From NCBI RefSeq assembly GCF_900111745.1, contig NZ_FOIJ01000001.1:124001-188000 (forward strand): a stretch of DNA of 64,000 bases, given 5' to 3'. Both the position numbers and the translations under genes were made by a program. Origin of the DNA: Stigmatella erecta (GTDB lineage Bacteria; Myxococcota; Myxococcia; Myxococcales; Myxococcaceae). Numbering within the stretch: the first letter of the stretch is position 1; every line of letters starts with the position of its first letter. The notes below the pieces were generated by a model that did no database searches, had not been told where the DNA came from, and saw nothing but the letters and a program-made list of their open reading frames with translations. Shown piece by piece: positions 1 through 64,000 of the stretch.

Positions 1-1181
1 CGCTGCTGCGCCATGTGGATCCACCGGCGCAGGGACTCCTTCTCCGGGAACAGCTCCAGCACCGCCTGGTCCGTGCGGCGGATGTCCGCCGGATCCCCCG
101 AGAGCGCCACCCAGCGGAAGGGCCCGAGCCCCTCGCAGAACATGGGGCGGATGTAGGCGGGCACGAAGCCGGGGAACTCGAAGGCGTTCTCCTTGCCGCC
201 GAGCTGCGCCTGGCCGCGCAGGTTGTTGCCGTAGTCGAACACGTGGCTGCCGGCGCGCTGGAAGTCCAGCATCGCCTGCACCTGCACGCCCATCGTCTCC
301 CGGGCCCGGCGCACGTACTCCTCGGGGTCGCGCCGGCGCAGCTCCGTGGCGGCCTCCAGCGACAGGTCCGCGGGGATGTAGCCGTTGAGCGGATCATGCG
401 CGCTCGTCTGGTCCGTCACCAGGTCCGGGGTGATGCCCCGGCGGTACAGCTCCCGGAACACCGAGGCCGCGTTGCCGATGACGGCGATGGAGCGGCCCTC
501 GCGCTTCTTCTGGGCCTCCTTCACCAGCGCCAGCGCCTCGTCGAGGCTCTGGGCCACCACGTCCAGGTAGCGCGTCTCCACGCGGCGCTGCGCGCGGTGC
601 GGATCGATCTCCACGCCCAGGAAGACGGCGTTGTTCATGGTGGCCGCCAGCGGCTGCGCGCCGCCCATGCCGCCCAGGCCGCCGGAGAGCACCAGGCGCC
701 CGGACAGGTCCGCCGAGCCGAAGTGCATGCGGCCCGCCTGCGCGAACGTCTCGTAGGTGCCCTGGAGGATGCCCTGCGTGCCGATGTAGATCCACGAGCC
801 GGCCGTCATCTGGCCGTACATCATCAGCCCCTTCTGCTCCAGCTCGTGGAAGTGCTCCCACGTGGCCCAGCGGCCCACGAGGTTGGAGTTGGCGATGAGC
901 ACGCGGGGCGCGTCCGGGTGGGTGCGCAGCACGCCCACGGGCTTGCCGGACTGGACCAGCAGCGTCTCCTCGTCGGTGAGCGACTGGAGGCTGGAGACGA
1001 TGCGGTCGAACGAAGGCCAGTCCCGCGCGGCCTTGCCGGTGCCTCCATAGACGACGAGATCCTCGGGGCGCTCGGCCACGTCGGGATCCAGGTTGTTCAT
1101 CAGCATCCGGAGCGCGGCTTCCTGGACCCAGCCCTTGCACGACAGGGTGTTTCCTACGGGGGCGCGGATGACACGGGACAT
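1..1181 (-). CDS. hutU: Urocanate hydratase, N-terminal 393 residues (3' end outside window)
   Basis: Urocanase converts urocanate to imidazolonepropionate, step two of histidine degradation, using tightly bound NAD+ as an electrophile. The reading frame starts at an ATG (reverse strand, 1181) and runs off the left edge without a stop; the family is about 550 residues, so roughly 160 are missing. Visible family hallmarks are [13 protein letters not shown] near residue 15, the NAD-binding [11 protein letters not shown] near residues 167-177, and the segment [13 protein letters not shown] near the edge, whose Cys corresponds to the known active-site cysteine. The rest of a hut operon would lie to the left. 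It is transcribed away from the receiver gene at 1333, so 1182-1332 should carry two promoters, but I saw no convincing -35/-10 pair there. Confidence 0.95.
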
Positions 1182-1332
1182 TCAGGGACTCCGTCGATTC
1201 GTGAAACGGCAGATGGACCACTACCCAGATTATCCGAACCGGACACTCGCCCAGCGCGTCATTTGCCACGGATTGAACGCGGGGGGGGCCGCGTGCGTTA
1301 ATCCCGGATGCCTCAGCTGGGGGGGAAGGCAC

Positions 1333-1707
1333 ATGTTCACTCAAAAGAAGATTTTACTGGTTGATGATTCACCCACGGTGCTGCTGATGGAGCGGCTGCT
1401 CCTTCAGGGCGAGCCCTACGTCTTGCTGAGCGCCAGCAACGGCATGGAGGCGGTGAAGGCCGCGGCCGCGCAGCAGCCGGACCTCATCCTCATGGACGTG
1501 GTGATGCCGGGGATGGACGGCTTCGAGGTGTGCCGCCTCCTCCGCGCCGAGGAGGCCACGCGCGCCACGCCCATCATCCTGGTGACGACGAAGGCGAGCC
1601 TGGAGCACGTGGAGCGGGGCTACGAGAGCGGCTGCAACGACTACGTCACCAAGCCATTCAATGGGAATGAGCTGAGGGCGAAGATCGAAAACTTCCTGGG
1701 CCGATAG
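1333..1707 (+). CDS. Single-domain response regulator (CheY-like)
   Basis: A 124-residue stand-alone receiver domain that would be phosphorylated by a histidine kinase and pass the signal by protein contact, as it has no output domain. The acidic pocket is Asp11/Asp12, the phospho-acceptor is Asp55 in LILMDVVMPG, and the switch residues are Thr85 and Lys107 (YVTKPF). The ATG at 1333 follows a purine-rich GGGGGAAGG; the upstream in-frame sequence is not receiver-like. Its stop codon directly abuts the ATG of the GAF-CheD gene, so the two are almost certainly one transcript. The HPt protein two genes down is a likely phosphate donor or sink. No kinase or chemoreceptor is next to it. Confidence 0.9.
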   Translation: MFTQKKILLVDDSPTVLLMERLLLQGEPYVLLSASNGMEAVKAAAAQQPDLILMDVVMPGMDGFEVCRLLRAEEATRATPIILVTTKASLEHVERGYESGCNDYVTKPFNGNELRAKIENFLGR

Positions 1708-2709
1708 ATGACGTCCACCGCCACCCAGAAGCTTCCGCCCTTCCGTCCCCGGGCCGCCGCGGCGCTGCAGCGCCTGACGGCCAGCACCCAGCCGTCCCAG
1801 GTCCTGGAGGTGATGGGGGAGATCGTCTCCCAGCTCATCGGCTGTGAGGAGTATGTGCTGCTGGCATTGAACCCGGGCACCATGGCCTTCTCGCACGTCG
1901 TCTCCATGGGGCTGACGCGGGAGCACGTCCAGGGCCTGCTGCGGCTCCAGGGCATCCTGGGCCAGGTGGCGCGTGGGGGCGTGCCGCACTTCAGCGGCCG
2001 GACCAGCGCCGCCGGGGCGAGCGTGCACGAGGCGGGGCTCACCGCGTGCGTCCCCATCCGCCGGGGCGAGCGCATCTATGGAGTGCTCGCGCTCTTCCGG
2101 CTGCTGCCCCAGAAGTGGGGCCTGGAGGAGGAGGACATCGAGCTGCTGACGCTCTTCTCGGAGAACGGGGTGCAGGCCTTCGCGGGGGAGCCCACGGGGC
2201 TTCCGCCCGAGCGGGCTCCGGCACCGGCGCGGGCCGCCGCCCCGGCGGGCCTCCGCTCGCTCTACCTGCACCCGGGGGAGATCTTCGCCTCGAACACCCC
2301 CTCCGAGGTGACCACCGTGCTGGGCTCGTGCGTGGCGGTGTCGCTGTGGGACTCGCACCTGCGCCGGGGGGGCTTGAGCCACTTCCTGTTGCCCCGGGCG
2401 CCCCCGCTGCAGGCGCCGTCCATCCGCTATGGGGACCTGGCCATTCCCACGCTCGTGAACCAGCTGTCGCGCCTGGGCAGCAAGCCGCAGCACCTGCAGG
2501 CGGGGCTGTTCGGCGGGGCGGTGCTGGCGGGCGCGGCGCCCGAGACGGGGGCGAGCCTGGGCCAGCGCAACGCCCACCTGGCCCGGGCGCTCCTGAAGGA
2601 ACTGAACATTCCCCTCGTCGCCGAGGACGTGGGAGGCGCCTTCGGCCGCAAGTTACGCTTTCGCACCGGCGATGGGACGGTGTTGCTCAAGACGCTGAGG
2701 GGGGGCTGA
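1708..2709 (+). CDS. GAF domain fused to CheD-type receptor glutamine deamidase
   Basis: CheD deamidates glutamines on chemoreceptors and so tunes their signalling; B. subtilis CheD also pairs with CheC. The C-terminal half (about 185-325) is CheD: Thr202/203, Cys208 in VLGSC and His225 in GGLSHFLLP match the catalytic Thr, Cys and His of the family. CheD proteins are normally about 160-200 residues; here a GAF-like sensor module (about 15-155) precedes it, joined by an Ala/Pro-rich linker (165-180). The domain order suggests deamidase activity gated by a small ligand or protein bound to GAF; this is inference. ATG follows the TAG of the receiver gene with no gap, and its TGA overlaps the ATG of the HPt gene by one base. 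Confidence 0.88.
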   Translation: MTSTATQKLPPFRPRAAAALQRLTASTQPSQVLEVMGEIVSQLIGCEEYVLLALNPGTMAFSHVVSMGLTREHVQGLLRLQGILGQVARGGVPHFSGRTSAAGASVHEAGLTACVPIRRGERIYGVLALFRLLPQKWGLEEEDIELLTLFSENGVQAFAGEPTGLPPERAPAPARAAAPAGLRSLYLHPGEIFASNTPSEVTTVLGSCVAVSLWDSHLRRGGLSHFLLPRAPPLQAPSIRYGDLAIPTLVNQLSRLGSKPQHLQAGLFGGAVLAGAAPETGASLGQRNAHLARALLKELNIPLVAEDVGGAFGRKLRFRTGDGTVLLKTLRGG

Positions 2710-3173
2710 TGCAGCTCGACATGGAAGTGCTCCAAGAGGCGCTCCAGGGGACCTTCCGTGCCGAGGTCCGGGGGCTGCTTCAGGACATGGAACGCTCCTG
2801 TCGCGCGCTGGAGTGCCCGGGGGATGCCGAGGGGCTCAAGGGACTGTTCCGCGCCGTTCACACCCTTCAGGGCAACTGCCGGATGATGGGGTTCCTGGAG
2901 GCCTCGGAGCTGATGCACGCCGTGGAGCGGGTGCTGCACCTGTCCGTGGCGCGAGCCCTGCCGGAGGAGATCTCCGTGGCCGCGCTGCTGCTCCAGTCGG
3001 TGGAGGCGCTCCGCCTGCTGCTCGGAGAGCCGGGGGAAGGACAGGGAGGGGCCGAGGTGGAGCCCTCTGCCCTCCAGGAGCGGCTCCTGCGCCTGGCCCG
3101 GGCGGGGGTAGGGCTGGGCCGGCCGGACGAGGTGCTGGCGGCACCTCCGAGAGGGAGAGGTCCGATGAGATGA
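2709..3173 (+). CDS. HPt (histidine phosphotransfer) domain protein
   Basis: A 154-residue helical protein whose segment FRAVHTLQGNCRMMGF (His51) is the H-box of CheA P1/HPt domains, where the histidine carries the phosphoryl group. There is no dimerisation or ATPase domain, so it cannot autophosphorylate and must relay phosphate from elsewhere. The sequence after about residue 105 is a poorly conserved Gly/Leu/Arg-rich tail. The ATG overlaps the CheD TGA by one base. Together the three genes form a receiver, deamidase and phosphotransfer cassette, with the receptor and kinase presumably encoded elsewhere. Confidence 0.85.
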   Translation: MQLDMEVLQEALQGTFRAEVRGLLQDMERSCRALECPGDAEGLKGLFRAVHTLQGNCRMMGFLEASELMHAVERVLHLSVARALPEEISVAALLLQSVEALRLLLGEPGEGQGGAEVEPSALQERLLRLARAGVGLGRPDEVLAAPPRGRGPMR

Positions 3174-3210
3174 CCCAGGCCCGGTGCTAGGCTCGTCCCG
3201 AGGAGGTTCC

Positions 3211-5571
<2,361 letters not shown>

Positions 5572-5589
5572 GGGGTGCTGTGGCTCGCT

Positions 5590-5820
5590 CTAATCCTGGA
5601 GGTCTTGCAGGTCGGGCAGGTCGTCCGGATCAATCTTCAGCAGCACGCACAGCCGCGTCAGCGTGGAGACGCTGGGCAGCAGGCGGCCCCGCTCGATGCC
5701 CCCGTACGTCATCGGGTGCAGCTCGACGCGGGTGGCGATCTCCTCTTGGCTGAGCCCCGTCTTTTCGCGCGCCTCCCTCAGGGCGGCACCGAGGGCCAGG
5801 GCCCGTTGTCTCTGACTCAT
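5590..5820 (-). CDS. Small XRE-family HTH transcriptional regulator
   Basis: A 76-residue protein that is essentially one helix-turn-helix domain: LGAALREAREKTGLSQEEIA followed by the recognition-helix region MTYGGIERGR, then the usual LPSVSTLTRLCVLL helices. There is no effector or oligomerisation domain, so it may act as a phage-repressor-like dimer. The ATG at 5820 is preceded by a GGAG about 14 bases upstream, a weak site. It is divergent from the pseudokinase gene, with the palindromes at 5901-5930 between them, which suggests autoregulation and control of its neighbour. Some family members are antitoxins, but no toxin lies beside it. Confidence 0.85.
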   Translation of the reverse strand: MSQRQRALALGAALREAREKTGLSQEEIATRVELHPMTYGGIERGRLLPSVSTLTRLCVLLKIDPDDLPDLQDLQD

Positions 5821-5900
5821 GGGCGGCAGACTCCGTTGGAACCACAGCGTACGCCATCGCGCGCGCCGCGTCTTTCCACTCGATCTTTCTATCGGAGGCA

Positions 5901-5930
5901 ACTCTCGACGTAGAGTGGCCGTAAATTTAC
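5901..5930. promoter_or_regulatory. Candidate operator pair between XRE and pseudokinase genes
   Basis: Between two divergent genes lie an inverted repeat ACTCT-N6-AGAGT (5901-5916) and, five bases on, a perfect AT-rich 10-base palindrome GTAAATTTAC (5921-5930). Eight of those ten bases are A or T inside a strongly GC-rich genome, so it stands out. XRE regulators commonly bind short palindromes of this kind. Assignment to this regulator is inference. Confidence 0.35.
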
Positions 5931-5989
5931 CTTCAGGGTTGTCCTGCGGCAGCCCCGTGCCTCCCCAGAGGAAAAGAGGAGCCTTGTCC

Positions 5990-7153
5990 ATGCCGAGCCC
6001 GCCCCCGGGCCCCCCCCCGGCCTCCGGTCCGGTCCTGCTGCAGTCCGGGCACACGACCTACGAACTCATCCGTCCCCTGGAGAAGACCTGGCACGGGGAG
6101 CTGCTGCTGGCCCGGCGGCACTTCGATAAAACGTCCGGCGACTACGTCGTGCTCAAGCGCCTGAGCCGCGACTGCCGGGAGGAGGATTACCGGCGCCTCA
6201 TGGAGGAGGTGGCCGTCACCTCGCGCCTCCACCACCCCGGCATCGCCGGGCTGCACGACGTGCAGGGCACCACGGGCGATCCCTACCTCGTCCTGGAGCA
6301 CGTGGAGGGCCATCGGCTGGATTCCCTCCTGGAGCTCTCCGCCTTGACGGGCAGGGCCCTGTCGGAGGCCTTCGCCTGCTACCTGGGCGTCGAGGTGGCC
6401 GATGCGCTTCACCACGCCCATGAGCTCACCAGCGAGGAGGGCCGCTGGCTGCGGCTGGTCCACCGCAACGTGTCGCCCCTCACCCTGGTGGTGGGCCGCC
6501 GCGGCGAGGTGAAGCTCACCGACTTCGGCACCGTCTGGTCCACGCTGCCCGGGCGCCAGCCCACCGAGGACGACGTGCTGCCGGGCAACCTCGCCTACTC
6601 CTCGCCCGAGCTGACCCGCAAGGGGATGCTGGATGGGCGCACGGACCAGTTCTCGCTCGGGGCGGTGCTCTTCCACGTGCTCACCGGCAGGCCCCTGGTG
6701 GACGGCGCCGAGCGGCTCTCCCTGGAGATGCGTGAGCTGCGGCGGCGCATGGACGAGGCGCAGGCCCTGGGGCCCCGGGACCGGGCCGGCATGGTGCTCG
6801 CCGCGGATCTGAAGACGCAGCTGCGCACCCTCACCGAGGGGTTCGTCCAGCGCATCCGGGCGCTGAGCGCGCGCGACGTGGCGGAGGCCACGCGCATGTT
6901 GCCCACGGGCCTGCGCCCCCTGCTGCGCAAGTCCCTGGCCCCCCGGCGGAGCGACCGCTACGCCTCGTGCGCGGAGTTCGGCCACGAGCTGCGCATGCAC
7001 CTGTTCCGCCTGGGGCCCATGTACGGGCGGCCCGAGGCCGAGCGCGAGGTGGCCGCCCTGGTCCGCGCGGCCCCGCGCCTGCGCCCCCGGGGGCCCTTGC
7101 CCCGGCGCGTTGCCCCGCCGGAGAAGCGGCGCAAGCGGGATTCCTCCCCCTGA
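5990..7153 (+). CDS. Ser/Thr protein kinase-like protein, probable pseudokinase
   Basis: A 387-residue protein with a eukaryotic-like kinase fold. Retained: the beta-3 Lys56 in YVVLKRL, a helix-C Glu near 72, Asp178 in TDFGT, a SSPE substitute for APE and the F-helix Asp (DQFSLG). Altered: the glycine-rich loop is absent (about 25-35), the catalytic HRD is HRN (Asn160), and the metal-binding Asn of the catalytic loop is Thr165. Loss of both catalytic-loop residues predicts little or no phosphotransfer, with a scaffold or ATP-sensing role. The tail is basic and proline-rich and there is no transmembrane segment. ATG 5990 follows AGAGGA; a longer reading frame upstream lacks kinase sequence. 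Confidence 0.8.
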   Translation: MPSPPPGPPPASGPVLLQSGHTTYELIRPLEKTWHGELLLARRHFDKTSGDYVVLKRLSRDCREEDYRRLMEEVAVTSRLHHPGIAGLHDVQGTTGDPYLVLEHVEGHRLDSLLELSALTGRALSEAFACYLGVEVADALHHAHELTSEEGRWLRLVHRNVSPLTLVVGRRGEVKLTDFGTVWSTLPGRQPTEDDVLPGNLAYSSPELTRKGMLDGRTDQFSLGAVLFHVLTGRPLVDGAERLSLEMRELRRRMDEAQALGPRDRAGMVLAADLKTQLRTLTEGFVQRIRALSARDVAEATRMLPTGLRPLLRKSLAPRRSDRYASCAEFGHELRMHLFRLGPMYGRPEAEREVAALVRAAPRLRPRGPLPRRVAPPEKRRKRDSSP

Positions 7154-7228
7154 AGGAGGGGAGGGTGGTTGGCGGGGGGGCTGGCGCTGTGTTACGCCGA
7201 TCCGTCTCTCGAGTGACAGGAGCAGTGG

Positions 7229-7636
7229 ATGGATCGCCGTCAGATCCGCGTCGTCGGCGCGATGCTTCAGAACGAAGAAGGGCGCTACCTCATCACCCAG
7301 CGCCCCCCCAAGGCCTCGCTGCCCCTGCTCTGGGAGTTTCCCGGAGGCCGCGTGGAGGAGGGGGAGACGGATCCCGAGGCCCTGGCGCGGGAGATCCGGG
7401 AGGAGATGGGGGTCACCGTCGTGGTGCTCGAGCAGGCGATGCACACCCGCCACGAGTACCCGTCCTATGACATCGACTTCCGCGTCTTCCGCTGCAAGTT
7501 GAGCAACCCGGCGGCCCCCATCCAGCACCTGCGCGTGCATGACCACCGCTGGGTGTTGCTGGAGGAAATGTCCAACTACCGGTTCCCCGATGCGGATGCC
7601 CGGACCCTGGCGAAGCTGCTCGATCTGGACACCTGA
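7229..7636 (+). CDS. Nudix hydrolase, MutT-like (8-oxo-dGTP diphosphatase candidate)
   Basis: A 135-residue single-domain Nudix protein. The Nudix box runs from Gly40 to Val62 (GRVEEGETDPEALAREI, then REEMGV) and satisfies GX5EX7REUXEEXGU completely. The N-terminal VVGAMLQNEEGRYLITQRP and the downstream WEFPGG are typical of MutT-type nucleotide pool sanitisers, which cleave oxidised dGTP to the monophosphate and pyrophosphate. Substrate cannot be fixed from sequence. An AGGAG lies about eight bases before the ATG. The lipoprotein gene starts two bases after its stop, so they are probably co-transcribed. Confidence 0.88.
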   Translation: MDRRQIRVVGAMLQNEEGRYLITQRPPKASLPLLWEFPGGRVEEGETDPEALAREIREEMGVTVVVLEQAMHTRHEYPSYDIDFRVFRCKLSNPAAPIQHLRVHDHRWVLLEEMSNYRFPDADARTLAKLLDLDT

Positions 7637-7637
7637 G

Positions 7638-8570
7638 GTGGCCCGCGGGGTGGGCTGGCTGCTCGTGGGCCTCCTGGTGGCCTGCTCGAGCTCGAAGCCT
7701 CCCCCCGCGGCCTCCCCGGACGCGGGCGTGCCGCCCCAGGGCCCCCCTGCGGAAGGCCTGCCCGGCTGCCTCCTCTATGGAGAGCCCCAGCGCACGGGCG
7801 CGGTGCCCTCGGAACTCTCCGAGCTGTCAGGGCTCGCCGCCAGCACGCGCCACCCGGGCGCCTTCTGGGCCCACAACGACTCGGACAACGACTTCCGGCT
7901 CTACGCCATCGACGAGACAGGCCAGCGGCTGGCCACCCTCACGCTCACCGGGGCCACCCCGCGCGACATCGAGGATGTGGCCGTGGGGCCCTGTGAGCCT
8001 CGTCCCGGGGCGGCCTCTTGCATCTATCTGGGCGACATCGGCGACAACCTGCTGAGCCGGGAAGAGGTGCGCCTGCTCCGGTTGCCGGAGCCCGAGCAGC
8101 TGGCCGATGCCACCCTCTCCGTCGAGCCGCTGGCGTTCGTGTATCCGGATGGGCACCACAATGCCGAGGCGCTCATCATGAATGCGAGCACGGGACAGCT
8201 GGCCGTCATCACCAAGACCCCTGAATCGCTGGGCCACCTCTATACCCTGGAGGGGCTGGGGCCGGGGCAGACGGGCCGCGCCACCCGGCTCGGCACGTTC
8301 CAGGCCCCCGCGGAGATGGACCGGATGACCACGGGGGCGTCGCTGCACCCCTCCGGAGAGCGTTTACTGCTTCGCACTTACACGCGCGTGTGGGAGGTGC
8401 GGATGCCGCAGGCCCAGGGCCTCGGTGACTTCCTCGGGGGCCAGGTGGTGGCGGTGCCCGGCGCCAGTCAGGCCCAGGCCGAGGCCATCGCCTTCCTGGC
8501 CGATGGGAACGGCTACCTGCTGGGCTCGGAGTTCACGGGTCAACCGCTCTATCGCACTTCCTGCCGATGA
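7638..8570 (+). CDS. Predicted lipoprotein, beta-propeller-like
   Basis: A 310-residue protein starting at GTG 7638, just after the Nudix stop. The first 16 residues form a short signal peptide ending in the lipobox LLVAC, followed by a Ser/Pro/Ala-rich spacer, so it should be anchored to a membrane. The body has motifs such as SGLAASTRHPGAFWAHNDSD, the sequence RDIEDVAVG and YLGDIGDN, a pattern I associate with uncharacterised secreted propeller proteins, where the Asp/Asn residues probably bind metal. No catalytic residues can be named. The function is unknown. GTG 7650 is an alternative start that would shorten the signal peptide. Confidence 0.7.
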   Translation: MARGVGWLLVGLLVACSSSKPPPAASPDAGVPPQGPPAEGLPGCLLYGEPQRTGAVPSELSELSGLAASTRHPGAFWAHNDSDNDFRLYAIDETGQRLATLTLTGATPRDIEDVAVGPCEPRPGAASCIYLGDIGDNLLSREEVRLLRLPEPEQLADATLSVEPLAFVYPDGHHNAEALIMNASTGQLAVITKTPESLGHLYTLEGLGPGQTGRATRLGTFQAPAEMDRMTTGASLHPSGERLLLRTYTRVWEVRMPQAQGLGDFLGGQVVAVPGASQAQAEAIAFLADGNGYLLGSEFTGQPLYRTSCR

Positions 8571-8695
8571 CAGCCCGTTGACACGTTGACAGGCGGCACA
8601 CGGCGCTCGGGTTGACGGACCGGCGAAGGTGACCATCTTTGGCCCGCAGGTGTGATGCCTTGCCACATGGGCAAGGCCCCGGGGGAGGGGCGAGC

Positions 8696-10750
8696 GTGCC
8701 GACGATGAAGCAGGAACCAACACCTTCTGGAATGGGCAAAGGGCCCAAGAAGCCTGAGAAGCCGGCGTCAAACAGAGGATTCAAGCTCGGCTCTCCGCTG
8801 GGCTACATCCTGCTGCTGGTGCTGGGCTTCCTGCTGTTCCGCCAAGTTTTCCAGGACGCGGGTGTGCGCCGCGTCAGCTACAGCCAGTTCCGCCAAGCGG
8901 TGGAAAATGGACAGTTCACCCGGGTCTACGTGTCCCCCGAGTGGGTGAAGGGAAGCCTGAAGGACACCGCCGCCCCGCAGCCCGCGCAGCCGCAGGGCCA
9001 GGAGCGGGCGCTGCGGGGCGAGCTGCCCTCGCTGCCGTGGATGGCCTACCGGGTGCCCGGGGACGACAAGCTCGTGGATCTGCTCGAGCAGAAGGGCGTC
9101 CAGTACGAGGCGGTGCCCCAGTCGGGCTTCTCGGATGTGCTGTGGATCTGGCTCATCCCCATGGGCCTGGTGCTGCTCTTCTGGAGCTTCATGATGCGGC
9201 GGGTGGCCGGCGGCATGGGCCAGGGGCCGCAGAGCGTGATGAGCTTCGGCAAGACGCGCGCCAAGGTGCAGGCCGAGGCGGACACCGGCGTGGGCTTCAA
9301 GGACGTGGCCGGTGTGGACGAGGCCGTGGACGAGCTGCGCGAAATCGTCGAGTTCCTCAAGACGCCGGAGAAGTTCCGCCGCCTGGGAGGCCGCATCCCC
9401 AAGGGCGTGCTCCTGGTGGGCCCTCCGGGAACGGGCAAGACGCTGCTGGCGCGCGCCGTGGCGGGCGAGGCCGGGGTGCCCTTCTTCAACCTCTCGGGCT
9501 CCGAGTTCGTGGAGATGTTCGTGGGCGTAGGCGCCGCGCGGGTGAGGGATCTCTTCGCCCAGGCCACCGCCAAGGCGCCGTGCATCATCTTCATCGACGA
9601 GCTGGACGCCATCGGCAAGAGCCGCAACGCGGGCGTGGCCGGCGGCCATGACGAGCGCGAGCAGACGCTCAACCAGCTGCTGGCGGAGATGGACGGCTTC
9701 GATGGGCGCGCGGGGCTCATCATCCTGGCGGCCACCAACCGTCCGGAGATCCTCGACAGCGCGCTCATGCGGCCGGGCCGCTTCGATCGCCAGGTGCTGG
9801 TGGACCGGCCGGACAGGCGGGGCCGCGAGCGGGTGCTGGAGATCCACTCCCGCCAGGTGAAGCTCGGGCCCGACGTGGACCTCAAGGGGCTGGCGTCGCG
9901 CACCCCGGGGTTCGCGGGCGCGGACCTGGCCAACGTGGTGAACGAGGCGGCGCTCCTGGCGGCACGGCGCAACCGGGACGCGGTGACGCGGGCGGACTTC
10001 GAGGAGGCCATCGAGCGCGTGGTGGCGGGCCTGGAGAAGAAGAACCGCCGCATGAACGAGCGCGAGAAGGAGATCGTCGCGCACCATGAGGCCGGACACG
10101 CCGTGGTGGGCTGGATGCTGCCCCACGCGGAGCGGGTGACGAAGGTGTCCATCATCCCGCGCGGCCTGGCGGCGCTGGGCTACACCATGTCGATGCCGCT
10201 GGAGGACCGCTACCTCATGTCGCTGGAGGAGCTGCGCGACAAGATGGCGGGGATGATGGGCGGCCGTGCCGCGGAGGAGCTCTTCATCGGGGAGATCTCC
10301 ACCGGGGCCTCGAACGACATCAAGCAGGCCACGGAGATCGCCCGGGCCATGGTGCGGGACTACGGCATGAGCTCGCTGGGGCCGGTGGCGCTCGGCGCGG
10401 ACCATGGCCCCGGGTTCCTCCGCTCGGCGGGCATGCCCGAGTCGCGGACCTACTCCGAGCAGACGGCGCGCATGGTGGATGAAGAGGTGAACAAGCTGGT
10501 CAGCGAGGCGCTCGACCGGGCCCGCGAGGTGCTCTCCACCCACCGGGACAAGGTGCACGCCCTGGCGGCCCGGCTGCTGGCCACCGAGGTCATCGAAGAG
10601 GAGGCCATGGCCGTGTTCCTGGGGCCCAAGGTGGTGCCGGACCGGGGGCTGCTGCACCCGGAGGCGCGCCAGGTGGTCTCCGCGCACCCGACCGAGAACC
10701 AGGAGGGCACGCCGCCCACCCAGCACGCGCACGGCAAGCTCGACGTCTGA
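8696..10750 (+). CDS. ftsH: ATP-dependent zinc metalloprotease FtsH
   Basis: Membrane-anchored AAA+ protease that extracts and degrades misfolded membrane proteins and selected regulators. Two transmembrane helices (about 37-52 and 147-166) flank the periplasmic domain; Walker A GPPGTGKT is at 242-249, Walker [10 protein letters not shown] near 297-305, the arginine-finger region RPGRFDRQ follows, and the zinc site HEAGH is near 463-467. Length (684) is normal. I chose GTG 8696 because GGGGGAGGGG ends five bases upstream; ATG 8705 is the alternative. The gene is followed by a strong terminator at 10769. Myxobacteria often carry several ftsH copies, so this need not be the only one. Confidence 0.97.
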
Positions 10751-10768
10751 TCGCTTGCTTGAGGACCA

Positions 10769-10806
10769 CGCAGGGGGCCTGTTGTCTGGGCCCCCTGCGG
10801 CATTTT
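10769..10806 (+). terminator. Intrinsic terminator of ftsH
   Basis: A perfect 11-base-pair stem (arms 10769-10779 and 10789-10799, CGCAGGGGGCC and its complement) with a nine-base loop, followed by CATTTT. It lies 18 bases after the ftsH stop and separates ftsH from the next gene. Confidence 0.85.
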
Positions 10807-10846
10807 CGGGGACGGATTACCTTGGAATGAAGAGGAGGTGGCTTCC

Positions 10847-11092
10847 GTGGAGAACAGAATTGGCAAGAGCTACATGGCCCGGAAAGCGCTGTTCGCCAAG
10901 GGGCTGAGGGATGGGCGGCTCACGGTGCAGGAAATCGAAGAGGCCCTGCCCTCGGGCACGCTCACCGCGGCGGAGCGTTGGCTGCTGTACTACTCGCTGC
11001 GCGCGGCGCAGGTGGAAATCATCGACGAGGTGACCGGGCAGGTGGACCACGGCTTCCTGCAGGAGCACGAGTCCGCGCCCTCCGAGCATTAG
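10847..11092 (+). CDS. Orphan sigma-70 region 1.1-like small protein
   Basis: An 81-residue protein resembling region 1.1 of primary sigma factors: the run GRLTVQEIEEALPSG followed by a helix and the ending QVEIIDE mirrors the pattern GYLTYAEVNDHLPE...IQVMEE of E. coli sigma-70. Region 1.1 normally blocks the DNA channel of RNA polymerase and masks sigma's DNA-binding surfaces. No other sigma region is present, so it could act in trans on polymerase or a sigma factor; that is inference. GTG 10847 is preferred because AGGAGGTGG ends five bases upstream; GTG 10838 would overlap the ribosome-binding site. It sits between ftsH and grpE, both heat-shock genes. Confidence 0.65.
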   Translation: MENRIGKSYMARKALFAKGLRDGRLTVQEIEEALPSGTLTAAERWLLYYSLRAAQVEIIDEVTGQVDHGFLQEHESAPSEH

Positions 11093-11105
11093 TGGGGGTC
11101 GCGCG

Positions 11106-11133
11106 TTGACAGGCCGGGGCTGCCGGTTAGGTT
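11106..11133 (+). promoter_or_regulatory. Predicted sigma-70-type promoter of grpE
   Basis: TTGACA at 11106-11111, a 16-base spacer, and TAGGTT at 11128-11133. This leaves a leader of about 50 bases before the grpE ATG. The same -10 hexamer occurs before the PilZ gene at 14071. Confidence 0.45.
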
Positions 11134-11189
11134 CGGCCTGTTCAGCGATGTAGGAATTCGACGACACCCATACTCGGCGCAGGTTCGAC

Positions 11190-11816
11190 ATGAACGGCCA
11201 CACCCAGAACGGAAAGCACGAGCAAGCCCCTGCCGGGGAGTCCACGCAACCCTCCCCCGAGGAGGCCTCGGCCGCCCCGGAGGAGGCTGTCCCGGGGCAG
11301 GAGCCCGCGGCGGCGGGCCCGGGCGACGCGGAGCGGCAGCGGCTGGAGACCGAGCTGGAGGCCACCCGGCGCCGCCTGGACGAGCTGGCGCGGGCGTACC
11401 AGACGCTCAACAAGGACCGCGAGGAGTTCAAGCAGCGGCTCACCCGCGAGCGCGAGCGGATGATCGACGTGGAGCGCGGCAACGTGGCCGTGACGGTGCT
11501 GGAGGCCATCGACGAGCTGGACCGGTGCCTGACCATGAGCGGCGCGGAGGCGAACTCCTCGCTGGGGCAGGGCGTGCGGATGATCCGCGACGGGCTGCTC
11601 GCCAAGGTGCAGGCCACGGGCATCGAGCGCATCCAGGTGGTGGGGCAGACGTATGATCCCAACACCGCGGAGGCCGCGGACATGGAAATCACCCCCCAGG
11701 CGGACCACGATCAGCGCGTGGTGGCGGAGATCCGGGCCGGGTACCGGCTCAAGGACCGCATCATCCGGCCGGCCCGGGTGAAGGTGGCCAAGTACGTTCC
11801 GCCCGCACAGGCTTGA
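11190..11816 (+). CDS. grpE: Nucleotide exchange factor GrpE
   Basis: GrpE releases ADP from DnaK and acts as a thermosensor of the Hsp70 cycle. The 208-residue protein has a disordered Pro/Glu/Ala-rich N-terminus (1-45), a long coiled coil (about 48-100, rich in Arg and Glu heptads) and the C-terminal beta domain, where TYDPNTAEA and the ending RIIRPARVKVAK correspond to the family signature. DnaK and DnaJ are not adjacent. HtrA follows 52 bases downstream on the same strand and could be read from the same promoter. Confidence 0.93.
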   Translation: MNGHTQNGKHEQAPAGESTQPSPEEASAAPEEAVPGQEPAAAGPGDAERQRLETELEATRRRLDELARAYQTLNKDREEFKQRLTRERERMIDVERGNVAVTVLEAIDELDRCLTMSGAEANSSLGQGVRMIRDGLLAKVQATGIERIQVVGQTYDPNTAEAADMEITPQADHDQRVVAEIRAGYRLKDRIIRPARVKVAKYVPPAQA

Positions 11817-11868
11817 CCGGCTGCCCAGAGGGAAATAGGCGGGAGGGGTGGCTGTTTCCCCTGCCGTC

Positions 11869-13287
11869 ATGTGCCCTCTCATGCGCCCTTCCTCGCTCAC
11901 CGCCTGGTGCCTGCTGTTCTCCCTGGCATTCATCACCGCTGCCCAGGCCGAAGGGGGGCTGAATCCCTGGCTTCAGGCCCGGGCGCGCGAGCACGCCGTG
12001 TGGATGGCGAAGCAGGAGCACCGCTCGGAGGCGGGCGCGCTGGCGCTCTGGCAGGAGCGGCCCGCGTCCCAGAGCCCGGACATTCCAGACTTCGTTCCCC
12101 CCTCGTCCCTGGCGCCGCTGATCCGCGCGGTGGAGGCGAGCGTGGTGCGCATCAGCACCCTGAACGCCACATCCCGTGCCGGGGGGGCGGGGCGCTCGGC
12201 GGGCTCCGGCTTCGTGCTCACGCCGGATGGCTTGGTGGTGACCAACAACCACGTCGTCGCCCGGGCCCAGAGCATCGACGTGGGGCTGGCGGATGGCCGT
12301 GAGTTTCCCGCCGAGGTGGTGGGCCGGGATGCCTCCACGGACGTGGCGCTCCTGCGGCTGCGGGGCGTCGGGGCCACGCCGCTGCCGGCGGTGTACCTGG
12401 GTGACTCCGATCGCCTGGAGGTGGGGGACTGGGTGGTGGCCATCGGCAACCCGTTCGGGTTGGACCACTCCGTGTCGCACGGGATGATCTCCGCGAAGGA
12501 GCGCGTGCTGGGCGTGGATGTGTTCGATGACTTCATCCAGACGGACGCGCTCATCAACCCCGGCAACTCCGGGGGGCCGCTGTTCAACATGCGCGGCGAG
12601 GTGGTGGGGGTGAACACCGCCATCATGAGCCAGGGGCAGGGCATTGGCTTCGCGGTGCCCATCAACCTGGTGAAGGACCTGCTGCCCAACCTGCGCGAGA
12701 ACGGCCGGCTGGAGCGGGGGTGGCTGGGGCTGAAAGTGGACGATGCGCACGCCGTGGTGAAGTACGTGTACCGCCGCAGCCCGGCGGCCGAGGCCGGCAT
12801 CCGCGCGGGAGACCAGGTGCTGGCCGTCAACGGCAAGGCCATCGATTCCTACCTCCAGTTGCTGCGCAAGGTGGCGCTGCTGGCGCCCGGAACGGAGACG
12901 AAGCTGACGCTGATGCGCGGCGGCACCCGGCAGGAGGTGGCGGTGAAGCTGGCCGCGCGCCCGGCGCCGGAGACCCTGCAAGCCCTGGAGGGCCCCGGCA
13001 ACATGGACGATCTGGGGCTGGTACTGAAGGACCTGTCCCCGGAGGTGGCCTCCTCCCTGGGCCACACCGCGTACTCGGGGGCCCTCGTCACCGGGGTGGT
13101 GCCGCGCAGCCCCGCGGCCCAGGCCGGCATCGTCGCCGGGGATGTCATCACCGAGGTGAACCGGCGGCGTGTGAAGGACGTGGCCGGCGTGCGCGCCACC
13201 CTGGCGATGGGCAACGGGGGCGGCACGAACGTGCTCATCCGGGTGCAACGCGGCGAGGTGCAGCAGTACCTGACGATGGTCCCCTGA
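11869..13287 (+). CDS. HtrA/Deg-family periplasmic serine protease with two PDZ domains
   Basis: Periplasmic protease and chaperone acting on misfolded envelope proteins. A signal peptide ends at AQA, near residue 27. The trypsin-like domain has the triad His128 (TNNHVV), Asp158 (STDVALL) and Ser234 (GNSGGPLF). Two PDZ domains follow (about 275-365 and 380-465), each with an xGI(R/V)AGD loop. Length (472) matches DegP/DegQ. ATG 11869 is preferred; ATG 11881 gives a tighter signal peptide, and GTG 11848 has GGGAGGGG immediately before it, so the start is not certain. Placement after grpE supports a stress role. Confidence 0.92.
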   Translation: MCPLMRPSSLTAWCLLFSLAFITAAQAEGGLNPWLQARAREHAVWMAKQEHRSEAGALALWQERPASQSPDIPDFVPPSSLAPLIRAVEASVVRISTLNATSRAGGAGRSAGSGFVLTPDGLVVTNNHVVARAQSIDVGLADGREFPAEVVGRDASTDVALLRLRGVGATPLPAVYLGDSDRLEVGDWVVAIGNPFGLDHSVSHGMISAKERVLGVDVFDDFIQTDALINPGNSGGPLFNMRGEVVGVNTAIMSQGQGIGFAVPINLVKDLLPNLRENGRLERGWLGLKVDDAHAVVKYVYRRSPAAEAGIRAGDQVLAVNGKAIDSYLQLLRKVALLAPGTETKLTLMRGGTRQEVAVKLAARPAPETLQALEGPGNMDDLGLVLKDLSPEVASSLGHTAYSGALVTGVVPRSPAAQAGIVAGDVITEVNRRRVKDVAGVRATLAMGNGGGTNVLIRVQRGEVQQYLTMVP

Positions 13288-13298
13288 GAGGGCCTGGC

Positions 13299-13934
13299 CT
13301 ACTTCTTCTTGGGGGCGTCCTTGCCCTCAAGCCACAGGCCCATCTGCTGGCCGGTGCGCCCCTCGGTGACGAGGATGGCTTCGATGCGCGCGGCCACCCC
13401 GAACGTCTTTCCCCCGCCGGGCTGGGTCAGGGTCCAGATGTCCAGGGGCGTGAAGATGACCTGGACCCGGACCCCCTGGGAGGAGAACAGCCGCGAGAAC
13501 ACGCCGCCGTTCCAGCCCTGGGGCGAGGTCCCCGTCATGGTGAGGGCCGGCAGGAGCGGGGTGCCCTCGGCGTCCGTCTTCTTGGGCGTGCCGTCGGTGA
13601 GGGCATAGCGGCCCCCGGAGAAGACCGGGGTGACGTGGACGGAGAAGTGGCCGGTGTTCGGCTGGTAGGCACCGGGGGCCACCATGGTGGCCACCTCCTC
13701 GGTGACGATCATGTACATGCGCTTGCCGCGGTAGTGCTTGCGGAAGGCGTCCGCCTTGGTGCGGCAGTCCGACGAGGCGAACAGGCTGCCGCACTCCCCG
13801 ATGTAGCGCTCGAGGAACGCCCCCAGCCCCCCCAGCGGCTCGGCGGTGTCCCTCAACCGGGCGAAGCGGGGGTCCACATCCGCGTGGGCGAACGCGGGCA
13901 AGAGCAGCACGAGGCACAGGAGGCGGCGGATCAC
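13299..13934 (-). CDS. Secreted protein of unknown function
   Basis: A 211-residue protein with a clear signal peptide (MIRRLLCLVLLLPAFAHA, cleavage near residue 18). The mature part has two cysteines close together (ECGSLF and SDCRTK) that could form a disulfide, and is otherwise a mixed alpha/beta sequence ending in a Lys-rich tail. I do not recognise the family. It converges on HtrA with an 11-base gap and starts about 180 bases from the PilZ gene, which is transcribed the other way. An envelope role is likely from the signal peptide and nothing more can be said. Confidence 0.75.
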   Translation of the reverse strand: MIRRLLCLVLLLPAFAHADVDPRFARLRDTAEPLGGLGAFLERYIGECGSLFASSDCRTKADAFRKHYRGKRMYMIVTEEVATMVAPGAYQPNTGHFSVHVTPVFSGGRYALTDGTPKKTDAEGTPLLPALTMTGTSPQGWNGGVFSRLFSSQGVRVQVIFTPLDIWTLTQPGGGKTFGVAARIEAILVTEGRTGQQMGLWLEGKDAPKKK

Positions 13935-14048
13935 GGCGCGGGCTTTCCAGGAAAGGGCAGGGGGACGGTCCTCCCATGATACCGGGCGCCGAGCGCCCCC
14001 GGGGACCTCGCGCGACAGGGTGCGTCAAGGTGTACCAGGGTGGAGATT

Positions 14049-14076
14049 TTGACTACATGGAACCACCATGTAGGTT
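14049..14076 (+). promoter_or_regulatory. Predicted promoter with embedded palindromic operator, upstream of PilZ gene
   Basis: TTGACT (14049-14054), a 16-base spacer and TAGGTT (14071-14076) form a plausible promoter. A perfect inverted repeat CTACATGG-N5-CCATGTAG (14053-14073) fills the spacer and overlaps the edges of both hexamers. A dimeric protein bound there would occlude RNA polymerase, so repression is the natural reading. The transcript would have a leader of about 30 bases before GTG 14112. Confidence 0.5.
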
Positions 14077-14111
14077 GAGCGCATCCAAACCCCTCTGGGA
14101 GGCACTCTCGC

Positions 14112-14459
14112 GTGGAAGAACGGCGCTCAAACCTTCGTTTCGACAAGGTCTTCACGGTGTACCTGAGCACCCGGGACGGGATGACGCGGGGCATTGGCCG
14201 CAACATCAGCGCCCGGGGCATGTTCGTGGAGACGCGCGAGCCGATGCCGCTGGGGGAGAAGCTGAAGGTCACCTTCGCGGGGGAGGACGGCACGGAGATG
14301 ACGTGCCTGTGCGAGGTGCGCTACCAGGTGGCGCTGGCCTACGGGCGCAAGGATGGGCGCGAGGGCAACAGCCGGGGCGTGGGGCTGCGCGTGGTGGCCT
14401 ACGAGACGCAGGATGACGCGCCGCTGCTGCTGGTGGACCGTGAGCGGGTGATGCACTGA
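14112..14459 (+). CDS. PilZ-domain protein (candidate cyclic-di-GMP receptor)
   Basis: A 115-residue single PilZ domain. PilZ proteins bind c-di-GMP through an RxxxR motif and a D/NxSxxG motif; here the N-terminal RRSNLRF supplies the first and NISARGMFVET the second. The rest, including CEVRYQV and GVGLRVV, fits the beta-barrel. The start is GTG 14112, with GGGAGG about ten bases upstream. No effector domain is fused, so it would act by binding a partner, possibly in motility or polysaccharide control. GDH downstream is on the opposite strand. Confidence 0.88.
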   Translation: MEERRSNLRFDKVFTVYLSTRDGMTRGIGRNISARGMFVETREPMPLGEKLKVTFAGEDGTEMTCLCEVRYQVALAYGRKDGREGNSRGVGLRVVAYETQDDAPLLLVDRERVMH

Positions 14460-14538
14460 CATGGCGAAGGGCACGGCCCCGTGTGGCGGACCGTGCCCCG
14501 GAAGTCTCCCCGCAGCCGCACCGGGCGGCGGGGCGGGC

Positions 14539-16089
14539 CTACTGCGAGAAGCCCTCGAGGAGGTAGTGGGCCTCGATGCGCTTGAGCGCGAGAATCATGG
14601 CGGCGCAGCGCGGGTCCACCGTCTTACCGATGCAGTACGCGCGGCTGTCGTGCATCTCGGTCTTGCGCGGCTGGTTGCGGGAGATGTCGCGGATGATGCG
14701 GTAGTTGCGCTTCATGGCGCGCTCGAGGCGCTGATCCACCTCGGCCTCGCTCCAGCGCTCCATGCGCTTGTTCTGGATCCACTCGTAGTAGCTCACCGTC
14801 ACGCCGCCGGCGTTGGCGATGATGTCCGGGATGAGATCGATGCCGCGCTTGAGCAGCACGCGGTCGGCCTCGGGGGTGGTGGGGCCGTTGGCGCCCTCGG
14901 CGATGAGCTTGACCTTGAGCCGCTCGGCCACATCCGCGGTGATCTCCCCGCCGAGCGCGGCCGGAAAGAGGATGTCCGCCTGGATGTCCCACAGGTCCTT
15001 CTTCTCGATGCGCTGGGCGCCGGGGAAGCCCAGGACGCTGCGCTTGAGGTTCTTCGGGTCCTGCACGTAGGCGGTGAGCGCGGCCACGTCGATGCCATCC
15101 CCGTTGAAGATGGTGCCGTCGGCGTCGTTCACCGCCAGGAGGCGGGCGCCCATGTTGGAGAGGATGGCGGCGCCGTGGCTGCCCACGTTGCCGAAGCCCT
15201 GGAGGAGGAAGGTCTTCCCCTTCACGGACTCGCCGCGGTCGGCGTAGTAGTCCTCGACGCAGAAGGCGACCCCCTGGCCGGTGGCCTTGGCGCGGCCCTC
15301 GGAGCCGCCGATGCGCACATCCTTGCCGGTGACGATGCCGCGCAGGTGGTGGCGCTCGCGCTCACCGTCCGAGTACTGCCGGTACATGAGCGCCATGATC
15401 TCCCCGTTGGTGCCCACGTCCGGGGCGGGGATGTCGATGTTGGGCCCGATGAGGTTCTTGAGCTTGTACATGAAGCGCAGGGTGATGTTCTCCAGCTCCT
15501 CCTTGCCGTACTGGCGCGGATCGATCTGGATGCCACCCTTGCCGCCGCCGAAGGGCACCTCGGAGATGGCCGTCTTCCACGTCATCTCCGCGGCCAGGGC
15601 CTTGAACAGGTCCAGCGACACCTCGCGGTGGTAGCGGATGCCTCCTTTATAGGGGCCGCGGGCCTGGTTGTGCTGGACGCGGTAGGCCTTGAAGCGCTGG
15701 GACTCGCCGGGCACCAGCTGGTACACGCCGCCATCGGGCAGCCGCAGGTGGCCCCGGCGGATGGCCACGTCCGAGCCCAGGAGGGCGCGCCCGTTGAGGA
15801 TGATCTTCCCGTCGGCCAGGAGCTCCAGGCCCTCGGGGTTGCGCACCTGGGTGACGGACAGGTCCGAGAAGGCCTTGCTGTCCTGGGCGGACAGGGGGAC
15901 GAGGCGGTCCTTCAGCTTGGTGGTGACGTAGAAGATGTGCTCGTAGTCGGGCTCCTCGAGCTCCAACCGGACGCGCTTGTCGAGGCCGATGAGGTCGGCG
16001 GCGCGGTCGAAAATCTCCATCGCCTCCGTGTAAACGGTGCGCTTGGGGGAACGGGCCGGGGCGCGCATGAAGTTCTCTTCGCTGGCCAT
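14539..16089 (-). CDS. Glu/Leu/Phe/Val dehydrogenase (glutamate dehydrogenase)
   Basis: Oxidatively deaminates glutamate (or makes it from 2-oxoglutarate and ammonia) with NAD(P). The 516-residue protein contains the substrate site PYKGGIRYH, the catalytic region FGGGKGGI, PAPDVGTNGE and the Rossmann motif GFGNVGSHG. It is some 90 residues longer than the common 420-residue form; the extra sequence is N-terminal, before about residue 130, and includes a stretch on NGRALLGSDVAIRRGHL that is not part of the core fold. ATG 16089 has AAGGAG upstream. The coenzyme preference cannot be read safely. Confidence 0.9.
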   Translation of the reverse strand: MASEENFMRAPARSPKRTVYTEAMEIFDRAADLIGLDKRVRLELEEPDYEHIFYVTTKLKDRLVPLSAQDSKAFSDLSVTQVRNPEGLELLADGKIILNGRALLGSDVAIRRGHLRLPDGGVYQLVPGESQRFKAYRVQHNQARGPYKGGIRYHREVSLDLFKALAAEMTWKTAISEVPFGGGKGGIQIDPRQYGKEELENITLRFMYKLKNLIGPNIDIPAPDVGTNGEIMALMYRQYSDGERERHHLRGIVTGKDVRIGGSEGRAKATGQGVAFCVEDYYADRGESVKGKTFLLQGFGNVGSHGAAILSNMGARLLAVNDADGTIFNGDGIDVAALTAYVQDPKNLKRSVLGFPGAQRIEKKDLWDIQADILFPAALGGEITADVAERLKVKLIAEGANGPTTPEADRVLLKRGIDLIPDIIANAGGVTVSYYEWIQNKRMERWSEAEVDQRLERAMKRNYRIIRDISRNQPRKTEMHDSRAYCIGKTVDPRCAAMILALKRIEAHYLLEGFSQ

Positions 16090-16281
16090 GGGAATGTGCT
16101 CCTTGCGTGAGGGCGAAGCGGGCTGCTGGGGGCGGTTATGAGCACAGGCGCACGGGGGAATCAATCGCCCCCATAACGATTTCATGCCAAAAACACGTGA
16201 AATGTCGGGCACTTAGGCAACGCGCCGTGTCACGAACAGGAAGAGATAAGGGGGCGGGCAAGCGCGCGCGATCAAAAGCGG

Positions 16282-16310
16282 TTGCCCTGTGGAAAAGTGC
16301 GTGGTATCTG
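16282..16310 (+). promoter_or_regulatory. Predicted promoter of tRNA-Thr
   Basis: TTGCCC (16282-16287), a 17-base spacer and TATCTG (16305-16310), 14 bases before the first tRNA base. Confidence 0.55.
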
Positions 16311-16324
16311 CCCCGCCACGCCGC

Positions 16325-16400
<76 letters not shown>

Positions 16401-16416
16401 GAGAATCAAAGCTTCG

Positions 16417-16452
16417 AGGGCCGGTTGCGAAAGCAGCCGGCCCTTTTTCTTT
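16417..16452 (+). terminator. Intrinsic terminator of the tRNA-Thr gene
   Basis: A 12-base-pair stem with one G-U pair (arms 16417-16428 and 16433-16444), a GAAA tetraloop and a T-rich tail TTTTTCTTT. A textbook rho-independent terminator. Confidence 0.92.
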
Positions 16453-16528
16453 GGCGCCGCTGGGGGTCCAACCGCACACCGCCATGGGCCGTGTTTCAAA
16501 CCTTGTTTTTGCGCCGCGCTGTGCCGCC

Positions 16529-16795
16529 TCAGTTGACGGTGAGGCCCACCACGAGCCCGAGCCCGTAGGCCATGGGCACGCTCCAGGTCAGAACATCCGC
16601 CCACTGGGACGAAGGGGCCCTCTGCCGCCAGGCGCGAAGCAGGAGCCATCCCCCGATCGGAGCAAAGAACATGCTGAGCGGGCTGATCGCCGCTTGCCAT
16701 GACGTCATGCCTCGGAGCAGCGGGGGCATGGCGAGGCCCCAGCAGAAGCACGGCGTCAGGACAGCGTAGAGAAAGGCGCGCAGGAGCAGGGACAT
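16529..16795 (-). CDS. Small integral membrane protein, unknown
   Basis: An 88-residue very hydrophobic protein with about three transmembrane segments (roughly residues 4-22, 33-54 and 68-86) separated by short loops, one carrying the basic RAWRQRA. No signal peptide or catalytic motif is visible and I do not recognise the family. The ATG at 16795 has AGGAG-like sequence (CTCCTGC on the + strand) a few bases upstream. It is transcribed toward the tRNA terminator and divergently from the pirin gene. Moderately sure it is real, because the hydrophobic pattern is regular and the frame fills the gap. Confidence 0.55.
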   Translation of the reverse strand: MSLLLRAFLYAVLTPCFCWGLAMPPLLRGMTSWQAAISPLSMFFAPIGGWLLLRAWRQRAPSSQWADVLTWSVPMAYGLGLVVGLTVN

Positions 16796-16927
16796 GCCTC
16801 CCGCAGTGTACTGGGTTTGGGAACGGGTGCGCCTTCTGTCCCATCCCTGCAACAATCCATCCCGTTTCCACGTCTGGTCCGCACCGCTCCTCGCCCTCAC
16901 TATGGATGGTGAAGGAGACACAACGTC

Positions 16928-17623
16928 ATGCTGACCCTCAGGAACTCGGAAGCGCGCGGCCATGCGAACCACGGCTGGTTGGACTCTCACCACACCTTCT
17001 CGTTCGCGGACTATTACGATCCCTCTTTCATGGGCTTCCGCGCCCTGCGCGTCATCAACGAGGACCGGGTGGCGGGGCAGAGCGGCTTCGGGGCGCACTC
17101 CCACCGGGACATGGAGATCATCACCTACGTGCTCTCTGGACAGCTCGAGCACCGCGACAGCCTGGGCTCGGCCGGGATGCTGCGCGCGGGCGAGATGCAG
17201 CGGATGACCGCAGGCACGGGCGTGCTGCACAGCGAGATGAACAGCGGGGACGAGGAGGTGCACTTCCTGCAGATCTGGGTCCTCCCCGGCCAGAAGGGGC
17301 TGAAGCCCGGCTATGAGCAGAAGTTCTTCCCTCGCGAGGAGCGCCAGGGCGGCTTCCGGCTCGTGGTATCCCCCGAAGGCCAGGACGGCTCGCTGAAGGT
17401 GAACCAGGATCTGCGGCTGTACAGCACGCTCCTGGGCCCGGGCGAGAAGGCCGGGCACACGCTGGCCCCCGGGCGGCACGCCTGGGTGCAGGTGGCGCGC
17501 GGCACGGGGACGCTCAATGGGGTGGCCGTGAAGGCGGGAGACGGCGTGGCCGTGTCCAATGAATCGAAGCTGGAACTCCTGGCGTCCGCGCCGATGGAGG
17601 CCCTGCTCTTCGATCTGGCGTGA
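16928..17623 (+). CDS. Pirin family protein (YhhW-like bicupin)
   Basis: A 231-residue bicupin. The N-terminal cupin holds the metal ligands His57 and His59 (GAHSHRDME), His101 and Glu103 (LHSEMNSG), all conserved. E. coli YhhW of this family shows quercetin 2,3-dioxygenase activity in vitro; the natural substrate is unknown. The opening LTLRNSEARGHANHGWLDS and the HHTFSFADYYDP segment are diagnostic of the family. GAAGGAGA precedes the ATG by about seven bases. It is probably monocistronic or read through into the gene at 17676. Confidence 0.9.
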   Translation: MLTLRNSEARGHANHGWLDSHHTFSFADYYDPSFMGFRALRVINEDRVAGQSGFGAHSHRDMEIITYVLSGQLEHRDSLGSAGMLRAGEMQRMTAGTGVLHSEMNSGDEEVHFLQIWVLPGQKGLKPGYEQKFFPREERQGGFRLVVSPEGQDGSLKVNQDLRLYSTLLGPGEKAGHTLAPGRHAWVQVARGTGTLNGVAVKAGDGVAVSNESKLELLASAPMEALLFDLA

Positions 17624-17675
17624 CCTGCCGGGGATAGGCCTGAAAGGCATCGGCCCGCAAGGTAGGGTGGGGGCC

Positions 17676-18482
17676 ATGCACCTCGTCGCTTGTGTGCGGA
17701 TGCCGAAGGAGCTGGAGGCCGCCGCCAGCGCGCTGGGCGGTGCGCTGGGCTTGACCCTGGCGGAGGCCCGCCTCCGTCTGGCCCCCGAGCCGCCGTCGAT
17801 CCTCGCCCGCCTCGCGCCCGAGGCGGCCTCCCAGCTCGTGGCCCAGCTGCGCCAGGCGGGGCTGGCCGCGCTCGTGGTGGAGGGAGGGGAGCCCGCCCAG
17901 GGCCAGCGTCTCGTGGCGCGCACCGCCACCCTGGGGCCCACGGGCGCCGTCTTTCAGTCCCGCGCGGGGGCGCAGCTCCCGCTGGCGTGGGCCGAGGTCT
18001 CGGCGCTCTTCCGGGGCGCGAGCACGGTCCGCTCCGAGAGCGCGGTCCTCCAGCAGAAGGCGAAGTTCTCCCTCTCGACGGCCATCGCCACCCAGGGCTT
18101 GAAGATGTCCCGCAAGGAGGAGAGCACCGTGCGCTCCCAGCAAGAGGAGACCGAGCAGGTCCTCCTCCTGTACGGCCGGGGCGGGCAGCGGGTGGTGTTG
18201 CGCGAGCGCGAGCTCGACTTCGCGTTCCTGGGGGCCGCGATGCAGCCCACGCGCATCGCCAACATGGGCGCCGTGGCGCGGCTGTTCAAGGACAAGGCCC
18301 CCGGGGCCTTCTATGACGAGCGGCTGCTGCGGCTCGGGCGGCGGCCCCTTCCCGCGTTCGTGGGCGGGGAGACGCACGTGCAGCTGGGCAAGACATCGCA
18401 GACGCGCCTGGACACCGCGGAGGGGCTGGAAGTGCTCGGCCTGGCCCTGTGGCGCGCGGTGGAGGAGAAGCTCTTGCCGTGA
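17676..18482 (+). CDS. Unknown protein with ribosomal L7/L12 C-terminal-like start
   Basis: A 268-residue soluble protein. Residues 25-70 (LGLTLAEARLRL, then a helix, LRQAGLAALVVEG) follow the alternating helix/strand pattern of the L7/L12 C-terminal domain, where GLKEAKxLV is followed by KLEAAGAxVEV. The middle has a long polar helix with MSRKEESTVRSQQEETEQ, and the C-terminal half (about 165-265) is a mixed domain I cannot place. There is no signal peptide or membrane helix. It ends 16 bases before the convergent sigma-54 activator. Function unknown; the L7/L12 resemblance is my reading only. Confidence 0.65.
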   Translation: MHLVACVRMPKELEAAASALGGALGLTLAEARLRLAPEPPSILARLAPEAASQLVAQLRQAGLAALVVEGGEPAQGQRLVARTATLGPTGAVFQSRAGAQLPLAWAEVSALFRGASTVRSESAVLQQKAKFSLSTAIATQGLKMSRKEESTVRSQQEETEQVLLLYGRGGQRVVLRERELDFAFLGAAMQPTRIANMGAVARLFKDKAPGAFYDERLLRLGRRPLPAFVGGETHVQLGKTSQTRLDTAEGLEVLGLALWRAVEEKLLP

Positions 18483-18497
18483 GGGGCTCCCGGCGGC

Positions 18498-20306
18498 TCA
18501 GCCCGGCTCTTCGTCGGGGAGCAGCCCGCTGAACGGCGAGCTGCTTCCCGTCAGCTCCTTGTACAGGGCCTCCACCTTCTCCAGCTCCCGCTTGAGCACC
18601 TTGTGGTGGTTGCGGTTCTTCAGGAGGTTCTCGCGCCCCAGCAGCCGGAAGGCCTCCTCCCGGCCCAGCTCCTGGACCGCCTGGCCCAGCACCACGCCCG
18701 TGAGGGCCTCGGTCAGCCCCAGATCCAGCGGGGTGCCGCGGCGCTTGGCCTCCGCGATGAAGGCCGCGGCCACCTCGCGCATCGCCTCCGTCAGGGACAG
18801 GGGCTCTCCGCGGGGGACCACCGTCTCGCCCGTGGCCTCCTCGTATTCGAGTGCCCGGGAGATGTGGCCCTCCTTGAGCACCAGCTCCGGCGAGGCCCCG
18901 TACTCCACCATCGCCAGCGTGTAGGCCCGGCGGATGATGTTGTCGAGCTGCCGCAGGTTCCCGGGCCAGGAGCGGTTGCTCAGCCGCTGTTCCGCCTCTG
19001 GCGACAGCCGCGCCTGTCCGGTGGGGAACTGCTCCCGGTGCCGGCGGTTCACCATGTACTCCGCCCACTTCGGAATCTCGTCCCGGCGCTCGTCCAGCGG
19101 CGGCACCCGCAGCGGCAGCACGTTGATGCGGTAGTAGAGGTCCTCGCGGAAGCGCCCCGCGCGCACCGCCTCGCGCAGGTCCACGTTCGTGCCGATGACG
19201 AAGCGCACGTCCGCCGAGCGGTCTCCCGTCCCATCGCCCAGCACCCGGTAGGTCCGCTCCTCCAGCACCCGGAGCAGGCCCGCCTGGGCCTTCATCGACA
19301 GCTTGTCGATTTCATCGATGAAGAGCGTGCCGCCCTCCGCCCGGCCCAGGCTCCCCACGCTGTCGCGCACCGCGCCGGTGAAGGCCCCGCGCTTCCACCC
19401 GAAGAGCTCCGCCATCTGGAGATCCTCGGGCACGGAGATGAGGTCCAGCACCTCGAAGGGGCCCGAGTGGCGGTTCGAGCGCGCATGGCACCAGCGGGCC
19501 AGCCGCGACTTGCCCGCGCCGGTGGCCCCGCTGATGAGGATGCTCTCCTCCTGCTGGGAGAAGACGCCGAGGATGGGCAGCAGGTTGGCCATCGACGTGC
19601 CGATGACCGGCATGAACTCGTCCACTTCCGCCTGGGGGGCGGGAGGGAAGGGAAGACCTGTCAGGTAGGGCGCGGCGATCTCCGCCACCAATTGCAGCCG
19701 ATCCACACAGTCCTGCCAGACGAAGTCCTGGCCCATCGCGGGCGGGCAGTCGGCCTCCAGGGAAATCATCCCGCCGATGCCCGAGCCCGGCGTGCGCAGG
19801 GGGATGACGCACACGTGCGAGGCCTGCCGGCTCAGGAAGCTCTGCCGGCTCTCCTGGCTCCCAAAGCCTCCCGGCAACAGCTCCTCCAGGCGCTCCGTGT
19901 CCTGGGGGGAGTAGGGCCGCAGGGTGCCCAGGATGGCATCGATGAAGACGGGGCAGTTGTGCTGCACCACCGAGTGCCACGCGGTGGCCGACACCAGGCT
20001 GGGGGCCTCCATCGCACCTCCGGCCGATTTCACCGTGGTGGCCCCCTGTTCCAGGATGGCCAGGCGCAGGTATCCTCCCGAGCGCCGCAGGTGCACCATG
20101 CCTCGGAGCACTTTGCCGTGGTTCTTGTACCGGCTGGTGGCGATCTCCTCCTCTGTGAGGCGCATCAAGCTGCTCAACGTCCGTGCCGCCGCATCCTCGA
20201 AGTCTCCCGCCTTTGAGAGCGCCACCACCAACGAGGATAAATCCTCTTGCATGCCGTCATCCAAACCCAGGGAATCCCGGGCGTCCTGTTCTCTGCCTTT
20301 TTTCAT
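18498..20306 (-). CDS. Sigma-54-dependent transcriptional activator (AAA+)
   Basis: An enhancer-binding protein that opens sigma-54 promoters with ATP. The 602-residue protein has an N-terminal sensory region (about 1-220, GAF-like, with no phospho-acceptor receiver), the AAA+ domain with Walker A GATGAGKS (about 263-270), the sigma-54 contact loop GAFTGA, Walker B GGTLFIDEID, and an R-finger region FREDLYYRINVLPLRVPPL. The C-terminus (540-600) has a weak helix-turn-helix in place of a clear Fis domain. ATG 20306 is the chosen start; ATG 20252 is possible, as neither has a good ribosome-binding site. It is divergent from the lipid operon at 20445, its most likely target. Confidence 0.9.
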   Translation of the reverse strand: MKKGREQDARDSLGLDDGMQEDLSSLVVALSKAGDFEDAAARTLSSLMRLTEEEIATSRYKNHGKVLRGMVHLRRSGGYLRLAILEQGATTVKSAGGAMEAPSLVSATAWHSVVQHNCPVFIDAILGTLRPYSPQDTERLEELLPGGFGSQESRQSFLSRQASHVCVIPLRTPGSGIGGMISLEADCPPAMGQDFVWQDCVDRLQLVAEIAAPYLTGLPFPPAPQAEVDEFMPVIGTSMANLLPILGVFSQQEESILISGATGAGKSRLARWCHARSNRHSGPFEVLDLISVPEDLQMAELFGWKRGAFTGAVRDSVGSLGRAEGGTLFIDEIDKLSMKAQAGLLRVLEERTYRVLGDGTGDRSADVRFVIGTNVDLREAVRAGRFREDLYYRINVLPLRVPPLDERRDEIPKWAEYMVNRRHREQFPTGQARLSPEAEQRLSNRSWPGNLRQLDNIIRRAYTLAMVEYGASPELVLKEGHISRALEYEEATGETVVPRGEPLSLTEAMREVAAAFIAEAKRRGTPLDLGLTEALTGVVLGQAVQELGREEAFRLLGRENLLKNRNHHKVLKRELEKVEALYKELTGSSSPFSGLLPDEEPG

Positions 20307-20444
20307 CCTGGCAGAGCCGTGTGGCGCGATGAAAGCGCCGTGGGTGGTGCATCCCGGACCCTGGGGTGAGGTGCCTCGGGTCCGTAGTAGAAAAGCCGTC
20401 TGGGTCCAGCAGTGTGACGTGGGTCCCGCAAGGAGTGGCGAGCG
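20307..20444. promoter_or_regulatory. Divergent regulatory region between sigma-54 activator and lipid operon
   Basis: Contains an inverted repeat CGGACCC-N16-GGGTCCG (20355-20361 and 20378-20384), suitable for an activator dimer. A degenerate -24/-12 candidate lies at 20322-20336: TGGCGC with its GG separated by exactly ten bases from a GC, but with AAGC where TTGC is expected. An AAGGAG ribosome-binding site lies about 12 bases before the ATG at 20445. Confidence 0.35.
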
Positions 20445-22802
20445 ATGATCGAGCTCGACGGCGGGCCGCCTCCAGAACGAGGGGAGCCGGGGCTGCCTTC
20501 CTCTCGCCACACGGCCCTGAATGCATGGTTGCTCGCCCACCGGTATCTCATGGAGGAGGTGTTCCCGGTGCGGCGCTTCCCGCCCGGTGCCTCCATCCGG
20601 AGGGGAGGGCCGGGCACCGGGGGGCCTCGGGCCCTCATTGTGCTGTCTGGGGAGGTGGCTGTGACCCAGGTGCTGCTCGGCAGTGTGGATCCTTACAAAT
20701 CCCTCTATGCGGGGGATGTCTGGGTTCATCCCGCAGGCCCGGGCCCCGCCCCGGAGGAAGGGCTGTTTCCCGTCCACCTGGTGGCGGAGACGGCGTGCCA
20801 GCTTCGCGTGCTGGCGCCAGAGCGGCTCGCGGCGTTTCCCGAGCTGGAAGAGCTCCTCGGCGGTTACGGGGAGTTTCAGCAGAAGAAGCACCTGTTCTTC
20901 GAGGCGCTCCGCCAGACGGAGCCGTTCCGGTGCATCCGCGCCCGGCAGCTCGTGGATCTGCTCGATCGGGCGGAAGTCCGGACCTACCCGCGCGGGGAGC
21001 GTCTCTGCCCAGGACGGGAGGGGGCCGAGGAGGGGGTCTACCTGGTGCTCCGGGGTGAGCTGGCCGAGCTTCGCCGTGGGAGGGACTCCCAGGAGCGCCC
21101 CGCGGGGCGGCTCGTCGAGCGCCCCCTCTGGCCAGGCCACCTGTTCGGGGATCTGGGGAGGGCCCCGCCGGACGGAAGCGAGCGGGAGTGGGTGGAAGTC
21201 CGCTCCGAGCGCGCGGCCGTGGCCTTTCTCGCGCATCCCAAGGCATGGCGGGCCCGTAGAGAGCCCGAGGCCAGCGGCCCGCTGCCCGAGCTCGTCCTCT
21301 TCCGGGGAGACTTCAGCGCTGCGGTCCACGAGTGGGGCGTGGAACCGCTCCGGCTCCTGGTGGATAGGGTGGCGGAGGGAATTCGCACGGAGTATGGGGA
21401 TGCCATTCTCATCGTGGATGTCATGCCGGGGCTCGAGGTCCGGATGCCGCGGTGTCCGTCCCCCGTGGATGCTCAGGGCCGGTGGGTCACCCACCACCGG
21501 GTCCACGTGCCCCATGGAATGGCCGCTGCCGAAGGACTGAGCGCCCTGGCACGCGATGCACGGGAGTGGGACTACCTTTTTGTCCGGATCGCCCCCTCGC
21601 TGTGGGAGGGGCTCACCGGGCCAGGCGGCGGGGGGCATGGGAGCGCACCAGTTCGAGAGGGGAAGCTCGTCTGGAAGTTGGTCCAGCTCGATGCGGGCTC
21701 CGACGAGGTGCGGCTGCCACCGGGCTTCGAGCCGGCCTCCACCCTCTTCACGGTGTTGCTGGGGCCCCATCCCCGGCGCGTCTGCCGGGCGGACCCGGTG
21801 GGCACCGTGAGGCTCCGGCTGGAGCCTCGCCGCCTCATGCACTGGGAGCGGTTCGAGGGGCTGTCCTCCCAGGAGCGTGACAGCGTGCTGCGCTGGGGGC
21901 GGGCCATCACCGGGCGGCTCGTCGGGGTGGCGCTGGGCGGGGGCGGCGCCTGGGGGCTCGCGGGCTTGGCGGTCCTCCAGGGCATGGTGGAGCGGAAGAT
22001 CCCCATCGATCTCGTCAGCGGGACGAGCTTTGGTGCCCTGGTGGCCGCCTTTTATTGCGGCCGGGGACCCGAGGGGCTGGAGCTGCTGCTTCAGCAGGTT
22101 CCCCGGCTGGCCTGGGTGGTGCGCGCCAGCTTGATCAGCTCCGAGGCGATTGCCTGGTACGTCGAGCGCATGACGGGAGGCATCCACCTCGAGGAGCTGG
22201 AGGTGCCCTGCTTCCCCGTGGCCACCGACATCTCGAATGCCCAGGTGCACATCGCGCGGTGGGGCAGCCTGGGCGCGGGCGTGCGGGCGAGCGGGGCCCT
22301 GGCGGGCGTGTTCTCGCCGGCCTTCGCGGAAGGCCGCCGCCTGGTGGATGGCGGCTTCATCGCCAACGTCCCCGCGGCCATCCTGAAGACGTGGGGGGCC
22401 AGCTTGATCGTCGCCGTCAACGGGGTGGCGAAGCCGTCGGCGCGCCAGGGGGCAAAGCCCCTGTTTCCCACCCGGGTAGGGTGGTTTCTGCATGGCCTCA
22501 ACCCCATCGAGCGCGCCATTGATGTCATGCGCTCGATGATCCTCGTGTTCCATACCTCGGGACAGCAGTCCGCCCAGATGGCGGATGTCATCTTCAACAG
22601 CCCCTTCGTGAATTACTCACCCTGGGACTACGCGCACTCCCAGGAGATCCTGGAGCAGGCGCGGACCGCGGCGCGGCCCGTACTCGAGACGATCCAGAAG
22701 AAATGGGACGAGCTGCGTTTGACCCGAAGACAGCGGGAAGCGGTTCCCGCGCACCCCTTTCAGGAGACACCGGATGCCGACCCCAATAGCGCCGCGGGTT
22801 GA
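20445..22802 (+). CDS. Patatin-like phospholipase with N-terminal cyclic-nucleotide-binding-like domains
   Basis: A 785-residue serine lipase resembling neuropathy-target-esterase-type proteins. The patatin domain (about 490-690) has the oxyanion loop GGGGAWGLAGL, the nucleophile Ser528 in GTSFG and the catalytic Asp635 in DGG. The first 270 residues contain two cNMP-binding-like beta-rolls (around ALIVLSGEVAVT and VYLVLRGELAEL), and 285-480 is a linker domain seen in this family. It would hydrolyse phospholipid acyl chains, possibly under nucleotide control; the ligand contacts are degenerate, so real cNMP binding is uncertain. No signal peptide. The next gene starts inside its last 29 bases. 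Confidence 0.88.
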   Translation: MIELDGGPPPERGEPGLPSSRHTALNAWLLAHRYLMEEVFPVRRFPPGASIRRGGPGTGGPRALIVLSGEVAVTQVLLGSVDPYKSLYAGDVWVHPAGPGPAPEEGLFPVHLVAETACQLRVLAPERLAAFPELEELLGGYGEFQQKKHLFFEALRQTEPFRCIRARQLVDLLDRAEVRTYPRGERLCPGREGAEEGVYLVLRGELAELRRGRDSQERPAGRLVERPLWPGHLFGDLGRAPPDGSEREWVEVRSERAAVAFLAHPKAWRARREPEASGPLPELVLFRGDFSAAVHEWGVEPLRLLVDRVAEGIRTEYGDAILIVDVMPGLEVRMPRCPSPVDAQGRWVTHHRVHVPHGMAAAEGLSALARDAREWDYLFVRIAPSLWEGLTGPGGGGHGSAPVREGKLVWKLVQLDAGSDEVRLPPGFEPASTLFTVLLGPHPRRVCRADPVGTVRLRLEPRRLMHWERFEGLSSQERDSVLRWGRAITGRLVGVALGGGGAWGLAGLAVLQGMVERKIPIDLVSGTSFGALVAAFYCGRGPEGLELLLQQVPRLAWVVRASLISSEAIAWYVERMTGGIHLEELEVPCFPVATDISNAQVHIARWGSLGAGVRASGALAGVFSPAFAEGRRLVDGGFIANVPAAILKTWGASLIVAVNGVAKPSARQGAKPLFPTRVGWFLHGLNPIERAIDVMRSMILVFHTSGQQSAQMADVIFNSPFVNYSPWDYAHSQEILEQARTAARPVLETIQKKWDELRLTRRQREAVPAHPFQETPDADPNSAAG

Positions 22803-23325
22803 CGTGAGCGACAGCGGCTCCAACCCTTCTTCCGTCCTCATGGAGCTCATCGGCATTCTCACTTCCGCGGAACTTGAGACGCTTCGCAGGGACTTCAGGC
22901 CAGAGGGGTTGATCGAACCGTCCCGGCAGACGCTCGTCGGCGCGTTCCCGCCCATCCAGGGCTATGCGAACTCATTCCTCTCCTATTTCTTCTCCGAGTC
23001 GAATCCGGCCACCGGGGAGCTGGTCTCCAGCCTGACGCCGCTGGAGCGCGAGCGGATCCTCATCACCCTGCAGGCCCTGCGCATGAACGGCAACGGCCGG
23101 TTCCTGGGCATCCACCTCTACTGGGGGTTGATGACGGGGCTGTCGGTGCAGGAGATCGCCGATCAGCTCTTCCTCATTGGCGTGTACGGCGGGCTGTCCT
23201 GCTACACGTCCGCGCTCGCCACCTTCCAGACGCTGCTCCGGAACCTGAAGCAGTGCGTGGCCCGGGGAGACACCCAGGCCCCGTCGATCCTGGCGGCGAC
23301 GGCCCAATGGTTTGCCGTGTCGTGA
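22774..23325 (+). CDS. Carboxymuconolactone-decarboxylase-like (AhpD-fold) protein
   Basis: A 183-residue helical protein. The segment from LTPLERERILITLQAL through GLSVQEIADQLFLIGVYGGL resembles the CMD/AhpD fold, in which that second helix carries an E-x(11)-G-x-G-like pattern. The redox CxxC of AhpD is absent (the two cysteines, in SCYTSA and KQCVA, are far apart), so a peroxidase-reductase role is unlikely. The ATG at 22774 has AGGAGA six bases upstream and overlaps the patatin gene by 29 bases, so translation is likely coupled. Role in the lipid operon unknown. Confidence 0.65.
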   Translation: MPTPIAPRVDVSDSGSNPSSVLMELIGILTSAELETLRRDFRPEGLIEPSRQTLVGAFPPIQGYANSFLSYFFSESNPATGELVSSLTPLERERILITLQALRMNGNGRFLGIHLYWGLMTGLSVQEIADQLFLIGVYGGLSCYTSALATFQTLLRNLKQCVARGDTQAPSILAATAQWFAVS

Positions 23326-23350
23326 GCGAAGTGCCAAGGCGGAGGTGGTG

Positions 23351-24319
23351 ATGATTCCTGTACGCATCCTGGGCACGGCGAGCGCCGCGCCGGGCCGGGT
23401 GGTGACGACGGCGGAGCTGGCCACCGCGCTGGGCCGCGATTCCCAGCTCCTGGAGGCCCGGACGGGCATCCGCACGCGCCATTGGACCGCGCCGGGAACC
23501 CGCATGGCGGAGGTGGGCGCGGAGGTGCTGCGCCGTGCGCTGGGCACCGCAGGGCTGGAGGCCCGGGCGCTGCGCCGGCTCATCTTCGTCAACTCCACCG
23601 GGGGGGATGCCCTCATCCCCGCGACCGCCAACCAGATCGCCGCCGCGCTGGGGCTCTCCGGCTCGTGTGATGCGTTCGATCTCAACAACGCCTGCATGGG
23701 CTTTCTGTCGGCCTTCGATCTCGCGGCCCGGTCGATCGCCACCGGATGGGGGCCCGTGGCCATCGTCACCGTGGAGCTGCTCTCCCGGGCGGTGGCCCCC
23801 GATGCGCCGCGCTCGTACCTGGTGCTGGGGGACGCGGCCGCCGCGGTGGTGCTGGGCCCGGCGCGCGAGGGCGAGGGGCTGCTCGGCTCGGTGCTGTCCA
23901 ACAATGGCGCGTTGCCCCCGGACACGGTCTTGGCGCACCCCCTGCTGACGGGCCGGCCGGAGCAGGTGCAGTTCCACGCCGCGAGGGAGGAGCTCCGGCG
24001 CATCGCCCTGGACGCGCTGGCCAGCGCCACGCACGCGGTGCTGGCCCAGGCCCAGGTCGCGCTGGGCGAGATCGAATGGGTGCTGCCCCACCAGCCCAAC
24101 GGCTCCATGTTCCGGTCCGTCCTGGAGGTGCTGGGGGTGGAGCCTGCCCGGACCGTGCCGGTCGTGGAGGAGATAGGCAGCGTGGGCGCGGCGGCGATCC
24201 CCTTCAGCCTGGACCGGCTGCTGCGGACGCGGCCCGTGCGCCCCGGGGACCGGATCCTCATGACGGGCGTGGGGGCCGGGGTGGCCCAGGGAGCGCTGCT
24301 CTACCGGGTGGGCCCATGA
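23351..24319 (+). CDS. 3-oxoacyl-ACP synthase III-like protein with altered catalytic triad
   Basis: A 322-residue thiolase-fold protein like FabH, which starts fatty acid synthesis by condensing acyl-CoA with malonyl-ACP. The nucleophile Cys115 (NNACMGF) and His247 (PHQPN) are kept. The third catalytic residue, the Asn of FabH's GNTSAAS, is replaced by Ser277 in GSVGAAA. FabH-like proteins lacking Asn include acyltransferases that no longer condense and decarboxylate, so ester or thioester transfer is possible. GGAGG lies five bases before the ATG. The gene overlaps the next by four bases. Confidence 0.85.
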   Translation: MIPVRILGTASAAPGRVVTTAELATALGRDSQLLEARTGIRTRHWTAPGTRMAEVGAEVLRRALGTAGLEARALRRLIFVNSTGGDALIPATANQIAAALGLSGSCDAFDLNNACMGFLSAFDLAARSIATGWGPVAIVTVELLSRAVAPDAPRSYLVLGDAAAAVVLGPAREGEGLLGSVLSNNGALPPDTVLAHPLLTGRPEQVQFHAAREELRRIALDALASATHAVLAQAQVALGEIEWVLPHQPNGSMFRSVLEVLGVEPARTVPVVEEIGSVGAAAIPFSLDRLLRTRPVRPGDRILMTGVGAGVAQGALLYRVGP

Positions 24320-25071
24320 GGCACGCCGGGGGAGCCCCCCTGGCGTCCTGGCTGGGGGTGTTCCGGGCCCTGCGGGCCTGGCACCGGTACGAGGCCGTGG
24401 GGCTGGAAACCCTGCTGGCGCCGGGCGCGAAGTTGATCGTCGGCTACCACGGCCGGCCCCTCGCGTTCGACCAGTGCATGCTCACCGTCGAGCTCTACGA
24501 GCGGCTCGGATACCTGCCCCACGGCATCATCCACGGGGCGTTCGAGCACAACCGGGTGCTGCGGTGGTGGATCCACGGCCTGGGCTTCGTCACCGGGGAT
24601 GACGGCTCCCTCGCGGAGGCGGTGGCGCGGGGCGAGCACATCCTGGTCCAGCCCGGAGGGACCCGGGAGGGCTGCCGGAGCTTCCGCCACCGGTACCAGA
24701 CCGACTGGGGCGAGCGGACGGGCTACCTGCGGATGGCCATCAAGTACGGCCTGCCCATCGTGCCCGTGGCGGGCGATGGGGTGGACGATGCGTATGTCGG
24801 CCTCAACGACGGCCATGCGCTCGGCAAGCGCCTGGGGGCCCCCGCGCAGCTGCCGGTCTGGCTGGGGGTGGGTGCGACGGGGCTGTGGCCCTTCTCGCTC
24901 CCGTTTCCCGTGAAGATGACGCAGTACGTGGGCACGCCCTTCACCCGGCACCTGGAGGGCCCGGTGGATCCGGCGGACCGGGCGGCCCTGCGTCAGCTCC
25001 ACCAGGAGGTGCGTGGCGCCGTGCAGGCGCTCCTGGACCGTGCGCGCGCGCCTCACCGGGAGGAGTCATGA
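24316..25071 (+). CDS. Lysophospholipid/diacylglycerol-type acyltransferase
   Basis: A 251-residue LPLAT-fold protein, nearest in pattern to the DGAT/TMEM68 branch. The block-1 motif is YHGRPLAFD (about 48-56), in place of the HxxxxD of PlsC; the block near 110-117 reads VQPGGTRE, matching the family's PGG(A/T)RE. GLPIVPVAGDG is the usual following strand. It should move an acyl group onto a glycerolipid or alcohol acceptor at the membrane, though no full transmembrane helix is evident. ATGA overlaps at both ends bind it tightly to the KAS III-like and SDR genes, implying a single lipid-modifying pathway. Confidence 0.8.
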   Translation: MRHAGGAPLASWLGVFRALRAWHRYEAVGLETLLAPGAKLIVGYHGRPLAFDQCMLTVELYERLGYLPHGIIHGAFEHNRVLRWWIHGLGFVTGDDGSLAEAVARGEHILVQPGGTREGCRSFRHRYQTDWGERTGYLRMAIKYGLPIVPVAGDGVDDAYVGLNDGHALGKRLGAPAQLPVWLGVGATGLWPFSLPFPVKMTQYVGTPFTRHLEGPVDPADRAALRQLHQEVRGAVQALLDRARAPHREES

Positions 25072-25883
25072 GTTCGAGCCCTTGGGCCGTCATTCTGGGA
25101 GCTTCCTCGGGCACGGGGGCCGCCATCGCCCAGGAGATCGCCCGGGCACGGGGCTTCGATGTGTTCGGCGTGCACCGCGGCCGGTACCTGGAGCAAGCCG
25201 CCCAGGTGGAGCAGGACATCGCCCGGATGGGCCGCCGCATCGTGATGCACCGCGCGGACGCGGGCACCCCCGAGGGGGCAGCGCAGGGCGCCGATGCGGT
25301 GCTGGCCCTGGCCGGCCCCCGGAGCGTGAAGCTCCTCGTCCATTCGCTGGCCAGCGGCTCGGTGGGGCGCCTGGTCTCGGGCCAGAAGGATCAGCTCCAC
25401 CCCCGGCAGATTGAGCGCACCTTCCACGCCATGGCGCACTCGCTCGTTTACTGGGCGCAGGCCCTGATGGCGAGGGATCTGCTGGCACCGCAGGCGCTCC
25501 TGCTGGGCCTGACCAACCCCCTGACCGAGTCCCACCTGCACAACACGGCGGCCATCACCGCGGCCAAGGCGGCGCTGGAAATCTATGTCCGCCACCTGGC
25601 CATGGAGCTGGGGCCGATGGGCCACCGGGTGAACCTGCTCAAGTTCGGCACGGTGATGACACCCGCCGTCCGGCACGTCTATTCGCCGGAGGCCCAGGCA
25701 CACCTGGAACGGGTGCACCAGCAGATGAACCCGGTGGGCCGGATGTGCACGGTGGAGGAGGTGGCGCGCTTCGTCCCCATGCTCCTGGGCGAAGAGGCCC
25801 GCTGGTTCAATGGCGCCACCATCGACTTCACGGGCGGCATGACGCTGCAGCTGCTGGACCTGCTGCTCAACCCACGGCCGTGA
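25068..25883 (+). CDS. FabI-like short-chain dehydrogenase lacking the catalytic tyrosine
   Basis: A 271-residue Rossmann protein with the cofactor loop ILGASSGTGAA near residue 10. Around the active site NTAAITAAKAALE aligns with FabI's NYNVMGLAKASLE: Lys167 is retained but the catalytic Tyr is Thr160. Classical YxxxK spacing is also not satisfied. It may reduce an acyl substrate by a different mechanism, or be a non-catalytic partner. The ATG overlaps the previous stop by four bases (ATGA). Its last 17 bases overlap the convergent methyltransferase gene. It closes the five-gene lipid operon. Confidence 0.78.
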   Translation: MSSSPWAVILGASSGTGAAIAQEIARARGFDVFGVHRGRYLEQAAQVEQDIARMGRRIVMHRADAGTPEGAAQGADAVLALAGPRSVKLLVHSLASGSVGRLVSGQKDQLHPRQIERTFHAMAHSLVYWAQALMARDLLAPQALLLGLTNPLTESHLHNTAAITAAKAALEIYVRHLAMELGPMGHRVNLLKFGTVMTPAVRHVYSPEAQAHLERVHQQMNPVGRMCTVEEVARFVPMLLGEEARWFNGATIDFTGGMTLQLLDLLLNPRP

Positions 25884-26742
25884 GGGGCGGGCGCTCGTCT
25901 AGCATCCGGAAGGTCAGGCAGTAGTAGAAGCGGGTGATCTGCTCGGCCAGCACCCCGGTGGCCCCGGGGGGCAGCAGCTCCTGGGGGCAGTGGGCATCCC
26001 GGGTGTAGAACGTGAGCAGCCGGAACGCCGCGCGCGTGGCCAGGGAGTGGTCGCGGCTGGAGTCGAGCTGCTCGTCCACCACCACGATGGGGGTGCCGGG
26101 CTGGGCCACCCGGGCCATCTCCGCGAGGGCGCGCCGGGGATCGTGGTAGCCGCCCACGCCGCCGATCTCGAACACCCGGTCAAAGGAATGATCCGCGAAG
26201 GGCAGGTGGTGGGCATCCCCCATGAGCAGGTGGATTCCCCGGTGGCCCTTCCGGACAATGCGCTTGCGGCACTCCCGGAGCATGCCCTGGCTGAGATCCA
26301 TCCCCCACAGCTCGACGTCGAGCCCCGGGGGAAGCTCCTTCTCGATGAGGGGCAGGTTGGCGCCCGAGCCGATGCCGATCTCCAGCAGGCGGATGGGCTG
26401 GCCGTCCGGGCGGGGGCGCAGGGAGCGCAGCTCCAGGCGGTGCAGGTACCCCTCGCGCAGCCGGGCCTCGGTGGTGGCCTGGAGCACGGGGGTCAGCAGG
26501 AAGGTCATCGGATCATGCAGGGCGGGCAGCCCATCGTAGATGACGCGCATCAAGCGGTCGGTGCCCCGGACCTGCTCTTCCCGGTACAGCCGGGGCAGGC
26601 CGTCCTTCACGGGCCACCGCATGCCACAGCGCTCGCACGTCACGTGGCCCTGGTGGAGCTGGCCTTCGCGCAGCCGTCCTGCCCAGGAGAGCGCGCCCCG
26701 GCAATCCGGACAGACGATCTGGCCCAGCTCCTGGGCGTTCAT
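25867..26742 (-). CDS. SAM-dependent methyltransferase with N-terminal zinc ribbon
   Basis: A 291-residue class I methyltransferase. Residues 11-45 form a Trm112/YbaR-like zinc ribbon with CPDC and CERC pairs and the typical WPVKDGLPRL, then a Rossmann domain with motif I LLEIGIGSGANL and a post-motif region LPFADHSFDRVFEIGG. The substrate is unknown; Methyltransf_11 proteins act on small molecules, quinones and lipids. Its ATG overlaps the stop of the giant kinase gene by four bases, so it is translated as the second gene of that operon and may be functionally tied to it. Confidence 0.85.
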   Translation of the reverse strand: MNAQELGQIVCPDCRGALSWAGRLREGQLHQGHVTCERCGMRWPVKDGLPRLYREEQVRGTDRLMRVIYDGLPALHDPMTFLLTPVLQATTEARLREGYLHRLELRSLRPRPDGQPIRLLEIGIGSGANLPLIEKELPPGLDVELWGMDLSQGMLRECRKRIVRKGHRGIHLLMGDAHHLPFADHSFDRVFEIGGVGGYHDPRRALAEMARVAQPGTPIVVVDEQLDSSRDHSLATRAAFRLLTFYTRDAHCPQELLPPGATGVLAEQITRFYYCLTFRMLDERPPLTAVG

Positions 26743-29700
26743 GCTCGGTCGAGCTCCTTCTGGACCCGGAGCATTTCGCCCTCGGCCCCCAGGACCGAGA
26801 AGAGCTCCCGGGCCCGCAGCAGGTGGTTTCGCCGTTCGGCGTCCTGCAGCGGCAGGTGGCGGCCCATCTCGAAGTGGGCCAGCCCCTCCTCGAAGGGCGT
26901 GGAGAACCGCCGCGCGGAGGCCAGGGCCTCCTCCCAGGCCTGATGGGCCTCGCTGAGGTTGCCCGACAGGGCGGCTTCCATGCCGCGGCAGAGCCAGGCG
27001 GCGGCCTGAGCGAAGGGAAAGGTCTGCGAGAAGGTGTCCAGGCTCCGCCGCGTGGCCCGCGCTCCCTGTGCGAGCGCCTCCTGATCGGGTGAGGAGGCGG
27101 CCACGGCCTGCTCCCAGAGGGTGAAGTACACCTCGGCGATCGAGGCGATACCGCTCTGGAGCCAGTACGCCACGGGCTTGAGGGTGTGCAGCGTCTCCAG
27201 CGTCCGGGCGGCCGTCTCGAGCGCGCGTGAGGTGTTGCCCATCCGCAGGTAGGCCAGCGCGAGCGAGCCCACGGCCATGATGCGCTCCGAGGTGCCGGCG
27301 CAGGTCTCGAACCAGGAGACCTCCGGCTCCATGTTGGCCACCGCCTGCGCGTAGCGGCCCAGCCGCAGCAGGGGGCCCACACGGATCATCGCGCCCCAGT
27401 GCTGCGTCTGCACGGCGCCGCGGCGGTGCGCGGACGTCTGCATCTGGTCCGTCATCTCCAGGGCGGTGGTGTACTGGCCACTGTAGAAGCACGCGTTGGC
27501 GAGCATGCCGCGCGCCTCTTCCACCTGCCGGAAGTCTCCCAGCTCGGAGGCCAGGGCCAGGGCCCGGTGGAGCCACCCGTCGAGCTCCTGCCAGCGCCCC
27601 AGGGGCATGCCGCAGACCGCGCGGCGGGCCAGCACGAACGCCAGGTCCACCGGGGAGCCCAGCGATTCGGCCATCTCCAGCGCGCGGGCGAGCCACGCCT
27701 CGGCGACGTGGCGCGTCTGGGGAATGCTGGAGGCCACCACGGCCATCAGCGCGTAGGCGCGCGCCAGCTCCGGCGAGGGGCCGAGCGGCTCGTAGAGGCT
27801 GAGCATGCGCATCCCGGACCAGAGCAGGCGCGGGAAGTCCTGGGCGTAGATGAAGATCTCCGTGAGGCGCAGCAGCAGCCGCCCCGCCTCGATGGGGGGC
27901 CGGGTGAACTCCAGGGGCCCCATTTCGAAGGCCGTGGGGAGCACCGGCAGGGCCATCCGCTGGATGATCTGCGCCAGGGCGCCTTCGCTCCAGCCCGGCT
28001 CACCGGTGGCCGCATGCCGGTCGAAGTAGAGCAGGGCGCTCTCGGCATGCGCGCAGCAGCGCGCCGTGTCCCCCAGCTGGAACGCGGCCTCCGCGAGCAG
28101 CGCCTCGATGCGGCCCATCGCGTAGCTCTGCGTGACGGACAGGTGCAACGCATCGCCCTCGGCGGGCTTGCGCAGCGCCCGGGCCCGCTCCAGGTACTGG
28201 ATGGCCTCCAGGCAGGAGTAGGCCACGAGGGCCTGCTCACCGGCCCGCTGGGACCAGCGCGCCTCCTTCTCCAGCTCACCGGCCTTGCCCCAGTGGAGCG
28301 CCAGCGCGGAGGCCCAGTCCTGGGCCTCCGGGTACACGGACTCGATGGCCTCCGCGGCCTGGCGGTGCAGCAGGGGCTCGGCGAACGCGGGCAGGTTCGC
28401 CAGCACGCCCTCGCGCAGCTTGTCGTGCGTGAAGCGCCACTGCCCCTCGAAGAGCTCCAGCACCGCGGCGCTCGCGCACTCGCTCAGCCAGGTGTTGATG
28501 TGGAGGGGGGAGGCGCACGCGCGAAGGACCTTCACGTCGATCTGACGCCCGATGACGGCCGCCAGCCGGAGCAGCTCGATGGCGGCGGGGTTCAGCTTGT
28601 CCAGCCGCCGCTGGATGATCTGCTGCATGCCGCCGGGGAACACCTTGGAGGGCAGGGGCGTGGTGCCGATCCGGTCGAGCTGTCCGGTCTCCTCGGCCAG
28701 CGCGCGGACCACCTCCACGAGGAAGAAGGGGTTTCCTTCCGTCTCGCGCTGCAGCATCTCCACCAGCTGGGGCGAGCGGCCCGCGGGGCCAATCATCGAC
28801 TCGGTGAGCACCGCGATGGCGTCCGCCCGCAGCCGGGGCAGGCGGATCACATCCATCATGGGCAGCTCTTGCGCCAGCCCGGGCCGCTCATCGTCCCGGA
28901 AGCTGCCCAGGACGAGCAGGGGCAGGTGCCGCGCCATGGCGGCGATGCGCGTGAGCAGGCGCAGCGACTCCGCGTGCATCCACTGCAGGTCCTCCAGGAT
29001 GAGCACCATGCGGCACGGCACCCGCCGGAAGAGATCCTCCACCACCGCGAACAGGCGGCCCTGGGCCGCCTCGGGCTCGAGCGCGGGGGCCTCGTTCACC
29101 AGCCGCCCGAGCAGCGCCTCGATGTCCTCCACCAGCGGCTGGAGCACCGAGGCCTCGTGGTCCGTCGGCTCGGTCCAGAGCACCAGCCAGCGCAGCACCG
29201 AGCGCCACTCGTGGTAGAGGCTTCCTCCACTGCTCACCGCCTGGCCGCGCACGGCCACGGCGCCGCGGACGAGCGCCAGGGTGCGCACCTCGTCCAGCAG
29301 CCGCGACTTGCCCACGCCGCTCTCGCCCCCGATGAGCCACGCGCTGCCGCGGTCGGTGAGGGTCTGGTCGAGCAGCTGCTCCATCCACGCCTGCTCCCGC
29401 TCGCGGCCCACGAGGCGGGCGCCCTGCAGGAAGCTCTCGCGCGTGGCCTGCGTCTCGGTGGGAATCTGCTGGCCAGTGGCCTCGGTCAGCGCGGTGAGGG
29501 CCTCCTCGGCGCTGGCGAAGCGCTCGTAGGGGTTGGGGGCGCTGAGCTTCTGGAGGAACCGCCCCACGGGGCTCTCGCCGAAGTCCGGGGACAGCCCCGG
29601 GTTCTTGCCCAGGCCGCTGGGCATGGCGAACAGCCGGTAGGCGATCATCCCCAGGCTGTAGAGATCCGAGGCCGCCGAGGCTGCCTTCTTCTCGAAGAGC

Positions 29701-30314
29701 TCCGGGGCCACGAAGCCCGGCGAGCCCACGGTCCGCCGCTGATCCAGCCCCTCGCGGGCCAGCGCCAGGCCGAAGTCGAGCACCTTCACCTGGCCATCGA
29801 CGACCAGCACGTTGGCGGGCTTGAGGTCGCGGTGGATGACGCCCCAGCGGTGCATGTAGGCCAGCGCCTGGAGCACCTGGGCCAGCAGCTGCACGCGCAC
29901 GTCGTGGGGCTGGTTCTTGCCCGCCTCGGTGATGGTCCGCGCGCCGGTGAGCAGATCCATCGTGTAATACGGGCGCTGCTGATCATCGAACCCGTAGTCC
30001 AGCACGCTGATGACGTGCGGGTGGTGCAGGGACGTGAGGACCTTGAACTCATCGGCCAGCCCCAGGGCGATGTCGGGCTGGGTGTTCTTCGAGGGGAGCT
30101 GGTGACGCAGCGACGTGTGGGCGATCTCTTCGACCGAGCGGTGCAGCCGCTTCAGCGCGACGATCCCCGAGAGCCGGTCCCGGACTTGATACACCGTGCC
30201 CATGCCGCCGCGGCCGACGACATTCATGATGTGGTAGCGCCGTCCGACCATCTCCGCGCCCGCCTGCGAGAGCGCTTCGATGTCTCCGTTGCTGCTTTCC
30301 ATGACTGCGCTCAT
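26739..30314 (-). CDS. Ser/Thr kinase - AAA ATPase - TPR giant regulator
   Basis: A 1191-residue signalling protein. Kinase domain at about 28-285, with GRGGMGTVY (34-42), Lys55, HRDLKPAN (Asp163) and DFG (Asp180), all catalytic residues intact. A STAND/AAA-type ATPase domain follows (about 300-600) with a P-loop GGESGVGKS and LILEDLQWMH. The remainder (about 640-1190) is TPR-like helical repeats. Such fusions are frequent in myxobacteria and are thought to couple protein binding on the TPRs to the kinase. No transmembrane helix is present. ATG 30314 was chosen; GTG 30335 is an alternative. The methyltransferase overlaps its end by four bases. Confidence 0.9.
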   Translation of the reverse strand: MSAVMESSNGDIEALSQAGAEMVGRRYHIMNVVGRGGMGTVYQVRDRLSGIVALKRLHRSVEEIAHTSLRHQLPSKNTQPDIALGLADEFKVLTSLHHPHVISVLDYGFDDQQRPYYTMDLLTGARTITEAGKNQPHDVRVQLLAQVLQALAYMHRWGVIHRDLKPANVLVVDGQVKVLDFGLALAREGLDQRRTVGSPGFVAPELFEKKAASAASDLYSLGMIAYRLFAMPSGLGKNPGLSPDFGESPVGRFLQKLSAPNPYERFASAEEALTALTEATGQQIPTETQATRESFLQGARLVGREREQAWMEQLLDQTLTDRGSAWLIGGESGVGKSRLLDEVRTLALVRGAVAVRGQAVSSGGSLYHEWRSVLRWLVLWTEPTDHEASVLQPLVEDIEALLGRLVNEAPALEPEAAQGRLFAVVEDLFRRVPCRMVLILEDLQWMHAESLRLLTRIAAMARHLPLLVLGSFRDDERPGLAQELPMMDVIRLPRLRADAIAVLTESMIGPAGRSPQLVEMLQRETEGNPFFLVEVVRALAEETGQLDRIGTTPLPSKVFPGGMQQIIQRRLDKLNPAAIELLRLAAVIGRQIDVKVLRACASPLHINTWLSECASAAVLELFEGQWRFTHDKLREGVLANLPAFAEPLLHRQAAEAIESVYPEAQDWASALALHWGKAGELEKEARWSQRAGEQALVAYSCLEAIQYLERARALRKPAEGDALHLSVTQSYAMGRIEALLAEAAFQLGDTARCCAHAESALLYFDRHAATGEPGWSEGALAQIIQRMALPVLPTAFEMGPLEFTRPPIEAGRLLLRLTEIFIYAQDFPRLLWSGMRMLSLYEPLGPSPELARAYALMAVVASSIPQTRHVAEAWLARALEMAESLGSPVDLAFVLARRAVCGMPLGRWQELDGWLHRALALASELGDFRQVEEARGMLANACFYSGQYTTALEMTDQMQTSAHRRGAVQTQHWGAMIRVGPLLRLGRYAQAVANMEPEVSWFETCAGTSERIMAVGSLALAYLRMGNTSRALETAARTLETLHTLKPVAYWLQSGIASIAEVYFTLWEQAVAASSPDQEALAQGARATRRSLDTFSQTFPFAQAAAWLCRGMEAALSGNLSEAHQAWEEALASARRFSTPFEEGLAHFEMGRHLPLQDAERRNHLLRARELFSVLGAEGEMLRVQKELDRA

Positions 30315-30331
30315 CCCGTTCTGAGGAAGGA

Positions 30332-30378
30332 CCACGGACCGTGGGATTTAAACATGTCTACGCCTTCGATGAGACATG
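30332..30378. promoter_or_regulatory. Two inverted repeats in divergent promoter region
   Basis: CCACGG-A-CCGTGG (30332-30344) and CATGTCT-N12-AGACATG (30353-30378) lie between the kinase gene and the membrane protein at 30473. Both are perfect and the second has the spacing of a dimer operator. No regulator can be assigned. Confidence 0.3.
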
Positions 30379-30472
30379 ACAACCTCCCTTGCCTGCCTGG
30401 AATGCCTTGGAATTAAAAGGCTTTCCAGTTTTACGGTTCCGAAGCGACGATGCGGATCTCGGGGTGGCTTCC

Positions 30473-32641
30473 ATGGGTCGGTACGCCTTCACGCTGTTTA
30501 CCAGCGCCTTTCTGCTTTTTGGGGTTCAACCCTTGGTGGGGAAGTTCGCACTGCCCTGGTTTGGCGGGACTCCGGCGGTGTGGACCGCCTGCATGCTGTT
30601 CTTCCAGGCCGCGCTCCTGGCGGGCTACGCCTATGCGCATGGGCTGGTGACGCGGTTTCCGCCCCGGCGTCAGGCGCAGCTCCACCTGGGCTTGCTTGCT
30701 CTGGCGGTGGGAGTGCTGGCGGGGCGCGCCTTGCTGACAGGCTCGCCCGTGGCCCCGGGGCTGGAGTGGCGTCCCGACGGTGTGGAGGGGCTCACGGGCC
30801 GCCTGCTGGCGATGCTGGCGGCGACCATCGGCTTGCCGTTCTTCGTGCTGTCCACCTCGGCCCCCCTGCTGCAGAGCTGGTTTGCCCGCGCCCGGCCTGG
30901 CACCTCGCCGTACCGGCTGTATGCCCTGTCCAACGCGGGCTCGCTGCTGGGGCTGTTGAGCTACCCCTTCCTGGTCGAGCCCCTGGTGCCGAGATCCCTC
31001 CAGGGCTGGGCGTGGGGCGCGGGGTTTGTCGTCTTCGCCGCCGGGTGTGCGGCCTGTGCGTGGGACATGAAGGGCCGGGTGGGGGAGGCGGCGCCCTCGG
31101 AAGCGGTGGCCGAGGACACGGAGGAGACGGAACGGCCGGGGGCGGGGCGCACCGTGCTGTGGCTGGGGCTGAGCGCCTGCGCGTCCGTGCTGCTGCTGGC
31201 CACGACGAACCAGCTCTCGCAGGACGTGGCGGCGGGCCCCTTCCTGTGGGTGCTGCCCCTGGCGATCTACCTGCTCACCTTCATCCTCGCCTTCGAGCGG
31301 GAGGCGCTCTACTCGCGCGCCTTCTTCTCCCTGCTCCTCGTGGTCGCCGTGGGCGGGGTGACGCGGGTGGTGCTGGAGGGGCCGCACACCCCGCTGGTGC
31401 TCCAGCTCCTGGCGTACTGCGGCGCGCTGCTGGCGGGCTGCATGGTGTGTCACGGGGAGCTGTACCGCTTGCGGCCCGCCCCCCGTCACCTGAGCGCCTT
31501 CTTCCTGTGCGTGTCCATCGGCGGGGTGCTGGGGGGCGCGTTCGTCAGCCTCGGGGCGCCCCACCTGTTCCTCACCTTCGCCGAGTACCCGCTGGCGTTG
31601 ACGGCGTGCTGCCTGGTGGCGCTGGTGGCCATGGTGGTGCACCCCACGGGCGAGGAGCTGACGGGGCGGTGGCGGCGGATGCTGCGCATCTTCATGCTCG
31701 CCTTCGTGGTGGTGGGGCTGGGCGTGTCGGTGGTGGATTTCCGGCGGGAGATCCGGCTGACGGCGCGGAACTTCTTCGGCGTGGTGCAGGTGCTGGAGCA
31801 GGGGCGGGACGATGCCGCCAAGCACCGCTTCACGCTCAAGCACGGTGCCATCGTCCACGGCGTCCAGTACACCGAGCCGGAGCGGCGCAAGCAGCCCATG
31901 TCCTACTTCACGCGGGAGAGCGGGCTGGGGCTGGCCATCGCCGAGCACCGCCGCCTGCGCGAGGTGCTGGGGCTTCCCGAGGGCCTGCGCATCGGCGTGC
32001 TGGGCCTGGGCATTGGCTCCAGCGCCGCCCTGGCCCAGGCCGGGGACCGGGTGCGCTTCTATGAGATCAACCCGAAGATCATCTCCCTGGCGCAAGGGGA
32101 GGGGGGCTACTTCAGCTACCTGAGCGATGCCTCCGCCCGTATCGACATCGTGGAGGGGGATGCGCGCATCGCGCTGGAGCAGGAGCTGGAGCGCCAGGAG
32201 CCCCAGGGCTTCGATGTGCTCGCGGTGGACGTGTTCAGCTCGGACTCCATTCCAGTGCACCTGCTCACGGAGGAAGCCGTGGCGGTCTACCGCCAGCACC
32301 TGGCGCCCCATGGGGTGCTGGCCCTGCACATCAGCAACGCCCACCTGGATCTGGTGCCCATCACGCTCGCCCATGCCCAGGCGTTCCGGATGCACGCCAC
32401 GCTCGTGGTCTACGAGCCCAAGGATGCGTCGGCGCGCAGCGTGTGGGTGATTCTCAGTCCGGATGCGGAGTTCTCCTGGAGCAGCACCTTCCGCGGGGCG
32501 GTGGCGAGCGTGCGCCGGCTGGAGCTGGAGGGGCCGCCGTCGCTCACCTGGACGGACGAGCGGGGCAGCGTGCTGCCCCTGCTCCGGCGGGGAGGCTGGG
32601 TGACCGAGGCCCGGGAAGTCCTCCTGCCCCGCGCGCCCTGA
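30473..32641 (+). CDS. Membrane protein fused to spermidine-synthase-like domain
   Basis: A 722-residue protein with an N-terminal half (about 1-450) of roughly ten or more transmembrane helices, such as FTSAFLLFGVQPLVGKFALP and the loop STSAPLLQSWFARA seen in this family, followed by a soluble methyltransferase-fold domain (about 500-690) with motif I IGVLGLGIGSSAAL, FYEINPKII and VEGDARI. The domain resembles spermidine synthase but the natural reaction is unknown; aminopropyl transfer is not established for membrane fusions. ATG 30473 was taken because the sequence becomes membrane-like there. Confidence 0.85.
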   Translation: MGRYAFTLFTSAFLLFGVQPLVGKFALPWFGGTPAVWTACMLFFQAALLAGYAYAHGLVTRFPPRRQAQLHLGLLALAVGVLAGRALLTGSPVAPGLEWRPDGVEGLTGRLLAMLAATIGLPFFVLSTSAPLLQSWFARARPGTSPYRLYALSNAGSLLGLLSYPFLVEPLVPRSLQGWAWGAGFVVFAAGCAACAWDMKGRVGEAAPSEAVAEDTEETERPGAGRTVLWLGLSACASVLLLATTNQLSQDVAAGPFLWVLPLAIYLLTFILAFEREALYSRAFFSLLLVVAVGGVTRVVLEGPHTPLVLQLLAYCGALLAGCMVCHGELYRLRPAPRHLSAFFLCVSIGGVLGGAFVSLGAPHLFLTFAEYPLALTACCLVALVAMVVHPTGEELTGRWRRMLRIFMLAFVVVGLGVSVVDFRREIRLTARNFFGVVQVLEQGRDDAAKHRFTLKHGAIVHGVQYTEPERRKQPMSYFTRESGLGLAIAEHRRLREVLGLPEGLRIGVLGLGIGSSAALAQAGDRVRFYEINPKIISLAQGEGGYFSYLSDASARIDIVEGDARIALEQELERQEPQGFDVLAVDVFSSDSIPVHLLTEEAVAVYRQHLAPHGVLALHISNAHLDLVPITLAHAQAFRMHATLVVYEPKDASARSVWVILSPDAEFSWSSTFRGAVASVRRLELEGPPSLTWTDERGSVLPLLRRGGWVTEAREVLLPRAP

Positions 32642-32672
32642 GGCGTTGGACGCCGGGCCCGCCGTGCGGTAG

Positions 32673-34673
<2,001 letters not shown>

Positions 34674-34747
34674 CGGGGGAGTGGGCTTCCCCTCGGGAAA
34701 TGCCCTGTACGTGACATTTGATGCTGTCACTGGCAAAGATGGGGTGT

Positions 34748-34777
34748 GAAGGGGGGCCAGGCGCAGGGGGCCCCTTC
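34748..34777 (+). terminator. Hairpin after thiC, possible terminator
   Basis: GAAGGGG (34748-34754) pairs with CCCCTTC (34771-34777), followed by a weak TGTTCT tail, 75 bases after the thiC stop. Confidence 0.4.
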
Positions 34778-34797
34778 TGTTCTAGAGGGGTTTGCTC

Positions 34798-35181
34798 ATG
34801 GAGCCGCAGTACACGGGGTCGCAGTTTCTGACCGGTTCGCCGGTGCCGACCCAGGACGAGAAGACGTGGGGCATGCTGGCGCACCTCAGTGCGCTGGTCG
34901 CAGGCATTTTCGGTTTCCCCTTTCTGGGCCCACTCATCGTGATGCTCACCAAGGGGAAGGAGTCGCAGTGGGTGGAGAGCCACGCGAAGGAGGCCCTGAA
35001 CTTCCAGATCACCGTCACGGCGGCCATCTGGATCTCCGCGGCCCTCATGCTGTGCGTGGTGGGCTTCCTGCTGCTGCCCGTCATCGGCCTCGCGGCCCTG
35101 ATCCTCACCATCCTCGCCGGCATCAAGGCGAACAATGGGGAGATGTACCGCTACCCGGCCACGGTCCGGCTGGTGAAGTAG
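34798..35181 (+). CDS. DUF4870-type membrane protein
   Basis: A 127-residue protein with the DUF4870 pattern: EKTWGMLAHLSAL, a first membrane segment at GIFGFPFLGPLIVML, then the signature SHAKEALNFQITV, and two more helices up to about residue 108, ending in YRYPATVRLVK. The fold is Tic20-like and no function is established. ATG 34798 has AGAGGGG eight bases upstream; an in-frame TTG two codons earlier is less likely. Its stop is seven bases from the convergent moaA gene. Confidence 0.85.
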   Translation: MEPQYTGSQFLTGSPVPTQDEKTWGMLAHLSALVAGIFGFPFLGPLIVMLTKGKESQWVESHAKEALNFQITVTAAIWISAALMLCVVGFLLLPVIGLAALILTILAGIKANNGEMYRYPATVRLVK

Positions 35182-35188
35182 TCCGGCC

Positions 35189-36208
35189 TCAGCCGCCAAT
35201 GCCCATCATGGGCAGCAGCGTGGCGGCGTTGCCGGTCTCGGTGAAACGGTGGCCCTCGGGCTTCTCGCCCAGGGCCTGCCGGATGGCCAGCGCCAGCTCC
35301 GGGTCCGAGGCGCCTCCCCGGATGAGCTGGTGCAGGGGCGCCTGGGCGCGTCCTCCCAGGCAGCTGCGCAGATCGCCATTGGAGGCCACCCGGACGCGGT
35401 TGCACCCGCCGCAGAAGTTCTGGGTCAGCGGGGAGATGAAGCCCACCTGGCCCCCGGGCGCGCGCCAGTAGCGGGCCGGTCCCGAGGTGCTCACCTGCGT
35501 GCGCGCCTCCACGGGCTCCTCTTCCAGCGGGAGGCCGGAGGCCTGGAGCTGGGCCACCAACTCGGCGCTGGGCACGGGCTCGCCCTGGCCAAAGGGCATC
35601 AGCTCGATGAAGCGGGGGATGATGCCCCGCGCGTGGGAATACGCCACCAGCGCGGCGGCCTCGTGCTCGTTCACGCCCCGCATGACGACGACGTTGAGCT
35701 TGAGCGAGGCGAAGCCCGCCGCGGCGGCTGCGTCGATGCCGCGCAGCGTGGCGGCGAAATCCCCCTGCTTGGAGATGCGCCGGAAGGTCTCCGGCTGGAG
35801 CGTGTCCAGGCTGATGTTGAGCTGGCTCACGCCCGCCTCACGCAGTGGGACGGCCAGGCGCTCCAGGTGGCTGGCGTTGGTGGTGATGGCCACCCGCTCC
35901 ACGCCTGGCAGGGCGGACAGGGCCCGGGCAATGTCCAGGATGTCCGGCCGGATGAGGGGCTCGCCACCGGTCAGCCGCACGCGCTGGATGCCCATGCGCG
36001 CGAAGACGGAGACGATGCGCTCGAACTCCTGGGCGGTGAGCAGGTCCTTCTTGCCGCCCCACGAGGCAGGCGAGCAGTACGTGCAGCGGAAGTTGCACCG
36101 GTCCGTCACGCTCAGGCGCAGGTACGTCATCCTCCGGCCCTGGGCATCCAGAAGCGGGGGCGCGAGCGGGTCACGCGGGCTGACGGGGGAGCGCATGGCG
36201 AGAGTCAT
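35189..36208 (-). CDS. moaA: GTP 3',8-cyclase MoaA
   Basis: Radical-SAM enzyme catalysing the first step of molybdenum cofactor synthesis. The N-terminal cluster is Cys38, Cys42 and Cys45 (CNFRCTYC); the C-terminal cluster is in FCGGCNRVRV and the later Cys of LRSC; the C-terminal Gly-Gly tail (GIGG), needed in MoaA, is present. Length 339 is normal. Three in-frame ATGs (36232, 36208, 36196) could be the start and none has a strong ribosome-binding site; I chose 36208. moeA at 62246 and the molybdoenzyme at 3211 complete part of the pathway in this window. Confidence 0.92.
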   Translation of the reverse strand: MTLAMRSPVSPRDPLAPPLLDAQGRRMTYLRLSVTDRCNFRCTYCSPASWGGKKDLLTAQEFERIVSVFARMGIQRVRLTGGEPLIRPDILDIARALSALPGVERVAITTNASHLERLAVPLREAGVSQLNISLDTLQPETFRRISKQGDFAATLRGIDAAAAAGFASLKLNVVVMRGVNEHEAAALVAYSHARGIIPRFIELMPFGQGEPVPSAELVAQLQASGLPLEEEPVEARTQVSTSGPARYWRAPGGQVGFISPLTQNFCGGCNRVRVASNGDLRSCLGGRAQAPLHQLIRGGASDPELALAIRQALGEKPEGHRFTETGNAATLLPMMGIGG

Positions 36209-36284
36209 AACCGGGCCGCTGTCTTTACCCATGCCTTCGTTGCCAAGAACAGCCGGTTTGTGCCCGAGTGTTCTGGAGTAGGAC

Positions 36285-37484
36285 TCAAGCGACCTTGTTA
36301 CCGGACAGTGATGGTGCGGACGGAACCGGTGTCAGCTCCAGATCGTCGTCATCGGTGAGCCGCTCCAGCTCGGCCTCGGCCTCCTGGGCCCGGACCTCGG
36401 CCTCCAGGGGCTTCAGCTTGCGCTCGGCCATCTCCATCTTGATGCGGACCAGCCCCTCCTCGCCGATGTCGAGGAACGCGCGGACCACCTCGGGATCGAA
36501 CTGCGTGTTGGCGCAGCGTTTGATCTCCTGGATGGCGTTGGCGAACGTGGTGCCCTTGCGGTAGGGCCGGTCGCTCGTCATCGCGTCCAGCGTGTCGGCC
36601 ACCGCGAAGATGCGCGCGCCGACGTGAATCTCGTGCTTCTGGAGGTTGCGCGGGTAGCCCGCGCCGTCCCACCGCTCCTGGTGCGAGAGGACGATCTGCG
36701 CGGGGGTGGAGAGGAAGGGGATGTTCTGGATCATCTGGAAGCCGATGTCCGGATGCTTGCGCATCTCCATCCACTCGTCCGGGGTGAGCTTGCCCGGCTT
36801 GAGCAGCACCGCGTCCGGCACGCCGATCTTCCCGATGTCGTGCAGGAGCGCGCCGCGGCCAATCTCCTCCAGCTCCTTGCCCTGGATGCCCATGATGTTG
36901 GCGATGGCCGAGGTATAGGAGACCACCCGCTGGGAGTGGTCCGACGTCTCGTGCTCGCGCGCATCGAGCGCGGCCACCAGCGCCAGCAGGGTGTTCTGGT
37001 AGGTGTTGGCGATGTCCTTGAAGGCCGTGCGCAACTCGGCGGTCCTGTCGCGCACCTTGCGCTCGAGCTTCTTCTGGTAGCGCTTGCGCGCCAGCTCGAT
37101 GCGGCGCTTGGCCAGCGCGCGCTCGATGGCCCGGATGAGGTCCGTCAGCTTGGGTGGCTTGAGCAGGTAGTCCACCGCGCCCCGGCGCAGACAGTCCACC
37201 GCGGACTCCGTGTCCCCGTAGCCGGTCAGCATGATGACCGAGGTGTCCGGGAGCCGCTCGCGCAGGTTGTCCAGCAGCCAGAGCCCGTCCTTGCCCGGCA
37301 TCTTCATGTCGCTGATGACGAGCGGGGTCTCTGCCTCGCCCGCGACATCCAGCGCCATCTCGGCGCCATTGGCGACGACGCAGTTGTAGCCCTCCTCCGC
37401 GAGAAGGACAGAGATGACGTCGCGGACGGAGTCATCGTCATCGACGATCAAAATTCGGGGCGGGGCAGGAGGAATGGCTTCCAC
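36285..37484 (-). CDS. Response regulator with HD-GYP domain (candidate c-di-GMP phosphodiesterase)
   Basis: A 399-residue protein: receiver domain (about 5-120; phospho-Asp in VISDMKMPGKDG), a helical linker, then an HD-GYP domain (about 165-340) with HDIGKIGVPD and ERWDGAGYP, both signature motifs intact, and an acidic tail. It should hydrolyse cyclic-di-GMP when its receiver is phosphorylated. I chose GTG 37484, just before the receiver, since the sequence further upstream reads as low-complexity non-coding and has no good start; TTG 37523 or ATG 37670 cannot be excluded. The PilZ gene at 14112 is another c-di-GMP-related protein here. Confidence 0.87.
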   Translation of the reverse strand: MEAIPPAPPRILIVDDDDSVRDVISVLLAEEGYNCVVANGAEMALDVAGEAETPLVISDMKMPGKDGLWLLDNLRERLPDTSVIMLTGYGDTESAVDCLRRGAVDYLLKPPKLTDLIRAIERALAKRRIELARKRYQKKLERKVRDRTAELRTAFKDIANTYQNTLLALVAALDAREHETSDHSQRVVSYTSAIANIMGIQGKELEEIGRGALLHDIGKIGVPDAVLLKPGKLTPDEWMEMRKHPDIGFQMIQNIPFLSTPAQIVLSHQERWDGAGYPRNLQKHEIHVGARIFAVADTLDAMTSDRPYRKGTTFANAIQEIKRCANTQFDPEVVRAFLDIGEEGLVRIKMEMAERKLKPLEAEVRAQEAEAELERLTDDDDLELTPVPSAPSLSGNKVA

Positions 37485-37647
37485 GGGAGGGGATTCTAAA
37501 GGTTTCCGGGTTTCGATCGCCAACAGGTAAGGGAAATTACCACCTTCCCTGCCTTCTCGGCTGCTCTCCTTTCTGGGATTGGGGGAACTTTCCCAAGGGA
37601 AGAAAGCTCCCGGACGAGAGCGCTCGGTTGCCCGGATGAGGCAAGGG

Positions 37648-37676
37648 TTGACGGGGGCAGGTGGCTCCATTACTCA
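37648..37676 (+). promoter_or_regulatory. Candidate promoter of the his operon
   Basis: TTGACG (37648-37653), a 17-base spacer and a poor -10 TACTCA (37671-37676). If used, transcription would start close to the GTG of the leader peptide at 37684, leaving almost no untranslated leader. Confidence 0.3.
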
Positions 37677-37683
37677 TAGGAGC

Positions 37684-37776
37684 GTGCGTCTTTTCTTCCG
37701 CCATCATCCCCATGCGCATCATCGGCTCGGCTCCGACGGGACCGTTCGCCGCGCGCATGCTGGGGTGACTGTCTGA
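37684..37776 (+). CDS. Histidine operon leader peptide (attenuator)
   Basis: A 30-codon frame beginning GTG 37684 whose codons 7-13 read His-His-Pro-His-Ala-His-His, five histidines in seven, with another at codon 25. It ends in TGA at 37774-37776, 34 bases before a strong terminator that precedes hisG. Ribosome stalling at these codons when charged tRNA-His is scarce would let transcription continue. An AGGAG directly precedes the GTG with only one base of spacing, so translation may be leaderless or begin at the in-frame ATG 37636. Histidine is a rare residue, and this placement makes chance unlikely. Confidence 0.75.
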   Translation: MRLFFRHHPHAHHRLGSDGTVRRAHAGVTV

Positions 37777-37810
37777 GAAGACCCACTCCTCCGGCCCTGC
37801 CGCAGTGACC

Positions 37811-37841
37811 GAAAGCCCGTCCTCCCTGGACGGGCTTTTTT
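37811..37841 (+). terminator. Intrinsic terminator in the his leader (attenuator terminator)
   Basis: AAGCCCGTCC (37813-37822) pairs perfectly with GGACGGGCTT (37828-37837) across a TCCCT loop, followed by a run of T to 37841. It lies 40 bases before hisG ATG. The 5' arm's CCCGTC can alternatively pair with GACGGG at 37735-37740 inside the leader frame, a six-base candidate antiterminator. Confidence 0.88.
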
Positions 37842-37880
37842 CGTTTCAGCCGCTCCCTCGTCATTCCCCCGGAAGCTCCC

Positions 37881-38738
37881 ATGCTGAAGATCGCTCTTCC
37901 CAACAAAGGCCGTCTCTCCGAAGAGGTCCGTGAGCTGTTCAATGATGCTGGGCTCGAGGTGCGCGTCCGCGGAGAGCGGGCCCTCACCGCCTCGCTGGGT
38001 GGCGAGTTCGAGGCCATTTTCGTCCGGGCCCAGGACATCCCCGAGTTCGTCGCGGATGGGGCCGCCCACGCGGGTGTTACTGGGTGGGATCTCGTCAATG
38101 AGTCCGGGCGCGAGCTGGACCTGTTGATGGACCTGGAGTTCGGCAAATGCCGCCTGGTGGTGGCCGCCCGGGAGGAGAGTGGCCTCACGTCGGTGGAGGG
38201 GGTGAAGGACGGGATGCGCGTGGCCTCGTGTTTCCCCCGGCTGACGCAGGAGTTCTTCCAGCGCCGGGGGCAGCAGGTGACGGTGGTGCCCGTCTCCGGC
38301 GCGGCGGAGATCGCCCCCCACCTGGGCATCGCGGACATCGTTGTGGACCTGACCTCCACGGGCTCCACCCTGAAGATGAACGGCCTGCGCGAGGTGGGCA
38401 CCGTGCTGGAGTCCAGCGCGCGGCTGGTGGCGTGCAAGCGCAATAATGAGGAGGCCGCGCTCCGGCTGGGGGAGCTGAAGCAGGCCCTGGGCTCGGTGCT
38501 GGCCGCCCGGGGCAAGCGCTACTTGATGGCCAACGTGCCGCGCAAGGTGCTGCCCCAGGTGCGAGAGATCCTCCCGGGGCTCAACGGGCCCACCGTCGTG
38601 GACATCATGAACGGTGGGGACTTCGTGGCCGTGCACTCGGTGGTGTCCGCGAAGACCATCTACCGCACCATCAATGGGCTGAAGGCCCTGGGCTGTGAGG
38701 GCATCCTCGTCACCCGCATCGAGAGGCTGATGCCATGA
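37881..38738 (+). CDS. hisG: ATP phosphoribosyltransferase (long form)
   Basis: First, committed step of histidine synthesis: ATP plus PRPP to phosphoribosyl-ATP, feedback-inhibited by histidine. The 285-residue length and the C-terminal domain (about 215-285, with MANVPRKVLPQVREILPGL) mark the long HisG_L form, which does not need HisZ. The PRPP loop is VDLTSTGSTL near 153-162. Family signatures MLKIALPNKGRLSEE and GVTGWD are clear. ATG 37881 follows GGAAGC; the attenuator lies directly upstream. It overlaps hisD by four bases (ATGA). Confidence 0.97.
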   Translation: MLKIALPNKGRLSEEVRELFNDAGLEVRVRGERALTASLGGEFEAIFVRAQDIPEFVADGAAHAGVTGWDLVNESGRELDLLMDLEFGKCRLVVAAREESGLTSVEGVKDGMRVASCFPRLTQEFFQRRGQQVTVVPVSGAAEIAPHLGIADIVVDLTSTGSTLKMNGLREVGTVLESSARLVACKRNNEEAALRLGELKQALGSVLAARGKRYLMANVPRKVLPQVREILPGLNGPTVVDIMNGGDFVAVHSVVSAKTIYRTINGLKALGCEGILVTRIERLMP

Positions 38739-40036
38739 GCGGGGGAACACTGAAGTACCGGGGCGCGCTCTCGGCCCTGGCCCCCGAGGCCCGGCGCCGC
38801 CTGCTTGACCGCACGGGGACGTCGGATTCGCAGGTGGCCCAGAGGACCCGGGAGCTGATTGCCCGGGTGCGCCAGGACGGGGACGCCGCGCTGCGGGAGA
38901 TGGCGCTCCAGTTCGACCGGGTCCAGCTCTCTGCGGTGGAAGTCCCCCGGGCGCGGTGGGAGGAGGCCCTGGCCTCGCTGGAGCCGAAGGTCCGGAGTGC
39001 CCTGGAGCGGGCCGCCCGCAACATCGCCACGGCGCATGCGGCCCAGAAGCCCCAGGCCATCGAGGTGGAGACGGAGCCGGGCATCGTCGTGGGCCGGAGG
39101 CCGGATCCGCTCGGGCGGGTGGGGGTCTACGCGCCGGGAGGCCGGGCCGTGTATCCCAGCAGCGTGCTGATGGGGGTGGTGCCGGCGAAGGTGGCCGGGG
39201 TGGGGGAGATCATCGTCTGTTCGCCCCCCGGGCCGGACGGGTTGCCCGCGGCCGGGGTGCTGGCGGCGGCGCTGCTGGCAGGCGCGGACCGGGTGTTCGC
39301 CCTGGGCGGCGCGGGGGCGGTGGCCGCCATGGCCTACGGGACTCAGAGCGTGCCCCGGGTGGACCGCATCGTGGGGCCCGGCAATGCGTATGTCGCCGCC
39401 GCCAAGCTCCAGGTGGTGGACGCGGTGGCCATCGACGCGCCCGCCGGGCCCAGTGAAATCCTGGTCGTCGCGGATGGCTCGGCGGATCCCGAGGCGATTG
39501 CCCGCGAGATGCTGGCCCAGGCCGAGCACGATCCGGACGCCTGTTGCGTGACGCTGGCAGTGGGGGAGGCTCAGGCCGAGGCGGTGGCCCAGGCCGTCGA
39601 GCGGGCGGCGGCCCGGGCGCGGCGGCAGGAGATTGTCTCCACCTCCTTGAAGGAGCGGGGGGCCGTGCTGAGCGTGGGCTCCCTGGAAGAGGCGTGGCCT
39701 TTCGTGTCCGACTTCGCGCCCGAGCACCTGCTGCTCGCCACCGCGGCCCCCCAGGAGCACCTGGGCCGGGTTCGGCACTGTGGCACCGTCTTCCTCGGCG
39801 AGCGCGCCTCCGTGGCCTTCGGGGACTACATGACGGGGGCCAACCATGTGCTGCCCACCGCGGGGCTGGGGCATGCCTACTCGGGCCTGTCCGTGCTCGA
39901 CTTCTACCGGTGGACCGCCTGGCAACGGGTGGATCGCGAGGCGGCGGCGCGGCTCGCGGAGGATGTGGGGACGCTCGCCGACAGTGAGGGGCTCTTCGCC
40001 CACGCGGAGGCCGCCCGGGCCTGGAGGAACGCGTGA
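38735..40036 (+). CDS. hisD: Histidinol dehydrogenase
   Basis: Zinc enzyme performing the last two oxidations from histidinol to histidine with NAD+. The 433-residue protein has all landmarks: GRVGVYAPGGRAVYPSS, DRIVGPGNAYV, DAPAGPSEILV and, late in the chain, DFAPEHL and GANHVLPT. The His and Glu zinc ligands are in HDPDAC and GEYMTG-type positions (here AEHDPDACC and FGDYMTGANH). ATG 38735 lies four bases inside hisG. Stop TGA 40034-40036 shares its last base with hisC ATG. Confidence 0.97.
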   Translation: MSGGTLKYRGALSALAPEARRRLLDRTGTSDSQVAQRTRELIARVRQDGDAALREMALQFDRVQLSAVEVPRARWEEALASLEPKVRSALERAARNIATAHAAQKPQAIEVETEPGIVVGRRPDPLGRVGVYAPGGRAVYPSSVLMGVVPAKVAGVGEIIVCSPPGPDGLPAAGVLAAALLAGADRVFALGGAGAVAAMAYGTQSVPRVDRIVGPGNAYVAAAKLQVVDAVAIDAPAGPSEILVVADGSADPEAIAREMLAQAEHDPDACCVTLAVGEAQAEAVAQAVERAAARARRQEIVSTSLKERGAVLSVGSLEEAWPFVSDFAPEHLLLATAAPQEHLGRVRHCGTVFLGERASVAFGDYMTGANHVLPTAGLGHAYSGLSVLDFYRWTAWQRVDREAAARLAEDVGTLADSEGLFAHAEAARAWRNA

Positions 40037-41070
40037 TGCGCACCCGTCCGTCCTATCGAGACATCTCGCTCTACTCCCCGCCCACCGTGGCATGCCGGGT
40101 GGACCTGAGCGACAACACCAACCTCTTCGGCGTCCCCCCGGCCGCCGAGCGGGTGCTGCGGGAGGCCGCGCCCTCGCTCATCACCCGCTATCCCGTCAGC
40201 TATGCGCCGGACCTCAAGCACGCCCTCTCGGGCTACACGGGCTTCGAGCCCTCGTGGCTGACCACGGGCTGTGGCTCGGATGACCTCATCGACTGCGCCC
40301 TGCGCGCCTTCCTGGAGCCAGGAGAGCGCATCGCCGTGCCGGACCCGTCCTTCTCGATGATGTCCTACTTCGCCCGGGTGAACGGCCTGGAGTTCTCCCC
40401 GGTCCCGCTGCGGCCGGATTGGGACATCGATGTGGACGCGATGCTCGCCACCGGCGCGCGCCTGCTCTACGTCTGCTCGCCCAACAACCCCACCAGCACG
40501 GTGGCCTCCCGCGCCGCCCTGGAGCGGCTGGTGGACGCGGCGCCCGGCCTCGTCCTCCTGGACGAGGCCTACACGGAGTTCTCCAACGGCAGCCACGTGG
40601 ACCTGGTCCGCTCGCGGCCCAATGTCCTCGTCACGCGGACGCTGTCCAAGGCCTTTGGCCTGGCGGGCATGCGCGTGGGCTATGCCATCGGCCGCCCCGA
40701 ACTGGTGGCCGAGGTGGAGAAGGCCCGTGGCCCCTACAAGCACAACGGCATCTCCGAGCGCATGGCCATCGCCGCCCTCACCGAGGATCTGCCCTGGGTG
40801 AAGGCGCGGGCGGAGGAGGTGCGCACCCTCCGGCAGCGGCTGGTGACGGCGCTGGAGGGCATGGGCCTGAAGCCCCTGCCCACCGAGGCCAACTTCGTCT
40901 TCGTCCCGTTCCCGGGAGCCCCCCAGGTGGCCGCCCGCATGCGGGAGCGCGGTGTGAACATCCGGGCGTTCCAGGGGCTCACCGGCATCGGGGATGCGTT
41001 CCGGATCGGTTGCGGCCCCTGGCCACTGATGGATGCGGCGCTTGAGGCGCTGCGGGAGGCATGGCGATGA
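40036..41070 (+). CDS. hisC: Histidinol-phosphate aminotransferase
   Basis: PLP enzyme transferring the amino group of glutamate to imidazole acetol phosphate. The 344-residue fold type I protein has DNTNLFG near the start, the PLP-binding GCGSDDLID, the Asn in CSPNNPTS, the Asp of LDEAYTEF and the Schiff-base Lys in TRTLSKAFGLAG. Starts at ATG 40036, the A of which is the last base of the hisD stop; GTG 40033 is a possible extra codon. It ends with a four-base overlap on hisH. Confidence 0.96.
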   Translation: MRTRPSYRDISLYSPPTVACRVDLSDNTNLFGVPPAAERVLREAAPSLITRYPVSYAPDLKHALSGYTGFEPSWLTTGCGSDDLIDCALRAFLEPGERIAVPDPSFSMMSYFARVNGLEFSPVPLRPDWDIDVDAMLATGARLLYVCSPNNPTSTVASRAALERLVDAAPGLVLLDEAYTEFSNGSHVDLVRSRPNVLVTRTLSKAFGLAGMRVGYAIGRPELVAEVEKARGPYKHNGISERMAIAALTEDLPWVKARAEEVRTLRQRLVTALEGMGLKPLPTEANFVFVPFPGAPQVAARMRERGVNIRAFQGLTGIGDAFRIGCGPWPLMDAALEALREAWR

Positions 41071-41660
41071 GAGTCACCCTGTTCGACTACGGCGCGGGGA
41101 ACATCCACTCCCTCGCCAAGGCCCTGGCCACGGCCCCGGGCGCGGAGGTGCGTGTGGAGACGGATCCCCTGAAGGCGCTGGAGACGGAGGTGCTCGTCCT
41201 TCCGGGCGTGGGGGCCTTCGGCTCCGCGGCGGCGCGGCTCGCGCCGGGCCGGGAGCCGATGCGCCAGGCGCTGGAGCAGGGCCTGCCGTGTCTGGGCATC
41301 TGCCTGGGCATGCAGCTGCTCTTCGAGGGCAGTGACGAGGGCGAGGGCCAGGGGCTCGGCCTCTTCCGGGGCCGGGTGACGCGGCTGCGCGCCCAGCAGG
41401 TGCCCCACATCGGCTGGAACACCGTGGAGGAGGATGCTGCGGTGAAGGGGACGAAGCTGGACTCGGTCTATTACGCGCACAGCTTCGCCTGCCGGGCCGG
41501 GGAGTCCGGCGTGGTGTCCGGCTGGACGACGCACGAGGAGGACCGCTTCCCGGCCTCGGTGCGGCGGGGAAAGGTGCTCGGGGTGCAGTTCCATCCCGAG
41601 AAGAGCTCGTCGGCCGGGGTGGGATTCCTGCAGGCTTTTCTGAAGGACGTGACGTCATGA
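41067..41660 (+). CDS. hisH: Imidazole glycerol phosphate synthase, glutaminase subunit
   Basis: Class I amidotransferase subunit releasing ammonia from glutamine for HisF. The 197-residue protein has the nucleophile Cys in CLGICLGMQLL and the His-Glu pair in VQFHPEKS, plus the HisH-specific LFDYGAGNIHSLAKAL at the start. ATG 41067 overlaps the hisC stop (ATGA); ATG 41061 two codons earlier is also in frame. Overlaps hisA by four bases. Confidence 0.96.
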   Translation: MRVTLFDYGAGNIHSLAKALATAPGAEVRVETDPLKALETEVLVLPGVGAFGSAAARLAPGREPMRQALEQGLPCLGICLGMQLLFEGSDEGEGQGLGLFRGRVTRLRAQQVPHIGWNTVEEDAAVKGTKLDSVYYAHSFACRAGESGVVSGWTTHEEDRFPASVRRGKVLGVQFHPEKSSSAGVGFLQAFLKDVTS

Positions 41661-42370
41661 TCGCCATTCCCGCCATTGATTTGAGAGAGGGCGCCTGCGT
41701 GCAGCTCGTGGGCGGCTCGTACGACGCCGAGCGCGTGCGGGTGAATGATCCGCTCGATGCGCTGAAGAAGTGGCGCGGCCTCGGCTTCCGGACGTTCCAC
41801 GTGGTGGACCTGGACGCCGCGCTGGGCAAGGGCTCCAACCTGGAGGTCATCGCCCGGCTGCTCTCCCACGAGCCGGGGCTCACCTTCACGGTGGGCGGCG
41901 GCGTGCGGGAGGCCGAGAGGGTGGAGGCGGTGCTCGCCTCCGGCGCCGCGTTCGCCGTGGTGGGCACGCGGGCCATCGAGGACACCGCGTGGCTGGCGGA
42001 GGTGGCGGGGCGCTTCCCGGGCCGGTTGGTGGTGGCCGCGGACGTGAAGGGCCGCGAGGTGGTGACGCGCGGCTGGACGGCGGGCAGTGCGCGGGACGTG
42101 AAGGACGTGCTCGCGGCGCTGGACCCGCTGCCCCTGGGCGGCCTGCTGGTGACGGCGGTTCACAAGGAGGGGCAGATGGGCGGGGTGGATCTGCCGCTGA
42201 TGCAGGAGGTGGTCCAGGGCAGCCGCCACCGGGTGTATGCCTCGGGAGGCGTGACGACGCGGGAGGATCTCCGGGCCCTGGCGGCCGCGGGGGCTTACGG
42301 GGCCGTCATTGGCATGGCCCTCTACACGGGGAAGCTCGACGCGGCCTCGGTCGCACGGGAGTTCGCATGA
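41657..42370 (+). CDS. hisA: ProFAR isomerase (HisA)
   Basis: Amadori isomerase acting on ProFAR to give PRFAR. The 237-residue (beta-alpha)8 barrel begins [15 protein letters not shown], containing the catalytic Asp8, and carries the second half-barrel phosphate site in [12 protein letters not shown]. The internal duplicate of the half barrel is visible as VGGGVRE and ASGGVTT. ATGA overlaps with hisH and hisB. HisA and HisF here are separate proteins, as usual. Confidence 0.96.
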
Positions 42371-42903
42371 CGATCGTGACTCGGGAGACGAAGGAGACGC
42401 AGATCCGCATCGAGCTGGCGCGGGGCAAGGGCGTGGCCCAGGTGGACACGGGCCTGAAGTTCTTCGACCACATGCTGGGGACCTTCGCGCGCTACGCCGG
42501 GCTGGACCTGACGCTCCACGCGCGGGGGGATTTGCGCCACCACATCATGGAGGACGTGGCCATCACCCTGGGCACGGCGGTGTACCAGGTCATCCCGCCC
42601 ACGGCCGCGCGCTATGGCGAGCGCACGCTGCCCATGGACGACGCGCTGGTGCAGGCGGTCATCGACACCTGCGGGCGCTTCTATTACCGCGGGCCACTGC
42701 GCAACCGGCTGTACGAGCACTGGATGCGCTCGTTCTGCGAGCACGCGAAGGTGACGCTCCACCTGCGCATCCTCCGGGGCAAGGACAGCCACCACCTCAC
42801 CGAGGCGGCCTTCAAGGCGCTGGGCCTGGCGCTCCGCGATGCCATGGTGGACTCGGGCACCGTCTTCAGCACCAAGGGCACCGTCGCCCTGGAGGTGAAG
42901 TGA
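42367..42903 (+). CDS. hisB: Imidazoleglycerol-phosphate dehydratase
   Basis: Manganese enzyme converting IGP to imidazole acetol phosphate. Monofunctional, 178 residues, a little shorter than the common 190-200, with no histidinol-phosphatase domain, so that activity must be encoded elsewhere. The two metal-binding repeats are HHIMED and [14 protein letters not shown]-type motif appears as [11 protein letters not shown] 42367 overlaps the hisA stop. Its position between hisA and hisF is unlike the common G-D-C-B-H-A-F-I order. Confidence 0.95.
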
Positions 42904-43664
42904 TGCTGGCGCGGCGGCTGATCGTCTGCCTGGACATGAAGGGCGGCCGGGTGGTGAAGGGCGTCCAGTTCGAGGGGCTGCGGGACGTGGGAGACCCGGT
43001 GTCGCTGGCCATGCGCTACGAGGCGGAAGGGGCCGACGAGGTGACGTTCCTCGACATCTCCGCCAGCGCCGAGGAGCGCGAGACGCTGTGGGACGTCGTC
43101 CAGCGCACCTCCGAGCGGCTCTTCATTCCCCTGACCGTGGGCGGCGGCGTGCGCACGGCGGACGACGTGGGCCGGGCGCTCCGGGCGGGGGCGGACAAGG
43201 TGAGCATCAACTCGGCGGCGGTGGCGAACCCGGAGCTGCTCACGGCGTGCGCGGAGCGCTTCGGCGCCCAGTGCGTGGTGGCCAGCATCGATGCGCGGCG
43301 CGAGGAGGGCCGGTGGCGCGTCTACACCCGGGGGGGCCGGACGCCCACGGGCCTGGACGCGGTGGAGTGGGCCCGCGAGTGCGTGAGGAGGGGCGCGGGC
43401 GAGGTGCTGCTCACGAGCATCGACCGGGATGGGGCCCGCACGGGGTACGACCTGGAGCTGACGCGGGCCGTGGCCGAGGCGGTGGCCGTGCCCGTCATCG
43501 CCTCCGGGGGGGCGGGGAATGCCCAGCACGTGCGCGAGGCGCTCACGGACGGCAAGGCGGACGCGGCGCTGGTGGCGGGCATCCTCCACGATGGCCTCAC
43601 CACCGTGGGCGCCCTCAAGACACTGCTTCAGGACAGCGGCCTCCGGGTCAGGAGCCAGGCGTGA
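42903..43664 (+). CDS. hisF: Imidazole glycerol phosphate synthase, cyclase subunit
   Basis: Cyclase that turns PRFAR plus ammonia (channelled from HisH) into IGP and AICAR. The 253-residue barrel starts with [18 protein letters not shown], holding the first catalytic Asp, and has the second in [21 protein letters not shown] and ASGGAGN bind phosphate. Starts ATG 42903, sharing its A with the hisB stop. Confidence 0.97.
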
Positions 43665-44287
43665 TGTTGGATCTCTCCCAGCTGGATTTCACCAAGGGCA
43701 ATGGGCTCGTCACCGTGGTGACGCAGGATGCGCGCAGCGGCGATGTGCTGATGGTGGCGCACGCGGACCGCGAAGCGCTGGAGCGGACGCTGGCCACGGG
43801 CGAGATGCACTACCGCTCGCGCACGCGGGGCCTGTGGCACAAGGGCGCCACGAGCGGCAACGTGCAGCGGGTCGTCTCCCTGTCGGCCGACTGTGATGGG
43901 GATGCGGTGCTGGCGCGGGTGGAGAAGGCGGGCCCCGCGTGCCATACGGGCGAGGAGACCTGCTTTGGCCCGGGCAAGCTGGATGCGCTGGTGGCCCTGG
44001 ATGCGACCATCTCCGAGCGCGCCGCCCAGGCCCCCCCTGCCGGGGAGAAGCCCAGCTACACGCGAAAACTGCTGGACGACCGCAACCTCCGGCTGAAGAA
44101 GATTGGCGAGGAGGGCGCGGAGCTGGTGACGGCCTGCGCGGACGGGGACCGGGGCCGGGCCGTGGAGGAGGCCGCCGACGTGCTCTACCACCTGCTGGTG
44201 GCGGTGCGGCCCCTGGGCATCCAGCTGGAGGACGTGAAGCAAGTCCTGGCCCAGCGGGCTGGGAAGCCTGCCCCGCGGCCGGGGTAG
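43664..44287 (+). CDS. hisIE: Bifunctional PR-AMP cyclohydrolase / PR-ATP pyrophosphohydrolase
   Basis: Catalyses steps two and three of the pathway. The 207-residue fusion has an N-terminal HisI domain (1-105) with MHYRSRTRGLWHKGATSGN and the zinc cysteines in DCDGDAV and HTGEETCF, then a HisE domain (about 118-205) with KKIGEEGAEL and the acidic EEAADVLYHLLV. The HisI-HisE junction carries a short Ala/Pro linker. Last gene of the operon, followed by the hairpin cluster at 44304-44442. Confidence 0.96.
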   Translation: MLDLSQLDFTKGNGLVTVVTQDARSGDVLMVAHADREALERTLATGEMHYRSRTRGLWHKGATSGNVQRVVSLSADCDGDAVLARVEKAGPACHTGEETCFGPGKLDALVALDATISERAAQAPPAGEKPSYTRKLLDDRNLRLKKIGEEGAELVTACADGDRGRAVEEAADVLYHLLVAVRPLGIQLEDVKQVLAQRAGKPAPRPG

Positions 44288-44303
44288 GGCGGAGGGATGA
44301 CCT

Positions 44304-44442
44304 GACAGGTTGACTCCAGGGTCAAGAGCCTGTCTGCTAGCGGTATCTGAGCTTGCTCAGGGGCGTGAAGGGACAGTTCCCTTCGATGTCCCCGGCCGCG
44401 TCACCGGAGCGTGGGGACCTTGGAGCGCCCGCTCCGGTGGCG
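44304..44442. terminator. Cluster of four hairpins between convergent his and SMR genes
   Basis: Inverted repeats at 44304-44334 (GACAGGTTGAC with a three-base bulge), 44347-44360 (CTGAGC/GCTCAG), 44367-44384 (GAAGGGA/TCCCTTC) and 44399-44442 (13 base pairs with one G-U pair). No T-run follows any of them, but sitting between two converging genes they likely end transcription from both sides. Confidence 0.5.
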
Positions 44443-44470
44443 TGAGCCGGTTGGCCCGCCCCGGCAGGGC

Positions 44471-44803
44471 TCAGTGGCCCGCGCTCTTCGAGAAGAGGTT
44501 GATGACCAGGCAGCCGCCGAGAATCATCGCGATGCCGGCGATGGCCGCGGGGTCCAGCTTCTGCTGGTAGAGCACGTAGCCCGCGATGGCCACCAGCACG
44601 ATGCCCACGCCGCTCCAGAGCGCGTAGGCGATGCCGATGGGAATCGAGCGCAGGGACAGGGACAGGCAGTAGAAGGCGGTGGCATAGCCCACGGCGACCA
44701 GAAGGCTCGGCCCCAGGCGGGTGAACTCGGCGCTTGCCTTGAGCGAGGAGGTGGCGATCACCTCCGCCAGGATGGCCACCGCGAGGAAGGCATAGGCTTT
44801 CAC
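44471..44803 (-). CDS. SMR-family multidrug efflux transporter (EmrE/SugE-like)
   Basis: A 110-residue four-helix membrane protein, exactly the family length. The essential membrane-embedded Glu14 is present (AILAEVIATSSLKAS), and the loop LSLRSIPIGIAYALWSGVG contains the conserved Trp. SMR proteins work as antiparallel dimers exchanging protons for cationic drugs or guanidinium. GTG 44803 is the start, with CAGGAGA seven bases upstream. It is transcribed toward the his operon and divergently from the basic protein gene. Confidence 0.92.
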   Translation of the reverse strand: MKAYAFLAVAILAEVIATSSLKASAEFTRLGPSLLVAVGYATAFYCLSLSLRSIPIGIAYALWSGVGIVLVAIAGYVLYQQKLDPAAIAGIAMILGGCLVINLFSKSAGH

Positions 44804-44927
44804 GTATCGTCTCCTGATGAGCCAACGGATGGGCCGCGGCGTTCTGTGGCGGGCACATGGCTCCCGGGGTGGCTGTTCAACCCTCGGCCCGCATGCATAG
44901 CTGGCTGGAGTCACAAAGGGGGGAACC

Positions 44928-45185
44928 ATGGCCACGAAGAAGCGAGCGAAGGTGAAGCAGGCGTCCACGTCCAAGGCGCGGCGCCCGGCGAAGTCCGCGA
45001 AGAAGAAGACGGCCGCGCGCAAGCCACGCCAGCAGGGGGATGTGAAGCGCAAGGTCTCGGCCGCGCGCGTCGCCAAGAAGAAGACCGCGCGCCGCCCGGC
45101 CCGGCGCACCCCGTCGAAGCCGAAGCGCGCCTCCACCCGCCCGGAGTCCCAGGCCGGTGAGGCGCCGCGCGGCGAGACGCGCTAG
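44928..45185 (+). CDS. Small Lys/Arg/Ala-rich basic protein, histone-like
   Basis: An 85-residue protein of very low complexity: repeated Lys-Lys, Ala-Ala-Arg-Lys and Arg-Arg-Pro-Ala blocks, with few hydrophobic residues and an acidic tail. The composition suggests nucleic-acid binding like eukaryotic H1 tails or bacterial histone-like C-termini. No structured domain is visible. GGGGGGAA lies before the ATG. The codon usage is normal for the window. It could alternatively be a non-specific RNA-binding protein. Confidence 0.6.
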   Translation: MATKKRAKVKQASTSKARRPAKSAKKKTAARKPRQQGDVKRKVSAARVAKKKTARRPARRTPSKPKRASTRPESQAGEAPRGETR

Positions 45186-45237
45186 GCGGCGAAGGGCCCG
45201 CGCCCGGAGGCGGGGCCCCCGCTGCGCCCCGGGGGCC

Positions 45238-46416
45238 TTACAGCTTGGAGGTCCACGGGATGGGAGGGGCCTCCCCGCGAAGCTGCTCCCGCGAGGAGGG
45301 CGGGGAGGGCAGGCGCCTGGGGAGCCCGGCGCTCCAGTGGAACAGGGGATGGCCCTTGAAGCACTGGAAGAGGATCCACGGGCCCACGCACCCGGCCACG
45401 AAGCCCAGCCCCAGGTGCACCGCGAGCAGCGTCTCCGGATGCCAGCGCTGCAGCGCGATGCGCATCCCCGACACGAAGTACAGGTGGAACAGGTAGATGA
45501 TCATGCTGATGGAGCCGGCGAAGACGAACCGGTTCCACACGTCCTGCCAGATCGCCGCGCCCAGGCGGGCCCGGTTGCGCAGGAAGATGGCGAGCGAGAA
45601 CAGCATGCAGAAGCCCAGCGGTCCGTTGATGACGTAGGCGAAGTCATAGTGCGCGCGGGGCAGGGCCGCGTAGACAAGCACGATGACCGCGAACAGCCCC
45701 ACGGGCAGCAACGCCTGGTGCGTGCCCCGCAGCCGGGAGAGGGCGTGGCGCGCCGGCAGCAGCCACGGGTGGAGCATCAGCCCCAGCGCGAAGAAGCGGT
45801 TCCAGTAGAGGATGAGCGCCAGGTAGTCCCCCAGCCCCTGGCGGAGGTGGGGCCGGACGAGGAGCGCCGCGGCGTACAGCAGCAGCGCCAGGACGAAGTA
45901 GGTGGGCCCGCCCCAGCGGCCCAGCTTCGGGAAGGCGAACCGCTGGAACAGCCACGTCAGCAGGGTGCAGCCGACCAGCGCGTGCACGAACCAGAAGATG
46001 GCGTACGGCGGAAACCACGTGTGCGGCACGTTGCCCAGCAGCCGGAGCCAGCCCTCCGTCCCGTGGGGAATGCCCCGGGAGAACTCCTGCATCACGTACA
46101 GCACGGGCGCCCACACCAGCATCGGGACGATGAGCTTGTTCAGCTTCTTGCGCAGGAAGTGCGGGAACGACGCGTCCGCCCGCCCGAAGGCGGCCACCGC
46201 CACCCCCGAGCAGATCAACATCACCGCCATGTTGAAGCTGTGGATGAGCTCCACCGCGATCCGCAGGTCCATCCGGGTCGCCGGGAAGAGCTTCCTCACC
46301 CCATGGCTGGCATCCACGCCCAGCACATGCACGAACACCACGAGCAAGATGCCGACACCCCGCATGCAGAACAGATCATTCGAGAGCGTCTGCGGATCTT
46401 CCCGTCGGTCGCGCAT
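45238..46416 (-). CDS. Acyltransferase family membrane protein (OafA-type)
   Basis: A 392-residue integral membrane acyltransferase (acyltransferase-3 type), which O-acetylates or acylates sugars and glycans on the cell surface. It opens FCMRGVGILLVVFVHVLG, the family's first helix and the conserved catalytic-type His, and has about ten helices, ending in the motif GSISMIIYLFHLYFV typical of the last helices. ATG 46416 has AAAGGAC upstream. Upstream in-frame sequence to 46812 is not membrane-like and is probably non-coding. Confidence 0.87.
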   Translation of the reverse strand: MRDRREDPQTLSNDLFCMRGVGILLVVFVHVLGVDASHGVRKLFPATRMDLRIAVELIHSFNMAVMLICSGVAVAAFGRADASFPHFLRKKLNKLIVPMLVWAPVLYVMQEFSRGIPHGTEGWLRLLGNVPHTWFPPYAIFWFVHALVGCTLLTWLFQRFAFPKLGRWGGPTYFVLALLLYAAALLVRPHLRQGLGDYLALILYWNRFFALGLMLHPWLLPARHALSRLRGTHQALLPVGLFAVIVLVYAALPRAHYDFAYVINGPLGFCMLFSLAIFLRNRARLGAAIWQDVWNRFVFAGSISMIIYLFHLYFVSGMRIALQRWHPETLLAVHLGLGFVAGCVGPWILFQCFKGHPLFHWSAGLPRRLPSPPSSREQLRGEAPPIPWTSKL

Positions 46417-46950
46417 GCCGTCCTTTCGTGAGACTTTATTATTGCGAAATACCCGAAAAATGAGAAGGGGCCCACCACGCGAATCCCGCCCGTCCCCAGC
46501 ACTTACAGTGTCGGCCATGAATGATCCACGATCGAGGGGTGCGCGGACGCGCGACAGGCCTCGTCCGGGCCCCCTGTTTCTAACCACCCGGCCGAACCGC
46601 TCCCCATCGCCCCGGAGCGCACGCACAGTGTCGCAGGTGTGAATTCCCGCCCTTTCGAACTGATCCTGCCCCCGGGAGGCGCATGGGGCGCCCGGCGCCG
46701 GGAAAGGGGAAGTGCCGCCGGCATGGGCATGAGAGGTCATCCCGGCGGCACTCCGTCGACGGCGGAGGTTCCAGTTCCACCGGCCGCGCCAACAGGAAGG
46801 GGAGGGATTCATTCCCGGGGCAGGGCGCTGCCTTCGGAGGTTCCGGGACAGGACGGTGTCCTCTGACCTGGGTCTGAGTTGAAGCAGCCCGGGAGGGTGA
46901 GGACTTTGCGGTCACTCTCGGAGCCGTCGAGAGGGGGGAGCGACGCACGC
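46417..46950. other. 534-base gap with strong inverted repeats
   Basis: No convincing gene. The middle contains a perfect 12-base palindrome CCCGGCGCCGGG (46691-46702) and an 11-base inverted repeat AGTGCCGCCGG with its complement (46711-46721 and 46742-46752) around a 20-base loop. A 64-codon frame at 46683-46877 and a 75-codon frame at 46639-46866 run over these and look like chance GC-rich frames. The HD gene at 46951 and the acyltransferase at 46416 diverge from here, so both promoters should lie within. Confidence 0.5.
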
Positions 46951-47883
46951 ATGAGCCTTGCCGCGATGAACACCCCGGTGGCCCCGGCCCGCCTGGCCGG
47001 ATTGCGCCCGCTGCTGAGCGAGCTGCTGGACCTCAAGCGGGTGCGCACACCGGACCATCCGGAGGGGCTGTCGGCCCACGGCTTCCGCCGGGCCTGGGCC
47101 GCGCTCGCCGCGGGGGTAGACCCGGGCCGGGTGGCGCTGCGGGAGACGGCGCTGGCCCTGGCCGCGGTGAGGCTCGGGGGCATGGACCTGGAGGTGCTCC
47201 AGCGTGTGGGGATGTCCTCCGAGGAGGCCACGAGCCTGCTGCGCCGGGGCGTGGAGGCGGCGTCCGGGAGCGTGGAGCCGCGCCTGCGGGAGCGGCTGAT
47301 CGCCGCGGTGGCGGAGCCGCCCGGCACGGAGCGGACCGCGCCCCCGGTGTTCGTGGAGAAGCTGGTGCGCCAGCCCCGCGCGGGCGCCACCAGCCCCCAC
47401 GGCCCCCGCATCCTCATGGAGCCGCTGGAGAGCCACGCCGACCACTGCTACGCGGTGGCCCTCTCGGCGGTCCTGGTGTCGCCCCTGATGGAGGCGGAGC
47501 CGGCGATGCCGTTCCTGGCCGGGATGAGCCACCACCTGTACAACGCGGACCTGCCGGACGCGGGCTTCGCCGGAGAGGTGCTGCTCGGGGAGCATCTGGG
47601 GCCCCTCATGAAGCGTCTCACCGAGCGGACCCTGGAGAGCCTCGAGGCCGGCGTCGCGGCCCGGGTGAGGACGGCGCACGGCCTGCTGTCCCACTCCAGC
47701 ACACCGGAGGCCCGGGCCTTCCATGCCGGGGATGCCTTGGACCGGGTGCTGGAGATGGACTACCACGCCCGGGTCGCGGGCTTCACCCTGGGGCAGGCGC
47801 TGGAGGACCTGGAGCTGGTCCACGAGGGGCCGCATCAGGCCTTCGAGCAGTCGGTGGTGAAGGCCGCCGGAGTGTGGCCGTGA
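46951..47883 (+). CDS. HD-domain protein (putative phosphohydrolase)
   Basis: A 310-residue helical protein. The C-terminal half has an HD-like metal site: ESHADHCYAVAL (His162, His165), then MSHHLYNADLPD (His194, His195, Asp200) and FHAGDALDRVLEMDYH, resembling HD nucleotidases with the second motif changed to HH. Substrate unknown. The N-terminal 130 residues are helical, without a recognised domain. ATG 46951 is preferred. Its stop overlaps the GTG of the methyltransferase gene (GTGA), so the two are coupled. Confidence 0.7.
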   Translation: MSLAAMNTPVAPARLAGLRPLLSELLDLKRVRTPDHPEGLSAHGFRRAWAALAAGVDPGRVALRETALALAAVRLGGMDLEVLQRVGMSSEEATSLLRRGVEAASGSVEPRLRERLIAAVAEPPGTERTAPPVFVEKLVRQPRAGATSPHGPRILMEPLESHADHCYAVALSAVLVSPLMEAEPAMPFLAGMSHHLYNADLPDAGFAGEVLLGEHLGPLMKRLTERTLESLEAGVAARVRTAHGLLSHSSTPEARAFHAGDALDRVLEMDYHARVAGFTLGQALEDLELVHEGPHQAFEQSVVKAAGVWP

Positions 47884-49079
47884 GTCCCTCGCCCGTGGCC
47901 GTGGAGCCGTCCCTGAGCCTGCGGGACCCGTTGAGCCAGCAGCCCCTGCACCTGCTGGCCCCGGGGGTGCTGTCCGATGGCGCCACGTCTTGGCCGGTGG
48001 TGGATGGCATTCCGTACCTGCGCACGGGCCGCGAGGCGCTCCAGGCCGAGGTGCTCGCCGCGCTGAAGCGGGGGGACCGCCGCCTGGCGCTGGCCCACCT
48101 GCTGCGGGACCAAGATGACTGGGCCCGCTCCCCGCCGCCCACCCTGGAGCAGGCGCTGGAGGTGGTGGACGGCGTCGGCGCGGGCACCCTGGGGCTGCGC
48201 CAGGCGATGGAGCGGCTGCACTTCGGCCCGGTGGCGCACTACTTCACGCACCGCTGGTCGGCGCCCACGTTTCTGAGCGCCCTGGGGCTGCTGGCGCAGC
48301 ACTGGGACACGCCCCCGTGCGTGGTGGAGATCGCCTGCGGCATCGGCCAGGTGCTCCGCGAGGTGACCCAGCGCGGCACGCCGGGGGTGGGCATCGACGT
48401 GGTGTTCGCCAAGCTGTGGCTGGCGCGCCACTTCGTCGTCCCCGAGGCGAGCCTGGTGTGCGTGGATGCCACGGTGGCGCTGCCGCTGGAGCCCCTCGCG
48501 GGGGCGGCCGTGCTGTGCCATGACGCGCTCTATTTCCTGCTGGAGAAGCGGCGGGTGCTGTCGGAGATGCGCCGCGTGGCCGGTGCCTCGGGCCGCGTGC
48601 TGGTGGGCCACGCCCACAACCGCCTCGTGGACCAGCGCGGCATCGGCGGTGTGCCGCTCACCCCCGAGGAGTACGCGGCGCTGCTGCCCGGCGCGGCTTG
48701 CTATGACGACTCCGACTTCGTCACGTCCTTCCTGGAGGGCAAGGCCGCCCCGGCGCGCGCCCCGGCGGCCCTGGGCAGCGCGGAGGCCCTGTGCTTCAGC
48801 GCCCCGGCGGGCCCCGCGCGGGGCGCCATCGACTTCGGACGGCCCCATCCGGGGGCGCGGTTGAAGCCCAACCCGTTGCTGGTGGAGCGCAACGGCCTGT
48901 TGCACCCCTCCTGGCCCTCGCCCGGTCTGGCCGACGAGTACGCCTGCGCGAACTACCTGGGCGGGCACCCCTCGCCGGGCGCGGACCTCCTGCGCCGGGC
49001 CGCCTCGGGCCTGGTGGATGACGAGATCGCGCTTCTGGCCCGGCGGCGGATGCTGCTGGCGCTGCCCGAGCGGTGGTGA
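47880..49079 (+). CDS. Class I methyltransferase, unusual N-terminus
   Basis: A 399-residue protein. The central Rossmann fold (about 130-260) has motif I VVEIACGIGQVLREV and AVLCHDALYFLLEKRRVLSEM, which match SAM-dependent methyltransferases. The first 60 residues resemble a short Trm112-like segment (LSQQPLHLLAPGVL, then DGIPYLRTG) without the zinc cysteines. The C-terminal 130 residues are unassigned. GTG 47880 overlaps the HD gene stop. The YcaO gene follows after 46 bases. Confidence 0.78.
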   Translation: MSPSPVAVEPSLSLRDPLSQQPLHLLAPGVLSDGATSWPVVDGIPYLRTGREALQAEVLAALKRGDRRLALAHLLRDQDDWARSPPPTLEQALEVVDGVGAGTLGLRQAMERLHFGPVAHYFTHRWSAPTFLSALGLLAQHWDTPPCVVEIACGIGQVLREVTQRGTPGVGIDVVFAKLWLARHFVVPEASLVCVDATVALPLEPLAGAAVLCHDALYFLLEKRRVLSEMRRVAGASGRVLVGHAHNRLVDQRGIGGVPLTPEEYAALLPGAACYDDSDFVTSFLEGKAAPARAPAALGSAEALCFSAPAGPARGAIDFGRPHPGARLKPNPLLVERNGLLHPSWPSPGLADEYACANYLGGHPSPGADLLRRAASGLVDDEIALLARRRMLLALPERW

Positions 49080-49125
49080 GCCTTCACCGAGCGGCACCCT
49101 TTCCAACCCCCATGCAGGAGCTGTC

Positions 49126-50598
49126 ATGAGCTTGAGAGAAGCCCGGGAAACCTATCTCCGCGCGATGCCCCAGGGAGAGCTGGAGCTGTTCCGCATCGAT
49201 GGTCTGGACCGGCTGAGCGTGCCGGTCGTCGCTGGCAGCCTCCGGGCGCCCAACGGGCTGTGGTTCCTCTCCTATGGCTATGGCAGTACGCAGGAGGAGG
49301 CCGAGGTCAGCGCGCTGGGAGAGCTGGCCGAGTACGTGTTCACCAGCCAGGCCCTGGGCGCGATGCCCCTGTTCCAGGGCAGCTACACCGCGCTGGTGAA
49401 AAGCCGTGGTGCCCAGGGGGTGGCGGATCCGCTCACCCTGGGGTTGCCCGTGGGCAGCCCCTACCACCCGGACATGCCGCTGACCTGGGTGGAGATGAGG
49501 CGGTTCGCCACGGGCGAGCGCGTGCTGGTGCCGGAGGAGTACATCGTCAGCTACCCCGAGCAGCGCCGGGGGCGCTCGGCCGCGCTCATCACCCCCATCA
49601 CCAATGGCCAGGGCGCGGGGCTGAGCTTCTCCCAGGCGCTGGCCCACGCCCTGCTGGAGATCCTCCAGCGCGACGGCAACGGCTTGCAGTTCCGGGCGCT
49701 GGACCAGGGCACGGTGCTGGACCTGGAGGGCGCCTCCCTGCCGGCCTCCGTCGAGTCGCTGCTGGAGCACTACCGCCGCGCGGGCATCGAGGTGGTGGCG
49801 AAGCTGGCCAGCACCGAGTTCGGCATCGCCAACGTGTACGTGGTGGGCAACGATCCGAACCCCGGCGAGCAGCCGCTGATGGTCACCTCCTGTGGCGAGG
49901 CGGCGGATCCGGACCGGGACCGGGCCCTGCGCAAGGCGGTGCTGGAGTACGCCGCCTCCCGGTCGCGCAAGGCCTTCATGCACGGGCCCCTGGAGGCCGT
50001 GAACCGCGTGGCCCCGGCCGGGTACCTGGACCGGTTCCTGCCGTTGCTGGACCTGCACCTGGAAGAGACGCGCGCCCTGAACGCCATGATGGAGTGGGCC
50101 AGCATGCCCCTCAGCGTCCTGCGCAAGCTGACGTCCAGCACGCTCCACTGCCGCCACAAGGTCCCCTTCGGCTCGCTGCCCCAGTCCTCCGTGGCCGGGG
50201 AGCCCACCGCGCGCTGCGCGCAGGTGGTGGAGCGGCTCCAGGCGGCGGGCTTCGACATTCTGGTGGCGGACCTGCCGGCGGAGGATGGCTCCGCCCACGT
50301 CGTCAAGGCGCTCGTCCCCGGGCTGGAGGTGGAGACGATGTCCTACTACCGCATCGGGGAGCGGAACGTGGCCCGCCTGCTGTCGCGGGGGGATCCGCTG
50401 GTGGGCCTCGGGACTCCGCCCGAGGGCGCGCTGCCCGTGCGGCTGACCGCGGAGGCCCAGGAGCGGGTGGGCGGCCCCGCCTGGTTCAACGTCCGGCTGG
50501 CCGAGCAGCGCGTGGGGCGGCTCTACCCGCTCTACCGCGAGCCGAGTGACCACAGTGTCCAGATGGCCCTGAGGTCCCGCCGCTACGGCGGGGCCTGA
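49126..50598 (+). CDS. YcaO-family protein
   Basis: A 490-residue YcaO. These enzymes use ATP to activate peptide amides, giving azolines or thioamides in RiPPs or modifying ribosomal protein or methyl-CoM reductase residues. Visible family signatures are GYGSTQEEAEVSALGELAEY (the S-x-E-x-x-E ATP/Mg site), ITNGQGAGLS followed by ALLEILQRDGN, and VKALVPGLE, near residue 405. A C-terminal PxPxP, seen in RiPP cyclodehydratases, is not obvious (the tail is SRRYGGA), which argues for a non-azoline role. CAGGAG is five bases before ATG. TfuA is not adjacent. Confidence 0.9.
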   Translation: MSLREARETYLRAMPQGELELFRIDGLDRLSVPVVAGSLRAPNGLWFLSYGYGSTQEEAEVSALGELAEYVFTSQALGAMPLFQGSYTALVKSRGAQGVADPLTLGLPVGSPYHPDMPLTWVEMRRFATGERVLVPEEYIVSYPEQRRGRSAALITPITNGQGAGLSFSQALAHALLEILQRDGNGLQFRALDQGTVLDLEGASLPASVESLLEHYRRAGIEVVAKLASTEFGIANVYVVGNDPNPGEQPLMVTSCGEAADPDRDRALRKAVLEYAASRSRKAFMHGPLEAVNRVAPAGYLDRFLPLLDLHLEETRALNAMMEWASMPLSVLRKLTSSTLHCRHKVPFGSLPQSSVAGEPTARCAQVVERLQAAGFDILVADLPAEDGSAHVVKALVPGLEVETMSYYRIGERNVARLLSRGDPLVGLGTPPEGALPVRLTAEAQERVGGPAWFNVRLAEQRVGRLYPLYREPSDHSVQMALRSRRYGGA

Positions 50599-50621
50599 CA
50601 GGCGCCCCCCGAGGTGGAGGC

Positions 50622-51782
50622 TCAGCGCGTGCCGAGGGCCTCCACTTCGTAAAGGCTGATTCGCTCCGCGCCGGGAAACACGCTGAGGGCCTCCACGTCC
50701 AGCAGGGGCACCTTCAGCGTGCACGTCTCCCACTTTCCCGTGCCCTTGAACGTGCAGGCGGTGGGGTTCACGAACCAGGTGCCGCGCTCGGGATCCTTCA
50801 GGCCCGCCTCGGCGGGGGTCCGGACGATGGCGCGCAGCGCCCCCGGCCCCTGGGCCCGGACCCGCACGGACACCAGCTGCGCGAGGGGCGGCTCGAACTG
50901 CGCGCGCAGCGCGCCATCCGCCTCCCAGCTCTTGCCAAAGACGCCATTGCCCAGGTCCACCCCGGAGCGCTCCTTGCCATCGAACGCGTGGGAGGCCGCC
51001 TCCGCGCCCTGGAGCTTCGCGGGGGCCTGGGGCGTGCCCGGCCCGGTGGCGCTTGCCGCCAGGCCCGTCAGCGCTCCGGCCTGGGCGCCCTGCTGAATCA
51101 CCGCGGCGCTCAGCAGCGCCGGAGGGAGGTGCCCTCCCGGGGCGCACAGGGGCGCGAGCAGGTCGCGCAGGGACGGGTGGACGGGCAGCACGGGGCCCTG
51201 GGTGAGCGCCGCGGGGAGGAGCACGAAGCGAACCAGCTCCGTGCACGCAAGCCCGGTTCCCGGACCGGCGTGCTCCAGGTTCCAGCGCAGGGCCTCCGGT
51301 GAGGCCACGCTGCCCGAGGCGAGGGCCCCCTGGAAAGCCCGGCTGAAGAGGCTGGCACACGGGTTGCGCGGGCCCGGGCACTGGGTGCAGAGGGTCTCCA
51401 GCAGCCCACGCAGCCCCGGATAGGGCCCGGCCAGGGGGGCCCGGGCGTCCAGCGCATGGCCCAGCTCACAGGCCCGCCCCGGTGGCTCCGGGCACTGGGC
51501 GAGCTGTTTTTGGGCCTCGGCCAGGGGCGGGGCCTCCGCCGGGCTGGCCACGGCGGCCAGCAACGCCCGATCGAGCGTGTTACAGGCAGGTAACGGGCCG
51601 GTGGACGGGCCCTGGGGGGGGGAAGGGGCAAGGGGAGCCCCCGCCTGGGGAGTTTTCCCGCCGGAACCGGGGGCCTGGGCCTCTTCTGGCGGCTTTGCGG
51701 GGTGGGTGGCGCACCACATGCGCCCGAAGACGATCAGGGCCACCACCATGAGGAGAAGGGTTCGGAGCGGGAAGCGGCGCAA
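50622..51782 (-). CDS. Membrane-anchored or secreted protein, unknown
   Basis: A 386-residue protein with an uncleaved N-terminal membrane anchor or signal peptide (about 8-22, RTLLLMVVALIVFGRM), a Pro/Gly linker, a helical Cys-bearing domain (about 65-240, pairs of cysteines in CNTLD, QCPEPPGRACEL and LCTQCPGPRNPC that may form disulfides), and a C-terminal beta-rich domain (about 265-386) reminiscent of carbohydrate-binding jelly rolls. TTG 51782 is preferred, with AAGGAG seven bases upstream; TTG 51788 is the alternative. I do not recognise the family. Confidence 0.65.
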   Translation of the reverse strand: MRRFPLRTLLLMVVALIVFGRMWCATHPAKPPEEAQAPGSGGKTPQAGAPLAPSPPQGPSTGPLPACNTLDRALLAAVASPAEAPPLAEAQKQLAQCPEPPGRACELGHALDARAPLAGPYPGLRGLLETLCTQCPGPRNPCASLFSRAFQGALASGSVASPEALRWNLEHAGPGTGLACTELVRFVLLPAALTQGPVLPVHPSLRDLLAPLCAPGGHLPPALLSAAVIQQGAQAGALTGLAASATGPGTPQAPAKLQGAEAASHAFDGKERSGVDLGNGVFGKSWEADGALRAQFEPPLAQLVSVRVRAQGPGALRAIVRTPAEAGLKDPERGTWFVNPTACTFKGTGKWETCTLKVPLLDVEALSVFPGAERISLYEVEALGTR

Positions 51783-51856
51783 ATGCAAACTCCTTGATTC
51801 TCACCGGGAGCGGGGGTTATCAGCCGCCCGAGGTTCTAACCGTAACGGAGGCGTGC

Positions 51857-53254
51857 GTGGCTGAGACGTTTGACGTGGTGATCATCGGTTCCGGCCCCGG
51901 CGGCTACGTGGGTGCCATCCGGGCGGCTCAGCTGGGCCTGAAGACGGCCATCATCGAGAAGGACAAGCGCCTGGGGGGCACGTGCCTCCACCGGGGCTGC
52001 ATCCCGACCAAGTCCCTGCTGTGGACCGCGGAGCTGTTCCACCACATCCACGAGGCGGCCGACTTCGGCATCGACGTGGCCAGCCCGGTCATCAACTGGG
52101 CCAACGCCCAGAAGCACAAGGAGAAGGTGGTCACCAAGGGTGCCAACGGCATCGACTACCTGATGAAGAAGAACAAGATCTCCGTGTTCAAGGGCCACGG
52201 CCGCATCGCCGGCAAGGGCAAGGTGGAGGTGACGGCGGAGGACGGCTCCAAGCAGACGCTGGACACCAAGAACATCATCATCGCCACAGGCTCGGTGCCC
52301 AAGTCCCTGCCCAACGTGCAGGTGGACCACAAGAAGGTCCTCAACAGCGACTCCATCCTGCTCATCGACCGGGTGCCCAAGAGCATCATCGTGCTGGGCG
52401 CGGGCGCGGTGGGCTGTGAGTTCGCCTCCGTCTTCAACCACGTGGGCAGCCAGACGGCCATCGTCGAGTACATGCCCAACCTGCTGCCCATCGAGGACAT
52501 CGACGCCTCGAAGGAGCTGGAGAAGATCTTCAAGAAGCGGAAGATCGACGTGCACACCGGCGCCAAGGTGGAGAAGGTGGAGCACACCGCCACGGGCGTG
52601 AAGGTGACGATGACGGTGGGCAGCGAGACCAAGACGCTCGAGGCCGAGCTGCTGCTGTCGGCGGTGGGCCGGGCGCCGGTGACCGAGGATGTGGGCCTGC
52701 AGAAGACCGGCATCCAGCCCGAGCGGGGCTACATCAAGGTCGATCAGATGATGCGCACCTCGGAGCCCAACGTGTACGCCATCGGCGACGTCGTCCCCAC
52801 GGCGATGCTGGCGCACGTGGCGAGCGCCGAGGCGGTGCTGGCGGTGGAGCACATCGCGGGTAAGAACCCCACGCCCATCAATTACGATCTCGTGCCGTCG
52901 GCCACCTACTGCTACCCCGAAGTGGCCTCGGTGGGCCTCTCGGAGAAGAAGGCCAAGGAGCGCGGCTACGACGTGAAGACGGCGATCTTCCCGTTCAGCG
53001 CCGTCACCAAGGCCTCCATCTCCAACGAGGGCCACGGCATGGTGAAGGTCGTCTCGGACAAGAAGTACGACGAGGTGCTGGGCGTTCACCTCGTGGGCCC
53101 GCACGCCACCGAGCTGCTGGCCGAGGCCTGCGTGGCGCTCCGCCTGGAGATCACCACCGAGGAGCTCGCGCACACCATGCACGCGCACCCGACGCTCTCC
53201 GAGATCCTCAAGGAAGGCGCCGAAGCCACGCTGGGTCATCCGATCCACATCTGA
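51857..53254 (+). CDS. lpdA: Dihydrolipoyl dehydrogenase (E3)
   Basis: FAD flavoprotein reoxidising dihydrolipoamide in 2-oxoacid dehydrogenase and glycine cleavage complexes. The 465-residue protein has the FAD motif VVIIGSGPGGYVGA, the redox disulfide Cys43-Cys48 (CLHRGC, where many have CLNVGC), the NAD motif IVLGAGAVGCEFA and the C-terminal HAHPTLSE holding the catalytic His. GTG 51857 has CGGAGG five bases upstream. It is followed by two hairpins; lipA and E2 are a few genes on. Confidence 0.96.
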   Translation: MAETFDVVIIGSGPGGYVGAIRAAQLGLKTAIIEKDKRLGGTCLHRGCIPTKSLLWTAELFHHIHEAADFGIDVASPVINWANAQKHKEKVVTKGANGIDYLMKKNKISVFKGHGRIAGKGKVEVTAEDGSKQTLDTKNIIIATGSVPKSLPNVQVDHKKVLNSDSILLIDRVPKSIIVLGAGAVGCEFASVFNHVGSQTAIVEYMPNLLPIEDIDASKELEKIFKKRKIDVHTGAKVEKVEHTATGVKVTMTVGSETKTLEAELLLSAVGRAPVTEDVGLQKTGIQPERGYIKVDQMMRTSEPNVYAIGDVVPTAMLAHVASAEAVLAVEHIAGKNPTPINYDLVPSATYCYPEVASVGLSEKKAKERGYDVKTAIFPFSAVTKASISNEGHGMVKVVSDKKYDEVLGVHLVGPHATELLAEACVALRLEITTEELAHTMHAHPTLSEILKEGAEATLGHPIHI

Positions 53255-53267
53255 GCCTCACCCCGCC

Positions 53268-53326
53268 AGGCCGGGGCCTCTCCCGATGTCAGAAAGAGGG
53301 GCCCCTGGCCTCCCGCTTCAAGCGGG
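53268..53326 (+). terminator. Two hairpins after lpdA
   Basis: A longer interrupted hairpin (53268-53281 with 53295-53311) and CCCGC-TTCAA-GCGGG (53312-53326). No T-run, so rho-dependent or weak termination is possible. Confidence 0.4.
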
Positions 53327-53406
53327 AAGAATCGGCTTTCCTTGAATAATTCCGCTGAATGCTGCAACTTCCCGGCGCACTTTCCGCTGATTGGAAGGAG
53401 CACCGC

Positions 53407-55455
53407 ATGCAGCGTCGCACCGGCCTCACGCCCTGGAAGCTGTTCACCCTCTCGCTTCTGTCCGCCTTCGCGTGGGGGCAGGGGGGCTGTAACGCCGTCG
53501 AAGAGGCCGAGGTCGCTGTGCCCGCCGCCGAGCCCGCTCCCGCCGAGGCCGCGCAGCCGCTGGCCGTGACGGGCTTCGCCGAGCTTCACCACCACATGTT
53601 CGCCGAGGAGGCCTTCGGGGGCGGCTGGTTCCACGGGAGCCACACCGGCACGCTGTCGAGCTGCGATGGCGGCCTGCCCGAGAGCGACCACGCCCGGGTG
53701 CGCATGGATCTCAGCTCCATGCTCAACCTGTGCCCCAACTCGGGCAGCGTGAACCTGGGCGGCGTGCCGCTCTTGTCTTCGCTGTTCGGCATTGGCGGGG
53801 CCGTGGGCTCGGAGTTCATTGGCAAGATTGAAGGCACCGAGGGCGACACCGGCATCCACCTGGGCCGCATGAACGTGCCGAACCAGTGGCCGCGCTGGGA
53901 CACCATCGCCCACCAGCAGTCGTGGGAGGGCTGGCTCCAGAAGGCCCACCAGGGCGGCATGTCCCTGGTGATGATCTCCCTGGTGAGCAACAACTTTCTC
54001 TGCAGCGCGCTGCCCTACCAGAACCTCAAGCGCCCGTGCGACGAGATGGTGGATGTCGACGTGCAGCTCCAGATGGCGCGGGACTTCGATGCGCGCACGG
54101 GCTGGGCGGAGATCGCCCTGAGCCCGGCCCATGCCCGGCAGATCATCGCCTCGGGCAAGCTGGCGATGGTGCTCTCCATCGAGTCGAGCAAGCTGTTCGG
54201 CAGCAAGGACTGGCGCGCGGAGCTCAACCGCGTCCACGCGCTCGGCGTGCGCTCGCTCCAGCCCGTGCACCAGCTCGACAACCGCTTCGGCGGCGCGGCG
54301 CCCCACAACGCCATCTTCCAGGTCGCCCAGTTCCTGGAGAATTGCTACATCGACACCGACTGCGGCATCACCGGCAACGGGTTCACCCTGGGCTTCGACG
54401 TGGACTCCAGCTGCCGCAACGTCAAGGGGCTGACCGCTGACGGCAAGGCGCTCGTCCAGGAGATGATGAACCGCGGGATGATCATCGACGCGGCGCACAT
54501 GTCCGAGCGCAGCGTGCAGGACACCTTCTCGCTCTCGCAGGCCAACACCTACTACCCGCTGTTCATCTCCCACGGCCACTTCCGCGAGGTGATGAGCCCG
54601 GAGCTGGCCTCCACCGAGAAGACGACGCCCGCCTGGGTGGTGCGCTACCTCCGCCAGTCCGGAGGCATGTTCGGCCTGCGCACCGCGCACGACGAGACGC
54701 TCGAGTACTCGAAGTCCAGGGTCGCCAACAACTGCCAGGGCTCCACGCGCTCGCTGGCCCAGGCCTACGAGTTCGGCCGCCAGGGGCTGAAGGTGCCCAT
54801 GGGCTTCGGCGCGGACTTCAACGGCTTCATCCAGCAGACCCGCCCGCGCTTCGGGGAGCACGGGGCGTGCTCGGCCGGCTTCGCCGTCGAGGCGGATGAC
54901 CAGAAGAACCAGCAGCGCGTCTCGGGCCCGGGGCGCGTGGGCTCGGACCTCGACATCTACGGCCTGGCCCACGTGGGCCTGCTGCCGGACGTGGTGAAGG
55001 ACCTGAAGCAGCTGGGCGTGAACACCGCGGGCCTGGAGAGCTCGGCCGAGACGTTCATCCGCATGTGGGAGCGCGCCAACAGCCCCCGCAGCGGCATGGC
55101 GGACGCGGCGCTGGACATCGACACCAGCGGGGTGAAGCCCTACGTCGCCAAGGCCACCCGCGAGGCGGCATACCCGCAGATCTGCGGCAGGCGCTACGCC
55201 CCCGCCTCCAAGACGTTCGGCGAGAGCTGCCGCTTCGACCAGGAGTGCGGCAGCGGCACGTGCAGCGCGGATGACGCGTGCGGCGAGACCACCGGCACCT
55301 GCGTCTGCAAGTCCCACGCGGACTGCGGCTCCACCCAGTACTGTGGTTGGGGGCTCAACGAGGGCAAGTGCCAGCCCAAGAAGGCCAAGGGCGCCATCTG
55401 CGCCAACGGCTACGAGTGCCTCTCGAACTCGTGCAGCTGGCTGACCTGCCGCTAG
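53407..55455 (+). CDS. Peptidase M19-like secreted enzyme with C-terminal Cys-rich domain
   Basis: A 682-residue exported protein: signal sequence with a possible lipobox ending GQGGC (about residue 27), then an amidohydrolase/renal-dipeptidase-like barrel (about 60-580) with ELHHHMF, VMISLVSNNFL, SIESSK, DAAHMSERSV and ISHGHFREV, the last two fitting the M19 metal sites. After 600 come spaced cysteines CRFDQECGSGTC, CVCKSHADCG and CGWGLNEGKC, a Dickkopf-like Cys-rich module frequent in secreted myxobacterial proteins. It would act outside the cell on peptides, perhaps D-amino dipeptides; not proven. AAGGAG precedes the ATG. Confidence 0.75.
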   Translation: MQRRTGLTPWKLFTLSLLSAFAWGQGGCNAVEEAEVAVPAAEPAPAEAAQPLAVTGFAELHHHMFAEEAFGGGWFHGSHTGTLSSCDGGLPESDHARVRMDLSSMLNLCPNSGSVNLGGVPLLSSLFGIGGAVGSEFIGKIEGTEGDTGIHLGRMNVPNQWPRWDTIAHQQSWEGWLQKAHQGGMSLVMISLVSNNFLCSALPYQNLKRPCDEMVDVDVQLQMARDFDARTGWAEIALSPAHARQIIASGKLAMVLSIESSKLFGSKDWRAELNRVHALGVRSLQPVHQLDNRFGGAAPHNAIFQVAQFLENCYIDTDCGITGNGFTLGFDVDSSCRNVKGLTADGKALVQEMMNRGMIIDAAHMSERSVQDTFSLSQANTYYPLFISHGHFREVMSPELASTEKTTPAWVVRYLRQSGGMFGLRTAHDETLEYSKSRVANNCQGSTRSLAQAYEFGRQGLKVPMGFGADFNGFIQQTRPRFGEHGACSAGFAVEADDQKNQQRVSGPGRVGSDLDIYGLAHVGLLPDVVKDLKQLGVNTAGLESSAETFIRMWERANSPRSGMADAALDIDTSGVKPYVAKATREAAYPQICGRRYAPASKTFGESCRFDQECGSGTCSADDACGETTGTCVCKSHADCGSTQYCGWGLNEGKCQPKKAKGAICANGYECLSNSCSWLTCR

Positions 55456-55483
55456 GCAAGAGAGCAACCAGCGGGCCGCAGGC

Positions 55484-55515
55484 CACCGGAGGGGCGTCCA
55501 CGGGCCCTTCCGGTG
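55484..55515 (+). terminator. 12-base-pair hairpin after the dipeptidase gene
   Basis: CACCGGAGGGGC (55484-55495) pairs with GCCCTTCCGGTG (55504-55515, one G-U) across an eight-base loop, 28 bases after the stop. No T-run follows. Confidence 0.45.
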
Positions 55516-55554
55516 CCCCGGGCAGGGCCGTGCGTTAAAGAGGGAGGGTTGTCC

Positions 55555-55596
55555 AGAAGCCTTTGTCAGGGCTAACGCTTCGCGTTAGAGGCTTCT
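55555..55596 (+). promoter_or_regulatory. Nested inverted repeat upstream of lipA
   Basis: An outer repeat AGAAGCC/GGCTTCT (55555-55561 and 55590-55596) encloses a perfect 7-base-pair hairpin CTAACGC-TTC-GCGTTAG (55572-55588). It lies directly before the lipA promoter hexamer. Possible operator, or a cruciform or terminator-like element. Confidence 0.45.
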
Positions 55597-55599
55597 CGC

Positions 55600-55629
55600 T
55601 TGACCCTGCTTTTCCCCCAACCGTACAAG
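55600..55629 (+). promoter_or_regulatory. Predicted lipA promoter
   Basis: TTGACC (55600-55605), an 18-base spacer and TACAAG (55624-55629). The start would fall around 55635, about six bases from ATG 55641, so the mRNA would be nearly leaderless; there is no Shine-Dalgarno before the ATG. The same -10 hexamer appears at 63548. Confidence 0.5.
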
Positions 55630-55640
55630 GCCCGCGACCC

Positions 55641-56570
55641 ATGGCGACTCCCGATCGGTTCCCGCTTCCCCAGGTCTCCGAGAGCACCCGCAAACCCGAG
55701 TGGTTGAAGGTGCGCCTCCCGCATGGGGAGGGCTACGAGCGGGTGAAGGCCATCGTCAAACGCACGAAGCTGTCCACGGTGTGCGAGGAGGCCCGCTGCC
55801 CCAACATCGCCGAGTGCTGGGGCGGAGGCACCGCCACGGTGATGCTGATGGGCGAGGTGTGCACCCGGGCGTGCCGCTTCTGCCACGTGAAGGTGGGCGC
55901 GCCCCCGCCGCTGGATCCGATGGAGCCGGTGCACCTGGCCCAGGCCGTGCGGGAGATGGACCTGGAGTACATCGTCGTCACGTCCGTGAACCGCGATGAC
56001 CGGCCGGACGGCGGCGCCAGCCACTTCGCGCTGGCCATCCGCGAGCTGCGCCGGGAGAGCCCCAAGACGATCGTCGAGGTGCTCATCCCGGACTTCAAGG
56101 GCGTGGAGAAGGACCTGGCGACGGTGGCCGAGGCCCGGCCGCACGTGGTGGCCCACAACGTGGAGACCATCGAGCGCCTGACGCCCACGGTGCGCGACCG
56201 GCGCGCCGGCTACCGCCAGTCCCTGCGCGTGCTGGAGTACCTCAAGCGGCGCCCCGAGGGGCTCTACACCAAGAGCTCCGTCATGGTGGGGCTGGGCGAG
56301 ACGGACGCCGAGCTGGAGCAGACCTTCAAGGACCTGCGCGAGGCGGGCGTGGACGTGCTCACGCTGGGCCAGTACCTCCAGCCCTCCCAGTACCACCTGC
56401 GCGTGGAGCGCTTCGTCACCCCGGCGCAGTTCCAGGCGTACAAGACGCTGGCCGAGTCCTACGGCTTCCTCTATGTGGCCTCTGGCCCGCTGGTGCGCTC
56501 CAGCTACCGTGCCGCCGAGTTCTTCATGAAGGGACTCATGGAGCGCGAGCGCCTGGAGCGCATCGGTTAG
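55641..56570 (+). CDS. lipA: Lipoyl synthase
   Basis: Radical-SAM enzyme inserting two sulfurs into octanoyl chains to make lipoate. The 309-residue protein has both clusters: Cys48, Cys53, Cys59 (auxiliary, CEEARCPNIAEC) and Cys74, Cys78, Cys81 (radical-SAM, CTRACRFC), plus the C-terminal RSSY that ligates the auxiliary cluster. Length normal. It is followed 45 bases later by the E2 gene, its protein substrate, with lpdA and lipB nearby. Confidence 0.97.
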   Translation: MATPDRFPLPQVSESTRKPEWLKVRLPHGEGYERVKAIVKRTKLSTVCEEARCPNIAECWGGGTATVMLMGEVCTRACRFCHVKVGAPPPLDPMEPVHLAQAVREMDLEYIVVTSVNRDDRPDGGASHFALAIRELRRESPKTIVEVLIPDFKGVEKDLATVAEARPHVVAHNVETIERLTPTVRDRRAGYRQSLRVLEYLKRRPEGLYTKSSVMVGLGETDAELEQTFKDLREAGVDVLTLGQYLQPSQYHLRVERFVTPAQFQAYKTLAESYGFLYVASGPLVRSSYRAAEFFMKGLMERERLERIG

Positions 56571-56615
56571 TCCGCTAGTCCGCCGCCCCCCACCCTTAAG
56601 GACGGATCTCTTTCC

Positions 56616-57875
56616 ATGGCTCTCTTCGAATTCAAGCTCCCTGATCTCGGTGAAGGCGTGATGGAGGGCGAGCTCGTCAAGTGGCACGTGAAGGAGGGGG
56701 ACGCGGTCAAGGAGGACCAGGTCCTCGCCGAGGTGATGACCGACAAGGCCACCGTTACCGTGCCCAGCCCCAAGGCCGGCCGCGTCCTCAAGACGCACGG
56801 CAAAGAGGGCGAGATGGCCAAGGTCCACCAGCTCCTGGTGACGATCGAGATCGAAGGGGCCGCCGCCGCGCAGGAGGCGGGCCCCGCGAGCGCTCCGGCG
56901 ACCCAGGCGGCCGCCGCCGCGCCGGCCCCGGCCGCGGGGGCCGATGGCTCCCCGTCCGCGAGCAAGGTGCTGGCCACGCCGCTCACCCGGCGCATGGCGC
57001 GCGAGCACGGCCTGGATCTGGCGGCGATCGCCGGCTCGGGGCCCCAGGGACGGGTGACGAAGGCGGACGTGGTGGCGGCCCTGGAGGCCAAGCCCTCGCC
57101 CAACGAGGTGCGCGCCCCGGCGCCCGCGGCCCCGGCCCGGGGGCCCGCGCCGCTCGTCACGGGCCGCTCGGATGAGCGCGTTCCGCTGCGCGGCCTGCGC
57201 AAGAAGATCGCCGAGAAGATGGTGCGCTCGAAGTTCACGATGCCGCACTTCGCCTTCGTGGAGGAGGTGGATGGCACGGAGCTGGTGCGCCTGCGCAAGC
57301 GCCTCAACACGCAGCTCCAGACCACCGGGGAGTCCACGAAGCTGACCTTCCTGCCCTTCATCGTGAAGGCGGTCATCGCCGCGCTGAAGAAGTTCCCCCA
57401 CCTCAACGCCAACTTCGATGAGGCGGCGCAGGAGCTCGTCGTCCGGGGCGAGTTCAACATCGGCATCGCGGCGGCCACGCCGGACGGCCTCACGGTGGCG
57501 GTGGTGCGCAACGCGGACCGGCTGACGCTGCGCGAGCTGGCCCAGGAGATTGCCCGTTTGGGGACGGCGGCCCGCGAGCGCAAGCTCAAGATGGAGGAGC
57601 TGACGGGCGGCACCTTCACCATCACCTCGCTGGGGCAGAGCGGCGGCCTGTTCGCCACGCCCATCATCAACCACCCCGAGGTGGGCATCCTGGGCGTCCA
57701 CAAGCTGCGCAAGCGCCCGGTGGTCCGGGATGACGAGATCGCCATCCGCGAGATGATGAACCTGTCGCTGTCGTGCGATCACCGCGTCATCGACGGCTCG
57801 GTGGCCGCGGACTTCGTGTACGAGGTCATCAAATATCTGGAGCACCCGGACATGCTGTTCCTCGCCATGGCGTGA
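56616..57875 (+). CDS. Dihydrolipoamide acyltransferase (E2), single lipoyl domain
   Basis: Core of a 2-oxoacid dehydrogenase complex. The 419-residue protein has one lipoyl domain (1-80, lipoyl Lys44 in MTDKATV), an Ala/Pro linker, the E3-binding domain (118-155, TPLTRRMAREHGLDL), a second linker and the catalytic domain (about 185-419) with DHRVIDG (Asp388, His389). The lipoyl sequence LGEGVMEGELVKWHV is closest to branched-chain or pyruvate types; which complex it serves is not decided, as no E1 is adjacent. Two flanking lip genes and lpdA supply its cofactor. Confidence 0.93.
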   Translation: MALFEFKLPDLGEGVMEGELVKWHVKEGDAVKEDQVLAEVMTDKATVTVPSPKAGRVLKTHGKEGEMAKVHQLLVTIEIEGAAAAQEAGPASAPATQAAAAAPAPAAGADGSPSASKVLATPLTRRMAREHGLDLAAIAGSGPQGRVTKADVVAALEAKPSPNEVRAPAPAAPARGPAPLVTGRSDERVPLRGLRKKIAEKMVRSKFTMPHFAFVEEVDGTELVRLRKRLNTQLQTTGESTKLTFLPFIVKAVIAALKKFPHLNANFDEAAQELVVRGEFNIGIAAATPDGLTVAVVRNADRLTLRELAQEIARLGTAARERKLKMEELTGGTFTITSLGQSGGLFATPIINHPEVGILGVHKLRKRPVVRDDEIAIREMMNLSLSCDHRVIDGSVAADFVYEVIKYLEHPDMLFLAMA

Positions 57876-57918
57876 GAGGGGGGGCGCGGCCGGGCCGGGA
57901 GGAGGTTAGGCTTGCGCC

Positions 57919-59442
57919 ATGGCCAATCCTCGCGAACACATCCGGGCCGCGCAGGCCGCGGAGCTCAGAGGCGACACCGCGGCCGCCATCTCCGAGTTGC
58001 TCAAGGCGGCGGAACTCTACCGGCAGACCGGGAGCTTCGCCCGCGCCCTCCAACTGCTGCGTCACGCCCGCACGTTGGATCCAGAGCGGGAGGATCTCTC
58101 CGAGGAGGTGAAGCAGCTGGAGTGGCTGCCCGACACCTCGCGAGGGCGCATCCTGGAGGACCCCGAGACCCGGGAGGTCGACCTGGAGCTCACGGCGGAG
58201 ACCACGCCGGAGATGGCCGGGCGCCAGCGCGTCATCGACGCGGCGCTGCGCGGGGTGGGCCCCGCGGGGGGCCGGGCCGCGCAGGATGAAGTCCAGCGCT
58301 GGCTCGTCGAGAACGGCCCGGGCAAGGAGAAGAAGGCCTCTGAGGCGGCCTCCGCCGCGAGCCAGCGGGCCCTGGAGTGGGCCCTGGAGCATGCCCAGGA
58401 CGAAGACGCCCTGATGGCCACATCCCGAAAAGGGATTGCCGGGCCGCAGGAGGGGGAGGAGGCGCCCCAGGCGCTCAGCGCGCCTTCCGATTCCGAGCCC
58501 GCGAAGGATGCGCCCGAGGAGCCCTCCCTCATCGAGCGGGGCCCGACCCGGGCCGATCCGTCCATGGACGCCTGGTGCTCGTTCTGCTGCCGTCCCCGGG
58601 GGGAAGTGGGAGAACTGGTGGCGGGGCCCGCCGGGGCCTTCATCTGCTCCGGGTGTACCGGGGAGTCCCGGTCGCTGCTCGGGCTGACCGGACCGGAGGC
58701 GGCCCCCGCGGCGCGGCCCTCGAGCCCCCCGCGCGCCGCGGGAGGCGGGCCGGAGGTGTTCGCGCTCGTGGGGCAGGCGGAGCCCCAGGCGCAGCTGGAG
58801 CAAGGCATCCTCGCGGGGGCCCGGCGGATGTTGATCCTCGGCCCCGAGGGGGTGGGGAAGAGCGTGTGGTTCCAGGCGCTGGCCAAGCGGGCAATGGGCA
58901 CGGTGATGACCTTCGAGACGCTGGAGCAGGGCGCGGGGGGCGGGGTGGCGCTCCTGGAGGACGTGGACCGGCTTGCCCCGGAGGCGCAGGCCCGGCTCGG
59001 GGCCTTCCTGGGCAAGCATCCGGACCGTGTGGTGTTGATGAGCGCGCGGGGGAGTCTGAGCGCGGACCCGCCGATCCTGCTGAAAGGGGGCGCGGGAAGC
59101 CTGCCGGTGCGCACCACCGAGGCGCTCTCCAAGGCGGTGCAGGGTGGCCTCGCCCAGGGGCTGCTGGAGCAGGTCCAGCTGTGCGTCGCGCTCCAGGCGC
59201 CCACCGAAACCGAGTATGCGGAGATCGCCCGCCGGCGGCTGGCGCCCCGGTCCCCGGAAGTCACCGTCTCCCCGGAGGTGATTGCCGCGTTCGCGGCGGA
59301 GGCCGTGCGCTCCCCTCGGGCCGGGCATGAGCTGAATGCGCTGCTGAACCGGGTGCTGGCCGGCTCCTGGCGCATCGAGGCCGCCAAGCCCGCCGTCAAG
59401 CCCGCCGCCAAGCGCAGCCGGCGCAAAGTGGTGGCCTCGTGA
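57919..59442 (+). CDS. TPR - ClpX-type zinc finger - AAA-like ATPase protein
   Basis: A 507-residue protein. The N-terminus (1-70) is TPR-like (ISELLKAAELYRQTGSFARAL). A zinc finger of ClpX type lies at 220-246: Cys220, Cys223, Cys243, Cys246, with CSFCCRPRGEVGELVAGP following the ClpX pattern closely. A P-loop ATPase follows, Walker A GPEGVGKS (308-315) and a Walker-B-like LLEDVDRL, but the fold is shorter than ClpX and no protease-binding loop is seen. The Lys/Arg-rich tail is positively charged. Role unknown; a chaperone or targeting factor is possible. Its stop overlaps lipB GTG by four bases. Confidence 0.75.
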   Translation: MANPREHIRAAQAAELRGDTAAAISELLKAAELYRQTGSFARALQLLRHARTLDPEREDLSEEVKQLEWLPDTSRGRILEDPETREVDLELTAETTPEMAGRQRVIDAALRGVGPAGGRAAQDEVQRWLVENGPGKEKKASEAASAASQRALEWALEHAQDEDALMATSRKGIAGPQEGEEAPQALSAPSDSEPAKDAPEEPSLIERGPTRADPSMDAWCSFCCRPRGEVGELVAGPAGAFICSGCTGESRSLLGLTGPEAAPAARPSSPPRAAGGGPEVFALVGQAEPQAQLEQGILAGARRMLILGPEGVGKSVWFQALAKRAMGTVMTFETLEQGAGGGVALLEDVDRLAPEAQARLGAFLGKHPDRVVLMSARGSLSADPPILLKGGAGSLPVRTTEALSKAVQGGLAQGLLEQVQLCVALQAPTETEYAEIARRRLAPRSPEVTVSPEVIAAFAAEAVRSPRAGHELNALLNRVLAGSWRIEAAKPAVKPAAKRSRRKVVAS

Positions 59443-60554
59443 AGACGCTGACGGTGTACCGGCTCGGCCAGGTGGAATACGGGGATGGGCTCACGCTGAT
59501 GCAGCGCTTCGCGGATGCGCGGCGCGAGGGGCTCGTGGGCGACTCGCTGCTCCTGCTGGAGCATCCCCCCGTGCTCACGCTGGGCCGGGGCGCCAAGCGC
59601 GAGAACCTCCTGGCCAGCACGGAGCGGCTCCAGGCGGAGGGCGTGGAAGTCTTCGAGACGAACCGGGGCGGCGACGTCACCTACCACGGCCCGGGACAGA
59701 TCGTCGGCTATCCCATCTTCCAGCTCATGGACGAGCGCCGGGACGTGCGCCGCTACGTGCGGGACGTGGAGCGCTGTGTCCTCCAGACGCTGGCGGAGTA
59801 CGGGCTCCACGCCAACATCATCCCGAAGTGGCCGGGGGTGTGGCTGGGCGAGGAGGGCGCGCCGGATGCCCGGAAGATCGCCGCCATCGGGGTGCACATC
59901 TCCCGCTGGCTGACGACGCACGGCTTCGCGCTCAACGTCAACACGCACCTGCCGCACTTCAACCTCATCGTGCCGTGCGGCATCCGGGAGGCGGGCGTCA
60001 CCTCCATGCAGCGCGAGCTGGGGCACCCCCTCTCCGTGCCCGAGGTGGAGGAGGCCCTTGCCCGGCACTTCTGCACCGTCTTCGAGGGCGAGCGGCAGGC
60101 GCCCACAGGAGCCCCCCTGAAGACGGTCAGCGTCGTGCTGATGCGGGGGCAGGGCCCGGACGCCCGGGTGCTCCTGGCGCGCCGCATCCCCGAGCGGGGC
60201 GGCTTCTGGCAGATCCTCACCGGGCGGGTGGAGGCGGGCGAGAGCGCGGCGCAGGCCGCGGCGCGCGAGCTGGAAGAGGAGACGGGCCTGCGGCTGCCGG
60301 TGACGCCGCTGGATTACCGGCACGCCTTCGCGCTCGGGGAGCAGTTGCCCCCGCGGCTGGTGGAGGAGACGGCGTTCGTGGCCTGGTGCCCGGAGGGCCA
60401 GCCGGTGCGGCTCGGGCCCGAGCATGACGCCCAGGAATGGGTGGAGGTGTCCACCGCGCTGGAGCGGCTGCCCTTCCTGGGGCTGCGCGAGGCCATCCGG
60501 CGGGCGGTGAAGGCCATGGGGGGCGCCGCTTCCAGCGCCCCCGCGCTTACTTGA
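59439..60554 (+). CDS. lipB: Octanoyltransferase LipB fused to a Nudix domain
   Basis: LipB moves octanoyl from ACP to the lipoyl domain of E2 proteins. The 371-residue protein has a full LipB domain (1-215) with RGGDVTYHGPGQ, Lys146 (ARKIAAIGV) and the nucleophile Cys180 (VPCG). Residues 228-360 form a Nudix hydrolase with an intact box (262-284: GRVEAGESAAQAA then RELEEETGL). LipB is normally 200-260 residues. The Nudix part may hydrolyse a nucleoside diphosphate substrate; its link to lipoylation is unknown. GTG overlaps the previous stop by four bases. Confidence 0.93.
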   Translation: MKTLTVYRLGQVEYGDGLTLMQRFADARREGLVGDSLLLLEHPPVLTLGRGAKRENLLASTERLQAEGVEVFETNRGGDVTYHGPGQIVGYPIFQLMDERRDVRRYVRDVERCVLQTLAEYGLHANIIPKWPGVWLGEEGAPDARKIAAIGVHISRWLTTHGFALNVNTHLPHFNLIVPCGIREAGVTSMQRELGHPLSVPEVEEALARHFCTVFEGERQAPTGAPLKTVSVVLMRGQGPDARVLLARRIPERGGFWQILTGRVEAGESAAQAAARELEEETGLRLPVTPLDYRHAFALGEQLPPRLVEETAFVAWCPEGQPVRLGPEHDAQEWVEVSTALERLPFLGLREAIRRAVKAMGGAASSAPALT

Positions 60555-61471
60555 CCTGAAGCACCATCTGCTCCCGGGCGGCGATGGCCTCGGGGCGGTG
60601 CTTGCGCACCTGGCGCAGCAGGCGGGTCATGCCCGCGTCGTCGCGGGACGGATCATGGTGGAAGAGCACCAGCGTCTTCGCCTGGCACTCGTTCGCCGCG
60701 CGCACCGCAGTCTGCCAGGTGGAGTGGCCCCAGCCCGTCCGGGGCGGCCCATGGCGGCCGCAGTACTCGTCCTCGGTGTACATCGAGTCGTAGATGAGCA
60801 GGTCGGCGCCCTTGGCGAAGGCGAAGAAGCGGGCATCGCCCTCCTCGCTCTGCTCGATGTCCGTGGCGTACACCACCGAGCGGCCATCACACTCCACGCG
60901 GTAGCCGAGGTTGCCGCCCGGGTGGTTCAGCTCCAGGGTGCGGATGCTCGCGGGGCCCACGGTGAGCTCCTCGCCCGCGTGGACATCGCGGTACTTCAGC
61001 TGCGCGCGGAACGTGCCCTCGGCCGTCACCGGGAAGTAGGGCTGCGTCATCTGCCCCGAGAGGATCTCCTTCAGCGACTGGCCGTTGCGCGGCGAACCGT
61101 AGAAGGTGAAGGCGTTGCGCGGCTGGAAGATGGGCGTGAAGAACGGCAGGCCCTGCAGGTGATCGTAGTGGTAGTGCGACAGGAAGATGGAGGCCTGGAC
61201 GGCCTTCTCCTTCGCCATCAGGTGGTCGCCCAGCGGGCGGGCCCCCGTGCCCAGATCGAAGATGAACAGCTCCTCGCCCACGCCCATCTCCACGCACGGG
61301 GTGTTGCCCCCGTAGCGGCGGGTGTGGGGGCCGGGAGAGGGGATGGACCCTCGCACTCCCCAGAAGCGGATGTGGAACGGCGTCTTCGCGGGTTGAGTCC
61401 CTTTCGCCGGCGGCGCCTCGGTCTGCGACCGACGCAAGGATTCGCGCGCGCGGAGCTGCCTTAGCGGCTTG

Positions 61472-62143
<672 letters not shown>

Positions 62144-62245
62144 AGTGGAGCCAATCTCCCAAGAAGAAGTGCCCTTTTCAGGGGCCGGTGGGGGCCAAGT
62201 CAAGCCGTGCTCAGGACTGAGATGTCGCAGCTTTTTACACGTTCT

Positions 62246-63481
62246 TCAAACGGTCCACGAGACGGGCAAGAGTTCCACATACGACCCATGAGACAGGCTG
62301 GTCGCTTGCCGGGCGAAGTGAAGCAGGTGGGTGGCCGTGCTGGCCGAGCGCAAGGCGCCGGACGTCTGGGTGGCGAGCGGGCGGACCCACAGCTCCCCGT
62401 CTCGCCAGGAGGCCTGCGTGCGGACGTAATGGGCCAGCCCCGCGGGCTTGCGCAGCTCGCCCTCCAGGCGGCCCGTCACCCGGGGCGGCTCCACGTCGGT
62501 GAGCCCCAGCAGGCGCCGGAGCACCGGGCGCACGAACAGCTCGAACGTCACCAGGGAAGAGGTGGGGTTGCCGGGCAGGCCCATGTAGAGGGTGTGGCCC
62601 TTGCGGCCCACGGCCAGCGGCTTGCCAGGCTTGATGGCCACGCGCCAGAAGTCCATCTCCACGCCTTGCTGCTCCAGCGCGGCTTTCACGAAATCCCGCT
62701 CGCCCACGGAGACGCCCGCGCTGGTGAGTACCACGTCGAAGTCCCGCGCGTCCGCGAGCCGCGCGGACACTTCCTCCAGGGTGTCCCGGGCGATTCCCAG
62801 GGGCGTGGGCACGCCCCCGGCCCGGGCCACCGCCAGGGCCAGGGTGGGGGCATTGGTGTCGACGATGCGGCCCTCGGCGGGCTCGTCCCCCCGGCACAGC
62901 TCGTCTCCCGTGGAGAGGATGGCGACCCGGGGCCGGCGCGGCACGGGCACCGAGAACAGGCCCTGTCCGGCGATGAGCCCCAGCTCGGGAATGCCCAGCG
63001 GCGTGCCCCGGCCCAGCAGCAGCGCGCCCTGCTGGGCGTCCTCGCCCCTGGGGCGGACGAAGGTGCGGGGGGCCACCGCCTCCAGGATGTCCACGGCCGG
63101 GGGGCCCTCCGCCTCCGGCACCTTCCGGGTGCGCTCCTGCATCACCACCGCGTCGGCCCCGGCGGGAAGGGGCGCGCCCGTCATGATCCGGGCACAGGTG
63201 CCGGGGCGCAGCTCCACCCGGGGCGTCTGCCCGGCATGGATGGTCTCTCCGATGGTGAGCCGCACGGGCAGGGGGCCCGAGAGATCCGCCGCGCGCACCG
63301 CGTACCCATCCATGGCCGAGTTGTCCCAGGGGGGCAGCGTCCGCTGCGCCAGCAGATCCGCCGCCAGGGCGCGGCCCAGGGCCTCGTCGAGGCGCGCCCA
63401 CTCCATCGGCAGCGGGGAGACCTGGGCCAGCGTCCGGGCCCGCGCGTCTTCCACCGCCAGCAATTCCGTTCCCATGCTCAT
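62246..63481 (-). CDS. moeA: Molybdopterin molybdenumtransferase MoeA
   Basis: Inserts molybdate into adenylylated molybdopterin to make the mature cofactor. The 411-residue protein has PPWDNSAMDGYAVRA near residue 50, MTGAPLPAGADAVV, ILSTGDEL and SAGVSVGERDFV, the last a MoeA/MogA signature, followed by KPGKPL and LPGNPTSS. Two adjacent ATGs (63481, 63475) are possible; I took the first. moaA is at 35189; other moa genes are not in the window. Confidence 0.95.
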   Translation of the reverse strand: MSMGTELLAVEDARARTLAQVSPLPMEWARLDEALGRALAADLLAQRTLPPWDNSAMDGYAVRAADLSGPLPVRLTIGETIHAGQTPRVELRPGTCARIMTGAPLPAGADAVVMQERTRKVPEAEGPPAVDILEAVAPRTFVRPRGEDAQQGALLLGRGTPLGIPELGLIAGQGLFSVPVPRRPRVAILSTGDELCRGDEPAEGRIVDTNAPTLALAVARAGGVPTPLGIARDTLEEVSARLADARDFDVVLTSAGVSVGERDFVKAALEQQGVEMDFWRVAIKPGKPLAVGRKGHTLYMGLPGNPTSSLVTFELFVRPVLRRLLGLTDVEPPRVTGRLEGELRKPAGLAHYVRTQASWRDGELWVRPLATQTSGALRSASTATHLLHFARQATSLSHGSYVELLPVSWTV

Positions 63482-63524
63482 GGGCGCACTGAGGTCGAAC
63501 TCCCTAGGAAATTCAAGACTTTGT

Positions 63525-63553
63525 TTGACAGGCCCGCTGATCACCGTTACAAG
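63525..63553 (+). promoter_or_regulatory. Predicted strong promoter of the terminal basic protein gene
   Basis: TTGACA (63525-63530), a 17-base spacer and TACAAG (63548-63553). It faces right, away from moeA, leaving a leader of about 80 bases to ATG 63640. Confidence 0.6.
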
Positions 63554-63639
63554 CTGCGGTGATCGCGTGACACGCGTCCCAGCAAGGGCGATCCCGCCAA
63601 CCCGTTGAAATCAGACGGGAAACTGAGGAGACAGCGTCG

Positions 63640-64000
63640 ATGGCCAAGCCCAAGTCCGGGGCCAAGAAAGCGACCCCCGCCCCCAAGAAAGAAGACAGCG
63701 CGGCGAGGCTGGAGTTGCTCAAAAGCGCGAGTAAGCGGGTGGCGAAGGTGGCAACGAAAGTGGCCAAAGCCGTGAAAGACGTGAAGGACAAGGTGACCAA
63801 GTCCGCCAAGAGCAAGGCGCCCGCCAAGGCGTCCCCGGACAAGGCAGTCGAGAAGTCCGTGGACAAGCCCGCCAAGGGCGCCAGCGAGAAGGCCCCGGCC
63901 AAGGCGAAGACCGCCGTCGCCAAGGGCGCGGCCGCCAAGAGCGCCCCCGAGGCGCCCGCCAAGGCGAAGGGCACCGCGTCCAAGGGCGGCAAGGCCGCCG
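63640..64000 (+). CDS. Lys/Ala-rich histone-H1-like protein, N-terminal part
   Basis: At least 120 residues, open to the window edge. The sequence is dominated by Lys, Ala, Pro and Val, with repeated AKAKT, APAKA and Lys-rich clusters, and a helical segment ARLELLKSASKRVAKVATKV near residue 22. Such tails bind DNA or RNA; myxobacteria are known to carry H1-like proteins. GAGGAG lies nine bases before ATG 63640, and a good promoter precedes it. What domain, if any, follows is not visible. Confidence 0.7.
   Translation, partial: MAKPKSGAKKATPAPKKEDSAARLELLKSASKRVAKVATKVAKAVKDVKDKVTKSAKSKAPAKASPDKAVEKSVDKPAKGASEKAPAKAKTAVAKGAAAKSAPEAPAKAKGTASKGGKAA

Follow-up and report, generated by a model that had tools for sequence, protein, structure and literature searches.

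The his operon of Stigmatella erecta is preceded by a leader with the anatomy of a his attenuator: its His codons are clustered immediately before the operon, and an intrinsic terminator separates it from the first gene. The arrangement is common to several phyla, and its function can be predicted. Sequence and folding together make it very probable that the element controls the his operon by ribosome-mediated transcription attenuation, and the leader is probably translated from a leaderless mRNA. Positions below are those of the window, i.e., the whole stretch of 64,000 nucleotides that was analyzed.

The leader peptide frame (37684-37776, plus strand) consists of a GTG start, 30 codons in all and a TGA stop, and its product would be VRLFFRHHPHAHHRLGSDGTVRRAHAGVTV. 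The putative regulatory codons, HHPHAHH (37702-37722, plus strand), place five His within seven codons. In the 9.2-Mb genome, with both strands counted, the codon pattern HHxHxHH turns up only 18 times, so its occurrence by chance within the roughly 200 bases ahead of hisG is unlikely. The frame is followed by the intrinsic terminator (37811-37841, plus strand), a stem of 12 pairs (37811-37839) with a T-run to 37841, and then by hisG (37881-38738, plus strand), which begins with ATG at 37881 and encodes, as judged by Pfam domains, the long form of the enzyme with a HisG_C domain. The remainder of the operon (38735-44287, plus strand) comprises hisD, an aminotransferase gene (hisC), an amidotransferase gene (hisH), hisA, hisB, hisF, and hisIE. 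These letters were assigned by Pfam domains and gene order, the domains in the operon being HisG/HisG_C, histidinol dehydrogenase, aminotransferase, amidotransferase, two His_biosynth domains (of HisA/HisF type), IGP dehydratase, and PRA-CH/PRA-PH. Re-reading of the sequence bore out the coordinates that the initial annotation had given. RNA from 37678 to 37846 folds far better than 200 shuffled versions of itself (z = -5.4).

The leader is conserved throughout the family to which S. erecta belongs, the Myxococcaceae. A search for HisG was positive (E <= 1e-30) in 72 of 96 genomes of the family, and the DNA upstream of hisG was read in all 72. A His-rich frame was found in 71 (L001-L070 and L136), with five to seven His codons among the nine counted from the first His, and a compact terminator was found in 68 of the 71. 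The one positive genome with no His-rich frame, G049 (locus L135), has a HisG only 37% identical to that of the window, and the leader is likewise absent from G085 (L123), another genome of the family whose HisG is divergent. Three deep-branching loci (L065, L067, and L069) retain the leader and a long antiterminator, and their terminator region is long-looped, with GGGCCC arms. Records bearing the element include Myxococcus xanthus, Corallococcus, Pyxidicoccus, Archangium, and Hyalangium, and these named records overlap the 71, many being identical contigs. For several of the tests described below, the 71 leaders were thinned to 25 representatives with less than 90% identity. A comparison of hisG upstream regions had been proposed as the check on the interpretation of the locus as a his attenuator, with loss of the His codons and the terminator from relatives that keep hisG as the outcome that would speak against it. 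That outcome did not occur in the family, and the interpretation is strengthened by the retention of both parts.

Two observations were made in passing. A contig titled Comamonas sp. KCTC 72670 (L151, BNCN01000004.1) carries a Myxococcus-like hisG, 87% identical to that of the window, together with the leader; the title is probably a mislabel. Also, 16 genomes of the family that are at least 90% complete by their stated figure, some of them large, gave no match to HisG (E <= 1e-15): G008, G010, G012, G021, G043, G044, G046, G048, G050, G051, G052, G086, G087, G090, G091, and G092. These may represent histidine auxotrophs or perhaps gaps in draft assemblies.

A box resembling a -35 element, TTGACG, lies at 37648-37653 (plus strand), and in most relatives TTGAC keeps a constant distance to the leader start. 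A second box, TACTCAT (37671-37677, plus strand), begins after a spacer of 17 nt and is off the -10 consensus; it would place the start of the transcript at or next to 37684. A pattern scan detected no sigma-70 promoter, but the placement of TTGACG, the 17-nt spacer, and TACTCAT matches that in relatives. The leader start, GTG or ATG in the family, lies 29-32 nt past the -35 box in 67 of 71 loci (25 nt in one, with three lacking the box), and a strict TAnnnT is missing from the -10 place in 70 of the 71. Of 49 loci from other phyla, discussed below, 46 have a TAnnnT that ends 5-12 nt ahead of the leader start, and in 40 the -35 box lies 28-34 nt from the start. With spacing so fixed, a normal promoter would start transcription at the start codon or a few bases from it, and it is this spacing that leads us to place the transcript start there and to regard the leader mRNA as probably leaderless. 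The suspicion of a leaderless start in the initial annotation thus gains support, as a prediction, from the constant distance between box and start codon. A Shine-Dalgarno core precedes the leader start in only 2 of 71 family loci and 1 of 49 loci from other phyla, but this is weak evidence for a leaderless start, since hisG starts also rarely have one (8 of 71 family loci). The AGGAG adjoining GTG in the window is not retained in most relatives. The best-supported gene upstream of the leader is a divergent neighbor (36285-37670, minus strand) that encodes a response regulator with an HD domain. As listed, this gene begins at 37670 and so runs into the his promoter; the start was probably set too far upstream.

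There is precedent for an attenuator RNA of this kind. The trpL attenuator RNA of Sinorhizobium meliloti is reported to begin with the ATG of the leader ORF, and the leader mRNA may be leaderless (PMC7298713). That system is alphaproteobacterial and senses tryptophan, and the transcript start in the present case is only predicted. The same source describes products of trpL, rnTrpL and peTrpL, as a precedent for action in trans (PMC7298713), and one might therefore ask if the terminated his leader RNA or its peptide also acts in trans, besides attenuation in cis. The his leader RNA is likewise predicted to be leaderless and terminated, but the peptide beyond the His run differs between phyla, and we consider an additional function of this sort unlikely.

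An attenuator requires helices that exclude one another. The initial annotation had noted that GACGGG (37735-37740) can pair with CCCGUC (37816-37821) as a six-base antiterminator. The six bases can indeed pair, but they are only the core of a helix of roughly 17 bp, in which strand 2 (37735-37756, plus strand), lying within the reading frame, and strand 3 (37799-37821, plus strand), with the sequence GCCGCAGUGACCGAAAGCCCGUC, pair in the window in segments of 6, 2, 4, and 5 bp. Strand 3 overlaps the 5' arm of the terminator, which is formed by strands 3 and 4, and its pairing with strand 2 explains the conserved GCCGCAGUGACCGAA ahead of the terminator. The assignment of strand 2 is based on pairing, on folding with masked positions, and on exchange of arms between loci. 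In minimum free energy folds, strand 2 is hidden by a long hairpin whose 5' arm is strand 1 (37684-37717, plus strand), i.e., the start region and His codons, and whose 3' arm lies at 37753-37786 (plus strand). The same folds contain an inner hairpin (37723-37751, plus strand), whose loop and 3' arm contain the core GACGGG; covariation of the corresponding hairpin in the cross-phylum alignment is mixed.

Covariation of the antiterminator was tested by exchanging its arms between loci, a procedure in which permutation does not fully remove the effect of relatedness. With the 25 representatives of the family, only 1 of 20,000 permutations was as favorable as the native pairing, and 7 of the 25, the window's own leader included, pair worse than the median of their swaps when whole arms are considered. 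With 68 sequences from within and outside the family, none of 20,000 permutations matched the native pairing (L195 was left out of this set, and the arms of L185 and L187 were badly set). The arms were chosen anew for a test in which the core was removed. Here, 25 representatives less than 60% identical to one another, six of them from the family, gave -20.4 kcal/mol for native arms versus -17.3 kcal/mol for swapped arms, again unmatched in 20,000 permutations. Native arms without the core were better than the mean of their shuffles in 67 of 69 sequences and better than the reversed flank in 57 of 69, but in only 14 of 69 did they outdo every one of their 20 shuffles. A column-wise count of antiterminator pairs outside the core was tried as well and proved uninformative because bulges vary among sequences; the swap test was used in its place. 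For the hairpin that hides strand 2, support from covariation in the cross-phylum alignment is mixed: 83.0% of cells are paired versus 78.3% in shuffled alignments (a value reached in 0 of 500 shuffles), and there are 3 pairs with double changes versus 2.2 (reached in 156 of 500). RNAalifold, run on the cross-phylum alignment, found nothing besides the terminator. Five loci (L186, L204, L209, L211, and L221) lie outside the structure set, as the end of their terminator was not found by the script, and alignment A2 was deliberately built without L014, L065, and L067.

The predicted behavior of the switch was examined by folding transcripts that end after the 5' arm of the terminator, the ribosome being imitated by forbidding pairs under its footprint. 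The mean pairing of the core over the 71 family leaders was 0.13 when the RNA was free, 0.89 when the ribosome was stalled on the His codons, and 0.15 when it stood at the stop codon. Individually, pairing of the core was below 0.2 in 59 of the 71 free RNAs, above 0.8 in 64 when stalled on His codons, and above 0.8 in just 6 at the stop codon. Shuffling the spacer between strands 2 and 3 in the 25 representatives reduced the mean pairing of the stalled state from 17.8 to 10.2 bp. In three leaders (L008, L012, and L070), the antiterminator is already formed in the free RNA. As a control, the leader of E. coli hisL was treated in the same way, by a measure slightly different from that used for the family: the 5' arm of its terminator was paired upstream at 0.08 when free, 0.27-0.55 when stalled, and 0.08 at the stop codon, a shift in the same direction but smaller. 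In the 49 loci from other phyla, the stalled state reached at least 12 bp in 46, the free state fell below 3 bp in only 22, and the stalled state exceeded the free state by at least 8 bp in 23. An antiterminator that excludes the terminator and is freed when the His codons are covered is therefore found in the family (64 of 71) but only partly in the other phyla.

The mechanism that these features suggest would proceed as follows. RNA polymerase would start at or next to the GTG at 37684. When charged tRNA-His is ample, a ribosome would pass the His codons and then leave, so that the 3' portion of the frame could pair with the region of the start and His codons. With strand 2 thereby hidden, transcription would end at the terminator (37811-37841) before hisG is reached. 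Under a shortage of charged tRNA-His, the ribosome would stall on HHPHAHH and cover strand 1, so that strand 2 could pair with strand 3 before the 3' arm of the terminator is made, and the genes from hisG to hisIE would be transcribed. The start of transcription, translation of the frame, stalling, the efficiency of termination, and the response to histidine are thus all predictions of the model. When complete transcripts are folded, the terminator prevails at equilibrium even under a stalled ribosome (mean P 0.98; only L065, L067, and L069 give low values), so antitermination must be kinetic, decided by the order of synthesis, as it usually is in attenuators.

The same result might be taken to mean that the terminator acts constitutively, as an insulator or a weak stop, with the His frame incidental, the RNA structure kept, and histidine not sensed, and it fits this idea that roughly half of the loci from other phyla lack a clean equilibrium switch. 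However, since the best-supported upstream gene is divergent, the terminator hardly serves an upstream gene. Moreover, at least five His among nine codons are found in all 71 family leaders and at least four in all 49 others, with strand 2 immediately after them, and the alternative helix covaries, which would be useless to an insulator. It is very unlikely, then, that the terminator works in this way.

Past the His run, conservation, as judged from sequence comparison, lies in the RNA and not in the peptide. In 70 of the 71 family leaders the core CGGG falls in one reading phase, mostly as Asp-Gly (GAC GGG), whereas 46 of the 49 leaders from other phyla have it in another, mostly as Thr-Gly (ACG GG.). 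The single exception within the family, L062, from a draft genome, has lost one base after the His run, shifting the frame and leaving the RNA strands in place. It may be proposed that the product is a functional His-rich micropeptide, e.g., one that binds metal, with the RNA structure secondary, and a similar peptide is indeed found across the whole family. This proposal is most improbable in the face of the difference in phase and the displaced frame of L062, and because the length of the peptide and the residues ahead of the His run vary.

The leader is not confined to myxobacteria. Of 148 named loci found for the HisG of the window, 80 were kept, and 50 of these belong by label to other phyla: 42 to Gemmatimonadota, 5 to Candidatus Eisenbacteria, 1 to a Kuenenia bin (probably misbinned), and 2 to others. 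All but one (L202, with only 20 upstream bases) could be evaluated, and a His-rich leader with at least four His among nine codons precedes hisG in each of the 49, a compact terminator being present in 45; a few of these loci share metagenome bins, so not all are independent. The element that the initial annotation described for a myxobacterium thus also stands ahead of hisG in Gemmatimonadota and Ca. Eisenbacteria. The gene hisD lies directly behind hisG in all 80 named loci. The HisG of the window is 65-75% identical to those of the 50 loci from other phyla and 31-42% identical to 16 HisGs of other type with which it was compared (some by partial alignments, and including G049 and G085 of the family). 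In a tree of HisG sequences, those of Myxococcaceae, Gemmatimonadota, and Eisenbacteria fall together. Five other Myxococcota HisGs were included: four of them stay outside this group, and the remaining one, G049, is on a very long branch. The deep branches and the order within the shared group are poorly resolved, and the tree does not decide the direction of transfer. The simplest reading of these sequences is that the his operon has been transferred horizontally across phyla.

Within Myxococcota, the leader appears to be restricted to the family. A covariance model of the leader (R1), built on 52 sequences, 16 of them from the family, was scanned against 193 Myxococcota genomes: 70 had matches of at least 42 bits, every one of these genomes belongs to the family, and no strong match came from outside it. 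At E <= 0.001, some match was found in 103 of the 193. Two of the weak matches were inspected, one outside the family (G118) and one a second match inside it (G055), and both proved to be terminator-like stretches with no His leader. The leader was also not seen in 37 regions upstream of hisG in Myxococcota outside the family. These represent 37 of 38 HisG-positive genomes (G119 and the second HisG of G127 were left out, and L126 offered only 376 bases), and, as hisG need not be the first gene in other Myxococcota, regions with no His frame are not negative for attenuation. Leader-like clusters of His codons occur in just three of the 37 regions, L120, L127, and L131 (families f10, f24, and f11, respectively), and weaker clusters (4 of 7) lie inside long frames in L110 and L119. 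The short His-rich frames of the three regions, MFGTLQHHRHHHP, MKQQFQHHLHHHGLWVG, and MNSCVHHHHHHHQTRGVG, respectively, are accompanied by hairpins and stand ahead of a hisG of distant type. They resemble the window in the placement of the frame ahead of hisG (genomes G098, G144, and G159 for L131, L120, and L127), and the scan found a terminator in L120 and L127 but none in L131. By eye, however, the leaders are unlike that of the window, and their HisGs, 31-34% identical to its HisG, belong to a distant group. They look like his leaders that evolved separately.

Leader-peptide attenuation of his operons is textbook knowledge for enteric bacteria, and attenuators of proteobacteria were reportedly surveyed by Vitreschak et al. 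in 2004. The enterobacterial hisL leader (RF00514) has, as here, a run of His codons, a terminator ahead of hisG, and an antiterminator that competes with the terminator. It differs from the present element, in which the reading frame includes strand 2 and the start codon stands at the predicted start of the transcript, and which occurs in Myxococcaceae, Gemmatimonadota, and Ca. Eisenbacteria. RF00514 gave no match in the window or in 92 family genomes, the E. coli control being positive. At the gathering threshold, no Rfam family, T-box models included, matched the leader of the window or 20 related loci, and the 11 matches in the leader at a permissive threshold were all below the gathering score, several of them resting on the terminator. 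Given the presence of a His-codon frame and the lack of any such match, the chance that the operon is under the control of a T-box or another ligand-binding RNA is negligible, even though structured RNA does lie ahead of an amino-acid operon.

In Firmicutes, his leaders with a His-rich peptide, a terminator, and an antiterminator have been proposed by comparison of upstream regions (PMC9413887). These have the same parts as the leader described here, a likeness drawn from their description rather than from sequence, and belong to a different phylum. A literature search at the level of titles and abstracts, with subscription journals mostly outside its scope, found no description of the present element, the sources considered including PMC9413887 and PMC2965389.

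One might go further and suppose that all these leaders form one homologous family of attenuator RNA, absent from Rfam, which moved between phyla with hisGD and depends on leaderless initiation. In this full form, the idea is doubtful. If it were true, the his operon would read not only charged tRNA-His but also the capacity of the cell to start translation on leaderless messages. A conserved and probably leaderless form in Myxococcaceae, Gemmatimonadota, and Ca. Eisenbacteria would constitute a distinct lineage of attenuators, a new Rfam family, and a regulatory RNA that travels with its operon between phyla. The leader stands ahead of hisG in a record of Myxococcus xanthus (L154), a tractable model in which the mechanism and the role of leaderless initiation are directly testable.

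Elsewhere in the window, at 32680-32788, is an ordinary TPP riboswitch (RF00059, 88 bits), and the frame behind it is one that we take to be thiC-like.
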